Below, in pieces: positions 1-64,000 of a stretch of 64,000 nucleotides of DNA. A program made the position numbers and the translations under genes. The notes beneath the pieces are model-generated. The model was not told the DNA's origin. It saw only the letters and a program-made list of their open reading frames with translations, and searched no databases. Position 1 is the stretch's first letter; every line of letters starts with the position of its first letter. Source of the DNA: Clostridia bacterium (lineage in GTDB: Bacteria > Bacillota > DSM-521 > Neomoorellales > Neomoorellaceae); assembly GCA_030445865.1 (NCBI GenBank), contig JASUSV010000006.1:1-64000 (forward strand), written 5' to 3'.

Positions 1-230
1 CCGGGGATACGGGTGCCCGTCAGGGGGCCGGTCATGAAGATAAGGCGGTTCTGAGGGGAGTCCCATTCTACGCCCGGCGGGACTTCGTCGTAAAGGTATT
101 TGGCGCCGAGACCTGTGCCGCCGACGCAGGGGCGCAGGTCTTCCTGTTTTAAGGGTTCGGTGGTTACGGAGCCGGTGTTGAGGTTAATCCGGAGGATGCG
201 GTTTTGGTAGCCGTAAGGGATGGGGGGCAT
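1..230 (-). CDS. aor: aldehyde:ferredoxin oxidoreductase, N-terminal part (cut by window edge)
   Basis: The first 230 bases, read on the minus strand from the ATG at 230, give an open frame to the window edge. It begins MPPIPYGYQNRILRI and contains GGTGLGAKYLYDEVPP and FMTGPLTGT, the typical N-terminus of tungsten-containing aldehyde:ferredoxin oxidoreductases. These enzymes oxidise aldehydes to acids in the cytoplasm and reduce ferredoxin, using a tungstopterin and a [4Fe-4S] cluster; the cluster ligands lie beyond the window. A ribosome site (GGAAGGTG) lies 8 bases upstream. The gene follows a Zn-alcohol dehydrogenase by 80 bases on the same strand, so alcohol could be oxidised to aldehyde and then to acid by one transcript. 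Only about 76 residues are visible, but the match is clear. Confidence 0.88.
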   Translation of the reverse strand, partial: MPPIPYGYQNRILRINLNTGSVTTEPLKQEDLRPCVGGTGLGAKYLYDEVPPGVEWDSPQNRLIFMTGPLTGTRIP

Positions 231-310
231 GGGGGATCACCTTCCGTGTTAAGTATGTTAGGATAACATTTCATTAAAAGTTTTACTTCGACATGAAAGT
301 CCGAATTCCT

Positions 311-1402
311 TCAATAGATTGGAACAATTACGGCCTTGATTAAACCGGGAAGTTCTATCTCCCCTGCCGTTGCCTTTAAGGCGGTCTCGGCTTCTTCAAG
401 TTTGAAATAATGAGTAACAATTTTATCCAGGGGGTATTTGCGGGACTCTACGAGTTTTATAGCTGCTTTTACCGAGCGATAGTCATAACTGTAAACGCCC
501 TGGACGCTTACCTCTTTCCAGACAATTTTATCTAATTCCAACGGGACCATTTTCCCTCCATTCAATCCCGCCTGTACGATCCTGCCTAACGGTTTTACAA
601 TTTCAAAAGAAATCTTCGGTGCTGCAGTAGAACCGGTAACATCAAAAACTACGTCGGCTAAATTTCCATGGGTTATTTCCGCAACTACTTCGAGAAGATC
701 TTTTTCTTCTACGTTAATAGCGTAATCGGCGCCCAAGGTTAGCGCCATTTTAAGCCTGTCCCTGTCTCTTGCGAGGCCGGCAGCAATTACAATAGCCGCA
801 CCTGACTCCTTAGCCGCCGTAATCAGGGCCAGCCCCTGGGCGCCAACACCTTGAACAACTACCACATCGCCGAAACGCACGCCACCGGCCTCAACCCAGC
901 GTACGCCATTGGCAATTACCGCGCAGATCAACGAACCCGCTTCCAAGGTAACTTCGGGATCGATTTTATGGACGATGGCCTGGGGGGCCAGGTACAAATA
1001 TTCGCTAAAACCACCCCATAAATGGGGCGGCACATCGGCGGCAATGCGGTTGCCGTAACCCAAAGAATTTTTACATAAGCGGTAGGCTCCGGCTAAACAC
1101 ATAGGGCAGTAACCGCAGCCAAAAGAACCCTCCACAACCACCCGGTCGCCTTCTTGCACTCCCCACCTTTTAGCAGCCTCTGACCCTACCTTGGCAATGG
1201 TTCCTACGATCTCATGCCCTAAAATAAGAGGAAAATTGCGCCGGTGGGCAAAGCGCCCGTAAAAATATTTGGGGTCAGAACCACAGACTCCGACCATATC
1301 CACTTTCAATAGCCCATCTTCTTTACTGACCTCAGGAAAAGGAAATTCCTGTATGGAAATTTTTCCTGGCGCCTCGACAACCGCTGCCTTTACCTTAGCC
1401 AC
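311..1402 (-). CDS. zinc-dependent alcohol dehydrogenase (MDR family)
   Basis: 363 residues, the usual length for medium-chain Zn dehydrogenases. The catalytic zinc region is visible (Cys40 in GVCGSD, GHE at 62-64), as is the structural zinc lobe with Cys96, Cys99, Cys102 and Cys110, and a nucleotide-binding GVGAQG at 185-190. The family oxidises alcohols or polyols with NAD(P). The exact substrate cannot be read from sequence; threonine and sorbitol dehydrogenases share this layout. It precedes the aldehyde:ferredoxin oxidoreductase gene on the same strand, which points to an alcohol-to-acid pathway. A sigma-54 type promoter lies about 50 bases upstream of the ATG. No other gene shares its upstream region for 500 bases. 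Confidence 0.9.
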   Translation of the reverse strand: MAKVKAAVVEAPGKISIQEFPFPEVSKEDGLLKVDMVGVCGSDPKYFYGRFAHRRNFPLILGHEIVGTIAKVGSEAAKRWGVQEGDRVVVEGSFGCGYCPMCLAGAYRLCKNSLGYGNRIAADVPPHLWGGFSEYLYLAPQAIVHKIDPEVTLEAGSLICAVIANGVRWVEAGGVRFGDVVVVQGVGAQGLALITAAKESGAAIVIAAGLARDRDRLKMALTLGADYAINVEEKDLLEVVAEITHGNLADVVFDVTGSTAAPKISFEIVKPLGRIVQAGLNGGKMVPLELDKIVWKEVSVQGVYSYDYRSVKAAIKLVESRKYPLDKIVTHYFKLEEAETALKATAGEIELPGLIKAVIVPIY

Positions 1403-1452
1403 ACTTTACACCCCTCAATTTTTAAGGCTCTGCTACTTTACCTCAATTGACT

Positions 1453-1472
1453 TATTGCAAAAAAGATGCCAT
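1453..1472 (-). promoter_or_regulatory. candidate sigma-54 (-24/-12) promoter of the adh-aor unit
   Basis: On the minus strand the sequence reads TGGCAT-CTTTT-TTGCA, matching the sigma-54 consensus TGGCAC-N5-TTGCW with the exact GG-to-GC spacing. It lies about 50 bases upstream of the Zn-alcohol dehydrogenase start, leaving a short leader. Sigma-54 promoters need an enhancer-binding activator; none is encoded in this window. Confidence 0.75.
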
Positions 1473-1610
1473 CCATTTCATTTTGTAGTTGCCGCCTGCG
1501 GTCAAACTTTGGGATCTCAAGTTTAATAAAATTACGTTGAATTAAAACAACGGTAAAATTAAAATACTGGCAAATAAACGCAACAAAATATAGCGATCAA
1601 TTTCAGCCTA

Positions 1611-1710
1611 TGCAATAATGCAACACCTGGAGACTTCTTGCAACAGTTTTGTAACCAAGCCACTCCAACCGGTAGGGAAGGACGGCATTTTATTTAGCAC
1701 GCAAATTGCA
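1611..1710. promoter_or_regulatory. cluster of TGCAA/TTGCA motifs, possible activator sites
   Basis: The 500-base gap 1403-1901 holds no convincing gene. About 150-250 bases upstream of the -24/-12 promoter there is a run of TGCAA and TTGCA motifs: TGCAA at 1611, the inverted pair TGCAA (1619-1623) and TTGCA (1638-1642), and the palindrome GCAAATTGC at 1701-1709. Placement and dyad form suit enhancer sites for a sigma-54 activator, but this is inference from position only. Confidence 0.35.
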
Positions 1711-1901
1711 GGTTAATAACCAAATTTACCAAATAACATTAGCGAAGACCTGCAGCCCGGTGCACCACAGATTGCTGCCACCGAAAAATGACATCTCGAC
1801 TTTTGTGATTTCATTACAAGGTACCTCTAGTTATATGAGAATGTTCATCTTCAACACCGACGAACCTGCTGGATTTCCCAATTTGGTTAAGCAATAAATT
1901 T

Positions 1902-3206
1902 TTAACCAGCCATATGATTGGGCAACCACAGGCTGATCTCAGGGACAAATACTAATAAGGCCAGGGTGCAGAGGTCTGCAAAGAGCAATGGCCAGATACC
2001 AGAAAATACTTCTTCTACCTTATTGCCGGTAACACCTGCAACAACATAACAGTTTAACCCTAGAGGCGGAGTAACCAGACCTATTTCGGCTGTTTTGGTA
2101 ATGATTACACCAAACCAAATGGGATCATAGCCTAATGCAGTAACTACCGGAAAAACGAGGGGGAGGGTTAGAAATAAAATGGCTACTTGATCCATGAAAC
2201 ATCCTAAGATTAAGTAGATAACTAATATAGCAAATAAGATCACGCTCCGTGAAACCGGCAACGCCTTAACAAATTTTACCAAGGCTTGCGTGGCGTTCGT
2301 GGCTGTAAGGAAGTAACCAAATATCATGGCTCCTACAATGATAAGAAAAATCATGGCCGTTGTTCTACCGGCGTCGTTCAAAGAATGTCTTATGTTTGTT
2401 ATTAAACCACCTTGGCGTAATTCTCCAAAAAATAACCCTAAAATCAGAACGGCAAATGCGCCTACGGCAGAGGCCTCAGTAGGCGTTACTGCCCCGGTAT
2501 ATATACCGCCAAGGACTAAAAGCATTACGATCAGTAAAGTCCATACACCTTTTAAAGAAGAAATTCGTTCTTCCCAGCGAGCTTTGTTTACTACTGGAGC
2601 TTCCTGGGGACGCAACTTAACCCATATTATAACTGTGATTGAATAGATTACAGCCGTTAAAATACCCGGTATTATTCCCGCGATAAGAAGTTTGCCAATA
2701 GATTCTTCGGTTATCAGACCATAGATAACCAGGGTGTTGCTGGGTGGTATCAAAATAGCCAAGGTTCCCGCTATAGCGATACTGCCCAGACTCAGCTTCC
2801 GACCATAACCAGAGCGCTGCATCTCAGGTACGCTAACACCGGCCATCATAGCCGCCGCGGCCGCACTTGAGCCGCAGATAGCACCAAGACCGGCGCTGGC
2901 AACTATACTCCCAATGGCCAGGCCACCGGGCAAATGGCCGAACCAGGCGCGCGCCGCATCAAATAGTTTACGGGTCAAGCCGCTGTGCCGAGCAAAACCA
3001 GCCATTAAAGCAAACATAGGTATAACCAGAAGGGAATACGAGGCAGCCTCACGGTAAGGTGTACCAGCAAAGAGCCCTAGGGCAGGGTCTAGGCCACGCA
3101 GAAGAAACATGCCCAAACAACCGGCAGCAGCCAAGGCAAAGCTCACCGGCAACCCAATGAGCAGTAAAACTATAAGCGAAACAACGGCGATCAATACTTC
3201 CACCAC
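1902..3206 (-). CDS. dctM: TRAP transporter large permease subunit (DctM)
   Basis: 434 residues, very hydrophobic, with about twelve membrane segments, matching the DctM large subunit of tripartite ATP-independent periplasmic transporters. Typical pieces are GLPVSFALA near residue 20, GLGAICGSSAAAAAMMAG near 105-122 and the ILIPPSN motif near 150. DctM forms the sodium-coupled channel in the cytoplasmic membrane. It starts with GTG immediately after the DctQ stop codon, so translation is probably coupled. It is the last gene of the iron-ADH/dctP/dctQ/dctM set. TRAP systems of this type carry C4-dicarboxylates, hydroxy acids or other organic anions. Substrate is not readable here, but the company of an alcohol dehydrogenase suggests a hydroxy acid. 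Confidence 0.92.
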   Translation of the reverse strand: MVEVLIAVVSLIVLLLIGLPVSFALAAAGCLGMFLLRGLDPALGLFAGTPYREAASYSLLVIPMFALMAGFARHSGLTRKLFDAARAWFGHLPGGLAIGSIVASAGLGAICGSSAAAAAMMAGVSVPEMQRSGYGRKLSLGSIAIAGTLAILIPPSNTLVIYGLITEESIGKLLIAGIIPGILTAVIYSITVIIWVKLRPQEAPVVNKARWEERISSLKGVWTLLIVMLLVLGGIYTGAVTPTEASAVGAFAVLILGLFFGELRQGGLITNIRHSLNDAGRTTAMIFLIIVGAMIFGYFLTATNATQALVKFVKALPVSRSVILFAILVIYLILGCFMDQVAILFLTLPLVFPVVTALGYDPIWFGVIITKTAEIGLVTPPLGLNCYVVAGVTGNKVEEVFSGIWPLLFADLCTLALLVFVPEISLWLPNHMAG

Positions 3207-3704
3207 TTATTCCCCCTTAGCGCCAATCAGAGCAACCAGTTGCTGGGCAACGCGTATTGCTAAGAATAAAAAGCCAATCGGTACAAGGGCATAAGCCCAA
3301 TATAAAGGCCAGGTGATGGCTCCCTGATAAACGTCTTTCAAGACCCATGATTTCCAAGCGCGCTCAATACCCTCAACAAAGAAAATCATGCTAAGTATGA
3401 GGATTATTGCTTCCGTAACGATCCGGCACGCTCGCTGGAGGCGTTTTGGCAACCTCTCAAAGACAAACTCTATTCTTATATGAGCGTTGGTAACATAGCT
3501 GTAAGAAAGGATAAAATAAATTATAACAGGCGCTAGGTAAAAAGTAGTAAAGTCATAATCCCCTATAATCGGTGATGAGAATAAATAACGCCCTCCCGCA
3601 TCTGCAGTAACAACTAGCATCGCTGCAAAAAGAGCAATGTTAGCGATAGAGAGGCAGATACTATCTATCTTATCCCATATTTTCCTAATGGCATCTAATA
3701 ACAT
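3207..3704 (-). CDS. dctQ: TRAP transporter small permease subunit (DctQ)
   Basis: 165 residues with four hydrophobic segments, the size and layout of the DctQ small membrane subunit, which joins DctM to make the translocating unit. The segment around residues 60-75 (LSYSYVTNAHIRIEF) is characteristic. The start is supported by GGAAGGAG seven bases upstream. It sits between dctP and dctM, separated from dctP by a strong hairpin and directly abutting dctM. Confidence 0.9.
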   Translation of the reverse strand: MLLDAIRKIWDKIDSICLSIANIALFAAMLVVTADAGGRYLFSSPIIGDYDFTTFYLAPVIIYFILSYSYVTNAHIRIEFVFERLPKRLQRACRIVTEAIILILSMIFFVEGIERAWKSWVLKDVYQGAITWPLYWAYALVPIGFLFLAIRVAQQLVALIGAKGE

Positions 3705-3723
3705 AAGGCCACTCCTTCCGCCG

Positions 3724-3753
3724 GGGGTAGGCTATAAAACTATAGCCTACCCC
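3724..3753 (-). promoter_or_regulatory. intercistronic hairpin between dctP and dctQ
   Basis: A perfect 13-bp inverted repeat, GGGGTAGGCTATA and its complement, with a 4-base loop lies between the binding-protein gene and the permease genes. No long U run follows, so it more likely protects the upstream mRNA end or partly terminates, giving more binding protein than permease. A similar element lies between the genes of the other TRAP system at 29919-29975. Confidence 0.7.
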
Positions 3754-3775
3754 TAATCAAAACTACTCCTTACCC

Positions 3776-4885
3776 TTATTTACCCTTGTAATTTTTGATA
3801 GCTTCCCGCCATACTTTTACGGCTTCTGTTCCCGGTAAGCCGCGACCATTAAGGTCTTTTTCCCACTTATCCCAGGCCGAACTTAGAGCTTGGTGTATCC
3901 TTTCTTTTTCGGCAACGGGAAGTTCATAAAATTCCCAGCCCCACTTCTGCTCCAATTCCTTTCTAACATCTGGCACAGCTTTCTCTAGATAACTTGCCTG
4001 GTTTTCTGTCGCTTCATCCGCCGCCTTTGTAATCGCCTCCTTGGCCCAATCAGGAAGTTTTTCCCATACCCGCTTGCTTACGGACCAGGTACAAACGAAG
4101 CTTCCGACAGCGGCGCCATAGGTAGAATACTTCGCAACTTCACACACTCTGTTCGGGATCACTGCAGGCAAATTAAATACGCCTCCGTCGACTGTGCCCC
4201 TAGCTAATGCATCATATTGTTCGGTCGCCGTTGTCATAACTGGTACGGCACCCAGGAGCTTGCAAACTTCATCCAGCATGCCTCCGCCAGACCGTAGCTT
4301 TAAACCTTTTACATCTTCCATTGTCTTTACTGGCCCTGCTTTTTTTGTGGTCACAATTTCATATAGCGCCTGCGCATTAGGAATTAAGGGAATAATGTTA
4401 TTTCTCTCAAAATCTATCTTATAAAAAATGGAGTTTTTGTCCTTAACCAATTGGTTCAAAACCCTGGTAGCTACCCCTGCATCCGGAGCTGCTCCCGGCA
4501 AGGTGGCGACATTACATAGAGGCATTAACCCCGTGTTATAGGTTGGGTGGGTATTGCCAATATCACATACACCCTTATTAAGCAGATCGATCATTTCCTG
4601 ATCCTTGCCTAAAGTTCCGCTTAAATAGTAATCAAACTTCAACCTTCCATTGCTTAATTTTTCCGCCCTTTCCCCAAAAACCTTAACGCCTTCTTTAAAT
4701 AGATGATGGGTCTCGTTGACGTTTACAGCAACCTTTAAAACTATTTTCTCGGGTTCTTTGTTTTGCGTTTGTTCTTGTTTGGCTGTTGCTGCTTCTTGTT
4801 TCTGTCCACAGCCACTAATTACAAATAGAAACGAAATTAGCAAAAATACCACTGTAATTGGGATAGCTATTCTTCTGATACACAT
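3776..4885 (-). CDS. dctP: TRAP transporter substrate-binding lipoprotein (DctP family)
   Basis: 369 residues. It starts with a lipoprotein signal: a hydrophobic stretch and the lipobox VISGC, placing it on the outer face of the membrane. A charged linker rich in Q, K and E follows, then a DctP-type binding domain (VNVNETHHLFKEGVKVF, LSGTLGKDQEMIDLL, TVDGGVFNLPAV). It captures the organic anion and delivers it to DctQM. The signal peptide and linker are nearly identical to those of the TAXI binding protein at 29998-31068, although the two binding domains belong to different families. It follows the iron-ADH gene by 40 bases and probably shares its sigma-54 promoter. Confidence 0.92.
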   Translation of the reverse strand: MCIRRIAIPITVVFLLISFLFVISGCGQKQEAATAKQEQTQNKEPEKIVLKVAVNVNETHHLFKEGVKVFGERAEKLSNGRLKFDYYLSGTLGKDQEMIDLLNKGVCDIGNTHPTYNTGLMPLCNVATLPGAAPDAGVATRVLNQLVKDKNSIFYKIDFERNNIIPLIPNAQALYEIVTTKKAGPVKTMEDVKGLKLRSGGGMLDEVCKLLGAVPVMTTATEQYDALARGTVDGGVFNLPAVIPNRVCEVAKYSTYGAAVGSFVCTWSVSKRVWEKLPDWAKEAITKAADEATENQASYLEKAVPDVRKELEQKWGWEFYELPVAEKERIHQALSSAWDKWEKDLNGRGLPGTEAVKVWREAIKNYKGK

Positions 4886-4925
4886 ACCCTGTTCCTCCTC
4901 CTAAGGAATAATAAATTAATAAATT

Positions 4926-6077
4926 TTAAAAAGCCATTTGATAAATACTTATCACTTGTTCCAATGAAGCAATTCTGGGGTTTAAACGCATCGTACCAAT
5001 TTCCATAGCGTCTTGGGCCATTAAAGGAATTTTATCTGGCGTTACTCCGACATCCCGCAGCCTCAACGGAATATCCAAATCTTTGCAGAGGTTTTCAACT
5101 GCTTCAATAGCCTTTAAAGCAGCTTCTCTTTTTGATAGTCTGTCTACTGGCTCACCCATAATCTGAGCAAGATTGGCAAATTTATCAACCTGCGCGACCC
5201 AGTTAAACCTCATCACATATGGTAATAATATGGCATTGGCCAGACCATGGGATAAGTTAAAGAAACCGCCCAAGGGCCTGGACATTGCGTGAACCGCCCC
5301 CGTACGGGCATGGGAGATCAGCATGCCCGCCATCATGGCTCCTTGAAGCATATTGCCCGCCGCCTCAATGTTCTTAGGGTTAGCAAAAAAAGGCCTCAGA
5401 TTGTTGGCAATTAACTTTAAAGATCTTTCAGCTATAGCATCAGTAAGCTCAGAAGCTAATGGGGATATGTAACACTCTAACGCATGCGTGAAAGCATCCA
5501 TACCAGTAGCAGCTATAACGGACGCCGGCAACGTTGCTAATAGCGTAGGGTCAAGAATTGCAACCCTTGGCATGGCGTAAGGGCTTCTTACCGACATTTT
5601 AAAGTTACTTGCTTTATCTTTTACAGATATGTGCCAGCTTACTTCACTTCCCGTTCCCGCCGTTGTAGGAACAGCCAATACAGGAATCGGAGGATTTTTC
5701 ACACTTAGACCCTGCGCGTAGTCCTTGATAGATCCGCCATTGGTAGCCAATATCCCAATACCTTTTGCAACATCCATGGAACTACCGCCACCAATTCCTA
5801 TAACAACGTTGCACTGATGCTTCTTTAGAAACCCCGCACCCTCATCAAAAATCTCAACATAAGGGTTGGGCTCAACCTTGTTAAATACTGAATATGGTAT
5901 CCTTGCAGCGGTTAAGCCCTCGATAAGCCCATTTAATAAACCGGCTTTCTCAACTCCCGGGTCGGTAACAATCAAGGCCTTTGTACCACCCAATTTGACA
6001 ACTTCTTCTCCTGCTTTAAGGGCCAAACCTGGACCAAAAACAATTCTGGTAGTAGTTTGAAACTCGTAAGGCTGCAT
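4926..6077 (-). CDS. iron-containing alcohol dehydrogenase, possibly 4-hydroxybutyrate dehydrogenase
   Basis: 383 residues, standard for group III iron alcohol dehydrogenases. Visible are the nucleotide motif GGGSSMD (96-102), TTAGTGSE (138-145), and the metal ligands Asp194, His198, His263 and His277. The enzyme would interconvert an alcohol and aldehyde with NAD(H). Its transcript also carries a TRAP anion importer, and the 4-hydroxybutyryl-CoA dehydratase gene lies 3 kb away, so 4-hydroxybutyrate to succinate semialdehyde is one attractive reaction; lactaldehyde or butanol-type activity is equally possible from sequence alone. The start is supported by GAGGGGAAG upstream, and a -24/-12 promoter lies about 70-85 bases before the ATG. 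Confidence 0.9.
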   Translation of the reverse strand: MQPYEFQTTTRIVFGPGLALKAGEEVVKLGGTKALIVTDPGVEKAGLLNGLIEGLTAARIPYSVFNKVEPNPYVEIFDEGAGFLKKHQCNVVIGIGGGSSMDVAKGIGILATNGGSIKDYAQGLSVKNPPIPVLAVPTTAGTGSEVSWHISVKDKASNFKMSVRSPYAMPRVAILDPTLLATLPASVIAATGMDAFTHALECYISPLASELTDAIAERSLKLIANNLRPFFANPKNIEAAGNMLQGAMMAGMLISHARTGAVHAMSRPLGGFFNLSHGLANAILLPYVMRFNWVAQVDKFANLAQIMGEPVDRLSKREAALKAIEAVENLCKDLDIPLRLRDVGVTPDKIPLMAQDAMEIGTMRLNPRIASLEQVISIYQMAF

Positions 6078-6146
6078 GTTAATCTTCCCCTCGCCTTCAA
6101 ACCTTCACATAAAGATAAAGATGCTGACTGTTCCAGCAGAATCTTT

Positions 6147-6162
6147 TGCAAAAATTATGCCG
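6147..6162 (-). promoter_or_regulatory. candidate sigma-54 promoter of the iron-ADH/TRAP operon
   Basis: The minus strand reads CGGCAT-AATTT-TTGCA, matching the -24 and -12 elements with exact spacing; only the first base of TGGCA differs. It is placed to transcribe the iron-ADH gene and the dctPQM genes behind it. The rest of the gap (6163-6318) is AT-rich and shows no gene. Confidence 0.7.
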
Positions 6163-6318
6163 GGCAAGAATTACTCAAATTATTCCGTTTTGGATTATAT
6201 TTTCTGTTTTTCAAAAAATGAATTCCTGACACTTAAAAATCTTTTCTAAAAGACCGACCTCTTAAATCATAAAACTCTATCGCCCCCTTTTAAAAAATTG
6301 TAGCTGCTAAACCCTTTT

Positions 6319-7092
6319 TCACATAGCACTGTAGCCCCCATCTACGACCAAAACTTCTCCGGTGATATAACGTGAAGCATCCGAGCTTAAAAATACAATA
6401 ACGCCTTTTAAGTCGTCTGGTTCGCCAATTCGGCCCATAGGTATTTGGTCTTTTAAAATATGGCCGCGGTTTTCTACGACCCAGCGTGACATGTGCGTTG
6501 AAAACCACCCCGGAGCAATGCAATTGACATTAATACCATACGGCGCCCACTTTACGGCAAGATCTTTCGTCAGTGCTATAACAGCACCCTTACTAGCATT
6601 ATAAGCAACAGCATTTAAAACATCTTTATGCATTCCAACCAAACCTGTTATCGAGGCGATATTGATTATTTTACCGCTTCCTTGCTTAATCATAATACGC
6701 CCTGCGGCCTGACAAGCTAAAAATAATCCCGTGACATTTGTGTGCATTACTTGCTCCCATTTCTCCAGTGGATAGTCTTCAGCAGCCGCCGCCCACGCTA
6801 TACCGGCATTATTAACTAAAATATCAAGGCGTCCGAATTCTCTTTGAGCCGTCTCCATAAGTTCAGTTAAATCATCAGGCTTAGCAACATCGCAACTTAA
6901 AGCTATAACGCGTCCACCGAGTTGGCTTAACTGGTGAGCGGCTTCCTCCAACCTTTCTTTTTTCCTGGCTGCAATTACCAGATCAGCCCCGGCTTCGGCC
7001 AAGCCTGTAGCCATGTAGTAGCCGAGGCCCATAGAGGCCCCTGTTACCACGGCAACTTTACCATGCAGGGAAAATAGGTCTTGCACTCTCAT
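6319..7092 (-). CDS. short-chain dehydrogenase/reductase (3-oxoacyl-ACP reductase-like)
   Basis: 257 residues, classical SDR size. It shows the cofactor motif TGASMGLG (17-24), NNAG (94-97), Ser147, and the catalytic Tyr164 and Lys168 (YNASK). The C-terminal PGWFSTHMS and DASRYITGEVLVVDGGYSA are typical of FabG-like and gluconate 5-dehydrogenase-like members. It would oxidise or reduce a hydroxyl group on a small substrate or acyl-CoA with NAD(P). It lies upstream of the iron-ADH operon in the same direction but is separated by the sigma-54 promoter, so it probably belongs to the preceding transcript. Substrate unknown. Confidence 0.88.
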   Translation of the reverse strand: MRVQDLFSLHGKVAVVTGASMGLGYYMATGLAEAGADLVIAARKKERLEEAAHQLSQLGGRVIALSCDVAKPDDLTELMETAQREFGRLDILVNNAGIAWAAAAEDYPLEKWEQVMHTNVTGLFLACQAAGRIMIKQGSGKIINIASITGLVGMHKDVLNAVAYNASKGAVIALTKDLAVKWAPYGINVNCIAPGWFSTHMSRWVVENRGHILKDQIPMGRIGEPDDLKGVIVFLSSDASRYITGEVLVVDGGYSAM

Positions 7093-7187
7093 AAGTTTTT
7101 CCTCCTGGGGTTACTCTAAGAACTAAACGTTTAAAAAGCTAAAAAGCGGGGCACTTTATAGCGGCGGGGCTAACCTGGGATTCTCCT

Positions 7188-7820
7188 TTAATCCGAACAA
7201 CTCCTGGAAAGCTGTATCTGCCTGACTATATTTCTCGCCAGCGTACGACACTCATGTAAAGCAAGCAAGTCCTCGTCCACGCTACGCTTCCATAGCAGCC
7301 TATCTCCCTCTAAACGCTCAAACATTGTACCCATAGGACCAAGGTTATAAACCCCCCCTTCTTGATCCCTGCTATCTACAACTGTCAATCCGTGACCTAT
7401 GAGATAACGTTCCATTATTATTTGGGTAAGCTCCTGGCCGCCATTTCGAAGGCCAGCGTGGGTCACTGCAGCACCCACCTTACCGTGCAAAAGATTTTTG
7501 CGCATGTGCATCCAGCGGGTACGATCCATAAAGTTTTTCATAAGGCCGGTTACGTTACAAATATATACCGGTGAGCCCAAAACTATGGCATCGGCTGCCA
7601 GCATCTTATCGGCTATCATTCTCATATCATCATCCTTAATCGAACACTCTACAACCCGCAAGCATTTATTACATGCCAGGCAAGGCTTGATACGATAGTC
7701 GCTTAATTCCAATAACTCTGTTTCTGCCCCCAAAGTACGCGCTTCCTCCAAAACAACCGCAAGCATCCTGGCAGTATTTTGGCCTTTACGATGACTACCG
7801 TTGATGGCTAATACCTTCAT
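7188..7820 (-). CDS. flavodoxin-fold NAD(P)H-dependent FMN reductase / iron-sulfur flavoprotein-like
   Basis: 210 residues from the ATG at 7820, chosen over an upstream in-frame start because AAGGAG lies just before it. It begins MKVLAINGSHRKGQNTA, the FMN phosphate loop of the flavodoxin-like NADPH-dependent FMN reductase family, and continues with LGSPVYICNVTGLMKNFMDR. A compact cysteine motif (CLACNKCLRVVEC, residues about 47-59) resembles the cluster site of archaeal and clostridial iron-sulfur flavoproteins. It probably moves electrons in the cytoplasm between a reduced carrier and a flavin. Its neighbour is the four-cysteine protein and then 4-hydroxybutyryl-CoA dehydratase, all on one strand. 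Confidence 0.82.
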   Translation of the reverse strand: MKVLAINGSHRKGQNTARMLAVVLEEARTLGAETELLELSDYRIKPCLACNKCLRVVECSIKDDDMRMIADKMLAADAIVLGSPVYICNVTGLMKNFMDRTRWMHMRKNLLHGKVGAAVTHAGLRNGGQELTQIIMERYLIGHGLTVVDSRDQEGGVYNLGPMGTMFERLEGDRLLWKRSVDEDLLALHECRTLARNIVRQIQLSRSCSD

Positions 7821-7867
7821 TGCTGCTTCTCCTTTCCTTAATGCGATTAACAATGTTATTTAAATAA

Positions 7868-8194
7868 TCAAGACAATCTTTTTGAGACTAGCTCTAAAAT
7901 CAATTTACTTAGTTCTTCAGGAAGCCTTTCTTTAGCCACCGGCCATTGATTTATAGTATTTCCTGCTACTCTAATAAATGGAATTTTACTTGGAACTTGA
8001 GGTAAAGAACGCGCACCACATCCCACTGGACAGCCACTTACTACTAAAAATAAATTATATTCCACATGCTTATAATGAAGATCATCGTATAAAACAAATC
8101 TGGCCCACGGCATTATACTGCCAACTTCCTGGATTAGTTTTGACCCGTCAAGTTGGGGGTTGCAATGCCCACAATATTTTACTTTCACTATCAT
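7868..8194 (-). CDS. small protein with CxxC and CPVGC motifs, function unknown
   Basis: 108 residues from the ATG at 8194. I do not recognise the family with certainty. It contains an early YCGHCNP motif and a central SGCPVGCGARSLP motif, four or more cysteines that could bind a metal or cluster, and a helical C-terminus. It lies 21 bases after the 4-hydroxybutyryl-CoA dehydratase gene and before the iron-sulfur flavoprotein-like gene, so it may be an accessory to either. The ribosome site is weak. Confidence 0.55.
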   Translation of the reverse strand: MIVKVKYCGHCNPQLDGSKLIQEVGSIMPWARFVLYDDLHYKHVEYNLFLVVSGCPVGCGARSLPQVPSKIPFIRVAGNTINQWPVAKERLPEELSKLILELVSKRLS

Positions 8195-8215
8195 CAATAA
8201 ATGTCACCAAAAACC

Positions 8216-9655
8216 CTAGATCTCCTCTTTTATTCCAGCCAAATTTTTGGCTAGCCTTTTCTTGTATTCAAGGTTTCCCTGTCTCAAAATCATAATTCTC
8301 TGCGCCTGAGGGGAGCCAGCTCCATGCATGCTTTCAACCAAAGAAGTGCCGCCTGTCAAATTTTCAATAAGCCTGGCTATTCTAAACCTATTCTCGGTAG
8401 GGACGCCTTTTATACCACAAAAATATTTATTAATATAAGGGCCGATCTCCGGATTAAAAAGATCATATTCAGAAGGTAGGGTAGCTATTAAACCACCAGC
8501 AATATCGTGACTTAAACGGCAAATTTCGTAAATAAATCTAGTTACATTCTGCTTGACCACATTCGCCAACAGAGGATTGACATAATAGGCGCCCGAAGGA
8601 GTGGGGTAGCCCTCGACAGAGCAAGCTATTGATCCGGAGTAAAGGGTTTCCGCTAAATGAATCATTTCTACTATTTTATCTCGAACATGAGAAGCCTTTG
8701 ATATCCCATTATAATCCGCTATAACGGCTGCAGCCCCTATAATAACATCGCTTACACCCACTTTGCATCCTCCATAATTCTGACGATGATAGGAGGCAAA
8801 GCGTTCAACAAGAGTACCTGCAAACTGCCATTCACCACACATAAATACTCTTTCCCATGGGACAAAAACATTTTCAAAAATAGTTAAAGCTTCCCCGCCA
8901 ACACTACCATAACGGGCGTTTCCCTGATCTATACACCCTTTTTTGCGCTCATCATTGGTTTGCCGGCCAAAAATATGAAACACACCGGGGGCATCAACAG
9001 GCAGTGCGCAAGCTACGGCATAAGCGGCATCTTCTGCCGATAAGGCGACCGTCGGCATAACAAGCAGTTCATGCGAATTAACAATTCCCGTTTGATGAGC
9101 CTTTGCCCCGCGAATTATAATACCTTTTTCGTTCTTATCAACTAGATGGACATAAAGGTCGGCATCGGCTTGTTGGCTAGGGCGCAGGCTTCTATCCCCC
9201 TTGGGGTCGGTCATGGAACCGGCAACCATTAGATCATTCTCTTGGATATAAGCTAAATAATTTTTAAATCTTTGGTGATAGTCGGTATTTTGGTCTTGAT
9301 CCATCTCATACGTCACTGAATACAGCGCATTCAAGGCATCGCAACCGACACAACGCTGGAAGCATGAACCTGTATGCTGGGCAATCATGCGCAACATTTT
9401 AACCTTCTTAATGAGATCTTCTGTACTATGATGGATATGAGTAAAACGATTAATTTCTTTGCCAGTCAAGTGAGATGCGACAACCATTAAATCCCGGGCC
9501 TTAGGATTAAATGCAAGTTCGTATGTCTCTGCAGCAGCGTTAATATGAGGTCTAAAAAGGGGATTATCTACTAGATTATCAATCAATTCACCAAACGCAT
9601 ATACTTTGGTTTTTAAAAGACGCAAACTTTCTATGTAATCCTGTCCATTTTTCAT
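8216..9655 (-). CDS. abfD: 4-hydroxybutyryl-CoA dehydratase/vinylacetyl-CoA isomerase
   Basis: 479 residues, matching the 4-hydroxyphenylacetate 3-hydroxylase/4-hydroxybutyryl-CoA dehydratase family. This FAD and [4Fe-4S] enzyme dehydrates 4-hydroxybutyryl-CoA to crotonyl-CoA by a ketyl radical. The cluster ligands of the Clostridium aminobutyricum enzyme are Cys99, Cys103, His292 and Cys299; here Cys98, Cys102, His290 and Cys297 match with the same spacing (CFQRC and HRQNYGGC). That separates it from flavin monooxygenases of the same fold, which lack the cluster. The crotonyl-CoA product fits the crotonase, dehydrogenase and thiolase genes on both sides. The ATG at 9655 has GGGGAAG upstream. 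Substrate specificity for other 4-hydroxyacyl-CoA esters cannot be excluded. Confidence 0.92.
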   Translation of the reverse strand: MKNGQDYIESLRLLKTKVYAFGELIDNLVDNPLFRPHINAAAETYELAFNPKARDLMVVASHLTGKEINRFTHIHHSTEDLIKKVKMLRMIAQHTGSCFQRCVGCDALNALYSVTYEMDQDQNTDYHQRFKNYLAYIQENDLMVAGSMTDPKGDRSLRPSQQADADLYVHLVDKNEKGIIIRGAKAHQTGIVNSHELLVMPTVALSAEDAAYAVACALPVDAPGVFHIFGRQTNDERKKGCIDQGNARYGSVGGEALTIFENVFVPWERVFMCGEWQFAGTLVERFASYHRQNYGGCKVGVSDVIIGAAAVIADYNGISKASHVRDKIVEMIHLAETLYSGSIACSVEGYPTPSGAYYVNPLLANVVKQNVTRFIYEICRLSHDIAGGLIATLPSEYDLFNPEIGPYINKYFCGIKGVPTENRFRIARLIENLTGGTSLVESMHGAGSPQAQRIMILRQGNLEYKKRLAKNLAGIKEEI

Positions 9656-9682
9656 TTAATAATGTTCTTCCCCTTTCTTTAT

Positions 9683-10765
9683 TTATTGAAGATAATGCCC
9701 GTAATTTTCCATAAGTAATTCATAAACTTCCTTAAGCAAAACATGGATTCTTTCGGCAATTTGTTCAGATAAAGTGGTTGTTCCACAGGAGGGAGTAATA
9801 AAACTCCTCCTAAATAAAAGTACCTCATCAATTCCTTTATTCGAAAGAAGCTTTATACCTTCTATTAATTTATTTACAAGACTGCGCGCATTTTCGGATT
9901 CAACTGCCTCAGTTGATGTAGGTACTATACCCCAGGCCAACATTCCTCCTCGGTTTAAAAAATTTTTGATATCTTGGCTGTATAAAGCTATCTTTTCGGT
10001 ATAGTTATAAGCATCGAAACTTAGTACGTCAATTTGAGTATTTAACAACATACCCCAATCCGTATTCCCGCAGCAATGAATTCCTGACAAACCTTTTACA
10101 GAATCTAAACATTCATTCAAGATATTGATTATATCAGCTTTATCCAGGTTGTAATAGGCAGAACCAATTACCTCTAAAAAAGGATCGGCAAAAAGAATTA
10201 AAGTGGAAACATTTCTAGGGCCAATTACCTTTTTTAGCTGGGTTTCAAGCCAACGTGCTTTCATACCCAAAAGCTTAACCGCGGCATCCCTAAAATGTGG
10301 ATTATAATAAATCGGTTCGCCCTTTTCGTCTTTTAAACGAAAACAAAAACTAACCGGGCTGGCTATATTTCCTTTTAAAAGGATTGTATTGTCAGGAAAC
10401 TTTTTTCTTAAAATATCAAGCATAACATGGTAACCAATATGAAATTCCGTACTTGTTGCAAAATATTCAATATCCTCTTCAAGGTAATGCTGGTAGAAAA
10501 CCTCCAACTCTGCAAAAAACTTTTCAGAATCTAGGTAGAGTCTTTTATTTAAATCGTCAATAACTCTGCCGGGAAGCCCTTCAGAACTATAAAACATGCT
10601 TCTTTGTTTATAAGATATATTGGAACAGTTGGGCAGAGTTACCGCCCTAGGAGTATACTGCAAAATAACTTCGCATGCCTTTGCTGGATCCAAATGGGGC
10701 ATGCCTCCAATACCCATTCCAGCGCATAAAGGCTCGAAATCCATTTTTAAACATTCAGACATCAT
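9683..10765 (-). CDS. UroD/MetE-like barrel protein, putative methyltransferase, function unknown
   Basis: 360 residues from the ATG at 10765, chosen because AGGAGG lies six bases upstream; the frame is open further but without a ribosome site. The fold signals are those of the uroporphyrinogen decarboxylase/cobalamin-independent methionine synthase superfamily: GIHCCGNTDWG (about residue 240) with an HxC zinc-type pair, then LSFDAY, and a late SCGTTTL cysteine. In MetE and corrinoid methyltransferases, His, Cys and a distant Cys hold zinc that activates a thiol. Substrate is unknown. It sits immediately before abfD in the same direction, so a role in maintaining or feeding that pathway is possible. 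Confidence 0.6.
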   Translation of the reverse strand: MMSECLKMDFEPLCAGMGIGGMPHLDPAKACEVILQYTPRAVTLPNCSNISYKQRSMFYSSEGLPGRVIDDLNKRLYLDSEKFFAELEVFYQHYLEEDIEYFATSTEFHIGYHVMLDILRKKFPDNTILLKGNIASPVSFCFRLKDEKGEPIYYNPHFRDAAVKLLGMKARWLETQLKKVIGPRNVSTLILFADPFLEVIGSAYYNLDKADIINILNECLDSVKGLSGIHCCGNTDWGMLLNTQIDVLSFDAYNYTEKIALYSQDIKNFLNRGGMLAWGIVPTSTEAVESENARSLVNKLIEGIKLLSNKGIDEVLLFRRSFITPSCGTTTLSEQIAERIHVLLKEVYELLMENYGHYLQ

Positions 10766-10836
10766 TAGCATCCTCCTACTAGTTAAGCCAGAACTTTCAT
10801 GAAAAGTGCAGCCATTTCCAAGTTCTTCAGCCGAGA

Positions 10837-11025
10837 TCAACTATCAGACCATTTCGGTTCTCTTTTCTCCAAAAAGGCTTTGATGCCTTCCTGGGCATCT
10901 TTGAAACCTAGTTTTTTGTTACTTTGCCAGGCCTGGCAAAAGGGATCATTTCCAACTCCGTGGTGTTTCATTGTTAAAATGATATCCATGACCTCATAGC
11001 AAGTTTCTCTGCCAGGCCTGGCCAT
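10837..11025 (-). pseudogene. C-terminal remnant of a crotonase-family gene
   Basis: A 62-codon open frame ends with GFKDAQEGIKAFLEKREPKWSDS, the standard C-terminal helix and tail of enoyl-CoA hydratase family proteins. The N-terminal three quarters, including the CoA pocket, oxyanion hole and active-site residues, are absent. It starts four bases after the thiolase stop codon, which suggests that a deletion joined the thiolase gene to the tail of a former crotonase gene. It cannot be an active enzyme as it stands. Confidence 0.75.
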
Positions 11026-11028
11026 TAC

Positions 11029-12210
11029 CTATACCAGGTTTTCAAAAATCATGGCTACACCTTGGCCACCACCACAGCACATGGTGACCAAGCCGTACCT
11101 CGCACCCCGGTATTTCATTTCATACATGAGCTTGACAACTAATATACAACCTGTAGCACCCACCGGGTGCCCAAGGGCTATAGCTCCACCGTTTACATTA
11201 ACTATCTCTTCGTTGAATCCGAGTTCTTTCTGAACATAAAGCGCCTGGGCAGCAAAAGCCTCATTGGACTCAATTAAATCTATATCCTCGAGTTTCATAC
11301 CCGCTTTGGCCAATGCCTTTTTTACAGCCGGAACCGGCCCCGTACCCATAATCTCAGGGGGTACACCCGCTGCCGCTGCGGCTACAATTCTTAATTGGGG
11401 CTTTAATTTCAATTCGTTGGCCTTACTTTCAGACATGACTACTACTGCTGCTGCCCCGTCGTTAATTCCCGAAGCATTGCCAGCGGTAACCGTACCGTCT
11501 TTTTTGAAAACGGGCTTTAATTTCGCCAGGCTTTCAATGGTGGTATCAGGACGTACGTGTTCATCGGTGTCAACAATTTTTGGTTCTCCTTTACGCTGGG
11601 GAATTTCTATCGGAATTATCTGCTCTTTAAATTTTCCTTCTGCTATAGCTCTAGCAGCCTTTTTGTGGCTCTGTAAGGCAAATTGATCCTGTTCCTCCCG
11701 GGTAATATGAAACCTTTCGGCAATATTTTCCGCTGTAACTCCCATATGGTAATTATAAAAAGGATCGTTTAACATGGTGATTAAACCATCTTCAAATACA
11801 CCGTGACCCATACGGTAACCCCAGCGGGCACTGCGCACTAAATAAGGTACCCGGCTCATACTCTCCGTACCACCGGCAACAATTATTTGCGCATCACCGG
11901 CTTTTATCGCCAGAGAAGCACTTGCAATTGCCTGAAGGCCAGAGCCGCAAAGACGGTTTATGGTAACGGCAGGAACGTCTACCGGCAAACCAGCCTTTAC
12001 TGCGCATACCCTGGCAATATAAGCATCCTCGCCAATCTGGCCCACGCAACCAAAAATAACGTCATCGATATCTTTTTTATCTATCCCGGCGCGTTCAATG
12101 GCAGCCTTGATAACCGTAGCTCCCAACTCGCTTGCCGGTACATCTTTCAAAGACCCCCCATACGTACCGATGGCCGTACGCACCCCGCTGACTATAACCA
12201 CTGATTCCAA
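11029..12210 (-). CDS. thlA: acetyl-CoA acetyltransferase (thiolase), copy 1
   Basis: 393 residues, standard for biosynthetic/degradative thiolases. The nucleophile Cys88 lies in NRLCGSG, the catalytic His in ALGHPVGATG (about 348) and the second Cys in CCGGGQG (about 378). It cleaves acetoacetyl-CoA with CoA to two acetyl-CoA, or the reverse, in the cytoplasm. It is flanked by crotonase remnants on both sides and is followed upstream by 3-hydroxybutyryl-CoA dehydrogenase, so an original thl-crt-hbd group has partly decayed. A second thiolase of identical length lies at 17976-19157. Confidence 0.95.
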   Translation of the reverse strand: MESVVIVSGVRTAIGTYGGSLKDVPASELGATVIKAAIERAGIDKKDIDDVIFGCVGQIGEDAYIARVCAVKAGLPVDVPAVTINRLCGSGLQAIASASLAIKAGDAQIIVAGGTESMSRVPYLVRSARWGYRMGHGVFEDGLITMLNDPFYNYHMGVTAENIAERFHITREEQDQFALQSHKKAARAIAEGKFKEQIIPIEIPQRKGEPKIVDTDEHVRPDTTIESLAKLKPVFKKDGTVTAGNASGINDGAAAVVVMSESKANELKLKPQLRIVAAAAAGVPPEIMGTGPVPAVKKALAKAGMKLEDIDLIESNEAFAAQALYVQKELGFNEEIVNVNGGAIALGHPVGATGCILVVKLMYEMKYRGARYGLVTMCCGGGQGVAMIFENLV

Positions 12211-12266
12211 ACCAAATCTCTCCTCTCATTCTAAACCCTTTTTAAATCCAAAAATAACGTCCCTTT

Positions 12267-12610
12267 TTAATGACCCTTAAAAACCGGCTTTCTTTTTTCT
12301 AGAAATGCCTTCATACCCTCTTTTTGATCTAATGTTGAAAACGTCAGGCTAAAATAGGTGCTCTCAATATGATTGGCAGTAACGAGATCACGATCTTGAC
12401 CGTCATTAATAGCCCATTTTAGCCAACCGCAATGCTATAGGCCCTTTTGAGGCTATCTTCCGGGCCTATTCTTCGGCGACCGCCAAAGCCTGGCCTTGAG
12501 GGGCAATAAACAGGTTTATAGTTTTGGGCTATCACAAAGGGGTTATTAACGTATTCAGCCGGCCTAAGTTGGCCTCGTACTCTACCGACCACATGTAGCG
12601 TTAGCCTCCA
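12267..12610 (-). pseudogene. decayed enoyl-CoA hydratase (crotonase) gene
   Basis: The 420-base gap between thiolase and hbd is not empty. Read from about 12610 down to the stop at 12267, it encodes fragments of a crotonase C-terminal half: AVAEE, an in-frame TAG, ARKIASKGPIALRLAK, a frameshift, AINDGQDRDLVTANHIEST, then LDQKEGMKAFLEKRKPVFKGH and stop. Further upstream the similarity fades into unrelated frames with more stops. The N-terminal half is gone. This is a clear pseudogene, and with 10837-11025 it is the second crotonase relic around thiolase 1. Confidence 0.85.
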
Positions 12611-12627
12611 AAAATCCTTTAATAAGC

Positions 12628-13479
12628 CTAGTATTCATAAAACCCCTTTTTATTTTTGCGGCCGTATCTACCGGCAGCCACCAAACGCTTAAGGCTTAAA
12701 GGTGGAGCGTATTTCGATTTTCCAAACTCTCCATAAAAATATTCCATTACCGAAAGGACGACGTCTAACCCACTAAAGTCCGCCAATTCAAAGGGGCCCA
12801 TGGGATGGTTTAGCCCAAGCTTAATGGCCTTATCAATATCTTCTATGGAAGCCACTCCTTCTTCAGCCAGCTGCATTGCTTCGCTAAGAAAAGGAATGAG
12901 CAAGCGGTTTACCACAAACCCTGGCGTATCTCTTTTAACCTCAATAGGTTCTTTTCCCATCTTTTTGGCGACTTCAAAAACTGTTTTGACAGTCTGATCT
13001 TCGGTATAATAACCGCGGATAACCTCCACAAGCTTCATAACCTCAGCCGGGTTAAAAAAGTGCATGCCTGCTACTTTTTCCGGCTTTGTGCTTGCTTTCG
13101 CAATTTCTGTAATAGAAATGGAAGAGGTATTAGTGACCAATACCGTTTCCGCCTTAACCATTTTGCTTAGCCTGTCGAAGATATCCTTTTTAACGTCGAT
13201 ATTCTCTACGGCAGCTTCAATAACAAAGTCGGATTCGCTTAAAGTATTAAAATCAGATGAAGGCTCAATACGTTCGAGTATATCATCGGCGGCTTCCTTC
13301 GTAAGCCTCCCTTTACTTATGCTTTTTTCTAAAAGGGCTTTTAAATTTGCCATCGAGTTGTTGAGTATCTCTGGAGTCAGATCGTAAAGCCTGACCTTAA
13401 AACCACTCCTGGCCGCCACATGAGCGATCCCCCTTCCCATCGTTCCGGCACCAACGACGCCAACTGTTCTAATTTCCAC
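12628..13479 (-). CDS. hbd: 3-hydroxybutyryl-CoA dehydrogenase, copy 1
   Basis: 283 residues from the GTG at 13479, selected because AAGGAGG lies eight bases upstream and the length then matches the family; an in-frame ATG 45 bases earlier lacks a ribosome site. The N-terminal NAD loop is VGVVGAGTMGRGIA; the active region MHFFNPAEVMKLVEV follows, then PGFVVNRLLIPFLSEA and LGLNHPMGPFELADFSGLD. It oxidises 3-hydroxybutyryl-CoA to acetoacetyl-CoA, or the reverse. It pairs with thiolase 1. A second copy is at 20010-20858. Confidence 0.94.
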   Translation of the reverse strand: MEIRTVGVVGAGTMGRGIAHVAARSGFKVRLYDLTPEILNNSMANLKALLEKSISKGRLTKEAADDILERIEPSSDFNTLSESDFVIEAAVENIDVKKDIFDRLSKMVKAETVLVTNTSSISITEIAKASTKPEKVAGMHFFNPAEVMKLVEVIRGYYTEDQTVKTVFEVAKKMGKEPIEVKRDTPGFVVNRLLIPFLSEAMQLAEEGVASIEDIDKAIKLGLNHPMGPFELADFSGLDVVLSVMEYFYGEFGKSKYAPPLSLKRLVAAGRYGRKNKKGFYEY

Positions 13480-13555
13480 AACTGGAACCTCCTTAGATAG
13501 TATGATGCTTCCGAAACCATTCACTAAAACCCTGAGCTACAATATTCTTAGGTTT

Positions 13556-13626
13556 ACGAAGGTTACCCCCTCCCTGTGGAGAATCTTTATTGTAATACCA
13601 TCAATTCCCAGTAAAGGAGGGTAACC
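13556..13626. repeat. inverted repeat GGTTACCC...GGGTAACC, possible IS end
   Basis: GGTTACCCCCTCC near 13562 is mirrored by GGAGGGTAACC at 13616-13626, just before the transposase-like fragment. A related sequence (GAAGTTAACC...CCCTG..GAGAATCT..ATTGGTAA) occurs near 31148-31190 without any gene. The shared block CCCTGygGAGAATCT suggests ends of one mobile element family. The alignment is by eye only. Confidence 0.4.
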
Positions 13627-13630
13627 AAAT

Positions 13631-13887
13631 TTGAGCCGAAAAGCTGATGTCAACAATCCTGTTTGTCCGAAGTGCGGGCATCGTACTCGCAAGAACGGGC
13701 ATCAAGTCGGTCCTAACGGGAAGCCGTATCAAAATTACCAGTGCACTAATGTTGACTGCCGTCACCAGTTTAGACCTGACATGCCGCAGGTCAGGAAGAA
13801 GGGGCCTACTGTTCGTTGCCCTCTTTAAAGGCCGGGCTATGGAGGTGTATAAGGTCAGGGCCTCTTATACCCACTACCGCTGCTTAA
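13631..13887 (+). pseudogene. zinc-ribbon transposase-like fragment
   Basis: Starts with TTG behind a good GGAGGG ribosome site. The 65 codons give CPKCGHRTRKNGHQ, then YQCTNVDCRHQF, a zinc ribbon like the N-terminal DNA-binding domain of IS1-type transposases, and end early. A second ribbon-like piece (GRAMEVYKVRASYTHYRC) continues in another frame, showing a frameshift. No catalytic domain follows before 14008. Best read as a mobile element relic in a region where several host genes are also broken. Confidence 0.55.
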
Positions 13888-14007
13888 GACAGGCATGATA
13901 AATCTTCGCCTTGCCACCATAAGCTCAATTTACCTAGCTCTTAATCAAAGTAAAAGCAAAAAGTTACTGATATTAGCAACTTCCTTTCTAAATTTCTAAG
14001 CATTTCC

Positions 14008-15929
14008 TTAAATAAGCCTTCCAATTTCAGCACCCTGGTTAATGGCCTCCATGGCATCTCCAATTTCGGTGCAATCGCCAATAGCGTACGCCTCCGGTAC
14101 TAGGTTTTTAATCTCTTCTAGAAGGTGGTTCACTGGTCGGGTGCCAATAGCTAGTACTACAGTATCGGCTTTTAGGTGCAGTATAGCTCCGTTATTCGCC
14201 ACGTCTACACCGGTTTTAGTGATCCTCATAAGGGGGGAATGAGGATAGATATAAACCCCTTTTTCCACCAGCCGGTTGCGCAGTACGGCTTTAAGGCCAA
14301 GGATTGTGCCCCACCCAAGTTCCACTGCTTCTATTAGGGAGACGTGCTTGCCTTCTTCTGCTAGAAGGTCGGCGACCTCCATACCCACATAGCGCCCGCC
14401 TACTACCACAACCCGCTGCCCCACAGCAACCCTTCCAGCGATGACATCGTTGGCCTGGACTACACTGGGCCCACCAACCGGAACGTGAATGTTCAGGTTA
14501 TTAGGAACTGCGCCGGTGGCCACCACCACAGCATCGGGCTTTTTTTGCTCTACTAAGGTAGGCGTAACTTCAGTGTTAAGATAGACTGTTACGCCCGCTT
14601 TCTCTAGACCCCGTGTAAGGTAAGGGATGAGGGTCTTGTAATCGGTTTTGTAGGGGGCCAGGCGGCGATAGCCCACTGGCCACCCAGGTAATCGTTTTTT
14701 TCGTAGAGTTCCACAATATGACCGCGCTCGGCAAGCACACGTGCTGCCTCCATGCCGGCCAATCCCCCACCCACAACCATGACTTTCTTGGGCTGCGGAG
14801 CTCTTTTAATGACGAATTCCCGCTCGCGAAGTACGGCAGGGTTAACGGTGCAAGAAAAACCGCGCTCAGCAAGTCTAGGACGCCGTTCCCAGGTAAGACA
14901 ATTGCAACAATAGATACAGCGCCGGATATCTTTAAAGCGACCCTCGCGGGCCTTATTAGCCCACTCAGGGTCAGCAACCTGGGCCCGCCCTATAGCCACA
15001 AAATCGGCCTTACCCTCGGCGAGAATCTGCTCAGCGAAAACGGGATCGTTAATTTTACCTCCCGTAATTACCGGGATGTTGACAGCCTTCTTGATGGGCA
15101 AGGCTAGATGTACACGATGGCCCTGTGGGAAAAAATAGCTGGGCATCACATACCAGGAAGTTTCATGGCAACCTCCAGAAACATCGAGAGCGTCAACCCC
15201 CGCAGCTTCAAAGAGTCTTGCCTGCTCGATGGCATCTTCAATAGTAATGCCACCCTCTATAAAGTCGTCGCCATTCATGCGTATTAAAATGGGAAAATCT
15301 GGTCCTACTTTGGCCCGTATGCGTTTTATAATCTCGCAGGCAAAACGTGTGCGATTGACAACGCTGCCCCCATATTCGTCAGTACGTCGGTTGGTATAAG
15401 GCGAGAGGAACTGGCTTATAAGGTGGCCATGGGCACCGTTTATCTCCACCGCATCAAAACCGGCTTCCCGAACGCGGCGCGCGGCTTCGGCAAAGGCTTC
15501 GATGTAGGAGGTAATCTCCTCCTGAGTCAGTTCCCTAGGTACGTCTTCTCTACATGAAGCGCGAACGGCCGAAGGAGCTACTTCTTCTACACCTTCATCT
15601 TGATTGGTACCACGGCTGCCTATCTGGATAGCAATGCGAGCACCATAGCATTGGACGGCTTGAGCGAGTTTCTTGAGACCAGGAATAAACTTATCGTCCC
15701 AAAGGCCAATACCACGCTTAAGCCTCGCCTCTGGCCATGCGAAAGACATTTGCACAATAATCAGGCCAGCTCCTCCTCTAGCTCTTTCCGCATAGTAATC
15801 AATAAGATTTTCAGTAATAAAACCTTCCGCATCTGCGCCCCTGGTCTGTATACCAGGCATAACGATGCGGTTACGGACTTTTATTCTACCGATGTAGCCT
15901 GGCTCAAACAATTTGACGAGTCCTATCAC
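14008..15929 (-). pseudogene. NADH:flavin oxidoreductase/2,4-dienoyl-CoA reductase-like, frameshifted
   Basis: Two overlapping frames make up one protein. Frame 1 (15929 to about 14660) encodes the FMN-binding old yellow enzyme barrel (FEPGYIGRIKVRNRIVMPG, INGAHGHLISQFLSPYTNRR), the [4Fe-4S] region (RCIYCCNC ... GFSCTVNP) and the first FAD motif (VVGGGLAGMEAARVLAERG) through YLGGQWAIAA. Frame 2 (to 14008) continues with PYKTDYKTLIPYL, the NAD motif VVVGGRYVGMEVADLLAEEG and the AYAIGDC tail. Joined, the protein would have about 640 residues, normal for 2,4-dienoyl-CoA and enoate reductases. The switch falls near a CCTGGCCCCC run at about 14660, consistent with loss of one base. It would reduce a C=C bond; here it is probably inactive, unless the frameshift is a sequencing error. 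Confidence 0.8.
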
Positions 15930-16057
15930 GAGAGATCTACTCCCCCATTTCTGAGTAGAGACGATAATTCCTTAACATTTATATTCCCTAATTTTATAAC
16001 TAGACTAACAATTTCTTGGACTTTGGTCAAGACCGATCCTGTCTGGAGCATCCCCAC

Positions 16058-16369
16058 CTATGTTGTAATGATAAAACCGCAACCCTGGCAAATTAATCTA
16101 TTAGGGTGGGATACAAGCAAAGGTTGGTGCAGGCAAGGGCGGCTGTCTATTGGCCTGAGAATAGAGAACCTGGCACTTATATACTCTACTATCATGGCCC
16201 CTACCAAGGCCTGCAATAACGGTTGTTTAGATAAAATACTGGAAAATGTATGACCGACTTGTTGTAACCATGCCAGAGGAGTAGGCACAGACACACGGGG
16301 TAATACAAAAGGTAAATGGGTTAAGAAAGGTATCCACAAAGTAACATAGATAAGTGATACCAGCCCCAT
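16058..16369 (-). CDS. possible small membrane protein, uncertain
   Basis: 103 codons from the ATG at 16369. The first half is hydrophobic (two candidate membrane segments, GLVSLIYVTLWIPFL and LLQALVGAMIVEYI); the tail carries a CQGC motif. The frame stays open upstream to just after the stop of the next gene and reads as further hydrophobic sequence (about 23 codons) but without a start codon. No family is recognised and no ribosome site is evident. It could be a decayed gene. The remaining stretch 15930-16057 shows nothing I can support. Confidence 0.3.
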   Translation of the reverse strand: MGLVSLIYVTLWIPFLTHLPFVLPRVSVPTPLAWLQQVGHTFSSILSKQPLLQALVGAMIVEYISARFSILRPIDSRPCLHQPLLVSHPNRLICQGCGFIITT

Positions 16370-16435
16370 TATTACATAAATGGTGAAGATTAATCCAAAT
16401 AATTTCCCCGCTTCTTGTGGTGAAATAAGACCAAT

Positions 16436-17101
16436 TTAGCCATAGCGGCAGATTATCTCATAAGCAGCCTGGACGAGTTTCAGGCAGCAATTAATACCCA
16501 ATACAAACAAGGCTGCAGTATCCAGGTAGGTGGGCGCGCTGGCATCAAATAAAACCGTAGCCTTAGCCGGAAATTCCTCATCGGCTCTCCATAGGACCAC
16601 CGCCAAAGGTATACGAGGTAGTGCCGGGATAACTACCGCCTTATCTCCCATAGTTATAGGATTGCCGCCTAACTGTTTACTGGCATGTATAAGAAGGTCA
16701 GGGTTATGGCCAAAGACCTGGGCAATGGGTTGGGCTGCTTCCTGCATAAAAGGCGCATGATGGTGTGGCCCACCTGGCAGTTCAATAAAAGCAAGCCACT
16801 GGCCCCGCAAAGGAAGACCGCTGGCCATAGTCAGGTAAAGAACCAGCAGGGTGCGATCGCTTATCGGCACCTGCTGGCGTCCGGGTAGCCAAACCTCGCC
16901 TCCAGGAAACGATACGTAATACTGCTGGCCACAGTACTTTAGGGAAAACCTTTTCTCTTCGGAATGGTACTGCGCCCCACTCCGCTCCGCCATCAAAATG
17001 GGGTCCTGAGCGGCCATTTTTCGAACCGCTTCACAATAAGCATGGTAATAATTGCCTTCATAGGCTCCGGCATAAGCTCGTTCACTAAGGGCCATAAACA
17101 T
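16436..17101 (-). CDS. DUF3786-family protein
   Basis: 221 residues, soluble. It resembles the DUF3786 family of anaerobic bacteria: SGAQYHSEEKRFSLKYCG, then YVSFPGGEVWLPG, and a C-terminal PRIPLAVVLWRADEEFPAKATVLFDASAP. Some members carry corrinoid or Fe-S neighbours, but no function is established. The ATG at 17101 has GGAG five bases upstream. It stands alone between the frameshifted flavin oxidoreductase and the broken sulfurtransferase, so its context does not help. Confidence 0.65.
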   Translation of the reverse strand: MFMALSERAYAGAYEGNYYHAYCEAVRKMAAQDPILMAERSGAQYHSEEKRFSLKYCGQQYYVSFPGGEVWLPGRQQVPISDRTLLVLYLTMASGLPLRGQWLAFIELPGGPHHHAPFMQEAAQPIAQVFGHNPDLLIHASKQLGGNPITMGDKAVVIPALPRIPLAVVLWRADEEFPAKATVLFDASAPTYLDTAALFVLGINCCLKLVQAAYEIICRYG

Positions 17102-17207
17102 CTATGCTCCTTGGTTTCTTTCAACTTTCATCTCCTCTGAGCTATTAACCCGTTGCGCAATCGGCAAGCTAAATCAGGCTACTACCCCTTCACCTTATTA
17201 ATCAACC

Positions 17208-17962
17208 TTACTTCTTCCCAGGCTGCGGCACACTTCGACTGCTCTCTCCCCTTTCTAAAGACAAACCGGCATCTGTCCAGGCCGCCCAGGAGCCGTTATA
17301 ATTTTTAACTTTGGAATAGCCGAGCAACTTTAAGACCCAGACCGTATGCGCCGAACGGACGCCGGTATTACAGTAACAGATGATTTCTTTCTCAGGAGTG
17401 ACGCCGCTGTCATAGTAGAGCGCTCGTAATTCAGTCTCTTCTTTTATAAGTTACTTTATTGAAATTTCTTATACAGTTTATATTGATACTCCCCGGTATC
17501 CGCCCCTGCTTGCCGTAAAATTCCTGTTTGGAGCGGGTATCAATAAGAATAACGTTTTCTCGACCTAATTTTTGTTTTACTTCTTCAGTGGAAGCAATGA
17601 GATCAAAGTTTATTTTCTTGATGCTATATTTACTGGAAGAATTCCTTTTGCGGGTTAGCTCTTCCACCATAAGTGAGCGGCAAAACAACCGTATTCGTCG
17701 TCATAGATTATTAATTTAGTATCATTAGTAATGCCTAGCTCCCCCAAGACTTCCTCCATTTGGCCTGGGGGAGCTATGATACCATCGACATCGCTATTTT
17801 TATCTTCGTAAGAAGCGCGCTCAATATAGATTGCTCCAGGGATATGGCCCTGATCATATTTTTCCCTATCCCTGACATCCAAGACCAAAAAGTCGGGCTG
17901 CTCTTAGCGGCAAATAAGATGCTTGCCAGGGAGTCGGGTTCGATTATAGAGTCCCTGGGCAT
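17208..17962 (-). pseudogene. two-domain rhodanese sulfurtransferase, multiply frameshifted
   Basis: Fragments in different frames reconstruct a thiosulfate/3-mercaptopyruvate sulfurtransferase. From 17962: MPRDSIIEPDSLASILFAA; a frame change; then PDFLVLDVRDREKYDQGHIPGA through DDEYGCFAAHLWW and a stop. After a missing stretch, a second frame gives EELTRKRNSSS and NVILIDTRSKQEFYGK; a third gives EETELRALYYDSGVTPEKEIICYCNTGVRSAHT, with the active-site Cys of the second rhodanese domain, to the stop at 17208. At least three lesions separate these pieces, so no functional protein is likely. It lies directly downstream of thiolase 2. Confidence 0.85.
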
Positions 17963-17975
17963 GACTAAACCTAAC

Positions 17976-19157
17976 TCAAATCCTTTCAACAACGACCGCT
18001 ATACCTTGGCCACCGCCTATGCACAGGGTGGCCAGGCCGTATTTAACGGCTCTTTTCTGCATCTCATGCAGGAGGGTAACCAGGATACGGGCACCGCTGG
18101 CGCCTATGGGATGGCCCAGAGCTATAGCTCCGCCATTAACGTTTACTTTCTGGGGATCAAAGCCTAACTCCTTTATCACAGCCAGGGATTGGGCGGCAAA
18201 AGCTTCGTTAGCTTCAATTAAGTCCAGGTCGTCGATAGTTAAACCTGCGCGCTGGAGGGCTTTACGGGTGGCAGGAATGGGGCCCAAGCCCATGTAGGCA
18301 GGGTCGACTCCGGCCGAGGCATAAGAGACTATCCTGGCCAAGGGTTTAATACCCAGCTCCTCCGCCTTTTTCGCCGAAGCTACTACCACCGCAGCCGCAC
18401 CGTCGTTGATGCCTGAAGCATTGCCGGCCGTAACCGTCCCGTCTTTTTTGAAGGCCGGTTTTAAGGGAGCGAGTTTATCTATCGTCGTGCCCCAGCGGGG
18501 ATGCTCGTCTTGATCAAAAATAACCGGTTCCCCTTTGCGCTGCGGTATCAAGACAGGCACAATTTCGTCTTTAAAGCGACCTTCTTTCATGGCCTTTTCG
18601 GCTTTCTGCTGGCTTAAACAGGCGAATTCGTCTTGTTGTTCCCGCGTTATACCGTATCTGGCAGCTATGTTTTCGGCGGTAATGCCCATATGGACATCGT
18701 TAAAGGCGCACCAGAGGCCGTCCAGGATCATGCTATCGTAGAGGTTGTCGTGTCCCATTCTATAACCATACCGGGCTTTTTTGAGCAAGAAGGGGGCCTG
18801 GCTCATGTTTTCTATCCCGCCGGCCACGATAATCTCGGCATCGCCGCACTGGATGGCCTGGGCGGCAGAGGTTACTGCCTTAAGACCCGAGCCGCAAACT
18901 TTATTGATGGTAGTTGCCGGCACGCTTTGAGGTATGCCGGCTCTTATAGCCGCCTGTCTGGCGGGGTTCTGACCCAAGCCGGCCTGCAGGACGTTGCCCA
19001 GCAGTACTTCATCTACTTGTTCCGGCTGCAAACTGCACCGGGACAAAACTTCCCTGATTACTATCGTTCCTAATTCCGTGGCCGGGATGTTGCTTAAAGC
19101 CCCGCCAAAAGTGCCGATGGCAGTCCGCACAGCACCAAGAATAACGGTTTCGTTCAA
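17976..19157 (-). CDS. thlB: acetyl-CoA acetyltransferase (thiolase), copy 2
   Basis: 393 residues with the nucleophile Cys88 in NKVCGSG, the ANEAFAAQ motif, the catalytic His in [10 protein letters not shown] and CIGGGQG near the C-terminus. The residue order follows thiolase 1 closely, but the two are clearly diverged paralogues. It converts acetoacetyl-CoA to acetyl-CoA or the reverse. It is the last intact gene of the hbd2-crt-thl2 group, starting 12 bases after crt. Confidence 0.95.
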
Positions 19158-19169
19158 AAATCGTCCCCC

Positions 19170-19952
19170 CTACCTTCCTACAAACTCCGGCGTCTTTTTA
19201 TTTAAAAAGGCATCCATGCCAATCTTCTGGTCCTCTGCAGCAAAACAGTCGGCGAAAATTTCGGCCTCGTAAGCGCAGGTTAGGCTCATAAAGAGCTCAA
19301 GGCCTTTGTTTATAGCCTCTTTGCTTAAGCGTACAGCAACAGGGCTGTTGGCAATTATCTTTTGGGCCATATCCTTTGCTTTGGCAAGCAATTCTTCCTG
19401 GGGAACGACTTCATTCACCAGCCCCCATTCCTTGGCCTTCTGGGCTTCGATCATACCGCCTGTATAAATTAATTCTTTGGCCCTCGCCTTACCTACTAAC
19501 CAAAGCAAACGCTGGGTACCGCCAAATCCAGGGGTAATTCCAAGCTTTACTTCGGGTTGGCCGAATTTGGCGTTTTCAGAGGCAATCCTTAGGTCGCAGG
19601 CCATGGCCAGCTCGCAGCCGCCGCCCAGAGCATAGCCGTTTACAGCAGCGATGACGGGCTTATTTAAGTTCTCAATCTTAGCAAAAACGGACTGGCCAAG
19701 AAGGGCAAACTCTTTAGCTTCCAAAGGCGTCATGTTGCGCATGGCAGCGATATCGGCACCGGCTACAAAAGCTTTGTTGCCGGCACCGGTAATGATGACG
19801 GCATTGATGTCCTCTTGAAGGCTTATCTCGCCAACAATACTGTCAAGTTCTAACAAGACTTCCCTATTTAGCGCATTTAGCGCTTCAGGACGATTAATGG
19901 TAATTGTGGCTATCTTGCCGTCTTTTTCAATCTTAAGATACTTGTAGTCCAT
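19170..19952 (-). CDS. crt: enoyl-CoA hydratase (crotonase)
   Basis: About 260 residues. The oxyanion-hole segments (GNKAFVAGADIAAM and ALGGGCELAMACD) and both catalytic glutamates (in GGGCEL and GQPEVKLG) are present, so it should hydrate crotonyl-CoA to 3-hydroxybutyryl-CoA. The start is uncertain: the ATG at 19952 is 12 bases from GGAGG, while an in-frame TTG six bases upstream has better spacing. It is the one crotonase in the window with a complete hydratase active site, so it is the natural next step after 4-hydroxybutyryl-CoA dehydratase. Confidence 0.93.
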   Translation of the reverse strand: MDYKYLKIEKDGKIATITINRPEALNALNREVLLELDSIVGEISLQEDINAVIITGAGNKAFVAGADIAAMRNMTPLEAKEFALLGQSVFAKIENLNKPVIAAVNGYALGGGCELAMACDLRIASENAKFGQPEVKLGITPGFGGTQRLLWLVGKARAKELIYTGGMIEAQKAKEWGLVNEVVPQEELLAKAKDMAQKIIANSPVAVRLSKEAINKGLELFMSLTCAYEAEIFADCFAAEDQKIGMDAFLNKKTPEFVGR

Positions 19953-20009
19953 ATCCAACGTCAACCTCCACTTTAAAAAGCGTAAAGATAGTCTAAATTA
20001 ATCGCCTTT

Positions 20010-20858
20010 TTAGTTATAAGTATAGAAGCCCCGGCCGGTTTTGCGGCCAAGGTATCCGGCGCGGACCATTTTCTTAATCAAGGGGCAGGGGCGGTATTTG
20101 GGATCACCGAATTCCGCGTAAAGGGTTTCCATAATAGCCAGGCAGACATCGAGACCGATCAGGTCTGCGAGGGCTAGAGGTCCAATAGGTTGATTAGTGC
20201 CAAGTTTCATGGCCGTATCGATGGCTTCGGGGCTGGCAACTCCCTCCATGGCTACAAAAGCGGCTTCATTAATCATGGGCAAGAGTATGCGGTTGACCAC
20301 AAAACCCGGCGCTTCATTAACCTCTACCGGTGTTTTGCCGAGTTCAATGGCAAAATTTTTTACAAATTCCACGGTAGCATTGCTGGTGGCTATACCTTTA
20401 ATGACCTCTACCAGCTTCATAACCGGCGCCGGATTGAAGAAGTGCATTCCTATAACTTTATCTGGCCTTCTGGTCGCGCTGGCTATCTCGGTAATGCTGA
20501 TAGCCGAGGTATTGGTGGCGAAAATAGTTTCAGGTGCGGCAATATTATCTAACTGCCGGAATACGTCCTTCTTTACTTGCAAATTTTCTATTACAGCCTC
20601 GATAACCAGGTCCACTCCGGCGATATCCTGTTCCATGTTCGTTGAACCTTTTATGCGACTACATATGGCTTCTTTTTCTGCTTCGGTTAATTTGCCCTTG
20701 TCGACATTCCTCTGGAGATTCTTTTTAATGGCAGCCAGGCCCCTATCCAGGAACTCCTGGGCCACATCGACCATAACTACCTGGTGGCCAGCCTCAGCTA
20801 CTACTTGAGCTATGCCGCTACCCATGGTACCGGCGCCTAGGATCATGACTTTTTTCAC
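20010..20858 (-). CDS. hbd2: 3-hydroxybutyryl-CoA dehydrogenase, copy 2
   Basis: 282 residues, typical length. It has the NAD loop [15 protein letters not shown], the active stretch [33 protein letters not shown], and the [18 protein letters not shown] dimer region. It oxidises 3-hydroxybutyryl-CoA to acetoacetyl-CoA. It lies between the CoA-transferase and crotonase genes, completing a compact hbd-crt-thl module. Confidence 0.95.
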
Positions 20859-20883
20859 GTTAAACCCTCCAAACCAAGTATAT

Positions 20884-22224
20884 TTAATCTAAATGAACAT
20901 CTTTGCGCTCTCTGGCTTCCCTCTCTACTTCCTCCCGAAAAGCAGGGTGGCATATATTGAGCAAAGCCCTGGCGCGCTGGCGCATATTCTTACCGCGCAG
21001 TTCGGCTATGCCGTATTCCGTTACCACATAATCGGCCAAAGTTCGCGGTACACTAACTCCTGCTCCGAGTTTTAAATTGGCCACAATGCGCGATATTTTA
21101 CCGCCAGCAGCCGTGGAAGGTATGGCAACAATATATTTACCTCCTGGGGCCAGAGACGCTCCTAAGGCAAAATCTAACTGCCCCCCTGTACCAGTAAACA
21201 TCATGGAGCCAATGCTTTCAGCGCAAATTTGACCGGTTACGTCTACCTCAAGAGCGGAATTAATAGCAACAACTTTATAATTTTTAGCTATGACCATCGG
21301 ATCGTTGGTGTAATCGACCGGATAAAACTCAGCTACAGGGTTATTGTTAAGGAAGTTATATAGCTTTTTGGTGCCCATGACAAAAGTTGCAACTAATTTA
21401 CAAGGGTGCAGCGTTTTTTTGCGGCCGTTGATAATCCCTTTTTCTACGAGTTCAATAATGCCGTCGCTAAACATCTCGCTATGGACGCCTAGATCCTTAT
21501 GGCCTTTTAAAGAAGCCAAAACGGCATCCGGAATGGCACCTATCCCCAACTGTAAAGTAGCGCCGTCGTCTATTAGGCTGGCTACATACATGCCTATTTT
21601 GGACTCCACTTCGCCTATGGCCGGCTGGGGCACTTCATAAAGGGGATAAGAGGCTTCGATTATATAATCTAAATCGGAAATATGGATACGAGAACCAAAA
21701 GTTACCGGCATTTGGGCGTTAATTTCCCCAATGACGATCTTGGCTACCTCAGCAGCAGCAGGAAGGTAAGAAGTACAGATACCGTAACTGCAGTAGCCGT
21801 AATAATCCGGCGGCGAAAGGTGGAGAACGGCAACATCCGGCCGTACAAGGCCATCACGAATAAGATGGGGAGTTCTGCCAAAACGGTTAGGAATAAAATC
21901 AGCCCTGCCTTCAAGCATGGCCTGGCGGCTATTAGGGCCGATCATAAAGGAATTATGAAAGAAGCTTTGGGCGTAGGCTGGCTCAAGGTATTCGGCCGGC
22001 CCTTCAACCCGTACATGAGTAATCTGGACGTTCCTTAATTCATGGGCTCGTTTTACCAATGCTTGAATAAAAGCCCGAGGAGAAGCACCGGAATGGCCGG
22101 TAATTATCCAGTCTCCCGATTTTACCAGCGCAGCCGCTTCTTCAGGAGAAATTACTTTTCCTCTTTCCCTAATACTGCATCCATAAAGATAATTAAAATT
22201 AACTGCTCTCTCCACAGGTTTCAC
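20884..22224 (-). CDS. acetyl-CoA hydrolase/transferase family CoA-transferase (4-hydroxybutyrate or butyrate type)
   Basis: 446 residues, family I-like CoA-transferases of the Cat1/AbfT group. Visible are [13 protein letters not shown] near the start, [15 protein letters not shown], the catalytic Glu in [10 protein letters not shown] (about 245), and [14 protein letters not shown] near 340. These enzymes move CoA from acetyl-CoA to a carboxylate such as 4-hydroxybutyrate, butyrate or crotonate. With abfD nearby it could form 4-hydroxybutyryl-CoA without ATP. The start is GTG at 22224 or nine bases downstream; the second has the better ribosome site. It is preceded by a strong hairpin after the MaoC-like genes. 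Confidence 0.88.
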
Positions 22225-22253
22225 CTTCTATCGACGGCCTGAAAAGTTATGTC

Positions 22254-22287
22254 TTTCCTGGGCCCCTCCAAGTAGGAGCCCAGGAAA
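22254..22287. promoter_or_regulatory. intercistronic hairpin
   Basis: TTTCCTGGGC and GCCCAGGAAA form a perfect 10-bp stem between the MaoC-like gene and the CoA-transferase gene. On the minus strand no U run follows, so mRNA processing or partial attenuation is more likely than full termination. Confidence 0.5.
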
Positions 22288-22294
22288 TTTTTCC

Positions 22295-22732
22295 TTATTT
22301 CACTACACCGGTTGCATTCCCTATCATTACTTTTTCACCGTTTTTATTCTCACACCAGACATCCAAAGTAAATTTAACCGCAGAACCCTCTTCGTCCTTA
22401 GAAATTACTTTGGCCTTGGTCGTTAAGACGTCTCCTTCGGGGACGAGCTTGATGAACTTTATATTACTCGTCTTACCGCCTTTGAGCCACCCTTCACCAA
22501 AGAGGTCGATCATTAATTCTGCCAGATGTCCCAGGTATTGCGTCGCCGACGCACCTACCGTTGGCAACCCCAGGCTCTTGGCAAACTCGGGATCGGTGTG
22601 GAGGTTTTTTTTGGGCCATCCTGAAGCCGCAAAAGGTCCTCCAGAGAAAGTCCACAGCCTCTCCCAGGTTATTCTTTTCGGCTTACCGGAAAACTCTTCT
22701 CCTATCATGGTGTCCTTAGTAATCTTGGCCAT
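22295..22732 (-). CDS. MaoC-like hot-dog dehydratase subunit (C-terminal type)
   Basis: 145 residues from the ATG at 22732 (AAAGGGG eight bases upstream). It has the MaoC/(R)-enoyl-CoA hydratase pattern: an N-terminal ITWERLWTFSGGP, the NLHTDPEFAKSLGLPTVGASATQYLGHLAELMIDLFG region (DxxxxH-like hydratase helix, here H in LHTD), then a beta-rich half ending NATGVVK. It is only 13 bases from a second hot-dog gene, and together they look like the two halves of a double hot-dog dehydratase. It may hydrate an enoyl-CoA of R configuration or an unusual branched substrate. Confidence 0.75.
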   Translation of the reverse strand: MAKITKDTMIGEEFSGKPKRITWERLWTFSGGPFAASGWPKKNLHTDPEFAKSLGLPTVGASATQYLGHLAELMIDLFGEGWLKGGKTSNIKFIKLVPEGDVLTTKAKVISKDEEGSAVKFTLDVWCENKNGEKVMIGNATGVVK

Positions 22733-22745
22733 TTCTTTCACCCCT

Positions 22746-23183
22746 TTAACTTGTCAATTCCGGAGAGGCAAAGGTATTGGTCATCTTGCGCCGCATTATT
22801 TCTACCCCGTCCTCGTCCACTATCAAGATATCTAGGACATGCCAAGGTTTGCCTCTTTTTTGATAGGTCTCTACTACCTTCCAGGTTACCCGGAATTTTT
22901 TACCTACCCTGGCCGGATTTAAATATTCCGTTTCTTCCGCAGCATGAATCTCGCCCCAGCCGGGAGGGAGATAAAAGGAAGGACTTCGAGTATTGTTGCT
23001 CATATTGAGCAGTAAGCCAGGGTGAACTAAGGGTGGCCCGGACTCGCTTTCTTCTATATACCTGGGGTGAAAATCTTCTTCAGCATACAGATATTGCTGG
23101 TTTAACTCCGGCGTAACGACAAATTCGAGAGGTTCAAATTCTTCGCCTACTTCCATCAGGTGAGCGCTTTTCTTCTCAGACAT
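22746..23183 (-). CDS. MaoC-like hot-dog dehydratase subunit (N-terminal type)
   Basis: 145 residues with the FAS1/MaoC N-terminal hot-dog pattern: VTPELNQQYLYAEEDFHPRYIEE, then GPPLVHPGLLLNMSN, and a HAAEETEYLNPARVGKKFRVTWKV beta segment. Such a domain usually dimerises with a partner carrying the hydratase residues, here the next gene downstream. The pair is placed between the active-site-deficient crotonase and the CoA-transferase. Exact substrate unknown. Confidence 0.72.
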   Translation of the reverse strand: MSEKKSAHLMEVGEEFEPLEFVVTPELNQQYLYAEEDFHPRYIEESESGPPLVHPGLLLNMSNNTRSPSFYLPPGWGEIHAAEETEYLNPARVGKKFRVTWKVVETYQKRGKPWHVLDILIVDEDGVEIMRRKMTNTFASPELTS

Positions 23184-23222
23184 GTGACAACCCCCTAAAT
23201 TTTAATAAGACTTTTTAACATT

Positions 23223-23975
23223 TTAACGGGCCTTCCAAACAGGCTTCCTCTTTTCCTGGAAAGCTAATAAACCTTCTTTGGCGTCTTCGGTTTCCATTAT
23301 TTTGTCCAAGATAAGCGTGGTAACGTTATAAGCTTCGTCTGCCCTCATGAAGCGGGTCATCATGGTGGCTTCTTTCATAGCCCTGACGGCTAGGGGCGCG
23401 TTTTCAAGGATTTCTCTGGCCATTTCTTCGGTGGCACTCATGACTTCGGAGGGGGGCACCACTTTATTAACCAGGTTCAAAGCCAAAGCTTCTTGGGCGG
23501 TGATAAATCTCCCGGTAAAGAGATACTCAAAGGCCTTATTGAGGGGTACTTTGCGTCCCAGGATGGTGGGTCCGCTCACCGAAGAAATGCCCCGCTTGAC
23601 CTGAGGCCAGCCAAACTTGGCCTCTTCAGAAGCTATCTGAATGTCGGTGCTTAAGGCAATGCCGCATCCTTGGGCCAAGCAAATGCCGTTTATGGCTGAG
23701 AGCATGGGCTTGTAGATGCGGTTAAGGAGGTCGTAGAGGTCGTACACTTTAGGGCCTTGGCCAGCGGTAGGACTTTCAGAAAGGTCGTGGCCGGCGGAGA
23801 AGGCTTTACCGGTACCGGTAATAATACCTACCCAGACATCGGGATTGGTGCGGATATCTTCGAGGGCTTTAATTAAGTCTACCAACATTTCGTGGTTTAT
23901 GGCGTTCATTTTTTCCGGGCGGTTTAACGTAATATAGCCGATGCGATCTTTGATTTCGTATTTTATGAAGCCCAT
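23223..23975 (-). CDS. crotonase-family protein lacking both hydratase glutamates
   Basis: 250 residues with a full crotonase fold: TLNRPEKMNAINHEM, the oxyanion segment GKAFSAGHDLSE, and the tail AFQEKRKPVWKAR. At the two catalytic positions of hydratases it has AQGCGIALSTD instead of GGGCEL, and GWPQVKRGI instead of QPEVKLG, so both glutamates are absent. It should bind an acyl-CoA and stabilise an enolate, but a different reaction (isomerisation, decarboxylation, hydrolysis) is more likely than hydration. It leads the MaoC-like pair in the same direction. Confidence 0.88.
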   Translation of the reverse strand: MGFIKYEIKDRIGYITLNRPEKMNAINHEMLVDLIKALEDIRTNPDVWVGIITGTGKAFSAGHDLSESPTAGQGPKVYDLYDLLNRIYKPMLSAINGICLAQGCGIALSTDIQIASEEAKFGWPQVKRGISSVSGPTILGRKVPLNKAFEYLFTGRFITAQEALALNLVNKVVPPSEVMSATEEMAREILENAPLAVRAMKEATMMTRFMRADEAYNVTTLILDKIMETEDAKEGLLAFQEKRKPVWKAR

Positions 23976-24076
23976 TTTGAGCGCCTCCTTGGAATTATAG
24001 TTGTAATTTTAACTAAGAGGTTATTTTTTGTTAGCCCACTGGGAGCACCCCCCATACAGCAGGTCTGGAACTCAGC

Positions 24077-24694
24077 TCAAAAGCCAATCCACCGGACTTT
24101 ATCCCCTTTTCTCGGCGGGGCTTTAGGAGATTGGTCAGGCCAACCGATGGGAATAACTGCCACTAACTCCATTTCTGAAATCCCTAAGTATTCATTAATA
24201 GCATCTTCTACAAATAAAGGTCCGGTCATCCAGCAGGTACCTAATCCTTCGGCGTATGCCAAAAGACATATATTCTGGATTAATGCAGCAGCACTATGAA
24301 TGCGGTTGCGATGTTCCCATTCATAAACATCTTTAACGCTGCCAAGCCCTATGCCTTTCCAGCGGAGATCTCCTGGTGGAATATAAACTAAAATCAATGC
24401 TCCGGCTTCACCTAGATTTTCAATAAAATTTAAAGCTGCCAGCCTCACTTCCGGTTTATGGGGAAATCTTTCTTCAAGCTTCACTTTAAGGTATTGCGAG
24501 GCCCCTTTAATTATCTGAGCCAGTTTATCATGATCTTCACCAGTTACTACCACTACTTCCCAAGCCTGACGGTTCATATTGGAAGGAGCCCAAAAAGCAT
24601 CTTGAAGTATCTTTTCAATTTTTTCTTTAGGAACAGGCTCTCGTTTAAAACGACGAATACTCCGGCGCTGGCGTATGGCTTCGGCAAGCTCCAT
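24077..24694 (-). CDS. nitroreductase-family FMN oxidoreductase
   Basis: 205 residues, the usual size. The FMN phosphate site RQRRSIRRFK near residue 8, the PSNMNRQAWEVVVV segment near 38, IHSAAALIQNICLLAYAEGLGTCWMTG in the middle, and the LVAVIPIGWPDQSPKAPPRK tail mark the nitroreductase/FMN reductase family. It would transfer hydride from NAD(P)H to a small oxidised substrate. The ATG at 24694 has AAGGAATA upstream. It is preceded by a structured leader and terminator, so its expression is likely to be tuned separately from the etf genes upstream. Confidence 0.88.
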   Translation of the reverse strand: MELAEAIRQRRSIRRFKREPVPKEKIEKILQDAFWAPSNMNRQAWEVVVVTGEDHDKLAQIIKGASQYLKVKLEERFPHKPEVRLAALNFIENLGEAGALILVYIPPGDLRWKGIGLGSVKDVYEWEHRNRIHSAAALIQNICLLAYAEGLGTCWMTGPLFVEDAINEYLGISEMELVAVIPIGWPDQSPKAPPRKGDKVRWIGF

Positions 24695-24724
24695 ATTATT
24701 CCTTCTTTCTTCAGTCTTTCAATA

Positions 24725-24777
24725 ATTAAAAAACCCAGCTTTGCATCACCATGAGGTTGGGATGTTAAGCTGGGTTT
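24725..24777 (-). terminator. intrinsic terminator/attenuator before the nitroreductase gene
   Basis: On the minus strand AAACCCAGCTT pairs with AAGCTGGGTTT around a 25-base loop, followed at once by six T residues. Its 5' arm overlaps the 3' arm of the outer stem of the leader just upstream (24774-24777), so the two structures compete. It also ends the etfBA transcript. Confidence 0.8.
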
Positions 24778-24845
24778 TATCTACGCTGAGGCTTTCGGCC
24801 ACCACCAGCTTTTTGAGCTAGTTGCCTCAGCCTCATAGATAAAAC
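24774..24845 (-). ncRNA. structured leader RNA, candidate riboswitch of unknown class
   Basis: Minus-strand RNA of 72 bases. The outer stem pairs GUUUUAUCUA with UAGAUAAAAC (10 bp), an inner stem pairs CUGAGGC with GCCUCAG (7 bp), and a third hairpin pairs CUAGCU with AGCUGG; the unpaired core contains GGUGGUGGCCGAAA. The outer stem runs into the attenuator at 24725-24777. The architecture is that of a transcription-control riboswitch. I could not match it to TPP, FMN, SAM, glycine, cobalamin, c-di-GMP, fluoride, ZTP, THF or Moco consensus sequences. Confidence 0.55.
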
Positions 24846-24906
24846 AGCCTAATACCTATTTCTTTTTAATATTTTTTATTCGACAAAAAGGTATTAATTC
24901 CTTCCT

Positions 24907-25944
24907 TCACGATAAATTTTTAATTGTTTTTATCCGTTTAATAAGTAGGGGCACCACCTCCATTAAGTCACCAACTATACCGTAAGTAGCATAATCAAAA
25001 ATAGGAGCTTCCGGGTCCTTATTAATAGCAATTATAACCTCAGAGGATTGCATTCCCACCAAATGCTGTATAGCCCCTGAAATACCACAGGCGATATATA
25101 TTTTTGGAGCTACCGTCTTTCCTGTCTGTCCAATTTGATGTTGGTATGAAATCCATCCCGCATCAACAACAGCTCGCGTGGCTCCAATGGCAGCTCCAAG
25201 AGCACCGGCAAGTTCTTTAATTAGTTTAAGGTTCTCTACCTTTCCTAGCCCACGGCCAACTGCAACTACAACCTCTGCCTGCTCTAGCTGAACTTCTGTT
25301 TGCTTCCGACTGAAGTTTAAAACTTGGCTGCGTAATTTTAAGGGTGGAATATGGTTATTTTCAATAATATTGCCCCGTCTCGCAGCGCACATTTCTACTT
25401 TTTTCATTACTCCGGGACGGACGGTAGCCATCTGCGGTCGTTTATTGCGACAAACTATACTGACCATAACATCGCTACCGAAAGCCGGCTTGGTTTGAAT
25501 CAACACTTTTTCCTCAGGGTCAACCTCTAAACTCGTACAATCAGCAGTGAGTCCGGTCTGCAAGCGAGAAGCTACCCTCGGAGCCAGAGACTTCCCTAAA
25601 GCCGTTGCCCCAAAAAGAAAGACGGCAGGCTTATATTCTTCTACCAACTTGACGATAACTTCAGCATAATCTTCCTCTAAAAAACGCGCCGCATCCTCAA
25701 TGTCCACCACATAAACATCATCAGCACCATATTGAATAAGCCTTTGAGCCTGCTTTTTTATATTAAAACCTATAAGTACTGCTCCAAGTTTTTCTTTTAG
25801 TTGGTCGGCAAGCCTACGGCCAACCCCTAAAAGCTCATAAACCACTTCAGAAATTGTGCCATTATGCTGCTCAGCAAAAACCCAAACCCCATGATAATCT
25901 TCTTTTTTAAAACAAAGAGCGCACTTCTCTTTCTCTTTACTCAT
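24907..25944 (-). CDS. etfA: electron transfer flavoprotein alpha subunit
   Basis: 345 residues. The C-terminal FAD domain is typical: VAVGRGLGKVENLKLIKELA, GATRAVVDAGW, QIGQTGKTVAPKIYIACGISGAIQH and NKDPEAPIFDYATYGIVGD. The N-terminus has two Cys pairs (CALC near residue 8) that could be incidental. With EtfB it carries electrons from the acyl-CoA dehydrogenase encoded just upstream to ferredoxin, NAD or a quinone reductase. Whether it is bifurcating cannot be told by eye. It follows etfB by 11 bases. Confidence 0.95.
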   Translation of the reverse strand: MSKEKEKCALCFKKEDYHGVWVFAEQHNGTISEVVYELLGVGRRLADQLKEKLGAVLIGFNIKKQAQRLIQYGADDVYVVDIEDAARFLEEDYAEVIVKLVEEYKPAVFLFGATALGKSLAPRVASRLQTGLTADCTSLEVDPEEKVLIQTKPAFGSDVMVSIVCRNKRPQMATVRPGVMKKVEMCAARRGNIIENNHIPPLKLRSQVLNFSRKQTEVQLEQAEVVVAVGRGLGKVENLKLIKELAGALGAAIGATRAVVDAGWISYQHQIGQTGKTVAPKIYIACGISGAIQHLVGMQSSEVIIAINKDPEAPIFDYATYGIVGDLMEVVPLLIKRIKTIKNLS

Positions 25945-25955
25945 ACTAACCCTTC

Positions 25956-26750
25956 CTAGAATAAATAACCGGCCTCCTTCAACTTGCTCACCAAGGTCTC
26001 AACTTGTTCCTCGGGCGTTCCGCTGAAAATAATGCCCCTTTTTTGCCTGGGCAGACTAAATACTTTCACAATCTCGGTAGGAGAGCCGGATAAGCCAATG
26101 CGAGAGGGATCTATTTCCAAATCGGAGGCCGTCCAGACAACGACTCCGGTCTTTTTGGCTCTCATAATTCCTTTTACCGTAAGAAACCGCGGTCTGTTTA
26201 TCTCTTTTTCTACCGTCAATAATACTGGCAAAGTTGTCAGAATCTCTTCATAACCCTCCTCAACTTCTCTTTCTACTACTATACGCTTTTTTGCGTGGTC
26301 TACCTTAATAATTTTAGTAACACAGGTAATATGAGGTATATCTAATTGGGCCGCTATCCCCGGCCCTACCTGACCCGTTTCGCCATCAGTTGACTGTTTG
26401 CCGCACAAAATAATATCGGCTCCCCCTAATTTCTTTATGCCGGCAGCCAAAGTATAAGAAGTAGCCAAAGTATCGGAACCGGCGAAAGCGCGATCGCTTA
26501 AAAGAACGGCTGTATCGGCCCCCATGGCCATAGCTTCCTTAAGCGAAATCCTGGCCTGGAGAGGTCCCATGCTTAAAACAAAAACACATCCTCCATGGGC
26601 TTCTTTAAGACGCAGTCCCTCTTCAAGGGCGAAAAGATCAAATGGATTTATAATGCTTTCTATTCCTTCCCTGATTAAAGTACCTGTTTTAGGATCTATT
26701 TTAACCTCGTTGGTCGCAGGGACCTGCTTGATGCAAACAATGATTCTCAT
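25956..26750 (-). CDS. etfB: electron transfer flavoprotein beta subunit
   Basis: 264 residues from the ATG at 26750, which overlaps the stop of the acyl-CoA dehydrogenase gene by one base (TGATG), a sign of translational coupling. The pattern is standard: [13 protein letters not shown] at the start, INPFDLFALEEGLRLKE, the AMP/flavin loop CGKQSTDGETGQVGPGIA, and PRFLTVKGIMRAKK. It pairs with EtfA to accept electrons from acyl-CoA dehydrogenase. Confidence 0.95.
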   Translation of the reverse strand: MRIIVCIKQVPATNEVKIDPKTGTLIREGIESIINPFDLFALEEGLRLKEAHGGCVFVLSMGPLQARISLKEAMAMGADTAVLLSDRAFAGSDTLATSYTLAAGIKKLGGADIILCGKQSTDGETGQVGPGIAAQLDIPHITCVTKIIKVDHAKKRIVVEREVEEGYEEILTTLPVLLTVEKEINRPRFLTVKGIMRAKKTGVVVWTASDLEIDPSRIGLSGSPTEIVKVFSLPRQKRGIIFSGTPEEQVETLVSKLKEAGYLF

Positions 26751-27898
26751 CAAACCCACACCTCGCCGAGCAGCTTCCGGGCAATAACTATCCGCTGAAT
26801 TTCCGAAGTCCCTTCCCCGATTTCCATTAGCTTGGCGTCTCGAAGGTACCTTTCTACAGGATAATCTTTAATATAACCAAATCCGCCGTAAATTTGGATA
26901 GCCTCTAACGCCGCCCAGGTAGCCGTCTCGGAAGCAAAAAGCTTGGCCATAGCGGCCTCTCTAGTATAAGGTAAACCTTGGTCTTTAAGCCAGGCAGCTT
27001 TATATACCATCAGACGTGATAATTCAATCTTGGTAGCCATATCGGCCAGTTTAAATTGAATGGCTTGAAATTTGCTGATCGGTTTTCCAAACTGAAATCT
27101 CTCTTTCGAGTATTTAAGCGAGGCCTCAAGACACGCTTGTGCAATGCCTACTGATAAAGCAGCTATGCTTATCCTCCCACCGTCTAGAACTTGTAAGAAT
27201 TGCTTAAACCCATCACCCCTGGCGCCTAGAATGTATTCTTGAGGTATACGGCAGTCATCAAAAAAAATTTCAGCCGTATCCGAGCCCCTTAATCCCAACT
27301 TGTTATACTTGGAGCCAAGCTTAAAACCGGGGGCATCGCTAGGCACTATAAAGGAGCTTATACCGTGAGAGCCTTTTTCTTTATCAGTTAAAGCTGTAAT
27401 GACGACTATACCCGCATAACTGGCGTTAGTAATAAGACATTTACAACCACTGATTATCCACTCCCCGTCCTCCAGCCTGGCTATGGTTCTCGTCGCGCCA
27501 GCATCAGAACCGGCATCGGGTTCTGTTAAACCATAAGCAGCCAGCATAGTACCATCAAGGCACTTGCTTAACCACTTTTCTTTTTGTTCCTTAGTTCCAA
27601 ACATGTAAAGGGGTGCGGTGCCAAGGGAAACGTGGGCGGCATAGGTTATAGCTGTAGAGGCACAGACACGGGCGATTTCCTCCACCGCTATAGCATAACT
27701 GATGGTGTCGCCCATACCACCGTATTCTTCCGGAAATGGGAGGGCTAGAAGGCCCAGCTCTCCCATTTTCCGGATAACTTCCAAAGGAAACTCGCCTTTC
27801 TCGTCGCGATCTTTCGCCCCCGGAGCAACTTCTTTCTCGGCAAAACTCCTTACCATCCGCCTGAGCAATTCCTGCTCTTCGCTTAAGGAAAAGTCCAT
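26750..27898 (-). CDS. acyl-CoA dehydrogenase (short-chain type)
   Basis: 382 residues, standard length. Typical motifs: [18 protein letters not shown] (FAD and substrate contact), [21 protein letters not shown], and [19 protein letters not shown] with the catalytic Glu in [11 protein letters not shown] near residue 362-366. It oxidises a saturated short-chain acyl-CoA, such as butyryl-CoA, to the 2-enoyl-CoA, or works in reverse with an electron-bifurcating Etf. It sits between the TAXI TRAP permease and etfB in one operon, so import, activation and oxidation are linked. Confidence 0.94.
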
Positions 27899-27918
27899 GC
27901 TTTACACCCTAACAAGAA

Positions 27919-29886
27919 CTATACTTTTTTACTTGCATCAGCTTTAAATGCTACATCCCCTTTTACGGACTTAGAGAACTTATGAGCAGCAAGCCATTGG
28001 ATAACTATACATAGTAATAACAACGAAAGACCTACTGAATCCGTTTGCATACCCGGTTTAATTAATAATAACGCCGCAGTAAATAACGGTACTCTAATTA
28101 CCATAGATATCTGCTTCCACAAATAACCTTGTAGAGATAGGGCCAGCGCAATTATACCAATTGAAGCTGTAAAAATCGTCAAGAGGATCTCATTTAACGT
28201 TCCAATCAACAATAAAGACTTCCCGTATACGAACATGAAAGGAACGATAAACCCTGCCAAACCTATCTTTACAGACATCCAACCCACTTCCATAGGTTTG
28301 GCACCGGCTATACCCGCAGCCGCAAAGGCTGCCAAGGCGACCGGAGGAGTAATAGCTGATAAACAAGCATAGTAGAAGACAAAAAAGTGGGCTACAAGGG
28401 GGGGAAGTCCCATCTTTACCAAGGCCGGGGCGACGACAGAAGCTGTAATGGCATAGGCTGCAATTGTAGGTAGACCCATGCCTAAAATAATGGTCACGAT
28501 CATGGTCAACACAAGCGCTAATAAGAGGTTGCCGTGGGCAAGATTAATGATTATCGTAGCAAACTTCATACCTAAACCGGTTAAAGAAAGGACGCCGATT
28601 ATCATGCCAGCCATAGCGCAGGTAACTGCTACGGATACCACATTGAGGGCGCCGTCAAACATGGCGTCGCCTATAGTTTTGAAATTAATGATACTCGTTT
28701 TCTTGGTCAACCCTAAAGCAATGCCTACAACCAGGGAACTCAAGATGCCAGCAACCCCGGCAAAAATGATCGATGATCTCATGACCACCAGGACGTACAA
28801 TAAAACGATTACCGGGATGATAAAGTAAATCTGCTTAAAGACAGTTTTTTTATCTGGCAACTGTTCTTTGGGAAGTCCCAATAAGTTTAACTTTAACGCC
28901 TCCAAATCGATCATTAAGTACAAGGAAAAATAGTATAAGACAGCCGGTAATATGGCTGCAACTATGATGTTATAATAGGACACGCCCAATAATTCCGCCA
29001 TTAAGAAGGCAGCCGCGCCCATGATAGGAGGCATTATCTGGCCCCCTGTAGAGGCTACCGACTCAACGGCCCCGGCAAAAGCCGGCCGATAACCGAGGCT
29101 TTTCATAAGCGGGATAGTAAAGCTACCTGTAGTGACAACATTGCCTGCGGAAGTGCCGTTAATCATGCCAAAAAGACCACTGGCAATAATGGCTACCTTA
29201 GCCGGGCCGCCCCGGGCTTTGCCGGCGATAGAAAAGGCTGCATCGATAAAGTATTTTCCGGCGCCTGTAATTTGTAAAAAAGAGCCGAATAAGATAAATA
29301 AATAGACATATGTTGCTGATGTGCCGAGAGGAATGTTATATATCCCGTCTAGGCTGTACATAAAACTCAGGGTTCTTTCCCATGAGTAGCCTTTATGCCA
29401 AAGCAACCCCGGCAAGTATTTACCTGCCCAGGTGTATACCAGGAACACGAGGACTAAAATGGGAAGCCCTGGACCCGTTACCCGCCTTGTTAATTCAATT
29501 AAAGTGATTACTGCAAAGAAGGCAAAAATAAGGTCAATATTGGTAGGGAGTACGCCGGCTCTAAAAATCAACTCATCAAAACTGTAAACAACATAAATCA
29601 GTGTGCTAATACTAAGCAAAATCAATAATAAATCTAACCAGTGTACTTTTGATCTGGCGTTTTTCCAACCCGGGAAACAGAGAAATCCTATCACGGCCAC
29701 GAACTGTAAATGGTAAATGCGCAGAAGCCAGGGGTCAATACCGCTAATAAATAATACATAAATATGGAATATACACATTACCGCAGCCACAAAGTAGGCG
29801 AATTTTTTAAACCCACCGGATAGATTTCTCCTAATCCCTTCAACTTCTATTACATTAAATTCCTTAACCTTTTCGGGTTCGGGCAT
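27919..29886 (-). CDS. TRAP transporter fused permease (4TM/12TM, TAXI type)
   Basis: 655 residues, with a four-helix DctQ-like N-terminal part fused to a twelve-helix DctM-like part, followed by extra C-terminal membrane segments. GLFGMINGTSAGNVVTTGSFTIPLM and GGQIMPPIMGAAAFLMAELLG are the characteristic segments of this family. Members work with TAXI binding proteins, and the TAXI gene lies immediately upstream, with a large hairpin between them. Substrates of TAXI systems include glutamate and other carboxylates; here the following acyl-CoA dehydrogenase and etf genes suggest a fatty or hydroxy acid. Confidence 0.93.
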   Translation of the reverse strand: MPEPEKVKEFNVIEVEGIRRNLSGGFKKFAYFVAAVMCIFHIYVLFISGIDPWLLRIYHLQFVAVIGFLCFPGWKNARSKVHWLDLLLILLSISTLIYVVYSFDELIFRAGVLPTNIDLIFAFFAVITLIELTRRVTGPGLPILVLVFLVYTWAGKYLPGLLWHKGYSWERTLSFMYSLDGIYNIPLGTSATYVYLFILFGSFLQITGAGKYFIDAAFSIAGKARGGPAKVAIIASGLFGMINGTSAGNVVTTGSFTIPLMKSLGYRPAFAGAVESVASTGGQIMPPIMGAAAFLMAELLGVSYYNIIVAAILPAVLYYFSLYLMIDLEALKLNLLGLPKEQLPDKKTVFKQIYFIIPVIVLLYVLVVMRSSIIFAGVAGILSSLVVGIALGLTKKTSIINFKTIGDAMFDGALNVVSVAVTCAMAGMIIGVLSLTGLGMKFATIIINLAHGNLLLALVLTMIVTIILGMGLPTIAAYAITASVVAPALVKMGLPPLVAHFFVFYYACLSAITPPVALAAFAAAGIAGAKPMEVGWMSVKIGLAGFIVPFMFVYGKSLLLIGTLNEILLTIFTASIGIIALALSLQGYLWKQISMVIRVPLFTAALLLIKPGMQTDSVGLSLLLLCIVIQWLAAHKFSKSVKGDVAFKADASKKV

Positions 29887-29918
29887 ATTTATCCCCCTTC
29901 AACCTACTAACACAACCT

Positions 29919-29975
29919 GTAAACAAGGGGTCGTATTAATTACGCTTGCAATTCATTATACGACCCCTTGTTTAC
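29919..29975 (-). promoter_or_regulatory. large intercistronic hairpin between TAXI and permease genes
   Basis: GTAAACAAGGGGTCGTAT (29919-29936) and its exact complement (29958-29975) form an 18-bp stem with a 21-base loop. It lies between the binding-protein and permease genes and lacks a following U run. It probably stabilises the upstream message, allowing more binding protein than permease, as in many transport operons. Confidence 0.75.
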
Positions 29976-29997
29976 ATACTGAACTAAAAACAATCAG

Positions 29998-31068
29998 CTA
30001 CTTTGCTTCCGGAGGAACTAAGTTATCGGGAATCTTTACACCCTTCTCCTTATAAAACTTTAATGCCCCCTTATGAATAGGAATAGCTGACTTGGTTATA
30101 TCTTCAGGAACCGTATTCATCGTGGGTTTATAAACATCTTTGAAGGCGTTAAGGTTGGCAAAATAGGCCTTGGTAATCTCATAGATCAAATCCTCTGGCA
30201 AATCTTTATTAGTAACTAAAACATTCCAATACTGCAAGGCAGGTATATCTGATGTTACTGCCTTATACGCACCCTTTGGTAATTTACCTAAATAAAACGA
30301 AGGCAGTTCCTTTAATATTTTCTTCGCGTCTTCCTCATTCATGACCGACGTGAAAACATTGATAGGTTTGGAAGCCTCTGTCTGCATAACGGCAGGATGG
30401 TTCAAACCCCCAGTCGTATACCCGGCTTCGACCATGCCGTCCAACAACTGGCCTACTAAATCATTAAAACCGGAATTTACAATTTTTGCAGGTTTTATGC
30501 CTAGAATATCAAGAATGCGACGGCCGTAGGTATCAGGCGTGCCCCCTTTAGGAGCTAAATTAATGACTCGTCCATTGAGATCTTGTATCTTTTTAATACC
30601 ACTACTCTTCAGGGACCACCATGTCTCATAACTTGGATACATTGGTAAAACAACTCTTATATTTTGGAATTTTTTACCTTTTGCCCAACCTAAACCTGCC
30701 CATCCATCATAGGCCGCCGGCATACTTGCGAGACCAAAAGTCATGTCACCTTTATCTACTAGTTGAATATTATGGACTGGCCCGCCGGTTACTTCTACTG
30801 AAATAGGAAAGTTAACTTTTTCAGAAATAAGTTTTGACCAGCCGCCACCCCATACATAAAATGTGCCACCAATTGAAGCCGTACCTAAGGTTCCACCTTT
30901 TGGCTTTTCTTTCTTAGCTTCTTCTTTCTTAGGCTCTTCCTTTTTTGTTTGCTCTTGTTTAGGAGCCGATGCTTCTTGTTTCTGCCCGCAGCCGCTAATT
31001 ACAAACAACGCAAAGATCAGCAAACAAACTATCGCAATGGGAATTGTCGTTCTTTTAAACTTAAACAT
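29998..31068 (-). CDS. TRAP transporter binding lipoprotein, TAXI family
   Basis: 356 residues from the ATG at 31068, chosen for GGAGGG upstream. It has a lipoprotein signal with lipobox VISGC, a long lysine/glutamate linker (KKEEPKKEEAKKEKPKG), then the TAXI domain beginning GGTLGTASIGGTFYVWGGGWSKLI, with GGTPDTYGRRILDILG and EAGYTTGGLNHPAV. It would bind a carboxylate outside the membrane. The linker and signal peptide match those of the DctP-type protein at 3776-4885 almost residue for residue, although the folds are unrelated at family level. A structured leader with a terminator lies upstream. Confidence 0.9.
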   Translation of the reverse strand: MFKFKRTTIPIAIVCLLIFALFVISGCGQKQEASAPKQEQTKKEEPKKEEAKKEKPKGGTLGTASIGGTFYVWGGGWSKLISEKVNFPISVEVTGGPVHNIQLVDKGDMTFGLASMPAAYDGWAGLGWAKGKKFQNIRVVLPMYPSYETWWSLKSSGIKKIQDLNGRVINLAPKGGTPDTYGRRILDILGIKPAKIVNSGFNDLVGQLLDGMVEAGYTTGGLNHPAVMQTEASKPINVFTSVMNEEDAKKILKELPSFYLGKLPKGAYKAVTSDIPALQYWNVLVTNKDLPEDLIYEITKAYFANLNAFKDVYKPTMNTVPEDITKSAIPIHKGALKFYKEKGVKIPDNLVPPEAK

Positions 31069-31218
31069 GTCTTTTCCCTCCTTCAATTTTGATGCTTCTA
31101 AAACAAACTTAAAAAATCATTGAACTATAATTATTTTTACGTTTTTGAAGTTAACCACCCCCTGCAGAGAATCTATTGGTAACAAACATCCACCTTGTCT
31201 GCAATAACAAAACCGAAA

Positions 31219-31269
31219 ACAAAAAGTCCAGCTAGTAAAGTTGTAATAAACAACTCCAATCAGCTGGAC
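31219..31269 (-). terminator. intrinsic terminator in the TAXI operon leader
   Basis: On the minus strand GTCCAGCT pairs with AGCTGGAC, followed by five T residues; the loop contains a further small hairpin (GTTGT/ACAAC). It lies 150 bases before the TAXI start codon, directly after the leader structure at 31270-31345, and can extend into the last bases of that structure. Confidence 0.75.
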
Positions 31270-31345
31270 CTTTACTTACTTTGCTCTGGGCCTAACGCTG
31301 ACGTCAGCATATACTATACTGACCGCGTTAAGCTTGTAAGTAAAG
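31270..31345 (-). ncRNA. structured leader RNA upstream of the TAXI TRAP operon, unknown class
   Basis: Minus-strand RNA of 76 bases. The outer stem pairs CUUUACUUAC with GUAAGUAAAG (10 bp); inside, UUAACGC pairs with GCGUUAG and GUCAG with CUGAC. The 3' arm of the outer stem abuts the terminator, whose stem can extend into it, so the two are partly exclusive. The layout is the same as at 24774-24845, though the sequences differ. No known riboswitch consensus was recognised. The rest of the gap (31087-31218) holds only an IS-end-like motif near 31148-31190. Confidence 0.5.
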
Positions 31346-31428
31346 CAGCAAATTACTGCTAGCTATTCAGTTTGTTTAATGTAGTTCGACAAAAATTTAA
31401 AAAATCCTGCTGACTTAAATAAAAAATT

Positions 31429-31770
31429 TCACTTTTCTTCCTTATGCTCCTTTAAAGATAAAAACCTCTTATTAAGCTCTTTAACAGCAAATATTACTGC
31501 CTTTTGAGAATAAGCTATATATCTTTTTTCAATCTCTTTTATAATAGCCGGTACCTCCTCGGGCAACTTACGCCCGCGCAAAATCGAACATATAAGCCTC
31601 CTTGCTAAGGGCGTGGCTAGCGTACAATAAGCATCAATAATAAGTCCGCTTTCGAGATCTATCTCAACGCCAACAACTACGACTTTGTACAGGTGATATG
31701 ATGGGACATTTGAAGGTATCTGCCCGTAACCAGTAATAAAAACTGTATTCTCGTGCTTCTTGTCGACCAC
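31429..31770 (-). CDS. DUF3870-family protein
   Basis: 113 residues starting with GTG behind AAGGAGGG. It matches the DUF3870 pattern: VFITGYGQIPSN, LYKVVVVGVEID, GLIIDAYCTLATPLARRLICSILRG and EIEKRYIAYSQKAVIFAVKELNKRF. Function is not established. It lies at the head of the carboxylate region, divergent from an MFS transporter, sharing a 200-base AT-rich region that contains the palindrome TGTTA-AAATTA-TAACA near 31806-31822, a plausible operator. Confidence 0.75.
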   Translation of the reverse strand: MVDKKHENTVFITGYGQIPSNVPSYHLYKVVVVGVEIDLESGLIIDAYCTLATPLARRLICSILRGRKLPEEVPAIIKEIEKRYIAYSQKAVIFAVKELNKRFLSLKEHKEEK

Positions 31771-31971
31771 CTTAAACCCTCCTTATTGTAAAAAGGTTCT
31801 ACTATGTTAAAATTATAACATATTCGATTCCACGGACAAAAACCGTTCCTTTTTTCTACCTTTGTTATTCGTATGGCCAATCTCATTAGTCTGAGGGTCA
31901 AGCATGCCTCACGTTAGTTTAGAAGAATGATTTTTAAACAGCTTCTTATAATTTTTTCTGAGGGTTAAGAT

Positions 31972-33252
31972 ATGCTAGATTTTAAGCAAAACAGAACTAA
32001 TAGATGGCAAATTTTAAGCATACTTCTTCTCTTCATGGCCGCCGTCTGTCTGGGGCAATTCGCCCACGGCCCCTTAAGCCCCTTTATTATGCAAAGCCTA
32101 AACTTGAACAAAACCCAGATGGGAACTCTGGCCATGGCCGTATTTGGGGGCGGTGTTTTTACCACCCTTTTATCGGGATGGCTGGTCGATATATTAGGCG
32201 TCAAGAAAATGGCCCTTGTAGGTGGGGCCCTTATGGCCGCAGCTTTTATAGGTCTCTTCTGGGCTCACACCTTCACCCAAACGTTCTGGCTGTTAATCTT
32301 AGTAGGAATCGGCTTTGGCACTATATCACCTTTGACCAATAAAGGTGTTTTTCTATGGTTCCCCTCCAATGAGCGTGCTTTTGCCCTAGGGGTAAAACAA
32401 TCCGGTTCCGGCATCGGAACAGCCATCGGCGCTTTTCTCCTGCCAGCCCTGGCTTTACATTATAATTGGAACACGGCCTATGGCTTTATCGGCCTAACCG
32501 TAATAATCGCAACCTCTATAACCTTTTATCTGTACCATGACCCCACAGGCGCAGAAAAGGAAGAGTTAAAAAGAGTAAACAACGGCAAACACGATGGTAT
32601 AGGTGTTTCTATATGGGGAAATGAGATGATGATCTGCAGCGCCTGCGGGCTTATTTTAGGTATGGCGCAGGGGTCCTTTACTACCTTCCTGACTCCTTTT
32701 CTTAAGGAAAACGTCAACATGCCGGTCGTTATGGCAGGAAGTTGTCTGGCGGTGGCCCAGTTAGGCGGCACCATAGGGAGGCCGGTATGGGGATTAATAA
32801 GCGATTACATATTCCAAGGTAATAGGAAAAGGGCTTTTTACCTTCTTACCCTCATTGCAGGATTGCAGGGAACAATTCTGGCCTTTACCGCGCCCGGAGT
32901 TTCCCGAATAATCCTTATCCCCAACGTTTTTCTCTTAGGGGCAACCAGCATGGCCTGGAACGCCTTGCTTTTTACCCTGGCCATCGAACTCACATCCCAG
33001 GCCAAAGCCGGAACTGCCAGCGGCATGATTACTACCGCTAATTTCGCTGGATTAGGGTTTGGGCCACCCTTGTTTGGGTATTTAGTCGATATAGGCGGTT
33101 ATCGTCTGGCCTTCCTGGTTTTTTCGTTAGGGCTAATAATATGGGGGCTTTTCCTGGCCTGGTGGCCGTTGGAAAAACGGCTCGCAAGAAGAAACAGCCA
33201 TTATCCCCCCGCGCGAGCAAAAAAATACCCCGGTGGGCAACTTAGCCGCTGA
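31972..33252 (+). CDS. major facilitator superfamily transporter
   Basis: 426 residues with twelve predicted membrane helices and the MFS loop motif GWLVDILGVKKMALVGG between helices 2 and 3. Helix 4-5 (GVKQSGSGIGTAIGAFLLPA) resembles the oxalate:formate antiporter and nitrate/nitrite subfamilies. It probably moves a small anion with protons; the substrate is unknown. The C-terminus ends in a basic tail (RRNSHYPPARAKKYPGGQLSR). The last 30 bases of the gene double as the terminator of the groESL operon on the other strand. Confidence 0.85.
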   Translation: MLDFKQNRTNRWQILSILLLFMAAVCLGQFAHGPLSPFIMQSLNLNKTQMGTLAMAVFGGGVFTTLLSGWLVDILGVKKMALVGGALMAAAFIGLFWAHTFTQTFWLLILVGIGFGTISPLTNKGVFLWFPSNERAFALGVKQSGSGIGTAIGAFLLPALALHYNWNTAYGFIGLTVIIATSITFYLYHDPTGAEKEELKRVNNGKHDGIGVSIWGNEMMICSACGLILGMAQGSFTTFLTPFLKENVNMPVVMAGSCLAVAQLGGTIGRPVWGLISDYIFQGNRKRAFYLLTLIAGLQGTILAFTAPGVSRIILIPNVFLLGATSMAWNALLFTLAIELTSQAKAGTASGMITTANFAGLGFGPPLFGYLVDIGGYRLAFLVFSLGLIIWGLFLAWWPLEKRLARRNSHYPPARAKKYPGGQLSR

Positions 33253-33261
33253 CCGGGGTAT
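33219..33261 (-). terminator. intrinsic terminator of groESL, inside the 3' end of the MFS gene
   Basis: On the minus strand ATACCCCGGT (33261-33252) pairs with ACCGGGGTAT (33234-33225) and is followed by a run of T residues. It terminates groESL while encoding the last codons of the convergent transporter gene. Confidence 0.85.
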
Positions 33262-33310
33262 GCGACATTAGAACTTAAGGCCGCCAGGAAACATCGGCCT
33301 CCTGTAAAAA

Positions 33311-34921
33311 CTACATGGGAGGCATGTCGGGCGTTTCCGGTTCTTCCTCCGGTATTTCGGCCACCAGACTCTCGGTGGTTAAAAGCATGCCGGCGATGCT
33401 GGCCGCGTTTTCCAGCGCCGAACGAGTCACTTTAACCGGGTCTACAATGCCCGCCGCCATCATATCCACGTATTCCAGCTTGACGGCGTCAAAACCGAAG
33501 CCGTCGCCCCTGCTGCGAACTTTTTCCACTACTATAGAACCATCTACGCCGGCGTTCCAAGCAATCTGACGTAAAGGCTCTTCCAGGGCCCTACGCAAGA
33601 TGCGCATGCCGGCGAGCTCGTCGCCTTCGGCTTCGGCTGCTACCTTATCAACCGCCGCCTGGGCGCGGACCAGAGCTACGCCGCCGCCCGGAATAATGCC
33701 CTCTTCGATGGCCGCCCGCGTGGCCGCCAGGGCGTCCTCAACGCGCATTTTCTTTTCTTTCATCTCGGTTTCGGTAGCCGCTCCGACTTTGATTACCGCT
33801 ACCCCGCCGGCTAGCTTGGCCAGGCGTTCCTGCAGTTTCTCGCGGTCGTAATCGGAAGTGGATTCTTCATACTCCCGCCGGATCTGAGCAATACGCTTCT
33901 CGATGTCTTCCCTCCTGCCACGACCCTCGACAATGGTGGTTTCTTCCTTTCCGACCCGGACCTGGCGGGCCTGGCCTAGCATCTCTACAGTAGCATTTTC
34001 CAACTTGAGGCCGGCTTCCTCGGTTATTACCCGGCCACCCGTCAAGATGGCGATATCCTGCAACATAGCCTTGCGGCGGTCCCCAAAAGCCGGGGCCTTA
34101 ACGGCCACGCAGGTAAAAGTGCCCCTCAGCTTATTTACCACCAGGGTGGCCAGAGCCTCGCCCTCCATATCTTCACAGATAATCAAGAGAGGCTTCCCGG
34201 TGCGGGCCACTTTTTCTAAGACCGGCAGGATATCGGCCAGGGCAGAAATTTTTTTATCGGTAATAAGGATATAGGGCTCTTCCAGGGCGGCCTCCATGCG
34301 CTCTTGATCAGTAACCATATAAGGCGATATGTAGCCCTTATCAAACTGCAGGCCCTCGACAATATCAACCGTAGTGCCGATGCCTTTAGATTCCTCCACC
34401 GTTATTACCCCGTCTTTGCCCACTTTCTCCATAGCATCGGCCACTAAGGCGCCGATTTCAGCGTCATTGGCCGAAATAGAGGCCACCTGGGTAATGGCTT
34501 CCTTGGTCTCCACCGGACGGGATTGCTCTTTCAAGCTGGCTACTGCCGCCTGGACGGCCCTGTCAATGCCGCGCTTGAGCAACATGGGGTTGGCGCCGGC
34601 AGCCACATTTTTCATGCCTTCCCGCACGATAGCCTGGGCCAAAACGCAGGCCGTAGTCGTGCCATCGCCGGCCACGTCGTTGGTCTTGGAAGCAACTTCC
34701 CGGGCCAACTGGGCACCCATATTTTCCAGCGGGTCTCCCAGTTCGATTTCTTTAGCAATAGTTACACCGTCGTTAGTAATGGTAGGGGAGCCGAACTTCT
34801 TCTCAAGTACCACGTTGCGGCCTTTAGGGCCTAATGTCACCCGCACGGCTTCGGTTAAAGCCGTTATGCCGCGCTCCAGGGCGCCGCGGGCCTCGGCAGC
34901 AAAAACAAGTTGTTTAGCCAT
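33311..34921 (-). CDS. groEL: chaperonin GroEL
   Basis: 536 residues, 60 kDa chaperonin. It begins [18 protein letters not shown] and includes [30 protein letters not shown], the ATP-site GDGTTTA and GGGVALVRA. It forms the double ring that folds proteins with GroES in the cytoplasm. The tail ends ETPDMPPM rather than the common GGM repeats. It follows groES by 20 bases and is controlled with it from the CIRCE site. Confidence 0.98.
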
Positions 34922-34941
34922 TTTTTAACCTCCCGCCGTTT

Positions 34942-35229
34942 TTACTCTACAATGGCCAGTATGTCGCGCTCGCTCACCAACAGATATTCCTGATCGCCTT
35001 CTTTAATCTTATCACCGGCATACTTGGCAAAAATCACCCGGTCACCTTTTTTCACTTCCAACGGCACCCGCTGGCCATTCTCCAGAAGACGGCCCGGCCC
35101 TACCTCCAGGACTTCGCCCTGCTGGGGCTTTTCCTTGGCCGTATCGGGCAAAACGATGCCGCTCGCCGTTTTTTCTTCGGCTTCGATAACTTTAATTAAT
35201 ACTTTGTCGTTTAAAGGCTTATAAGCCAT
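34942..35229 (-). CDS. groES: co-chaperonin GroES
   Basis: 95 residues from the ATG at 35229 (GGGAGG seven bases upstream); an upstream in-frame start has no ribosome site. It shows the usual pattern: [12 protein letters not shown], the mobile loop [26 protein letters not shown], and [17 protein letters not shown]. It caps GroEL. The HrcA operator lies 27 bases upstream. Confidence 0.97.
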
Positions 35230-35255
35230 AGTTAAACCTCCCATTGAAGATTTTG

Positions 35256-35282
35256 TTAGCACTCAAGCTTGAATAGTGCTGA
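35256..35282 (-). promoter_or_regulatory. CIRCE operator (HrcA binding site)
   Basis: TTAGCACTC, nine bases, then TAGTGCTGA. The left arm is perfect and the right arm matches seven of nine positions of GAGTGCTAA. Position just before groES is typical; HrcA would repress groESL until heat stress. Confidence 0.93.
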
Positions 35283-35333
35283 TATCCAGGTAATATCTTA
35301 TCACTTTGGAATAAAAATGCAAGGGGCAGGCGC

Positions 35334-35828
35334 TCACCTTTCTTCCCCGCACTCGCCGGCTTCGCCCTTGAGGATGGCGATGCCGTGGGGCAGGGCCGGC
35401 AGGATGGCCTCAAGGTTCTCGCGTACGGCTTTAGGACTGCCCGGCAGGTTAACGATCAGGCTCCTGCCCCGTATGCCGGCCACGGCGCGGGAAAGCATGG
35501 CCTGGGGGGTGGCTTTAAGACCTGCCAGCCGCATGGCCTCGGGCAAGCCGGGTACCTGGCGTTCGATGACCGCCAGCGTGGCTTCAGGCGTTACATCCCG
35601 GGGGCCAAAGCCGGTCCCGCCAGTCGTCAAAACAAGGTCGGCTCCGGCCAGGTCGCAAAAATCTTTAAGCCTGGCCATAATTGCTTCTTTTTCATCGGGG
35701 ACGATAGAGTAGGCAATAACCTCACCGCCAATGCGCCGCACCAACTCGCGGATAATCGCCGCGCTTTTATCTTCGCGCTCCCCGCGGGCGCCCTTGTCGC
35801 TGGCCGTGAGAATGGCCACCTTTATCAT
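35334..35828 (-). CDS. mog: molybdopterin adenylyltransferase (MogA/MoaB type)
   Basis: 164 residues from the ATG at 35828, overlapping the MOSC stop by four bases (ATGA). It begins [20 protein letters not shown] and contains LVLTTGGTGFGPRDVTPEAT and NLPGSPKAVRENLEAILP, the standard MogA/MoaB motifs. It adenylates molybdopterin before metal insertion by MoeA. It is the last gene of the cofactor operon that starts at 41283. Confidence 0.94.
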   Translation of the reverse strand: MIKVAILTASDKGARGEREDKSAAIIRELVRRIGGEVIAYSIVPDEKEAIMARLKDFCDLAGADLVLTTGGTGFGPRDVTPEATLAVIERQVPGLPEAMRLAGLKATPQAMLSRAVAGIRGRSLIVNLPGSPKAVRENLEAILPALPHGIAILKGEAGECGEER

Positions 35829-36262
35829 TCGTCTATCACCTCGATGCGGTCGCCGACCTGTACCGGCCCACCGCGGGTGATGGCCACAAAAACACCTTCG
35901 CGGGGCATAATACAGTCGCCTGCCTGGTAGTAGATGGCGCAGCGGTGGTGGCATACCTTGCCGATCTGGGTGACCTCGCCAATGGCCTCCGCGCCGATGG
36001 CCAGCCTGGCCCCTACCGGAAGGGAAAGCAGGTCGATCCCCTCGGTAGTCAAATTTTCGGCAAAATCACCGGGACCCACGTTCAACCCCTTGGCCCGCAT
36101 CTTTTCAATGCTTTCCAGGGCTAAAAGGCTGACCTGTCGGTGCCAGGGGCCGGCGTGGGCGTCACCTTCCAGGCCGTGGCCGGCCACCAGCAATCCCCTG
36201 CCGACGTTTCTCTTGCGCTCACCTTTATGCTCGCTCAAACAGACGGCCACTATACGTCCCAT
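35825..36262 (-). CDS. MOSC domain protein
   Basis: 145 residues from the ATG at 36262 (AGGGGAAG upstream). The MOSC pattern is visible: [26 protein letters not shown], then [23 protein letters not shown], and [24 protein letters not shown] with the conserved Cys. MOSC proteins bind molybdenum cofactor sulfur or act in its transfer. Placement between moaC and mog is typical in Clostridia. The gene overlaps moaC by 13 bases. Confidence 0.92.
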
Positions 36263-36744
36263 TTTTCTTCCCCTTCCCGCCGGTAAAGGCCGCTGCGGCC
36301 CCCGCTTTTTTCCACCAGCCTGATGGCTTCTATGCTCATATCCCTTTCGACTGCTTTGCACATATCGTAAATGGCCAGGGCAGCTACGCTGACGGCTGTC
36401 AGGGCTTCCATCTCCACGCCGGTCTGGCCTATCGTTTTCACCCGGGCCTCGATTTCAATAGCCCCGGCTTGGACATCCGGCCGAAAGTCTATAGTTACGC
36501 CCGTAATGGCCAAGGGGTGGCATAAAGGGATCAACCGGCTGGCCTCCTTCGCCGCCATAATGCCGGCTACTCTGGCTACGGCCAATACGTCTCCTTTGGG
36601 CAGACGCCCTTCCAAGATCAGGCTCAAAGTTTGCGGCCGCATAACTATACGGCCCCTGGCTACCGCCTCGCGTTCGGTTACAGGCTTGCCGCCCACGTCT
36701 ACCATGCGCGCCTGACCCCTGGCATCCAGATGGTTGAGTTGCAA
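36250..36744 (-). CDS. moaC: cyclic pyranopterin monophosphate synthase
   Basis: About 164 residues from the TTG at 36744, chosen because GGAGG lies eight bases upstream and the length then matches MoaC. It includes [38 protein letters not shown], and [30 protein letters not shown], the family signatures with the catalytic residues. It makes cyclic pyranopterin from the MoaA product. The start could also be a nearby GTG four codons upstream. Confidence 0.95.
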
Positions 36745-36796
36745 AAGCCTCGCCTCCACGCCGATTTTTCCGAAACAAATGGGAAGGGCAGGCCTT

Positions 36797-37768
36797 TCAT
36801 CCTCCGATCTGGGACATAAGGCCCTGCCGCCTCCCCTCAGATTCCAGGTGGTGCCGCTGAGGTTTACATAAAATACCCTGCCGGAAAAGGGCGACCAGTT
36901 CCTCCAGCGAAGCGCCGCGGCGAAGGGGGCCGCGCAGGTCGATTTCTTCGTCACCGTAAAGGCAGGGCCTAAGCCTGCCGTCGGCCGTAAGGCGCAGGCG
37001 GTTGCACCGCGGGCAGAAATGTTCGCTCATGGCCCCGATAAAACCGATACTTCCCCGGCCGTCCCTGAAGGTAAAGTTCACCGCCGGACCGTTCCCCTTA
37101 ACCCCCGGAGCCGGTTGTAAGGGATAAAAGGCTTCTACCCTGGCCCGGATCTCGGCTACCGGTACATAATCAAGGCGGGCAGCGGCAGCCATACCGATGG
37201 GCATAACTTCGATAAAGCGGACGTGCAGCGGTTGTTCTACGGCCAGGCGGGCGAAATCCAGGATCTCGTCTTCATTAAACCCCCGCATAACTACGACGTT
37301 AACCTTAACCGGCTCAAGCCCTGCGGCTAAGGCCGCACGTAAACCCCGCCAGACCTCATGTAAGTTGCCGCCGCGGGTAATATAAGCGTAGCGCTCGGGC
37401 TTTAAAGTGTCCAGGCTTACGTTTACCCGCACCAGCCCGGCCTCTTTCAACGGGGTTGCCAGGGCCGGTAAAAGTATCCCGTTAGTCGTCAGAGAGATCT
37501 CTTCCAGGCCGGTTAAGGCGTGTAAACTACGCACCAGGGAAACCACGTTCCTTCGGACCAGCGGCTCCCCGCCCGTCAGGCGAATTTTACGGATACCTGC
37601 CTTTAAAGCCGCCTGCGCCAGGGTAACCAACTCTTCCAGGCGTAAAATTTCGTTCTGGGCTTTAAGGGGCACTCCCTGGGCCGGCATGCAGTAGCGGCAG
37701 CGCAGATTGCAGCGGTCGGTAATGGAAAGGCGCAGGTAATCGATCTGGCGGTTAAAATTATCTCGCAA
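36797..37768 (-). CDS. moaA: GTP 3',8-cyclase (radical SAM)
   Basis: 323 residues. The radical SAM cluster motif CNLRCRYC is at about residues 20-27, and the second cluster motif ([10 protein letters not shown] with a later RPCLY Cys) near 250. The C-terminus ends in GG, which is required in MoaA. The enzyme converts GTP to 3',8-cyclo-7,8-dihydro-GTP, the first step of molybdenum/tungsten cofactor synthesis. It is followed by moaC on the same strand. Confidence 0.97.
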
Positions 37769-37826
37769 GATTTAATTCCTCTCCTAAGGTTTTAGCCTTT
37801 GGCACAGACCAGGTCTCGGTTTTGCC

Positions 37827-39752
37827 CTACGTCGACCAGACTACTTCCCCGCAGCGACTCAGATCGTAGCCGCCCAAAGCCTCGACCTGTTTCTGAAACT
37901 CCGGGGAGCGCATGACCCGGACCAGTTCCTGCACCGCCGGCGTCTCCCAAACCTCGCGCGGGAAACACAGGTCGTAACGCTCGGTAGCTATAGGGATAAA
38001 TTCCAGCCCGAAAGCCCGGGCTACGGCATAAAGGCCCAGGCCGGCATCTGCCGTTCCGCCGGCCACGGCCGCCGCCACCGCCAGGTGGGTAAACTCCTCC
38101 CGGCCGTATCCCCGTATTTTTTGCGCCTCGATACCCAGCCGCTTCAGATGAAAGTCCAGCAATACCCGCGTCCCCGAACCTGGCTGGCGGTTAACATAGG
38201 TGACGTCCTCCCTGGCGAGGTCGGCCAGACCATTAATTCCCTTGGGGTTGCCCGGTGCTACCATCAAGCCGTTCTGGCGGTAGACCAGGTTGACCAGCAC
38301 CAGCTGGCGTCCCGGCAAATACTTCTGGATATAACTGACGTTATATTCCCCCGTCTCTTCGTCTAAGAGGTGGATCCCGGCGGCATGGGCCTCGCCGCGC
38401 TGAAGGGCAAGGAGCCCGCCCAGACTCCCAACCGCAGCCGTCGAGAGGCTGCGCCCCGGATGGATCCTGCGCCAGGCGTCGCTTAACACATCCAGCACCA
38501 TGTCATGGCTGCCACTGACGACGAGCGTTTCCTCAACCTCCTCAAGAGGCCGCAAAAGCTCGACGCCAACTTCCTGCCCGGCTAGAAAGCCTTCCGATAG
38601 GCGCGGTACGCGCACGATGCCGTCAGCCCGCACCAGGGACATCATGGACCCGGCGCCGCGACCGGAAGGTACGGCTACCAGCCTGCCGCCTACCCTCCCC
38701 AGCCTCACCCGAACAAATTCTTCCCGGCCCAGAGGGGAATGTAGCTTGCGCGCCAGGAAAGCCTTGACTCCCGGCCTCGCTGGGGGTTTAAGGCCTTGTT
38801 TAAGGTGTAAGATGGGCTTTAGAAATAGCTCGGCCGCCAGTACAGCCGAGACGGGGTAACCGGGTATCCCCAGAACCGGCTTATCCCGGACCGCGCCTAA
38901 AATCACTGGCTTGCCCGGCCGGATGGCGACGCCGTGGGTATAAACCCGGCCGGCTTCCGCAATCAGGCCGGCCGCGTAATCTTCCTGCCCGGCGGAAGAG
39001 CCGGCGTTAATGATCACTATATCGGCCTGGGATATGGCCTCGAAAAGGCGCTCGCGCAGGAGGTTATAATCGTCGGGGGTGATAGGCAGGGTTATAGCCT
39101 CGCCGCCCCATTCCCGCACCAGATTCCCGATAACCACGGAGTTATATTCCAGGATCTGACCGGGAGCAGGATGCGGCTTCGGCGCCACCAGCTCCGTCCC
39201 CGTAGGTATAAAAGCTACGCGGGGCCGGGGATGTACCCATATCTCAGTTACACCGCCGGCCAGGATGCCGCCCAGGTCAAAGGGCCGCAACCGCCAGTTG
39301 GCCGGTAGGAGCATCTCCCCCGCCGCCAGGTCCTCGCCGATGGAACGCACATTTTGCCAGGGAACGGCGGGAGCGCTGATTTCAACCTGATTATGGTCCT
39401 TGAATTCAATCTCTTCAAGCATAATCACGGCGTTAAAGCCCTCCGGGAGCGGGTCGCCGGTATCCACCACTACCGCCTCCGCCCCCAGTTGCAAAAGGCG
39501 GGGCGACCGCTCGGAAACGCCGAAGGTATCTTCGGCGCGAACGGCGATGCCGTCCATGGCCGCCGCCGGGTAGTGGGGCGAGGACACCAGGGCATAGACC
39601 GGCTTCGCCGTCACCCTGCCCAGGGCCACTGCGGTGGGGATTTTTTCCGGCGGCCCCGGCTTTAAGGCCCCGGCTTCGCCGAGCACCTGTAGATATTCCG
39701 CCAAGGCCTCCTCCCAGGGCCGGTTGTTTAAAAAAGCGCTTCTAGGCCGCAT
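37827..39752 (-). CDS. moeA2: MoeA fused to a periplasmic-binding-protein-like domain
   Basis: 641 residues from the ATG at 39752 (GGAGG six bases upstream); the frame is open 48 codons further without support. Residues 1-400 are MoeA-like (SPHYPAAAMDGIAVRAEDTFG, INAGSSAGQEDYAAG, GIRPGKPVILG-like AIRPGKPVILGAV). The remaining 220 residues are a substrate-binding-like domain, starting VSGSHDMVLDVLSDAWRR with VNRQPGSGTRVLLDFHLKRLGI, as in LysR/ModE-type molybdate-binding domains. Such fusions occur in Clostridia and archaea and may sense or deliver molybdate or tungstate. It lies next to an ordinary moeA. Confidence 0.93.
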   Translation of the reverse strand: MRPRSAFLNNRPWEEALAEYLQVLGEAGALKPGPPEKIPTAVALGRVTAKPVYALVSSPHYPAAAMDGIAVRAEDTFGVSERSPRLLQLGAEAVVVDTGDPLPEGFNAVIMLEEIEFKDHNQVEISAPAVPWQNVRSIGEDLAAGEMLLPANWRLRPFDLGGILAGGVTEIWVHPRPRVAFIPTGTELVAPKPHPAPGQILEYNSVVIGNLVREWGGEAITLPITPDDYNLLRERLFEAISQADIVIINAGSSAGQEDYAAGLIAEAGRVYTHGVAIRPGKPVILGAVRDKPVLGIPGYPVSAVLAAELFLKPILHLKQGLKPPARPGVKAFLARKLHSPLGREEFVRVRLGRVGGRLVAVPSGRGAGSMMSLVRADGIVRVPRLSEGFLAGQEVGVELLRPLEEVEETLVVSGSHDMVLDVLSDAWRRIHPGRSLSTAAVGSLGGLLALQRGEAHAAGIHLLDEETGEYNVSYIQKYLPGRQLVLVNLVYRQNGLMVAPGNPKGINGLADLAREDVTYVNRQPGSGTRVLLDFHLKRLGIEAQKIRGYGREEFTHLAVAAAVAGGTADAGLGLYAVARAFGLEFIPIATERYDLCFPREVWETPAVQELVRVMRSPEFQKQVEALGGYDLSRCGEVVWST

Positions 39753-39841
39753 GCCATACCTCCAAATAAAAACTTCCTGATAACTTCGGCGCTGGAGCAA
39801 TTGAATACCCTGCCAGTTAACACTTAAAACGAGGCGATATC

Positions 39842-41101
39842 CTAACGGGTGAAAAGCCGTACTTCCACTATACTGCCGGCTTCTAGGCCTTCGCATTCCA
39901 GGGGTACCTTAACCAGCCCGTCGGCCTGCACCATGGTTGAAATCAGGCCGGATTTCCCCGGCACCGGGTCGGCCAGGAGGCCAGCTTCTCCCCTTAGCAG
40001 CCTTACGCGCACGTGGTCTTCGCGGTCGGCGCCCGAGGCCACCTTGCGGGTCAAAACCGCCTTAACGCTGCCTTCCAGTAAATCCAGGTCGTTATATCCA
40101 CCGTAAAGTATAAGGGGGCGCAAAAAGAGGTCGAAGATTATCATGGCCGACACGGGGTGGCCCGGCAGGCCGATGACCAGTTTGCCGCCGGTCACAGCCG
40201 CCAGCGTCGGCTTACCTGGCCGGATGGAGATGCCGTGGAAGAGGATTTCGGGGTTGTCCAGGCTGGCGATAACCTGCAGCGTCAAATCGCGCGTGCCCAC
40301 GGAGCTGCCGCCGGAAAAGAGTAAGATGTGGTTTTCGTTCAGGGCCTTCCAGGCCACGGCCTTGAGTTTATCCAGATCGTCCGGAACGATGCCGTAGAGC
40401 CTGGGTTCAGCACCGCAGGCCTGGCTTAAACCAAAAAGGGTGTAGGAATTTATGTCGCGTACCTGGCCGGGACCCGGTTTAACTTCAGGAGGCACTATTT
40501 CATTGCCAGTAGCCAGAATGCCGATCCTCCAGGGCTCGTATACCTCCACCTCGCTGAAACCCAGGCTGGCCAGGATGCCCAAATCCTGGGGGCGCAGCCG
40601 CCGGCCTGCTGCTAAAACTTTCTGGCCAGCGCGCACGTCTTCGCCCCGCTTGACCAGATTTTCCCCCGGCGCCACCGGCCTGGTGATGGCCACCGTTTTC
40701 CCGTCCACGGATTCGGTATTTTCCACCATGACTACCGCGTCGGCGCCGGGCGGCAACATCCCGCCGGTGGCAATGGCAACTGCCGTACCGGGCAAAACCT
40801 GCACCCCGGCCGCTTCGCCCATAAATACTTCGCCTGCAAGGGCAAGGTAGGCCGGCTGGCTCTCGGTGGCGCCAAAAGTATCCTGCGCCCTTACCGCATA
40901 GCCGTCCATAGTCGAGCGGGCAAACCCCGGTACATCTTCTGCCGCCACGATATCAACCGCCAGTTCGCACCTTAAAGCTCCGGTTAAAGATACTTTTTTG
41001 GTTCCGCGTTTTAATTCAGGCCACCGGGCGGCCAAAACCTCCCGGGCTTCGGGGACGGTTAAGACATGAAACAATTCCACGCCGGACACCTTTGCTTTCA
41101 C
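39842..41101 (-). CDS. moeA: molybdopterin molybdenumtransferase MoeA
   Basis: 419 residues with the standard MoeA motifs: RSTMDGYAVRAQDTFGA, ATGGMLPPGADAVVMVENTE, RPQDLGILASLGFSEVEVY, FSGGSSVGTRDL and ISIRPGKPTLAAVTGGKLVIGLPGHP. It inserts molybdate or tungstate into adenylated molybdopterin. The annotated GTG start at 41101 lies in a region with only a weak ribosome site; a GTG five codons downstream is an alternative. It follows the 59-residue gene by two bases. Confidence 0.96.
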   Translation of the reverse strand: MKAKVSGVELFHVLTVPEAREVLAARWPELKRGTKKVSLTGALRCELAVDIVAAEDVPGFARSTMDGYAVRAQDTFGATESQPAYLALAGEVFMGEAAGVQVLPGTAVAIATGGMLPPGADAVVMVENTESVDGKTVAITRPVAPGENLVKRGEDVRAGQKVLAAGRRLRPQDLGILASLGFSEVEVYEPWRIGILATGNEIVPPEVKPGPGQVRDINSYTLFGLSQACGAEPRLYGIVPDDLDKLKAVAWKALNENHILLFSGGSSVGTRDLTLQVIASLDNPEILFHGISIRPGKPTLAAVTGGKLVIGLPGHPVSAMIIFDLFLRPLILYGGYNDLDLLEGSVKAVLTRKVASGADREDHVRVRLLRGEAGLLADPVPGKSGLISTMVQADGLVKVPLECEGLEAGSIVEVRLFTR

Positions 41102-41103
41102 GT

Positions 41104-41283
41104 TTATTTAAAACATCCTAACTGGCATTGGATAATCTTTATTTTCAATTGATTGGCGGCCTCCCCTACCATAAGCATGGGCACCTCCAGGCGCCTGGCC
41201 AACTCCTGGGCAACGGCGCAAGGAAGCTTGTCCTCATGGGCCGCCTCCCTTACGGCAGCCAGAACTTCCGCTTTTATCTCCAC
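41104..41283 (-). CDS. 59-residue conserved protein at the head of the cofactor operon
   Basis: Starts with GTG at 41283 behind AGGGGAGAG. It reads MEIKAEVLAAVREAAHEDKL, then LPCAVAQELARRLEVPMLMVG, and ends KIKIIQCQLGCFK. It has a Cys in PCAV and a CQLGC pair near the end. I recall similar small proteins beside molybdate and formate dehydrogenase genes, but no function. Its placement directly after the riboswitch and before moeA argues for a role in metal cofactor formation or in regulation. Confidence 0.7.
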   Translation of the reverse strand: MEIKAEVLAAVREAAHEDKLPCAVAQELARRLEVPMLMVGEAANQLKIKIIQCQLGCFK

Positions 41284-41302
41284 CTTTTTCTCTCCCCTGG
41301 GT

Positions 41303-41330
41303 ATAAATTAAAGCACCCGGAAAGGGTGCT
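41303..41330 (-). terminator. riboswitch expression platform, intrinsic terminator
   Basis: AGCACCC and GGGTGCT form a 7-bp stem with a 5-base loop, followed on the minus strand by TTTAATTTAT. It lies between the riboswitch and the start of the 59-residue gene, so cofactor binding can stop transcription here. Confidence 0.7.
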
Positions 41331-41339
41331 CTCTGGGAA

Positions 41340-41478
41340 CTTATAGCCAAAAGCTCTCCTTTCCAAGTCCGGGAGGCAGACTGGTTTCCCAACCTACCCT
41401 GTCGCTACCCTTAAAATAAGGTAGCGAGGCCAGCCGCCATCGCTATTTTAGCCTTAGGCCAGCTGGCTCGGAGTATAA
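41340..41478 (-). promoter_or_regulatory. Moco/Tuco riboswitch
   Basis: The minus strand matches the molybdenum cofactor RNA motif seen before E. coli moaA: it opens with ACTCCGAGCC, contains an internal hairpin (GCTACCTT/AAGGGTAGC), and ends with CCTCCCGGACTTGGAAAGG then GGCTAT, the strongly conserved 3' block. A terminator follows. Binding of molybdenum or tungsten cofactor probably lowers expression of the downstream operon. Whether this is the Moco or Tuco subtype cannot be decided by eye. Confidence 0.88.
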
Positions 41479-41620
41479 AGTTTGTCTTTATTTTAACACA
41501 AACGCAAACAATTTAACAGGGAAAAGTACAATTTTAGTTTCTTAATCCGCGGCCATGATATAATATTGCATAGCAAGAAAATCGAGTCCCGGGCTTAAAC
41601 CGGAGAGAGGGGGTCGGCCA

Positions 41621-42283
41621 GTGATCAGGGCCGAATCGACTATTCCGGCAAGTTATAATATTACCGAAACTTTTCGAGAAAGAGGAAAAGCTTTTACTTT
41701 CCGGACCGGGCAAGTAATATTTATGGCCGGAGAGGAAAGCAACCGCGTCTTCCTCATCCAAAAAGGGCGCGTTAAAATTTACCGCCTGACCCCCGACGGC
41801 ACTGCGGTCACCGTATCTATCCGCCATCCCGGAGAGATATTCGGCCTGGCGGAGGTCTTAATGGAGACTGAACGCGTTTGTTTTGCGGAAGCATTGGAGG
41901 ACCTTACGGTACTAGTATTAAAAAAATTGGATTTTGAAACCTTGTTAAAGCAAGTCCCCGCTTTTGCTTATGAAGTTGCCCGGGTGCTGGCCAAACGCCT
42001 GCGGGAAGCGGAGACGATAATCTACGAAATGGCCCACTACCAGACCCCCGGCAGATTGGCACGATTACTTTTGAAGCTCGCCGATTGCAGCGGCCAGGCT
42101 ATGCCCCAGGGAATCAAATTAGGAGTGCGTTTGAGCCACCGGGAAATAGCGGAGATGATCGGTACTTCCCGCCAGACGGTTACCTCCACCCTTAATGCCA
42201 TGGTACGGGAAAGGGCTATCGACATGCGCCATAAAGAAATCATCGTTCTCGACAGGAGGAAGCTTGAAACATGGCTTTTATGA
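41621..42283 (+). CDS. Crp/Fnr-family transcription regulator
   Basis: 220 residues starting with GTG. The N-terminal cyclic-nucleotide-like barrel (FRTGQVIFMAGEESNRVFLIQKGRVKIYRL) is followed by the dimer helix and the C-terminal helix-turn-helix LSHREIAEMIGTSRQTVTSTLNAM. It lacks the N-terminal cysteine set of Fnr, so it does not look like an oxygen-sensing [4Fe-4S] protein; a small-molecule or redox ligand is likely. It lies 257 bases upstream of the anion transporter operon, which carries a matching dyad operator, so it is probably its regulator. A TATAAT -10 box lies at 41557-41562. Confidence 0.9.
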   Translation: MIRAESTIPASYNITETFRERGKAFTFRTGQVIFMAGEESNRVFLIQKGRVKIYRLTPDGTAVTVSIRHPGEIFGLAEVLMETERVCFAEALEDLTVLVLKKLDFETLLKQVPAFAYEVARVLAKRLREAETIIYEMAHYQTPGRLARLLLKLADCSGQAMPQGIKLGVRLSHREIAEMIGTSRQTVTSTLNAMVRERAIDMRHKEIIVLDRRKLETWLL

Positions 42284-42302
42284 AGTACAAAGCATTACAG
42301 TT

Positions 42303-42326
42303 AAGCGGCAATTGCCGCTTTTTTAT
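42303..42326 (+). terminator. intrinsic terminator after the Crp/Fnr gene
   Basis: AAGCGGC, a four-base loop and GCCGCTT, followed by TTTTATTTTC. It separates the regulator transcript from the anion transporter operon. Confidence 0.85.
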
Positions 42327-42406
42327 TTTCGACTTTGTCATAAAACAGACAATTAAAATGACAGACCGAAGACAATTATTTTTTAAGACAATTTTTATAA
42401 TTTATA

Positions 42407-42420
42407 GTGAAAAATATCAC
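42407..42420 (+). promoter_or_regulatory. Crp-like operator upstream of the anion/Apr-Hdr operon
   Basis: GTGA-AAAATA-TCAC with flanking A and A matches the Crp family half-site form GTGA-N6-TCAC exactly. A TATAAT box at 42397-42402 lies just before it. A second dyad, TTGTC-N8-GACAA, lies upstream near 42337-42354. The likely binder is the Crp/Fnr protein encoded at 41621-42283. Confidence 0.6.
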
Positions 42421-42447
42421 AAAAAATTTATTATGAGGAGGCGGGGA

Positions 42448-42534
42448 ATGAAAGAGTTTTTAATTATTTTTGCAACAACCAAGCTTTTCTTAAAGTACCA
42501 GGAGGATATTTTCACAAAAGAAAGGAGGCCATGA
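42448..42534 (+). CDS. 27-residue ORF before the anion transporter
   Basis: An ATG behind the very strong ribosome site GAGGAGGCGGGG opens a 27-codon frame, MKEFLIIFATTKLFLKYQED to KERRP. It ends seven bases before the transporter ATG, and its last codons contain the transporter's GGAGG site. This is the geometry of a translationally coupled small protein or leader peptide. The N-terminal half is hydrophobic. Function unknown. Confidence 0.5.
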   Translation: MKEFLIIFATTKLFLKYQEDIFTKERRP

Positions 42535-42540
42535 ATAATA

Positions 42541-43989
42541 ATGAACAATGAAAAGGTGAATTTGTGGGAAAGCCTGGATCGTAAACAGGTTATAGGAACA
42601 ATCATCGCTTTTATCCTTCTTTTTAGTGTAGGCTTCGCCCCTGCTTTTCCCGGTCTTAAACCCGAAGCGCAAAGGGTTTTAGCTATTTTTCTTTGGTTTA
42701 TCGCCTGCATGGTTACTGATGCCCTGCCAAAGGCTATTATCGGGCTGGCCGCGCCTACCTTGCTGGTAGTTATGGCCAACATGAAAATCCCCGCCGCCTT
42801 CGGAGCTTTTGCCTCTAACGCATTCTTCCTGGCCATCGGCGCCTTCATCTACGCCGCCATTATGATGGGTACCCCCCTGGGCCGCCGCATAGCCATAGGC
42901 ATTACTAATACCTTACGGTCTACCCGGGTAACCCGGATCCTCACCGGCCTTTCCCTGGCCGATGTGGCCATCGGCGGCATCCTCCCCACGGTCAGCGAAA
43001 CCGCCCTTTTCCTGCCCATTTCCAAAGGCGTCACCGGGCTCATGCGGGGAAGGGAACACCTGCCGGAAAGCAAGAGGATCAATACAGCCATCATCTTGAT
43101 GATCACCGCCCTGGTGCCCCTCTTCACTGGGCCGCTAATCCTGACGAGCCACTTCCCCAATATCATGCTGGCCGGTAATCTGGCCAACGTCAAAATCCAG
43201 GTTTCCTGGGTTGACTGGTTCATCTATAACCTGCCCCTCTGGGGCCTGTTACCAATACTCTTGCTTTACGTTACCTGGTACTTCAAGCTTAAAGGACTAG
43301 ACATTCCGGGTGCCGACGAAGAACTGCCGAAGATGAAGGCTGAACTGGGAAAGATCACCTGGCCGGAGATTTGGGCCGCAGCCTGCCTAATCCTTGGCCT
43401 TTTCCTGTGGATAACTGAAGGGACCCTGCACAATATGAAAACAGGTATGGTAGCAATCATTGTGTTGATGCTGGCCTTTTTGCCTTTTGGCAAGCTCAAC
43501 TTCGAGAAAATGAACCAGTACATCATGTGGGACATCTGGCTGCTCCTGGGCGGAGCCATCTGCGTTGGTAACGCTCTAAATAATTCCGGCGCCGTCGACT
43601 GGCTGGCCGGTTTTATCGTCAACCCTATCAAGGCGGCAGGCATCCTTTCTCCTCTTGCCGTGCTGTTTATAATCGTCTTCGGCTTCCATATTGCCCGCGC
43701 GGGCATCGTCAGCGCCGCTGCCATGGGGGCTACTTTTATCCCCCTAACCATCGGCCTGGCAAAAGAACTGGGCTTTAACATCCTACCTTTTTCCCTGATC
43801 GTGATTAACAGCCTAAGCTATGCCTTCTTCCTTCCCATCTCCATTACCGCCTTCCTTATAGCCTGGGGGGCTTCGGGTACCTCCACCTGGGAAGCCATCA
43901 AATTCGGCTCCTTGCTCTCGGTTATCGCTAACATTTACGTCATCCTCGTCCAGAGCGCCTGGATGACCCTCATCGGCCATCCTCTCTGA
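42541..43989 (+). CDS. SLC13/DASS-family anion:sodium symporter
   Basis: 482 residues with about eleven to twelve membrane helices, matching the divalent anion:sodium symporter family. The first half has GGILPTVSETALFLPISKGV, where many relatives carry an SNT motif (here SET); the second half has LLGGAICVGNALNNSGAVDWLAG and ITAFLIAWGASGTSTWEA. Members carry sulfate, dicarboxylates, citrate or sulfonates. It is the first large gene of the operon with AprA-like, AprB-like and Hdr proteins, so it probably brings in the oxidised anion that the flavoprotein reduces. Specificity is not readable. Confidence 0.87.
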   Translation: MNNEKVNLWESLDRKQVIGTIIAFILLFSVGFAPAFPGLKPEAQRVLAIFLWFIACMVTDALPKAIIGLAAPTLLVVMANMKIPAAFGAFASNAFFLAIGAFIYAAIMMGTPLGRRIAIGITNTLRSTRVTRILTGLSLADVAIGGILPTVSETALFLPISKGVTGLMRGREHLPESKRINTAIILMITALVPLFTGPLILTSHFPNIMLAGNLANVKIQVSWVDWFIYNLPLWGLLPILLLYVTWYFKLKGLDIPGADEELPKMKAELGKITWPEIWAAACLILGLFLWITEGTLHNMKTGMVAIIVLMLAFLPFGKLNFEKMNQYIMWDIWLLLGGAICVGNALNNSGAVDWLAGFIVNPIKAAGILSPLAVLFIIVFGFHIARAGIVSAAAMGATFIPLTIGLAKELGFNILPFSLIVINSLSYAFFLPISITAFLIAWGASGTSTWEAIKFGSLLSVIANIYVILVQSAWMTLIGHPL

Positions 43990-44013
43990 TAACTGAAAAG
44001 GGGGAATAAACTG

Positions 44014-45777
44014 ATGCCGCAAGAAAGAAAACTGCCCACCCGTTTAGAAGATGTCGAAGAAGTGCTGGTGGAAACCGACATTCTGGTGATCGGCGGCGGG
44101 AACGCGGGTTGTTTTGCCGCCATCGAGGCCAAGAAGCTGAACCCAAACTTGTGCGTAACCATAATGGAGAAGGCCCATATCGACCGCAGCGGCTGCCTGG
44201 CAGCAGGTATGGACGCCATCAACACCTACATCCGGAAAGAGCGCACTATTGAAGAGTTCGTGCGCTGGAGCCGCTCGCAGGCTGGGGGCCTCATCCGCGA
44301 AGACCTGACCATAAGCCTCGCGGAGGTGCTCAATCAACCCACCGAGCAGTGGGAAAAATGGGGCCTGCCCATCGAGAAAGACGAAGACGGCCAATACCGC
44401 ACCCGCGGCAAGTGGGACATCAGCATCCGCGGTTCGGAAATGAAGGTTATTCTGGCAGAAAAGGTGCGGGAGTACGGCTGCCAGGTCCTAAACCGGGTAG
44501 TCGCCACCAATTTCCTCCTGGCAGACGGCAGAGTTATAGGAGCCATGGGTTTCGGCGTGCGGGACGGAAAAATGTATGTGATCCTGGCGCGGGCTACCAT
44601 CGTCTCCACGGGAGGTTGCGCCGGGTTATACAAGCCGTATACCAACGACGGCGTAGATAGCCACCACCACCTCTGGTACTGCCCCTTCAATACCGGCGCC
44701 GGTTACGCCATGGGCATCCGCGCGGGAGCGGAAATGACTACCTTTGAGATGCGTTGGTGCGCCACCCGCACGAAGGATTTTAACGGGCCTATCGATACGA
44801 TCTCCGTCGGCTATGAGACGCCGATGATTAACGCCTACGGGGAAAAAATCTTGCAGGAACGTTACGCCCACCTCGGCGGCGATGCCGCGCCGCGTTTCAT
44901 CCGGGCCAACGTGCCTATGGAGGAATGGCTCAACGGCCGGGGTCCCTGCTACGTGGATACCCGGGGCATGTCCGATGAAGATATCCGTGAGATGAAAATA
45001 GATTACCTCAACGAGCGCCCGGCCTTCGTCCTCTTCCTGGCGGCCCGCGGCCAGGATCTGAAGAAAGAGCCCATCGAAATTTACGGCAACGATCCTTACA
45101 TCGTTGGCGGCCATACGGCCAGCGGTTACTGGATCGATGTAAAGCGCGCCACCACTCTGCCCGGTCTCTTCGCTGCCGGTGACGTGGCCGGCGGCACGCC
45201 TAACAAGTTCGTTGGGGGTTGTGCCGCCGAAGGAATGCTGGCGGCCCGCGGGGCAGTGGAATACCTGAAAACAGTTCCCGCCCTTACCAGGCCCGATGCC
45301 GAACAGGTCGCCAGGGAGCGCCAAAGAATCTTCGCTCCCGCCATACGCCAGGCAGAAGTTGGAGAGGGGATTATCCCTCGAGAAATGGAAGAGCGTATGC
45401 AGCGGCTTATGGACGAGTATGCCGGCGGTGTGCACCAGTTCTTCCGTATGAACGGCATACAATTGCAATACGCCTTAAAAAATATCCGCATTCTCAAAGA
45501 CCAGACCAAATACCTCGTAGCCCGTGACCTGCATGAGCTCATGGAGGCCCACGAGGTTATCGACCGCCTTGACGTAGCCGAGGTTTTATTACATCACCTC
45601 CTATTCCGGGAAGAGACGCGCTGGCCGGGGTGGCAGACCCGGACCGATTTCCCCGAGCGCAACGACGAGAAGTTCGACTGCTTCGTTAACTCGCGGCGCG
45701 ACCCGGCGACAGGGGAAATCGCTGTTTTTACCCGGCCTTACGAACAACTAATACCCGGTGACCGCTATTTGCCTTAA
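44014..45777 (+). CDS. AprA-like flavoprotein (adenylylsulfate reductase alpha/fumarate reductase family)
   Basis: 587 residues. The FAD motif VIGGGNAGCFAAIEAKK is at about 27-43, followed by DRSGCLAAGMDAINTYI, WGLPIEKDEDGQYRTRGKWDI, and the C-terminal FREETRWPGWQTRTDFPE, all shared with AprA. It is shorter than sulfate reducers' AprA (about 650-670). Around the AprA substrate region it has MRWCATRTKDFNGP, keeping the Arg and Gly-Pro, but the following segment, an aromatic-rich region in AprA, reads IDTISVGYETP. So the active site seems altered. It could act on adenylylsulfate or on another anion. It is followed by an AprB-like ferredoxin and three Hdr subunits. Confidence 0.85.
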   Translation: MPQERKLPTRLEDVEEVLVETDILVIGGGNAGCFAAIEAKKLNPNLCVTIMEKAHIDRSGCLAAGMDAINTYIRKERTIEEFVRWSRSQAGGLIREDLTISLAEVLNQPTEQWEKWGLPIEKDEDGQYRTRGKWDISIRGSEMKVILAEKVREYGCQVLNRVVATNFLLADGRVIGAMGFGVRDGKMYVILARATIVSTGGCAGLYKPYTNDGVDSHHHLWYCPFNTGAGYAMGIRAGAEMTTFEMRWCATRTKDFNGPIDTISVGYETPMINAYGEKILQERYAHLGGDAAPRFIRANVPMEEWLNGRGPCYVDTRGMSDEDIREMKIDYLNERPAFVLFLAARGQDLKKEPIEIYGNDPYIVGGHTASGYWIDVKRATTLPGLFAAGDVAGGTPNKFVGGCAAEGMLAARGAVEYLKTVPALTRPDAEQVARERQRIFAPAIRQAEVGEGIIPREMEERMQRLMDEYAGGVHQFFRMNGIQLQYALKNIRILKDQTKYLVARDLHELMEAHEVIDRLDVAEVLLHHLLFREETRWPGWQTRTDFPERNDEKFDCFVNSRRDPATGEIAVFTRPYEQLIPGDRYLP

Positions 45778-45789
45778 GGAGGAGATAAA

Positions 45790-46113
45790 ATGCCGCCGAA
45801 AGTCAACCTTGAAAAATGCGACGGCTGCAAAGCCGAACAGGAGCCTTTATGTGAGCAGATTTGCCCTGGGGACCTGATGACTTTAAACCCGGAAACCAAA
45901 AAGGCCTATTGCCGGTCTCTCAGGGACTGCTGGGACTGCATGTCCTGCGTAAAGTCCTGCCCCCAAGGGGCCATCGAAACCAGGCTGCCTTACCAGATAG
46001 GCTATTACCAGGCCAAGCTCATCCCCCTGATGGGCACCAATCGTATAACCTGGACCTGCATTGACCTCAATGGTAAGGTAGAGCGGTTTTCATTTAAAAC
46101 TAGAAACGATTAG
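45790..46113 (+). CDS. AprB-like two-cluster ferredoxin
   Basis: 107 residues. Two cluster motifs are visible: CDGCKAEQEPLCEQICP near residues 10-26 and CWDCMSCVKSCPQ near 47-59. This arrangement, including the insertion in the first motif, is that of AprB, the iron-sulfur subunit of adenylylsulfate reductase. It is shorter than AprB (about 140-165 residues) and lacks most of the C-terminal tail that embraces AprA. It should carry electrons between the AprA-like flavoprotein and the Hdr proteins. Confidence 0.85.
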   Translation: MPPKVNLEKCDGCKAEQEPLCEQICPGDLMTLNPETKKAYCRSLRDCWDCMSCVKSCPQGAIETRLPYQIGYYQAKLIPLMGTNRITWTCIDLNGKVERFSFKTRND

Positions 46114-46148
46114 CGAATAATTAAGGCGACGCTATCGAAATTCATATC

Positions 46149-46180
46149 GGGCAGGGGTCGCCGAACAGGCGCCCCTGCCC
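46149..46180 (+). promoter_or_regulatory. strong intercistronic hairpin before the hdrA-like gene
   Basis: GGGCAGGGG pairs with CCCCTGCCC, and CGCC with GGCG inside it. No U run follows. It probably sets the ratio of the transporter/Apr-like part to the Hdr part of the message. Confidence 0.6.
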
Positions 46181-46210
46181 TGCTTTCAACCAGGAGGAAA
46201 GGATGATAAG

Positions 46211-48553
46211 ATGGAAAAAACGCAAATCGGGCTCTACCTCTGCCGGTGCCATGGCGAAATCGGGCAAACAATAGATCTCGACAGGCTGGCCAAGGCCATG
46301 GGGAATAAAAAAGGGGTGAGCGTTTGCCGCATACACCCCGCCTGGTGCAGCGAAGCGGGGCTGGCCGTCCTCCGGGAAGACGTAGAGGAAGGTAGGGTAA
46401 ACCGGGTAGTACTGGCCGCTTGTTCGCCCAGAGAGAAGGAAATTATTTTCCGGCAGGCGGCGGAAAGCGCCGGGCTGAATCCCTGCCTTATAGAGCGCTG
46501 CAACCTGCGCGAACAATGCGCCTGGCCGCACAGGGAAGAACCCGAGGCAGCTTACCGCAAGGCGGTAAATTTAATAAATATGTCGCTGGCCCGTGCCCGC
46601 CAGGCAGAGCCCCTGGATCCCCTGGTTTTTCCGGCCCGCAAGGCGGTTCTGGTGGTGGGCGCCGGCATTGCCGGCTTAAGCGCCGCCCTGGACCTGGCCG
46701 CTGCCGGGGTAGAAGTGACGGTAGTAGAAAAGGAGGCCTTCGCCGGCGGCAAAGTGGCCAGATTCTACCGCTATTTTCCCCGCTTCTGCCCGCCGGGCTG
46801 CGGCCTGGAATACCTTATGGCTGAGATCAGAAAAAACCCCCGTATTACCATCTACACCCTCACGGAAGTAGTTGGCCTAGACGGCGGCCCGGGAAATTTC
46901 CAGGTGATGCTGCGACAGCGACCGCGCTTCGTCCGGACAGAGGCCTGCACTGCCTGTGGGAAGTGCGCCGAGGTCTGCCCGGCGGAGCGGCCCCAGGCCG
47001 GGCCGCTGCCGGTCACAAAAAAAGCTATATATATCCCGGAAGGCTTCGCCTACCCTCTTGCCTATGCCCTGGATAAGGAGGTGTGCCGCGGAGAAAACTG
47101 TGGTCTGTGTGCAGAAGCCTGTCCGGCCCACGCCATAGATTTAAAGGCAAAAGAACGAGAATTCTCCCTGGAAGCAGGAGCCATCCTCTGGTGTACGGGC
47201 TGGCAGCCCTACGACGCCGGGCGCCTGGAGCTTTTCGGCTACGGCCGTTACGCCAACGTGATTACCAGCCTGGAATTCGAACACCTGGCCTTACAATGCG
47301 GCTCCGCTAGCGGAAGGTTATTACGCCCGGCGGACGGCAGTCCGGTACGGCGGATAGCCTTCATCCAGTGCGCCGGCAGCCGCGATGTTAACCACCTGCC
47401 CTACTGCTCGCAAGTCTGCTGTACCGTAACTTTAAAGCAGGTACAATACGTCCGCAAGTTAGCGCCGGAGGCAGAGAGCTACGTCTTTTACATGGATCTG
47501 CGTTCTACCGGGGAATATGAAGAGATGTACCGGCGCGTCCAGGAAGAAGGCATGGCTATCTTCATCAGAGGAAATCCGGCGGCAGTAGAAGAAGACCCTG
47601 CTTCCGGCTGCCTTACCATCCTGGCCGAAGACACCCTCGCCGGCGAGCCGGTGCGTCTGGAAAACATCGACCTGGTGGTCCTGGCCATAGGTATGCGGCC
47701 TGAACCGGGCCCCGAAAGTTTCATAGAAAACCTTGCCACCTGGGAATTCCCCTCCGGCCACGTCCAGTGTTTTCCCTTTGAAACGCAGCGACGCGGCCTT
47801 TACGTGGCCGGCTGCGCCCAGGGACCCATGGACGTCGCCGGTACCGTCCGCAGCGCTGCTGGGGCGGCCATGAAGGCTATGAGCGTCATCAGCGGCAATT
47901 TTACCCTTCCACCCGCTGTGCCGGTAGTAGATAAAAACAAATGTGATAAATGCAAAAGATGCATGGAAGAATGTCCCTTTGGTGCCTGGTCGTGGGACGA
48001 GACCCAGTACCCGGCCCCCGACCTGCGCAAATGCCGCCAGTGCGGCATCTGCGAGGGCGGTTGCCCGTTGGGCGTGATTTCTTTACGCAACTTCACCATC
48101 AAACAATTAACCGGCATGATCGAAGCGCTGGACATGGAATTCCTCGGGCGTGGCGAACCAACGGTAGTCGCCTTCCTGTGCATCAATGACGCCTACCCGG
48201 CGGCCGACCTGGCCGGCCGACAGGGCTTGAGCTTCCCGCCCAATATTTTGACTATTCCTGTACCCTGCGCCGGAGCGGTAAACATGAGCGTGGTGGTAGA
48301 AGCGCTGACGGCCGGAGCAGACGGGGTATTAGTAGGAGGTTGTCCTTCGGATCAATGCCATTACCGGAAGGGTAGCGACCTGGCGGAGACGAGATTAAAC
48401 AATGTCCGCGAGACCCTGGAGCGGATGTTAGTCGAACCGGAACGGGTGAGGCTGGTGCGTCTGCAAGCAGATGACCGTCACCTTTTTGTAATGGAAGCAA
48501 AGCGGTTTGTGGCCGCATTGCGGGCTTTAGGCCCCAGCCCCTTAAAGCCATGA
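46211..48553 (+). CDS. hdrA: HdrA-like flavoprotein fused to an MvhD-like domain (QmoB type)
   Basis: 780 residues. The N-terminal LCRCHGEIG segment and CSPREKEIIFR are HdrA-like; the FAD motif VVGAGIAGLSAALDLAAAGVEV is near residue 145. Ferredoxin-type motifs occur near 255 (CTACGKCAEVCP), 300 (CGLCAEACP) and 580-615 (CDKCKRCMEECP, CRQCGICEGGCP). YCSQVCCTVTLKQ near 400 is the conserved HdrA cysteine motif. From about 645 an MvhD-like domain follows (CAGAVNMSVVVEALTAGADGVLV, then CPSDQCHY), but its first motif reads CIND where CNWC-like pairs are usual, so one ligand is lost. QmoB of sulfate reducers has this same layout. It likely links ferredoxin or NADH to the Apr-like enzyme. Confidence 0.88.
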   Translation: MEKTQIGLYLCRCHGEIGQTIDLDRLAKAMGNKKGVSVCRIHPAWCSEAGLAVLREDVEEGRVNRVVLAACSPREKEIIFRQAAESAGLNPCLIERCNLREQCAWPHREEPEAAYRKAVNLINMSLARARQAEPLDPLVFPARKAVLVVGAGIAGLSAALDLAAAGVEVTVVEKEAFAGGKVARFYRYFPRFCPPGCGLEYLMAEIRKNPRITIYTLTEVVGLDGGPGNFQVMLRQRPRFVRTEACTACGKCAEVCPAERPQAGPLPVTKKAIYIPEGFAYPLAYALDKEVCRGENCGLCAEACPAHAIDLKAKEREFSLEAGAILWCTGWQPYDAGRLELFGYGRYANVITSLEFEHLALQCGSASGRLLRPADGSPVRRIAFIQCAGSRDVNHLPYCSQVCCTVTLKQVQYVRKLAPEAESYVFYMDLRSTGEYEEMYRRVQEEGMAIFIRGNPAAVEEDPASGCLTILAEDTLAGEPVRLENIDLVVLAIGMRPEPGPESFIENLATWEFPSGHVQCFPFETQRRGLYVAGCAQGPMDVAGTVRSAAGAAMKAMSVISGNFTLPPAVPVVDKNKCDKCKRCMEECPFGAWSWDETQYPAPDLRKCRQCGICEGGCPLGVISLRNFTIKQLTGMIEALDMEFLGRGEPTVVAFLCINDAYPAADLAGRQGLSFPPNILTIPVPCAGAVNMSVVVEALTAGADGVLVGGCPSDQCHYRKGSDLAETRLNNVRETLERMLVEPERVRLVRLQADDRHLFVMEAKRFVAALRALGPSPLKP

Positions 48554-48565
48554 GGAGGTAGAAGC

Positions 48566-49111
48566 ATGGAAATAGCCGTCTCGCGCCGTAGCCCACTGGA
48601 AGACGCCGGAATTTTGAGGGAAGCCGCTGCCTGCTTTCAATGCGGGCGGTGTACGGGAGGGTGCCCTGTAGCCTTTGCTGCCCCAGAAACGCCCCGGCAG
48701 ATAATCCGGCTACTCCAGCTCGGCGCCTGGGAAAGGGCCCTAGCCTCTCCCACCATCTGGATTTGCGCCGGTTGCTACTCTTGCACTGCGGAATGCCCCC
48801 GGGGCGTAGACCTCCAGGGCCTGATGGTCCGGCTGAAGGTAATTGCCATGTACCGGGAAGATTGCAAAGGCGAGGCTGCTTTTTACCGGGCTTTCCTGGG
48901 CGGCATCCGGCGGCGCGGCCGCATCTTTGAACCTGAATTGGTTCTGGCCTATGGCCGGCAGGCAGGAATAAAGGCGCTGTGGCAACAGGCCAGGCCGGGG
49001 ATGAAAATGCTCTGGCGCGGGCAGATCCCGCTCCGCCCCATGAAAATAAGAGATTATGCGCAACTGGGCGCCCTTCTGGATGAGCTGGCAAAGGGGGAGG
49101 GGGGCAAATGA
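48566..49111 (+). CDS. hdrC: heterodisulfide reductase subunit C-like
   Basis: 181 residues with two [4Fe-4S] motifs: CFQCGRCTGGCPVAF near residue 26 and CAGCYSCTAECPRGVD near 65, the classic HdrC pair. The rest is helical. It passes electrons from the HdrA flavin to HdrB. Its stop overlaps the hdrB start (ATGA), so the two are translated together. Confidence 0.93.
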   Translation: MEIAVSRRSPLEDAGILREAAACFQCGRCTGGCPVAFAAPETPRQIIRLLQLGAWERALASPTIWICAGCYSCTAECPRGVDLQGLMVRLKVIAMYREDCKGEAAFYRAFLGGIRRRGRIFEPELVLAYGRQAGIKALWQQARPGMKMLWRGQIPLRPMKIRDYAQLGALLDELAKGEGGK

Positions 49112-49989
49112 AAGGAGTCTATTTACCCGGGTGCTCCCTGCACGGCACTGCCGGCCAGTACCGCACCTCTTTCCTGGCGGTGGCTCAAGTTGTAGGCCTC
49201 GATCTGGAAGAGGTGTCGGACTGGAACTGTTGCGGGGCTACAGCAGCCAAACACTTTAATCCCCAGCTCGCACTGGTGTTGGCCGCCCGTAATCTGGCCC
49301 TGGCGGAAAAAATAGCGTCAATGCTAATAGTACCCTGCAACCTCTGCTACCACAACCTTGTCCTGGCGGCCCGCGCCCTGCAGGATGGCGCCAAACGGGA
49401 ACAGGCCAACAAAAATCTCGCCCCTTTGGGACTGGCCGTGCGGGGTGAGGTTACGGTATACCATCCTTTAAAGCTTTTTTTGGAAGAGATAGGGATAGAG
49501 AAGATGCGACCGGCGGTGGTACGGCCGTGGCAGGGCCTCAAGATCGTTTCCTATTACGGTTGCCTGCTCACTCGGCCGCGCGAGGCAAGCATCGGCGATG
49601 CCAACCGCTGGCCGACCTGGCTGAATACGTTGGCCGCAGCGGCGGGAGCTCAACCCCTGCCTTTCAACGCCGCCACCAAATGCTGCGGGGGAACGCTGGC
49701 CCTCACCCACCCGGAAGTATCCCTCCAGGCAGCAGGGGTGATATTGGCCGAAGCCCGCGCCCGGGGTGCCGAAGCCGTATTGACTACCTGCCCCATGTGC
49801 CAGCTCTCACTGGAGCGCGCCCAGCTCCAGGAGGAACCAAAAGAAGGGCGTTACTTGCCGGTGCTTTATTTCACCCAGTTCCTTGGCCTGGCCCTGGGGA
49901 TCGAGGCCAAGATTTTGGGGCTTAAGAAAAACCTTATACCTATACCCGAAGAATGGAACAGGCGGCGCATTGCTGCTCAAAACCGATAA
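49108..49989 (+). CDS. hdrB: heterodisulfide reductase subunit B-like
   Basis: 293 residues with two complete CCG domains: first, GCSLHG, NCCGATAAK and PCNLC; second, YYGCLLTRP, KCCGGTLALTHPE and CPMC. These cysteines hold the two noncubane [4Fe-4S] clusters in heterodisulfide reductases. Here the acceptor is probably not CoM-S-S-CoB, since methanogen genes are absent; the subunit may feed a thiol pair or the Apr-like enzyme, as HdrBC do for Apr in Gram-positive sulfate reducers. It ends the operon. Confidence 0.92.
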   Translation: MKGVYLPGCSLHGTAGQYRTSFLAVAQVVGLDLEEVSDWNCCGATAAKHFNPQLALVLAARNLALAEKIASMLIVPCNLCYHNLVLAARALQDGAKREQANKNLAPLGLAVRGEVTVYHPLKLFLEEIGIEKMRPAVVRPWQGLKIVSYYGCLLTRPREASIGDANRWPTWLNTLAAAAGAQPLPFNAATKCCGGTLALTHPEVSLQAAGVILAEARARGAEAVLTTCPMCQLSLERAQLQEEPKEGRYLPVLYFTQFLGLALGIEAKILGLKKNLIPIPEEWNRRRIAAQNR

Positions 49990-50065
49990 TTATTACAAGC
50001 TCTTCCAGTCGGTAGGGTATAGATGCACTAGGCGCGGGTAGCCGGTAAAAGCAGACCAAAATCGG

Positions 50066-50090
50066 GATAAAGCCAGCCTTCCCGGCTGGC
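50066..50090 (-). terminator. probable terminator of thiC
   Basis: GCCAGCC, a five-base loop and GGCTGGC, followed on the minus strand by TTTATCC. The T run is short, so efficiency is uncertain. Confidence 0.5.
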
Positions 50091-50118
50091 CCAGTTCCAC
50101 ATAGGCGTCAAGGACGAA

Positions 50119-51417
50119 TTAGCACTTCTCCGCCGTTTTGCCCAAATATTCCCCCACCAACTTCATAGCGCAAAAATCGCCGCACATAGAGCAGGCTTCG
50201 GCGGTTTCTTCGTTGCGCGCCCGGCGGTAGGCCCTGGCCTTAACCGGGTCGATGGCTAGCTCTACCTGACGCTGCCAGTCGAGGGCCTTACGGGCCTGCG
50301 CCATCTCGCGGTCCCATTCCCAGGCGCCTTTTACTCCTTTGGCCAGGTCAGCGGCGTGGCCGGCAATGCGGGCCGCGATCACGCCCTCGCGCACATCCTG
50401 CACGGTGGGGAGCCCGAGGTGTTCGGCCGGGGTCACGTAGCAAATAAAGTCAGCGCCGGCTGCCGCCGCCAGGGCACCGCCGATGGCCGCCACGATATGA
50501 TCGTAGCCCGGCGCCACGTCGGTGACCAAAGGGCCAAGCACGTAGAAGGGGGCTTCGTGGCAGAGCCTTTTTTCCAGAAGTATATTGGCCGCAATTTGAT
50601 CTAAAGGTACATGGCCCGGGCCTTCGACCATGGCCTGCACGCCTGCCTTTCTTGCCCGGTCTACCAGTTCACCCAGGATAATCAATTCTTGAATCTGGGC
50701 CCGGTCGGTAGCGTCGGCCAGGCAGCCGGGCCGTAGGCCGTCGCCCAGGCTTAAAGTCACATCGTAACGCCGGGCTATCTCCAGCAGGCGGTCGAATTGG
50801 TCGTAAAGCGGGTTTTCCTCGCCGTGGTGCAGCATCCAGCCGGTAATAAAGGAGCCGCCCCGGCTGACGATGTCGGCCAGGCGCCCTTCGCGCTTGAGGC
50901 GTTCTACAACTCCCAGCGTCACGCCGCAGTGGACGGTAATAAAGTCTACGCCGTCTTCGCACTGTTCTTCTATAACCCGGAAAAGGTCGTCGGCCGTCAT
51001 GGCCACCAGCGCCCCGCGCTTTTCCCGCGCTTCGACGGCCGCCTGATAAATGGGAACCGTGCCCACGGCTACCGGGGAGTTGGCCACCACCCGGCGGCGG
51101 CAGGCGTTTATATCGCCGCCGGTACTCAGATCCATAACGGCATCGGCGCCGGCCTCCAGGGCCGCCTGTAACTTTTGCAGCTCAGCGTTGATATCGGGGT
51201 AAGCGGTGGAAGTGCCCAGGTTGGCGTTAACCTTGGTCCTTAACCCCTTCCCTATGCCGCATGGTTCCAGGTGAGGGTGATTTTTGTTGGCCGGGATTAC
51301 CACCCGGCCGGCCGCTACTTCTGCCATTAAAACTCGAACATCCACACCTTCTTTAGCCGCTACTTTTTCCATTTCCGGTGTAATCTTGCCGGCCCGCGCC
51401 GCCTCTAACTGGGTCAT
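50119..51417 (-). CDS. thiC: phosphomethylpyrimidine synthase ThiC
   Basis: 432 residues. It carries the radical SAM-type C-terminal cluster motif [11 protein letters not shown], with [32 protein letters not shown] and [15 protein letters not shown], the signature segments. It rearranges aminoimidazole ribotide to the thiamine pyrimidine. It is preceded by a TPP riboswitch. The start at 51417 is supported by GGAGG upstream. Confidence 0.98.
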
Positions 51418-51433
51418 TTTTAAGTCCTCCTAA

Positions 51434-51460
51434 TAAAAAATACCTGCGGGAAGCAGGCAT
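51434..51460 (-). terminator. terminator of the TPP riboswitch
   Basis: GCCTGC, five bases and GCAGGT, followed on the minus strand by TATTTTTTATT. It stands between the TPP aptamer and thiC and would form when TPP is bound. Confidence 0.85.
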
Positions 51461-51473
51461 TTTACTTGCAAAA

Positions 51474-51562
51474 CCCCACTTCCCTTCGCTGGTATTACCC
51501 AGATCAGGTTCCAAGGGTTGGCCTAATATTACGCCTCTCAGCCCTTTTCAGGGCACCCCCGG
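51474..51562 (-). promoter_or_regulatory. TPP riboswitch (THI element)
   Basis: The minus strand contains the invariant thiamine pyrophosphate aptamer blocks: GGGTGCCC...GGGCTGAGAGG, ACCCTTGGAACCTGATCTGG, and GTAATACCAGCGAAGGGAAG. Together with the following terminator it turns off thiC when thiamine pyrophosphate is plentiful. Confidence 0.97.
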
Positions 51563-51681
51563 GGCAAACAAATATTTTTTATAGTATTACTATATTCTCG
51601 CTCGCAACTGGAATTCCTGCTTGACGGGAAAAATAAAGTGTAATACGATTTTAATATCGATAAAGCGAAAGGGAGTTAACT

Positions 51682-51888
51682 ATGGAAGTAAAGGTTTCCA
51701 GTAAGTATCAGATTGTTATACCCAGAGAAATAAGAAGGCGGCTTAATATCCGTAAGGGCCAAAAAATGGAACTTTTTTTAAAGGGTGAGGTTCTTAACCT
51801 GGTCCCTGAAAAATCCCTGGCCGAAATGCGCGGCTTTCTACGTGGTATGAAAATTGACGGCTGGCGCGAAGAGGAAGATCGCTATTGA
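51682..51888 (+). CDS. vapB: AbrB/MazE-type antitoxin
   Basis: 68 residues. The swapped-hairpin AbrB fold is visible in VKVSSKYQIVIPREIRRRLNIRKGQKMELFL. It would bind DNA and neutralise the PIN toxin encoded next. A good ribosome site (GAAAGGGAG) lies upstream. The stop overlaps the toxin start. Confidence 0.9.
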   Translation: MEVKVSSKYQIVIPREIRRRLNIRKGQKMELFLKGEVLNLVPEKSLAEMRGFLRGMKIDGWREEEDRY

Positions 51889-52259
51889 TCATTATAGATT
51901 CTTGCGGTTGGTTAGAATTTTATACCGATGGCCCCCTGGTAAATAAGTATGCCCCCTATTTAAACGACCTGCAGGCTATTGTAACACCTGACATAATAAT
52001 CTACGAGGTGTATAAAAAAATAAAACGCGAGCGCTCGGAAGCGGACGCTCTTTTGGCCATTGGGCCCCTGCATAAGACCAACGTAGTACCATTAGATACG
52101 CAACTCGTTCTGCTGGCAGCCGATCTTAGCCTGGAATTTGGCCTTCCAATGGCCGATGCCTTTGTATACGCCACCAGCCGCCTGTATAAATGTAAGGTGA
52201 TTACCAGCGACAAGCACTTTAAAGATCTAGAAGACGTTATTTATTTTCCAAAAACCTGA
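51885..52259 (+). CDS. vapC: PIN-domain ribonuclease toxin (VapC type)
   Basis: 124 residues starting with TTG, overlapping the antitoxin stop by four bases. Acidic PIN residues are visible: Asp5 in IIIDSCGW, Glu in IIYEVYKK (about 42), Asp in MADAFVYATSR (about 93) and Asp in TSDKHF (about 111). It would cleave RNA when not held by the antitoxin. The cassette sits between thiC and the folate cyclo-ligase gene. Confidence 0.88.
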   Translation: MIIIDSCGWLEFYTDGPLVNKYAPYLNDLQAIVTPDIIIYEVYKKIKRERSEADALLAIGPLHKTNVVPLDTQLVLLAADLSLEFGLPMADAFVYATSRLYKCKVITSDKHFKDLEDVIYFPKT

Positions 52260-52262
52260 TTT

Positions 52263-52844
52263 CTATCTTCCCGGCCTTATCACCCCATCCTCGGTAACGA
52301 TCAGGTCCACCGGGAGGTCATGGGCGTCAGGATAAGTTGTTTCAACGACCTGGAAGCCGAAGGCCAGGGCAACCGCACGCGCGCCGGGTTTAAGCTTGCT
52401 CAGGAAATTATCGTAATAGCCGGCACCGTAGCCCAGGCGGTTTCCGCGGCGGTCGAAAGCCACGCCGGGTACAACGACCAAGTCGATAGTCTCGGGAGCC
52501 AGGGGCCGAAAAGTATCCGGCCGGGGTTCCAGGATACCCCAGGTGCCGGGGGAAAGGTCTCCCGGAAAAGACAAAACCTCCGAAGGAACCAGCTCCCGAC
52601 GCCCTTTCACGCATACAGGTACCGCCACCCTTTTACCTTCCTTAAGAGCGGCGCAGATCAAACCGCTCGTTTCCACTTCTTTACGAAAGGCCACATAAAG
52701 CATCACCACTGCCGCCTCCCGCCATTCCGGCAGGGCCTGTAGATGGGCGGCAATTAGCCTGCTTTTGGCGTCCACTTCTTCGACAGGGAGGGCGCTGCGC
52801 ACAGCCAGTATTTTTTGACGCAATTCTTTTTTTAAATTATCCAC
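52263..52844 (-). CDS. 5-formyltetrahydrofolate cyclo-ligase
   Basis: 193 residues. It shows KKELRQKILAVRSALP, VVMLYVAFRKEVET, and the C-terminal DLVVVPGVAFDRRGNRLGYGAGYYDNFLSK with the ATP loop. It converts 5-formyl-THF to 5,10-methenyl-THF with ATP, supporting one-carbon metabolism. The GTG start (52842-52844) lies within the first DnaA box of the next region, and no clear ribosome site is seen. Confidence 0.93.
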   Translation of the reverse strand: MDNLKKELRQKILAVRSALPVEEVDAKSRLIAAHLQALPEWREAAVVMLYVAFRKEVETSGLICAALKEGKRVAVPVCVKGRRELVPSEVLSFPGDLSPGTWGILEPRPDTFRPLAPETIDLVVVPGVAFDRRGNRLGYGAGYYDNFLSKLKPGARAVALAFGFQVVETTYPDAHDLPVDLIVTEDGVIRPGR

Positions 52845-52995
52845 AGATTATACACATCCTGAAGCCTACGGCGTCAACGGAAAAAACTACTTATCCACAA
52901 AACATTCCCGCCAACGGCCGTAGGCTAATTTTTCTTTTCCACATAAAGAATGGCCGATTTTGGCCTTAGTCACAGGTTTATACACATTTTCCACA
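52837..52995 (+). other. cluster of six DnaA-box-like 9-mers
   Basis: Within 160 bases, all in one orientation: TTATCCACA at 52837 and 52891 (perfect), TTATACACA at 52848 and 52978, and TTTTCCACA at 52935 and 52987 (one change each). A 10-bp inverted repeat, AGCCTACGGC (52863) and GCCGTAGGCT (52917), encloses the second perfect box. dnaA, rpmH and gyrB are not nearby, so this is more likely a DnaA titration or regulatory site than the chromosome origin. Confidence 0.7.
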
Positions 52996-53029
52996 ACATT
53001 TAATTTAAGGTTAACATAAAACTTAAGTC

Positions 53030-53107
53030 CTAAAAAAAATTTGGGACACCAAAAAATCAAGGTAGGGCAAGGCAAAAAATTTGTCCAGTCCCAAAAAAAT
53101 TTGGGAC
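53030..53107. repeat. AT-rich direct repeats with palindrome
   Basis: AAAAAAATTTGGGAC occurs twice, ending near 53047 and 53105. The second copy is preceded by CCC and forms a palindrome, CCCAAAAAAATTTGGG. GGTAGGGCAAGGC (53063) resembles GGTTAGGGCAGGC (53123). The block lies directly after the DnaA boxes and could be easily melted DNA or the terminator region of tsaD. Confidence 0.5.
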
Positions 53108-53109
53108 CA

Positions 53110-54153
53110 TTACCTCAAAGGTAGGTTAGGGCAGGCGTCCAAGCTCAAAGGTGCAAAATCGCGGCGCAAGTACTGGTAATAAGCCGCGCACCCGATCATG
53201 GCGGCATTATCCGTACAAAAAGCAGGCCGGGGGAAAAGGGCCATCAGCCCCTCTTCTTCGGCCCCGGCGGCCAGCGCCCGGCGCAACGCTGTATTGGCCG
53301 CCACTCCGCCTACCGCCAGGATGGTTTTAACGCCGTACTCTTTAGCCGCCCTGACAGTCTTGGTGACCAATACCTCTACTACCGCCGCCTGAAACCCGGC
53401 AGCAATATCGGCCAGCCTGCCTTCTTCCTCTCCAGACTGTTGCTTGAGATAATTGAGCACAGCGGTTTTGACCCCGCTAAAGCTAAAATCAAAACTGCCT
53501 TCTTCTAGCCAGGCCCGCGGAAAGTGCAGGGCATGGGGATCTCCTGCCGCTGCCAGCCTCTCCAGATGCGGCCCGCCGGGGTAGCCTAGCCCCAGAGCGC
53601 GGGCCACTTTATCAAAGGCTTCGCCAGCAGCATCGTCCCGACTGCTTCCCAGGATTCGCCGCCGGACGTGATCCCGGAGGTAAATTAAATGGGTATGCCC
53701 GCCGGACACTACCAGGCACACGGCCGGCAGTTCCAGACCAGGATACTCCAGGAAGGCAGCATAAATATGGCCCAGGAGGTGGTGCACTCCTATCAGGGGC
53801 CGGCGTAGGGCGTAGGCCACAGCTTTGGCATAAGATAAACCCACCAGCAGGGCGCCGGCGAGGCCGGGGCCATAAGTTACGGCCACGCCGTCCAAATCTT
53901 TAAAACCCAGGCCCGCCTCCCCAAGGGCCGCCTCGACTACCGGCACAATAGCTTCCAGGTGGCGCCGGGAAGCGATTTCCGGCACGACGCCGCCGAAACG
54001 CCGGTGCGCCGCCACCTGGGAGGCAATTACATTGGACCGCACTTCCCTACCGTTTACCACGACGGCCGCCGCCGTCTCATCGCAGGAAGTCTCGATTGCC
54101 AGTAAAGCGCAATCTCCGGTCAAAGACAAACTCCCTTCTTTACCATTCTTCAC
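53110..54153 (-). CDS. tsaD: tRNA N6-threonylcarbamoyladenosine synthase subunit TsaD
   Basis: 347 residues. Metal and ATP motifs: AIETSCDETAAAVV at the start, HHLLGHIYA near 125, VSGGHTHLIYL, FSFSGVKTAVLNYL and VGGVAANTALRRAL. With TsaB and TsaE, encoded next to it, it puts the threonylcarbamoyl group on A37 of tRNAs reading ANN codons. The first dozen residues vary in this family, so a TTG start a few codons later is possible. Confidence 0.97.
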   Translation of the reverse strand: MKNGKEGSLSLTGDCALLAIETSCDETAAAVVVNGREVRSNVIASQVAAHRRFGGVVPEIASRRHLEAIVPVVEAALGEAGLGFKDLDGVAVTYGPGLAGALLVGLSYAKAVAYALRRPLIGVHHLLGHIYAAFLEYPGLELPAVCLVVSGGHTHLIYLRDHVRRRILGSSRDDAAGEAFDKVARALGLGYPGGPHLERLAAAGDPHALHFPRAWLEEGSFDFSFSGVKTAVLNYLKQQSGEEEGRLADIAAGFQAAVVEVLVTKTVRAAKEYGVKTILAVGGVAANTALRRALAAGAEEEGLMALFPRPAFCTDNAAMIGCAAYYQYLRRDFAPLSLDACPNLPLR

Positions 54154-54592
54154 CGCCTAACTCAGGACCGTAAAGATGCTTCCACATGATAATGGCATCT
54201 TCACGCGTATCGTTATAATAACCTTTACGTACTCCCGCCCGTGTAAAACCCGCTCGCTCGTAAAGTTTCTGGGCGGCTATATTGGAGACGCGTACCTCTA
54301 GGGTAACGCGGTCGGCTCCCAAGCGCGCGGCCTCGTGCAACAGAAAATCCAGGAGCAATTTCCCCAGGCCACGACCACGCCAATGGGGGTGAACGGCGAT
54401 GTTGGTGATGTGCACTTCATCTAAAATCAACCACAAACCGGCATATCCGCATACCTTTCCCTCCACCAAACAGACATAATAATAAGCATAATTATTATTA
54501 TAGATCTCGTTTAGAAAAGCGCTGCGCTCCCAGGGCGAAGGAAATGAAACCCGCTCGATTTCCAGTACCTGATCCAGGTGTTCGGCAATCAT
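54140..54592 (-). CDS. rimI: ribosomal-protein-alanine N-acetyltransferase RimI-like
   Basis: 150 residues from the ATG at 54592, which overlaps the tsaB stop (ATGA). It has the GNAT pattern IERVSFPSPWERSAFLNEI, then VHITNIAVHPHWRGRGLGKLLLDFLL (acetyl-CoA loop RGRGLG), and LYERAGFTRAGVRKGYY. It acetylates a ribosomal protein N-terminus. The fold would usually start a few residues earlier (VQIEPM lies in frame), so the true start could be a noncanonical codon. Confidence 0.9.
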   Translation of the reverse strand: MIAEHLDQVLEIERVSFPSPWERSAFLNEIYNNNYAYYYVCLVEGKVCGYAGLWLILDEVHITNIAVHPHWRGRGLGKLLLDFLLHEAARLGADRVTLEVRVSNIAAQKLYERAGFTRAGVRKGYYNDTREDAIIMWKHLYGPELGGEEW

Positions 54593-55293
54593 GGGCTCGA
54601 TCTGGACGTTAATAAATTCGCTTCCGCTGCCGACGGGCGCAGGTATAGTAGCTTGATACGGGAAGGGTCGTCTGTCCGGCCGGCCCGTAACTGCTTTAGC
54701 CCTAAACAGGCCACCTGAGCCGCCCGAGGCAAGTTGTTTGATAGCTCTACGAAGTGTGCCCGGGAACCCAGTTGCTGCCAGACATCCCGATAGAGTCCGA
54801 CGGCATCGCCCAAAAAACTTACCGGCCCGCTGAAGGAAGCTAATTGGCCCACTAAAGCAGCCGGCGCGATGGCCTGATAAGAGGTCAGGCGACACAATTT
54901 TCCCTCCTGCCAACAATAAACTGCGGCGTAAACTTCCTGGCGGCGGGCATTGATTACCGGGCAAATTAATCCGGGCCAGCCCCACACGTTGCTTGCCAGG
55001 GCATCTAAACTCGGTATGCCCACCAGGGGCTTCCCGGTAACCTGGGCCAGGCCCTTGGCCGTAGCCAGGCCTATGCGTAATCCGGTAAAAGAACCCGGAC
55101 CAATGGAGACGGCCAACCCGTCCAAGTCATCGAAAGTCAACCCGGCTCTGGACAAGAGCTCATCTAGTAGGGGCAGCAGGCGGCGGGAATGATCCTGGGG
55201 CGTGTTGAAGAAAAGCTCGGCAATAAGGTTATTTTCGTCTACCAGAGCCACGCCCGCAACCCTGGTAGCGCTGTCAAGGCCCAAAACGCGCAT
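54589..55293 (-). CDS. tsaB: tRNA threonylcarbamoyladenosine biosynthesis protein TsaB
   Basis: 234 residues. It begins MRVLGLDSATRVAGVAL and has LAVSIGPGSFTGLRIGLATAKGLAQ and PVINARRQEVYAAVY, all typical of TsaB, an ASKHA-fold partner of TsaD without its own catalytic site. It overlaps tsaE by 20 bases and rimI by four, so the cluster is translated together. Confidence 0.96.
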   Translation of the reverse strand: MRVLGLDSATRVAGVALVDENNLIAELFFNTPQDHSRRLLPLLDELLSRAGLTFDDLDGLAVSIGPGSFTGLRIGLATAKGLAQVTGKPLVGIPSLDALASNVWGWPGLICPVINARRQEVYAAVYCWQEGKLCRLTSYQAIAPAALVGQLASFSGPVSFLGDAVGLYRDVWQQLGSRAHFVELSNNLPRAAQVACLGLKQLRAGRTDDPSRIKLLYLRPSAAEANLLTSRSSP

Positions 55294-55771
55294 CCCGCTT
55301 CAACTCCGCTACCATCTCCTTAAAGCGCCCCCCTAGAGGCAACAACCGCGCTTCTCTACCGGCCCCAAACTGACTTAAAGCTATCTCCAACCTCTCAGGG
55401 GGTAAAACGGCGGGAAATTTGTCGCCCCATTCGATAGCCACAATACCCATACCGCATATGTATTCCTCCAGGCCCAGGGCCTCAAGCTCTTCTTCCTCGT
55501 CTAGGCGGTAGAGGTCGATATGATAAAAAGGGTAACGGCCCTGGTATTCTTGAACTAAAGTAAATGTAGGGCTGGTCACCGGCCCGTCCACACCCAATCC
55601 CGCGGCCAATCCCTGAACCAGGGTGGTTTTACCCATCCCCAGCTCGCCTTTTAAAACAAGCACATCGCCGGGCTTCAAATGGTTGGCCAGCGCCCGGCCT
55701 AAAGCCCTGGTGGCGGCTGCATCCGGTAAGAACACGCGCAAAAAGTCAAACCTCCCGCCTGCTCCACTCAA
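55274..55771 (-). CDS. tsaE: tRNA threonylcarbamoyladenosine biosynthesis ATPase TsaE
   Basis: 165 residues. The P-loop GELGMGKTTLVQG is near residue 41; VTSPTFTLVQEYQGRYPFYHIDLYRL near 70-95 and AIEWGDKF near 120 are family motifs. It drives ATP-dependent turnover of the TsaBD complex. A C-terminal extension of about 20 basic residues is slightly longer than usual. Confidence 0.96.
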   Translation of the reverse strand: MSGAGGRFDFLRVFLPDAAATRALGRALANHLKPGDVLVLKGELGMGKTTLVQGLAAGLGVDGPVTSPTFTLVQEYQGRYPFYHIDLYRLDEEEELEALGLEEYICGMGIVAIEWGDKFPAVLPPERLEIALSQFGAGREARLLPLGGRFKEMVAELKRDARFGP

Positions 55772-55833
55772 AAAGTATTATTGCCCACGACGCCTCCCGA
55801 CAAACTAAAAGTCCCGGTTTAACTTCCCCGCGG

Positions 55834-55863
55834 AATAAAAGGCGCCCAGGCCGAGCCGGGCGC
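55834..55863 (-). terminator. probable terminator after thiE
   Basis: GCGCCC, ten bases and GGGCGC, followed on the minus strand by CTTTTATTCC. It ends the thiE transcript before tsaE. Confidence 0.6.
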
Positions 55864-55896
55864 ATAAATCTTGCCCTTAACTTTATTTCGCCTTTC

Positions 55897-56547
55897 TTAA
55901 AAATTATCCTGCCTCAATAACCCTGATTTGGACCGGCGCACCACCGCCAAAAGCTCAGCCGCCGCCGCCCGCACGTCATCAGCGCCCACCACGGCCGAAA
56001 TTACGGCCACCCCGTCGGCGCCGGCAGCTATTACTTCACCAGCATTGGCAGCGTTTATACCGCCGATGGCCACTACCGGCAGGTTTACCCGCGACTTTAT
56101 TTCTTTTATCCTGGCCGGCCCTATCGGAGCACCGGCGTCCGGCTTGGTGCCGGTGGCATATATCGAGCCGACGCCCAGGTAATCAGCCCCATCAGCCAGA
56201 GCCCGCAGAGCCTCCTCTACTGTGGCCACGGAAACGCCCAGTATTTTACCCGGCCCCAGCAGGCGGCGGGCAACGGCCGCCGGCAGGTCGTCCTGGCCTA
56301 CATGGACCCCATCGGCATCTACCGCCAGGGCAACGTCTAACCTGTCGTTAACGATAAAGGTCGCATTAAAACTTTTAATTAAGGAGCGCAGTTCCCGCCC
56401 CAGGGCCACCAGTTCACGCGGGGGCATCTCTTTTTCGCGGAGTTGAATTATCCGCGCACCCCCCTCCAGCGCCTGGCGTACGACTTCCACCACCGGCCGG
56501 CCGCGGGAAAGACGGCTATCGGTTATAACATATAAGTCCCACTCCAT
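55897..56547 (-). CDS. thiE: thiamine phosphate synthase
   Basis: 216 residues from the ATG at 56547 (GAGGTGA upstream); an in-frame start 21 codons earlier overlaps the next gene. It shows LYVITDSRLSRGR, RIIQLREKEMPPRELV, NDRLDVALAVDADGVHVGQDDLP and YLGVGSIYATGTKPDAGAPIG. It joins the thiamine pyrimidine and thiazole phosphates. thiC lies 4 kb away in the same window. Confidence 0.96.
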   Translation of the reverse strand: MEWDLYVITDSRLSRGRPVVEVVRQALEGGARIIQLREKEMPPRELVALGRELRSLIKSFNATFIVNDRLDVALAVDADGVHVGQDDLPAAVARRLLGPGKILGVSVATVEEALRALADGADYLGVGSIYATGTKPDAGAPIGPARIKEIKSRVNLPVVAIGGINAANAGEVIAAGADGVAVISAVVGADDVRAAAAELLAVVRRSKSGLLRQDNF

Positions 56548-56560
56548 TTGAATTTTCACC

Positions 56561-56974
56561 TCACTTTTTCGAGAGGGATGGGGGTAGAGACTCCGGCGGC
56601 CGCTGACCATCTGTTAGAACGCGACGGACACGCTCCTTTAAATCTTCCAGATCAAAAGGCTTTAAAATGAAATCGCTGGCTCCTTTCTGCCAGACTTCTT
56701 CTAAAGTCGTGGTATCCGCATAAGCCGTAATCATGATTACCTTCGTTTTTGGGCTGGTCGATTTCAGGAGCGGTAAGGCCTCCAGGCCACCCATTACCGG
56801 CATCTTTACGTCCATGATAACTACGTCAGGCGGTTCGGCCTGTACCTTACGCCAGGCGTCTGAGCCGTTGGCAGCCGTCGTAACCCGGTAACCTTCCTCC
56901 CGGAAAACCAGTTCCAATAGAAGGCGTACCCCTTTTTGGTCATCTACTATTAAAATGTTAGGTGGTTTGACCAT
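56561..56974 (-). CDS. single-domain response regulator (Spo0F-like)
   Basis: 137 residues, a receiver domain with a short tail. The acidic pair is in LIVDDQKG (10-13), the phosphorylation site Asp is in DVVIMDVKMP (about 55), Thr is in MITAYA and Lys in FILKPFD. No output domain is present, so it either relays phosphate as Spo0F does, or acts by protein contact. The tail after the receiver (DGQRPPESLPPSLSKK) is disordered-looking. It stands just upstream of thiE on the same strand. Confidence 0.85.
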   Translation of the reverse strand: MVKPPNILIVDDQKGVRLLLELVFREEGYRVTTAANGSDAWRKVQAEPPDVVIMDVKMPVMGGLEALPLLKSTSPKTKVIMITAYADTTTLEEVWQKGASDFILKPFDLEDLKERVRRVLTDGQRPPESLPPSLSKK

Positions 56975-57057
56975 AAATACCCACCGGCCTTTAAAATTCG
57001 GCTTTAATTTAAACTATTCGACAAGAATAACCAGATTCCTGCAATAAATGGAAATAT

Positions 57058-57783
57058 TTAACGGCCAGCAGCTTTAACAAGGGCCTCAAAAAGGATCCTA
57101 TGCTCCCTAAAGGCCAGGAGGTCTTCGGGATGCCATTGAACCGCCAGGATGAAATTTCCTTCCCCCTCAAGGGCTTCGATCACACCATCGCTGGCGTAAG
57201 CGGCTACTTTTAAGCCTACCCCAACCCGCCGCACGGCCTGGTGATGCAAACTGTTGACCCGTAGGTTATCCTTACCGGTGAGACGGAAAAGGAGACTGCC
57301 AGGAAGAATTTTTACCTCGTGAGTCGGGTAGGAACGCGGCCCCTTCTGGACATGCTGCAGGGCGCCCGCGTACTGGCGCTCCAGGTCCTGGTAGAGGTCA
57401 CCCCCTGCAGCCACGTTGAGCACCTGCAGGCCGCGGCAAATAGCCAGTATGGGCTTACCCTGTCGCCAGGCCAGCTTTACCAGGGCTATCTCAAAGGCAT
57501 CGCGCAGAGGCACAACTTCACCCAGTCCCGGCAAAGGCTCTTCGCCAAAAAAGGCGGGATCTAGATCCCCTCCTCCGGTTAAAACCAGGGCTTCTATCTT
57601 ATCCAGGTAAGCCCCTGCAAGCTCCGTATCCGTAGTAGCCGGGAGCAAAACCGGCAGGCCACCGGCCTGCTCTACTGCTGCCAGGTAGGCACGGCGTAGG
57701 CGCACCCTTCCCCTATAAAAATCTTCGTCGCATACCAGCCCAATACAGGGAATACTGACCAAATTCCTCTCCCCCAATGCCAC
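57058..57783 (-). CDS. class I glutamine amidotransferase (gamma-glutamyl-GABA hydrolase-like)
   Basis: 241 residues of the PuuD/peptidase C26 group. The nucleophile Cys is in ILAICRGLQVLNVAAGG (about residue 115-120) and the His/Glu pair in VQWHPED (about 220). It would hydrolyse a gamma-glutamyl amide, as in putrescine breakdown, but the substrate is not certain. The annotated start has no strong ribosome site; a TTG seven codons later is an alternative. The gene stands alone before the toxin cassette. Confidence 0.88.
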   Translation of the reverse strand: MALGERNLVSIPCIGLVCDEDFYRGRVRLRRAYLAAVEQAGGLPVLLPATTDTELAGAYLDKIEALVLTGGGDLDPAFFGEEPLPGLGEVVPLRDAFEIALVKLAWRQGKPILAICRGLQVLNVAAGGDLYQDLERQYAGALQHVQKGPRSYPTHEVKILPGSLLFRLTGKDNLRVNSLHHQAVRRVGVGLKVAAYASDGVIEALEGEGNFILAVQWHPEDLLAFREHRILFEALVKAAGR

Positions 57784-57788
57784 GACAC

Positions 57789-57813
57789 AAAAAAACTACC
57801 TTTTAACAGGTAG
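57789..57813 (-). terminator. intrinsic terminator of the alr-ndoAI-ndoA unit
   Basis: CTACCT and AGGTAG form a stem with a six-base loop, followed on the minus strand by seven T residues. Confidence 0.85.
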
Positions 57814-57857
57814 CAAAATAAAATTCCAGACAAGCAGCTTTTTCACAATAAATAAGG

Positions 57858-58208
57858 TTAAATTTCGACTAGCCCCAGGCTTATCTCTAAAGCCCGGTTA
57901 ACTTTTTCCATGGTTTCTTCATCTAAAACCGCTACCTTCTGTTTTAAGCGGCTCTTGTCGATAGTGCGGATCTGTTCGGTAAGAATCACCGAATCTTTAT
58001 CCAACCCGTTTTTGGCCGCGCTAATCTCCACATGGGTCGGCAACTTGGCCTTCGATATCTGTGAAGTAATGGCCGCCACAATGGTCGTAGGGCTGTATTG
58101 ATTGCCGATATCATTCTGGATAATGAGCACCGGTCGGGTGCCGCCCTGCTCCGAGCCGACTACGGGATTAAGTTGCGCATAAAAGATGTCGCCACGCCGT
58201 ACCAGCAT
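57858..58208 (-). CDS. ndoA: mRNA interferase EndoA (MazF/PemK family)
   Basis: 116 residues. It begins with [30 protein letters not shown] and contains [10 protein letters not shown] and [15 protein letters not shown], the typical MazF fold. It is a sequence-specific endoribonuclease held inactive by the antitoxin encoded four bases upstream. The order alr-antitoxin-toxin is conserved in Bacillota. Confidence 0.95.
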
Positions 58209-58211
58209 ATT

Positions 58212-58487
58212 TTATTTACACTCCGCTAATTTGCAGTCATAAATGTCCTGCACCTCATTCTCCACTTCATAGTTTTCTACCGCCAGGGCCAAATTAATCT
58301 GCGCCATTTCCTGGTAGCCCCTTTTCATTTCTTCGCGCAGCCTACGGCGCTGGCGTTCGGCAATATATAATTTCATGGCTTCGCGGATAAATTCGCTCCG
58401 GTTTCTTTTCTCGGAATTGGCCCAGTCATCAACTTCCGCCAGCAGATTTTCCGGAAGGCTTATCATGATGCGTTTTACGCCCGGCAA
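58212..58487 (-). CDS. ndoAI: EndoAI-like ribbon-helix-helix antitoxin
   Basis: 91 residues. The N-terminal ribbon-helix-helix is visible in KRIMISLPENLLAEVDDWANSEKRNRSEFIREAMKLYI; the acidic C-terminal part (AVENYEVENEV) would bind the toxin. It ends LAECK with two cysteines. It follows alr and precedes ndoA. Confidence 0.92.
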   Translation of the reverse strand: MPGVKRIMISLPENLLAEVDDWANSEKRNRSEFIREAMKLYIAERQRRRLREEMKRGYQEMAQINLALAVENYEVENEVQDIYDCKLAECK

Positions 58488-58548
58488 GCTAGCACCTCCA
58501 AACCGGTGGGTATGGAAAGAAAGCTATATCTAATTATAGCTGTAATCA

Positions 58549-59682
58549 TTAACCAAAGCAAGGTCCCAGATAACGCCTGGGTACGCGGTTGCCTACCATG
58601 CAGAGAACTTCGTAGGTAATCGTCCCCAGCCAGGCGGCCACCTCTTCAAGGGTGAGGCAAGCCCCGTCCTGGTGGCCGAAAAGTACGGCCTCGTCCCCAA
58701 TCTCCACGCCGGGAATATCGGTAACGTCAATCATGCAATAGTCCATGCAGATCCGGCCCACGACCGGCGCCCTCCGCCCTCGTACCAGGACGGCGGCTTT
58801 GTTAGACAAAAGGCGCGAATAGCCGTCGGCATAGCCTAATGGCAGGGTGGCGATGCGGCTTAAACGCGTGGTATAAAAAGTACGACCGTAGCTGATGCTG
58901 CTCCCGGGTGGCACTTCCTTAATGTAAACAATCCTGGCCTTAAAACTCATGGCCGGTTTCAAATTAACCAAGTCCTGCCGCACCTGAGGCGAGGGATAAT
59001 GGCCGTAAATGGCTATGCCCGGCCGTACCAGATTGAGGTGGGTTTCCGGCATATCGATCAGGGCGGCGCTGTTGGACACGTGCAGCCAGGGTATACGCAG
59101 GCCGGCCGCGAGCAGAGAGCGGTTAAACTCGCGGAAGAGGCGGAATTGTTCCCGGGCAAAAGTTTTGTCGCCGGCATCGGCAGTAGCAAAATGGGTAAAG
59201 AGCCCTCGCAACTGGACCTGCGGCAGGCCAGCTATGGCCCTGGCTACCTCCAGGCCTCGGGCGTCGGGAAAAACGCCCAGACGGCCCATGCCGGTATCTA
59301 CTTTTAGGTGCAACCGGGCCCTTTTGCCCTGGGCTGCGGCGGCAGCGGCCAAAGTTTGGGCCTGTTCTAGAGTAAACACCGCCTGGTCGAGGTCCCGGGC
59401 GATGACCTCATCCGCGTCTTCTGGCGGTGTATACCCTAAAATGAGAATGGGCGCGGTCAGCCCTGACTGGCGCAACTCTACTGCCTCAGCTAGCGTTGCT
59501 ACGCCCAGCCAGGTCGCCCCACCCGCCAGAGCCGCCCGCGCCGCCGGCACGGCGCCGTGGCCGTAGGCATTGGCTTTGACTACGGCCATAAGATCCGTAC
59601 CGCAGGAGAGAATTCTCTTTAACTCTCCCACGTTATGCTTAATAGCCTGGAGATCGATCTCGGCCCATACCGGCCGCACCAT
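58549..59682 (-). CDS. alr: alanine racemase
   Basis: 377 residues. The pyridoxal phosphate Lys36 is in VVKANAYGHG, and the second catalytic Tyr is in ISYGRTF (about 262). GRICMDYCMIDVTDIPGVEIGDEAVLFG near 305-335 is typical. It supplies D-alanine for the cell wall and, in spores, controls germination. It overlaps the nnr gene by 44 bases. Confidence 0.97.
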   Translation of the reverse strand: MVRPVWAEIDLQAIKHNVGELKRILSCGTDLMAVVKANAYGHGAVPAARAALAGGATWLGVATLAEAVELRQSGLTAPILILGYTPPEDADEVIARDLDQAVFTLEQAQTLAAAAAAQGKRARLHLKVDTGMGRLGVFPDARGLEVARAIAGLPQVQLRGLFTHFATADAGDKTFAREQFRLFREFNRSLLAAGLRIPWLHVSNSAALIDMPETHLNLVRPGIAIYGHYPSPQVRQDLVNLKPAMSFKARIVYIKEVPPGSSISYGRTFYTTRLSRIATLPLGYADGYSRLLSNKAAVLVRGRRAPVVGRICMDYCMIDVTDIPGVEIGDEAVLFGHQDGACLTLEEVAAWLGTITYEVLCMVGNRVPRRYLGPCFG

Positions 59683-61240
59683 GAACTTCAGCCTCCAATC
59701 CGGCCAGCACCGGTGGCAAATATTTTAAAATATCGCCGGCCAGCATAGCCTGCTGGCCCAATTCCTCCCGGGCCCGGTCACCGGCCGCGCCGTGCAGATA
59801 AACGCCTAAGGCGGCGGCCTCTTCGGCCTTTAAGCCCTGGCCCCAGAGCCCGGCAATGAGCCCCGTAAGCACGTCACCGCTGCCAGCCGTGGCCATACCT
59901 GGATTACCCGTAGGGTTCACGAAAAGGCGGCCGTCGGGGAGGGCGACGACGGTTTTAGCCCCTTTCAAAACCACCACCGCCTGCCATCTGGCGGCAGCCT
60001 GAGCCGCAACCTGCAGGCGATCTTCCTGCACTTTTGCTGCCGTGGTCCCAAGCAAGCGGGCCATTTCACCGGGATGGGGCGTGAGGATTACCTCGGCTTT
60101 ATGTTGGTTTAAAATTTCCGGCGCATCCGCCAGGGCGTTCAGGCCGTCGGCATCCACCACCAGGGGACGGCCGCACTGCTTATAAAGCTCGCGCGCCAGA
60201 GCGGCCGCCTCCGGGTCACGGGAAAGGCCGGGGCCCAGGGCCACGACATTCACGTTGCCCAGGCGGCTTAAAATCTCCGGTAGGGCCTGCAAACTTAGAG
60301 CGCCGCCCGCCGTTTCCGGCAAGGGGCAAGTCATAACCTCGGTAGTTTTGGTCTCCATAATGGAGTGAAGGCTGCGCGGCACTGCCGCCGTCACCAGGCC
60401 TGCTCCGGCCCGCAGGGCTGCCTCTGCCGTCAAGGTTATGGCTCCCGTGAGTCCGGGCGAGCCGCCGATGGCTAATACGCGGCCGTACTGCCCTTTATGG
60501 CCGCCGGGTTCCCGCCGCGGCAGGTGCTCCAGGCACCATTCCCGCGTCAGGAGGCGGCGCTTCAGATCCCGCCCGGCGATTAATCCTTTAGGGATACTTA
60601 TATCGCCGACTTCCAGGCGGCCAGCGTAGCTTGCCCCCGGCTCCAGGACCAGGCCCAGCTTGGGCAGGGCAAAGGTTACCGTCCAGGTAGCCCGAATACA
60701 GGGGCCGAAAACCCGGCCGGTGTCGGCTTCCAGCCCCGAAGGCAGGTCTACCGCCACTACCGGCCGGCCGGAATTGTTAATCAAGTTAATTGCCTGCGCC
60801 GGTACCCCCAGGGCAGCACCGCGGAAACCCGTGCCGAAAATGGCGTCTACCACCAGGTCGGCGTACAGAAGGGCGATATCGGCGCGCTGCAGGTGAGCTT
60901 CTGCCTGTAAGGGATAAAGGCGGCCGCCCATCTTTTTAAAAATATCCAGGTTGATGCGGGCATCTCCCCGCAGGTCCTCCGGCCGGGCCAGGAGGAAAAC
61001 CTTCACTTCGGCACCCGCATTCATAAGGTGACGGGCAATGGCCAGCCCGTCGCCGCCGTTGTTCCCCTTGCCGACAAAGATCAATATCCTGCGGCCTGCA
61101 ACCCGGTCATTAAAGAAGCGGCGGATAGATTCTACTACCCGCAGGGCGGCATTTTCCATGAGCACGATGCTGGGGATGCCGTACTCGCTGGTTACCAGAG
61201 AATCCAGCTGGGCCATTTCGGCAGCCGTGACCAGATACAA
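59639..61240 (-). CDS. nnr: bifunctional NAD(P)H-hydrate epimerase/dehydratase
   Basis: 533 residues. The N-terminal epimerase domain (residues 1-215) shows VGKGNNGGDGLAIARHLM and AVDLPSGLEADTG; the C-terminal ADP-dependent dehydratase (225-530) shows GHKGQYGRVLAIGGSPGLTGAITL, HPGEMARLLG and TAGSGDVLTGLIAGL. It repairs hydrated NADH and NADPH. It sits between acpS and alr, as in many Bacillota. Confidence 0.97.
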   Translation of the reverse strand: MYLVTAAEMAQLDSLVTSEYGIPSIVLMENAALRVVESIRRFFNDRVAGRRILIFVGKGNNGGDGLAIARHLMNAGAEVKVFLLARPEDLRGDARINLDIFKKMGGRLYPLQAEAHLQRADIALLYADLVVDAIFGTGFRGAALGVPAQAINLINNSGRPVVAVDLPSGLEADTGRVFGPCIRATWTVTFALPKLGLVLEPGASYAGRLEVGDISIPKGLIAGRDLKRRLLTREWCLEHLPRREPGGHKGQYGRVLAIGGSPGLTGAITLTAEAALRAGAGLVTAAVPRSLHSIMETKTTEVMTCPLPETAGGALSLQALPEILSRLGNVNVVALGPGLSRDPEAAALARELYKQCGRPLVVDADGLNALADAPEILNQHKAEVILTPHPGEMARLLGTTAAKVQEDRLQVAAQAAARWQAVVVLKGAKTVVALPDGRLFVNPTGNPGMATAGSGDVLTGLIAGLWGQGLKAEEAAALGVYLHGAAGDRAREELGQQAMLAGDILKYLPPVLAGLEAEVHGAAGMGRDRSPGY

Positions 61241-61242
61241 TC

Positions 61243-61626
61243 TTAACTGCCCCCTTTAAGGCCCCGGACGACGGCTGCCGCCAGGCCGCGGCTGTGGGAA
61301 AGGCTCACCTCAAAGGAAGCAAGGCCTTGCCTGCGAGCCTCTTCTGCCGCCCGGCCGTGCAGGTGCACCTCCGGCCGGCCGTCCGGCCCGGTTAAAATTT
61401 CAATTTCCTGCCAGCCGATGCTCCCCCGGGCAGCCCCCAGCACCTTAAAAACCGCTTCCTTGGCGGCAAAACGAGCGGCCAGAGAGGCTCCCGGCCGGCC
61501 CCGCCGCAGGCAGTAATCCCGCTCTGCCGGCGTGAAGACGCGGTTCAAAAGCCTTTTACGCCTTTGAAGAGCCATCTCAAACCGATCTATTTCTAATATA
61601 TCAATGCCTATAGGCAATTGGATCAC
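61243..61626 (-). CDS. acpS: holo-[acyl-carrier-protein] synthase
   Basis: 127 residues. GIDILEIDRFEMAL at the start and RFAAKEAVFKVLGAARG in the middle are the metal and CoA motifs of AcpS. It attaches 4'-phosphopantetheine to the acyl carrier protein. It is the first gene of the acpS-nnr-alr-ndoAI-ndoA series and diverges from acs across a 309-base gap. Confidence 0.95.
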   Translation of the reverse strand: MIQLPIGIDILEIDRFEMALQRRKRLLNRVFTPAERDYCLRRGRPGASLAARFAAKEAVFKVLGAARGSIGWQEIEILTGPDGRPEVHLHGRAAEEARRQGLASFEVSLSHSRGLAAAVVRGLKGGS

Positions 61627-61826
61627 CCTTTTATTTTTTCCATTTAATCCTAGGTTTACTTTATTATTTTGTTATTCGTCATGATCTATAAAAATACCTG
61701 CTTGAACCGCTGATCCCCAATAAAAGACGGCTAAGGTCGCTTTACCTACCTTTTAAGGGAAAAGGCTTCCCAAAGCAACCGACTTTCGCTATGCTTATTA
61801 TAAGCGAAGAAAGGAGGAAAATAGCG

Positions 61827-61853
61827 ATGGCGGAAGAGGTATACAAAGGCTAA
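61827..61853 (+). CDS. 8-codon upstream ORF in the acs leader
   Basis: AAAGGAGG, seven to eight bases and ATG open a frame reading MAEEVYKG and stop, 83 bases before acs. The ribosome site is as strong as that of acs. It may be a leader peptide or merely the remnant of a gene start. The rest of the gap (61627-61826) shows a hairpin, TTCGCT-N12-AGCGAA (61786-61809), and no other gene. Confidence 0.35.
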   Translation: MAEEVYKG

Positions 61854-61935
61854 ATTATAACTTTCCCAAGCCATTTCCCGGCACCTGCCTTTCGCTATTA
61901 CTGAATTAAATTATGGATGGAAGGAGGAAAAAACC

Positions 61936-63888
61936 ATGAGCCCCGAGGGCAAAGCTTTAGAAGCCCTGCTGCACGAAAACCGGGTTTTTAACCCGCCCCA
62001 GGCTTTCGTAGAGCAAGCAAACATTAAATCTTCAGAAGTTTATGGGTTTGCATCCAAAGATCCGGAGGCATACTGGGCCCAGGCTGCCGGGCGCTTGCAC
62101 TGGTTCCGCCGCTGGGACCGGGTGCTGGAGTGGGATTACCCCAAAGCGCGTTGGTTCGACGGCGGCCTTTTAAACGTATCCTATAATTGCCTCGACCGCC
62201 ACCTGGACAGCTGGCGCCGCAATAAAGCCGCCCTGATCTGGGAAGGAGAGCCAGGGGATTCCTGCGTGCTCACTTACCGCGATCTCTACCGGGAAGTAAA
62301 TAAATTCGCCGCCGTCCTGCGCCACCTGGGCGTAAAGCGCGGGGACCGGGTGACCCTTTACCTGCCTATGATCCCGGAGTTGCCCATCGCCATGCTGGCC
62401 TGCGCCCGCATCGGCGCCGTACACAACGTGGTTTTTGGCGGCTTCAGCGCGGAAGCCCTGCGCGACCGCATGAACGACATCGGCACTAAAATTCTGATTA
62501 CTGCCGACGGCGGCTACCGCAAGGGCAATATCGTGCCCTTGAAGGAAAATGCCGACCTGGCTCTAGAGCAGGCGCCGGGAGTGGAAAAAGTAATCGTTGC
62601 CAAGCGCACGGGCCAGAAGATCAACTTCCGGCAGGGGCGCGACCTGTGGTGGCATGAACTAATGGCCCTGGCGCCCCCATATAGCCCGCCGGAAGAGATG
62701 GAAGCCGAAGACCCCCTCTTTATCCTGCATACCAGCGGCACTACCGGAAAGCCCAAGGGCGTGGTGCATACTACCGGAGGTTATCTTGTAGGTACGGCCA
62801 CCACCGCCCACATGGTCTTTGACCTTAAAGACGAGGACGTATACTGGTGCACGGCCGACATCGGTTGGATTACGGGCCATAGCTATGTCGTCTACGGCCC
62901 CCTGGCCAACGGCGCCACCGTCCTGATCTACGAGGGCAGCCCCGAGTACCCCAGACCGGACCGTTTCTGGCAGATCATCGCCAAATACGGCGTCACCATT
63001 TTTTACACCGCTCCGACGGCCATCCGCAGCTTTATGCGCTCCGGACCCGCTCACCCCGCCAGGCACGATCTTTCCTCTTTAAGGCTCCTGGGCACGGTAG
63101 GCGAGCCCATCAACCCCGAGGCCTGGGTGTGGTACTACAACCACATCGGCCGCCAGCGCTGCCCTATCGTGGACACCTGGTGGCAGACGGAGACAGGGAT
63201 GATCCTTATCAGCCCCCTCCCGGGTTTAACCCCCTTAAAGCCGGGTTCGGCCACGCGGCCCCTGCCGGGTATTGTAGCTGACGTAGTTGATGATTACGGC
63301 CGGCCGGTACCGCCGGGCAAAGGCGGGTATCTGGTCATTAAGCAGCCCTGGCCGGCCATGATGCGCACCATCTACGGCGACCCGGAACGCTACAGCCGGC
63401 AATACTGGCAGCGCATACCCGGCTGCTATTTCACCGGTGACGGCGCCCGCAAAGATGCCGACGGCTACATCTGGGTGCTGGGGAGGGTAGACGATGTGAT
63501 CAACGTCTCCGGGCACCGCATAGGCACCATGGAAGTCGAGAGCGCCCTGGTTGATCACCAGGCCGTGGCCGAAGCCGCCGTAATCAGCCGGAGCCACGCC
63601 ATCAAAGGCGAGGCCATCGTAGCCTTTGTAACCATTAAGGACGGCATCGAGCCCACGCCCGAACTGGCCAACGAACTTAAGGCCCACGTAGTCAAAAAGA
63701 TCGGGGCGCTGGCCCGGCCGGAAGAAGTTTTCTTTACCGCCGAGCTACCCAAAACCCGCAGCGGCAAAATTATGCGCCGCCTCCTGCGCGATATTGCCGA
63801 AGGTCGGGCACTGGGGGATGTTACCACCCTGGCGGACCCGGCGGCTGTAAATAAGCTACGCCAGGCTTACGCTGCTGAAGAGGGATAA
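61936..63888 (+). CDS. acs: acetyl-CoA synthetase (AMP-forming)
   Basis: 650 residues. It has the adenylation motifs [14 protein letters not shown] (about 270), DTWWQTETG (about 415), [31 protein letters not shown] (about 500-530), and the C-terminal catalytic Lys in TRSGKIMRR. It makes acetyl-CoA from acetate, ATP and CoA in the cytoplasm; close relatives accept propionate. The start has GGAAGGAGG upstream. It stands alone on the plus strand with its own terminator. Confidence 0.96.
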
Positions 63889-63904
63889 AAGCCCGGTTAA
63901 TTTT

Positions 63905-63940
63905 AAGCCCCTGGCAATTGTTGAAGCCAGGGGCTTTTCG
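63905..63940 (+). terminator. intrinsic terminator of acs
   Basis: AAGCCCCTGGC, ten bases and GCCAGGGGCTT followed by TTC form a strong 11-bp stem. It may serve both strands because a minus-strand gene appears to end at 63958. Confidence 0.85.
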
Positions 63941-63957
63941 GTTACCGCCTATTTCGG

Positions 63958-64000
63958 TTATATTCCCAACAGGGCTTTTAACTTCTTGGCCTGGCTGCGG
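63958..64000 (-). CDS. C-terminal end of a minus-strand gene (cut by window edge)
   Basis: The last 43 bases read on the minus strand as RSQAKKLKALLGI and stop (63958-63960). Convergent placement with acs and the shared terminator support a real gene end, but 13 codons are too few to name it. Confidence 0.35.
   Translation of the reverse strand, partial: RSQAKKLKALLGI

Follow-up and report, generated by a model that had tools for sequence, protein, structure and literature searches.

Why should a dense run of same-direction DnaA boxes lie behind tsaD in a Clostridia bacterium, away from dnaA, and what would it do there? The window, i.e., the whole 64,000-nucleotide stretch that was analyzed, corresponds to contig C89; the assembly totals 2.08 Mb and has 90 contigs, and its gene content suggests a Moorella-like organism. 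A motif scan of the region 52837–52995 returned six plus-strand DnaA boxes, two of them perfect and four with one mismatch. This is what the earlier note had described, except that its count was too low: a seventh, weak and degenerate box with two mismatches, TTAGTCACA at 52966, had been overlooked in the first reading. All seven boxes share one direction, antisense to tsaD on the minus strand, and counted from the tsaD side their offsets are 0, 9, 21, 52, 96, 139 and 150. The array occupies the gap between tsaD and the gene for 5-formyltetrahydrofolate cyclo-ligase (5-FCL), with its last box just entering the start of the latter. The features of the locus are as follows.

52263–52844, minus strand: 5-FCL (PF01812), on the far side of the array, GTG start at 52844
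52837–52845, plus strand: DnaA box 7, TTATCCACA, perfect; its reverse complement contains the 5-FCL GTG start codon
52848–52856, plus strand: DnaA box 6, TTATACACA
52863–52872 and 52917–52926, no strand: inverted repeat, arms AGCCTACGGC and GCCGTAGGCT, flanking box 5
52891–52899, plus strand: DnaA box 5, TTATCCACA, perfect
52935–52943, plus strand: DnaA box 4, TTTTCCACA, third member of the 0/9/51–54 core common with Bacillaceae-type loci
52966–52974, plus strand: DnaA box 3, TTAGTCACA, degenerate; offset kept in 12 of 12 family arrays directly after tsaD
52978–52986, plus strand: DnaA box 2, TTATACACA, abutting box 1
52987–52995, plus strand: DnaA box 1, TTTTCCACA, the box closest to tsaD
about 53027–53047 and 53088–53107, no strand: two hairpin-like elements of the form GTCCCAAA..TTTGGGAC, the second being GTCCCAAAAAAATTTGGGAC
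53110–54153, minus strand: tsaD (gcp; PF00814), the gene preceding the array in most genomes
54140–55771, minus strand: rimI-like acetyltransferase gene, tsaB and tsaE, upstream of tsaD

We compared the array with chance expectation. Under a local first-order model, in which the surrounding 500 bp were resampled 20,000 times, 0.10 boxes occurred on average and never more than three, and at the window's own background rate the probability of at least six boxes in 160 bp is about 5e-15. The whole 2.08 Mb genome contains 51 TTWTMCACA sites, six of them in the array, compared with 35 in all for the reversed control pattern. Moreover, the array was the sole place with two such sites within 30 bp, i.e., this genome-wide pair scan found no second DnaA-box cluster. 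Because the resamples never exceeded three boxes and no second close pair occurs in the genome, we exclude chance as the source of the array. It is also the densest DnaA-box site found in this genome, richer than the dnaA locus.

Two further sequence elements had been pointed out in the earlier note. The inverted repeat is present, with its arms flanking the box at 52891; in an alignment of relatives it was absent in that form from their arrays. The "AT-rich repeats" are present as the two hairpin-like elements, with nothing that marks them as origin 13-mers. Both sit between the array and the tsaD stop, and they are perhaps the end of the tsaD transcript.

Possible loss of the boxes in close relatives was checked in family f1 (18 genomes), and the array proved to be kept there and far beyond. 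Its core (offsets 0/9/21) occurs in 17 of the 18 genomes, directly after tsaD in 12 and displaced in five. A 30-bp core search returned one exact match in each of the 17, a weaker second match in G002 and none for the control; by this search, the core is missing from one family genome, of 1.4 Mb. Array loss in six family genomes was rejected for five of them, in which the core was found displaced. The displaced arrays lie 1.8, 2.1, 2.8, 20.0 and 20.4 kb from tsaD behind insertions, with their boxes intact, and still adjoin 5-FCL in the three genomes whose genes were read. DNA inserted between tsaD and the array carries a phage integrase gene in G012 and a transposase-like gene in G005.

Box offsets of family relatives, counted from the tsaD-nearest box, are 0, 9, 21, 53, 98, 141 and 153, and here too every box is antisense to tsaD; of the twelve directly following arrays, three retain the tsaD-side part only. 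A perfect consensus never occurs at the third box, which on the tsaD strand reads TGTGACTAA or TGTGATTAA, or in one case TGTGGTTAA, and is present in all 12 directly following arrays. Across 14 family arrays, conservation was 90% in box columns versus 63% in spacers (Mann–Whitney p 7e-15). As a side observation, insertions have repeatedly entered the family's tsaD–array gap (L264, L262, G004), where a phage integrase gene, a YhgA-like transposase gene and a 20 kb block were seen.

The phylum was sampled evenly with 119 genomes, in which 110 tsaD 3′ flanks were read. An average of 3.08 boxes falls within the first 400 bp after tsaD, and 60% of genomes have at least three there, whereas control stretches 900–1300 bp downstream of tsaD hold 0.21 (0.9% with at least three) and shuffles 0.10 (0%). 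Of the 339 boxes in the first 400 bp, 309 run antisense to tsaD (309:30, about ten to one). With arrays up to about 1.7 kb from tsaD included, 71 of the 110 genomes have one; in the remaining 39 (about 35%) no array was found behind tsaD, and it is therefore dispensable or replaced there. A set of 80 named Bacillaceae-type loci, gathered with a B. subtilis TsaD query sequence, gave a mean of 6.15 boxes, 94% with at least three, and a ratio of 439:53 antisense to tsaD.

Also the geometry recurs. The 0/9/51–54 core was found in 29 of 70 phylum, 11 of 12 family and 50 of 76 Bacillaceae-type arrays, compared with maxima of 4, 2 and 6, respectively, under random placement; these rows are not all independent, related genomes having common ancestry. 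Abutting box dimers, TTWTNCACATTATCCACA, number 80 in the 119 whole genomes, and 41 of them, every one antisense, follow tsaD at a distance of up to 3 kb downstream. Seven Bacillus-type genomes together had six such dimers, four of them at tsaD. Reversed-pattern controls in the dimer and core searches yielded 0–1 per search. Abutting dimers were also seen beside comFC-like genes (L271, L272, L274, L278, L279, L280), called from Pribosyltran plus a double zinc ribbon in L271 and L278 and judged by eye in the remaining loci, and beside a zinc-ribbon protein gene in L268 and L277, with hpf adjoining in L268. It is possible that these comFC-like/hpf dimers, found in several families, are a second conserved DnaA site.

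On a TsaD tree, array presence and absence need at least 23 changes. The tree itself is neutral on their direction; by the common orientation and core spacing, we favor one old origin with many losses over several gains. A tie between array presence and distance from the origin was rejected, as tsaD lies at 10–11% from dnaA in genomes with (G106) and without (G029, G072) an array. An initial claim for two phyla was withdrawn: the sample centered on B. spizizenii consisted of the same genomes as that centered on G000, and we therefore claim conservation for one phylum only.

Among known systems, gcp/ydiF of B. subtilis is reportedly one of the six clusters that Okumura deleted jointly in 2012. 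In vitro, this cluster of 10 sites is among the eight strongest DnaA sites, with Kd values of 0.15 and 0.33 μM for ATP-DnaA and ADP-DnaA, respectively, and a 16-fold higher DNA recovery with ATP-DnaA at 55 nM (PMC4447404). Deletion of the six extra-origin clusters together leads to early initiation (PMC5295017, PMC13220808), a phenotype that is strong only once all are removed (PMC5295017). Our array resembles the gcp(tsaD)–ydiF cluster in lying directly 3′ of tsaD and, as judged from relatives, on the origin side of the chromosome, and in having several boxes, mostly antisense to tsaD, with an abutting 9-bp pair and then a box about 43 bp on. In B. spizizenii (L074), for example, boxes follow the tsaD stop at 133, 142, 185 and 239. 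The present locus has three features of such a tsaD-linked cluster: a position directly downstream of tsaD, at least three boxes, above chance, and offsets 0/9/52 within the 0/9/51–54 geometry. In contrast to the seven one-direction boxes found here with 5-FCL beyond, B. subtilis relatives have one opposite box and other outer spacings, with ydiF beyond in B. subtilis. B. subtilis moreover has six clusters outside oriC, whereas the array is the only one found in this genome.

Escherichia coli datA has its essential boxes in one direction, in non-coding DNA downstream of genes and near oriC, and is copied soon after initiation (PMC5742627). The array is like datA in its same-direction boxes in a non-coding stretch downstream of genes, all seven being plus-strand boxes of the tsaD–5-FCL gap with only box 7 reaching just into 5-FCL. 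However, datA requires IHF, which is absent from B. subtilis (PMC13220808), and is located at glyVXY/queG. DARS1 and DARS2 of E. coli are likewise small clusters of DnaA boxes in non-coding DNA that act at a distance from oriC, but they serve ADP-DnaA reactivation, with DARS2 needing IHF and Fis, and nothing here points there. In E. coli K-12 (L260, 4389000–4399000), tsaE, likewise a t6A gene, is about 2.6 kb away from datA in the glyY–queG gap; this closeness is probably a coincidence, and we did not use it as evidence.

We consider it likely that the array is a conserved non-origin, origin-proximal DnaA-binding locus that restrains initiation by datA-like logic, as the counterpart of the B. 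subtilis gcp(tsaD)–ydiF cluster. A titration or datA-like role had been suggested in the earlier note and is the best-supported reading, with the array kept in the family and beyond and the skew-defined origin elsewhere. Judged by its sequence conservation, the array is a real and evidently selected element; DnaA binding and the titration step are inferred for this organism. DnaA, preferably ATP-DnaA, would occupy the seven same-direction boxes in a head-to-tail row. Replication would reach the array fairly soon after each initiation, and the doubled dose of the array would draw off, or help inactivate, DnaA, which would restrain a second start; dose-dependent DnaA sequestration on the head-to-tail array is the likeliest mechanism. 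In 20 complete relatives, from which the dnaA position was read, tsaD lies on the origin side at 10–36% of the chromosome from dnaA (median 16%), so the array should double fairly early, like E. coli datA (PMC5742627). This origin proximity may merely reflect tsaD gene order. The array, its conservation, orientation, spacing, tsaD linkage and place relative to dnaA in relatives come from this analysis, and high-affinity, ATP-preferring binding and early initiation after six-cluster deletion are borrowed from B. subtilis.

Many boxes beside an AT-rich stretch could also mean that the array is or was oriC, or forms part of a two-part origin, and the dnaA locus of family f1 has very few consensus DnaA boxes, which sets the family apart from most other complete genomes in the phylum sample. 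In this genome, there is one perfect box only in the dnaA–dnaN gap and none within two mismatches upstream of dnaA, and the family origin may use unusual boxes. However, the cumulative GC skew has its minimum at C26:128263, the dnaN/dnaA junction, on the contig that carries dnaA. On one side of it the skew is for the most part near −0.10, on the other it ranges from +0.10 to +0.29, and the genes change direction sharply at the same place. Within the window, no skew flip was found at the array, which does not show the skew minimum and gene divergence of an oriC, and the distance of tsaD from dnaA in the complete relatives speaks against an origin as well. The skew analysis that the earlier note had called for thus puts the real origin at dnaA/dnaN on C26, and we rejected the array as replication origin, a reading that we find most improbable. 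It is just as hard to believe that the array arose from sequence composition or a repeat element and has no DnaA role. DnaA binding at the array is predicted from sequence, which would leave room for this, but the much stronger conservation of box columns than of spacers, the near-zero downstream controls and shuffles, the nearly empty reversed-pattern searches and the phylum-wide tsaD linkage argue against it.

Array-bound DnaA could instead repress or tune the next gene, 5-FCL, and thereby couple folate (one-carbon) metabolism to replication, as the earlier note had raised. Box 7 does overlap the 5-FCL GTG start as described there, box 6 reads TGTGTATAA on the 5-FCL strand, near a −10 hexamer, the array has stayed beside 5-FCL in the three displaced cases with genes read, and other B. 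subtilis genes are repressed or activated by DnaA (PMC4447404). In contrast, the gene beyond the array changes, from 5-FCL here and in most of genus g4 to a radical-SAM-like gene in genera g6 and g7 and the convergent ydiF in B. subtilis (PMC4447404), whereas the array behind tsaD, its orientation and its core spacing stay constant; the array is therefore not tied to one downstream promoter. Also, a promoter scan of 5-FCL gave no match at the scan threshold and nothing above chance, and in most genus-g4 relatives 5-FCL starts well past the array. We hence rejected folate-gene regulation as the purpose of the array and regard transcriptional control as unlikely. DnaA might additionally affect 5-FCL through the box 7 overlap, which is local to the lineage and could be a side effect. 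Far less credible still is a DARS-like reactivation, in which the array would promote ADP release from DnaA and not titration or inactivation. A compact cluster with abutting boxes would suit this, and no regulator of the DnaA ADP/ATP state is known in B. subtilis (PMC13220808); however, the B. subtilis counterpart favors ATP-DnaA (PMC4447404), and cluster removal there makes initiation early, not late (PMC5295017).

To return to the origin-proximal, initiation-restraining locus, it is possible that the array stimulates DnaA ATP hydrolysis, since the conserved spacing suggests a defined complex that plain titration would not need. A bolder version, which we regard as rather doubtful, assumes one ancestral phylum-wide element, present in the common ancestor of family f1 and Bacillaceae or even earlier, whose fixed head-to-tail geometry would assemble a defined ATP-DnaA complex stimulating ATP hydrolysis, i.e., a Gram-positive datA equivalent. 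If true, this would fill a gap, the DnaA nucleotide-state regulator of Bacillus.

In B. subtilis, the extra-origin DnaA clusters are described as six sites whose phenotype is a joint one. Should the tsaD cluster be a single element phylum-wide, with orientation and core spacing selected and kept despite insertions, it would be the one to study: the array geometry would predict a specific DnaA assembly, and titration versus nucleotide-state control would become directly testable. In the open-access literature, with subscription papers outside the scope, no paper joined "DnaA box" with tsaD, and only a PLoS Genetics paper of 2015 named gcp/ydiF as a DnaA site. The tsaD-linked DnaA-box cluster is already known as a kind; its breadth and core geometry were not found described in the searchable literature.

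Two minor observations concern neighboring subjects. Box-poor dnaA loci of family f1 were seen in L245, L249, L252, L253, L255 and L256, and in G000 the GC skew still flips there. In the window, an ordinary TPP riboswitch lies at 51461–51570 on the minus strand (74.2 bits), upstream of a thiC-like gene.
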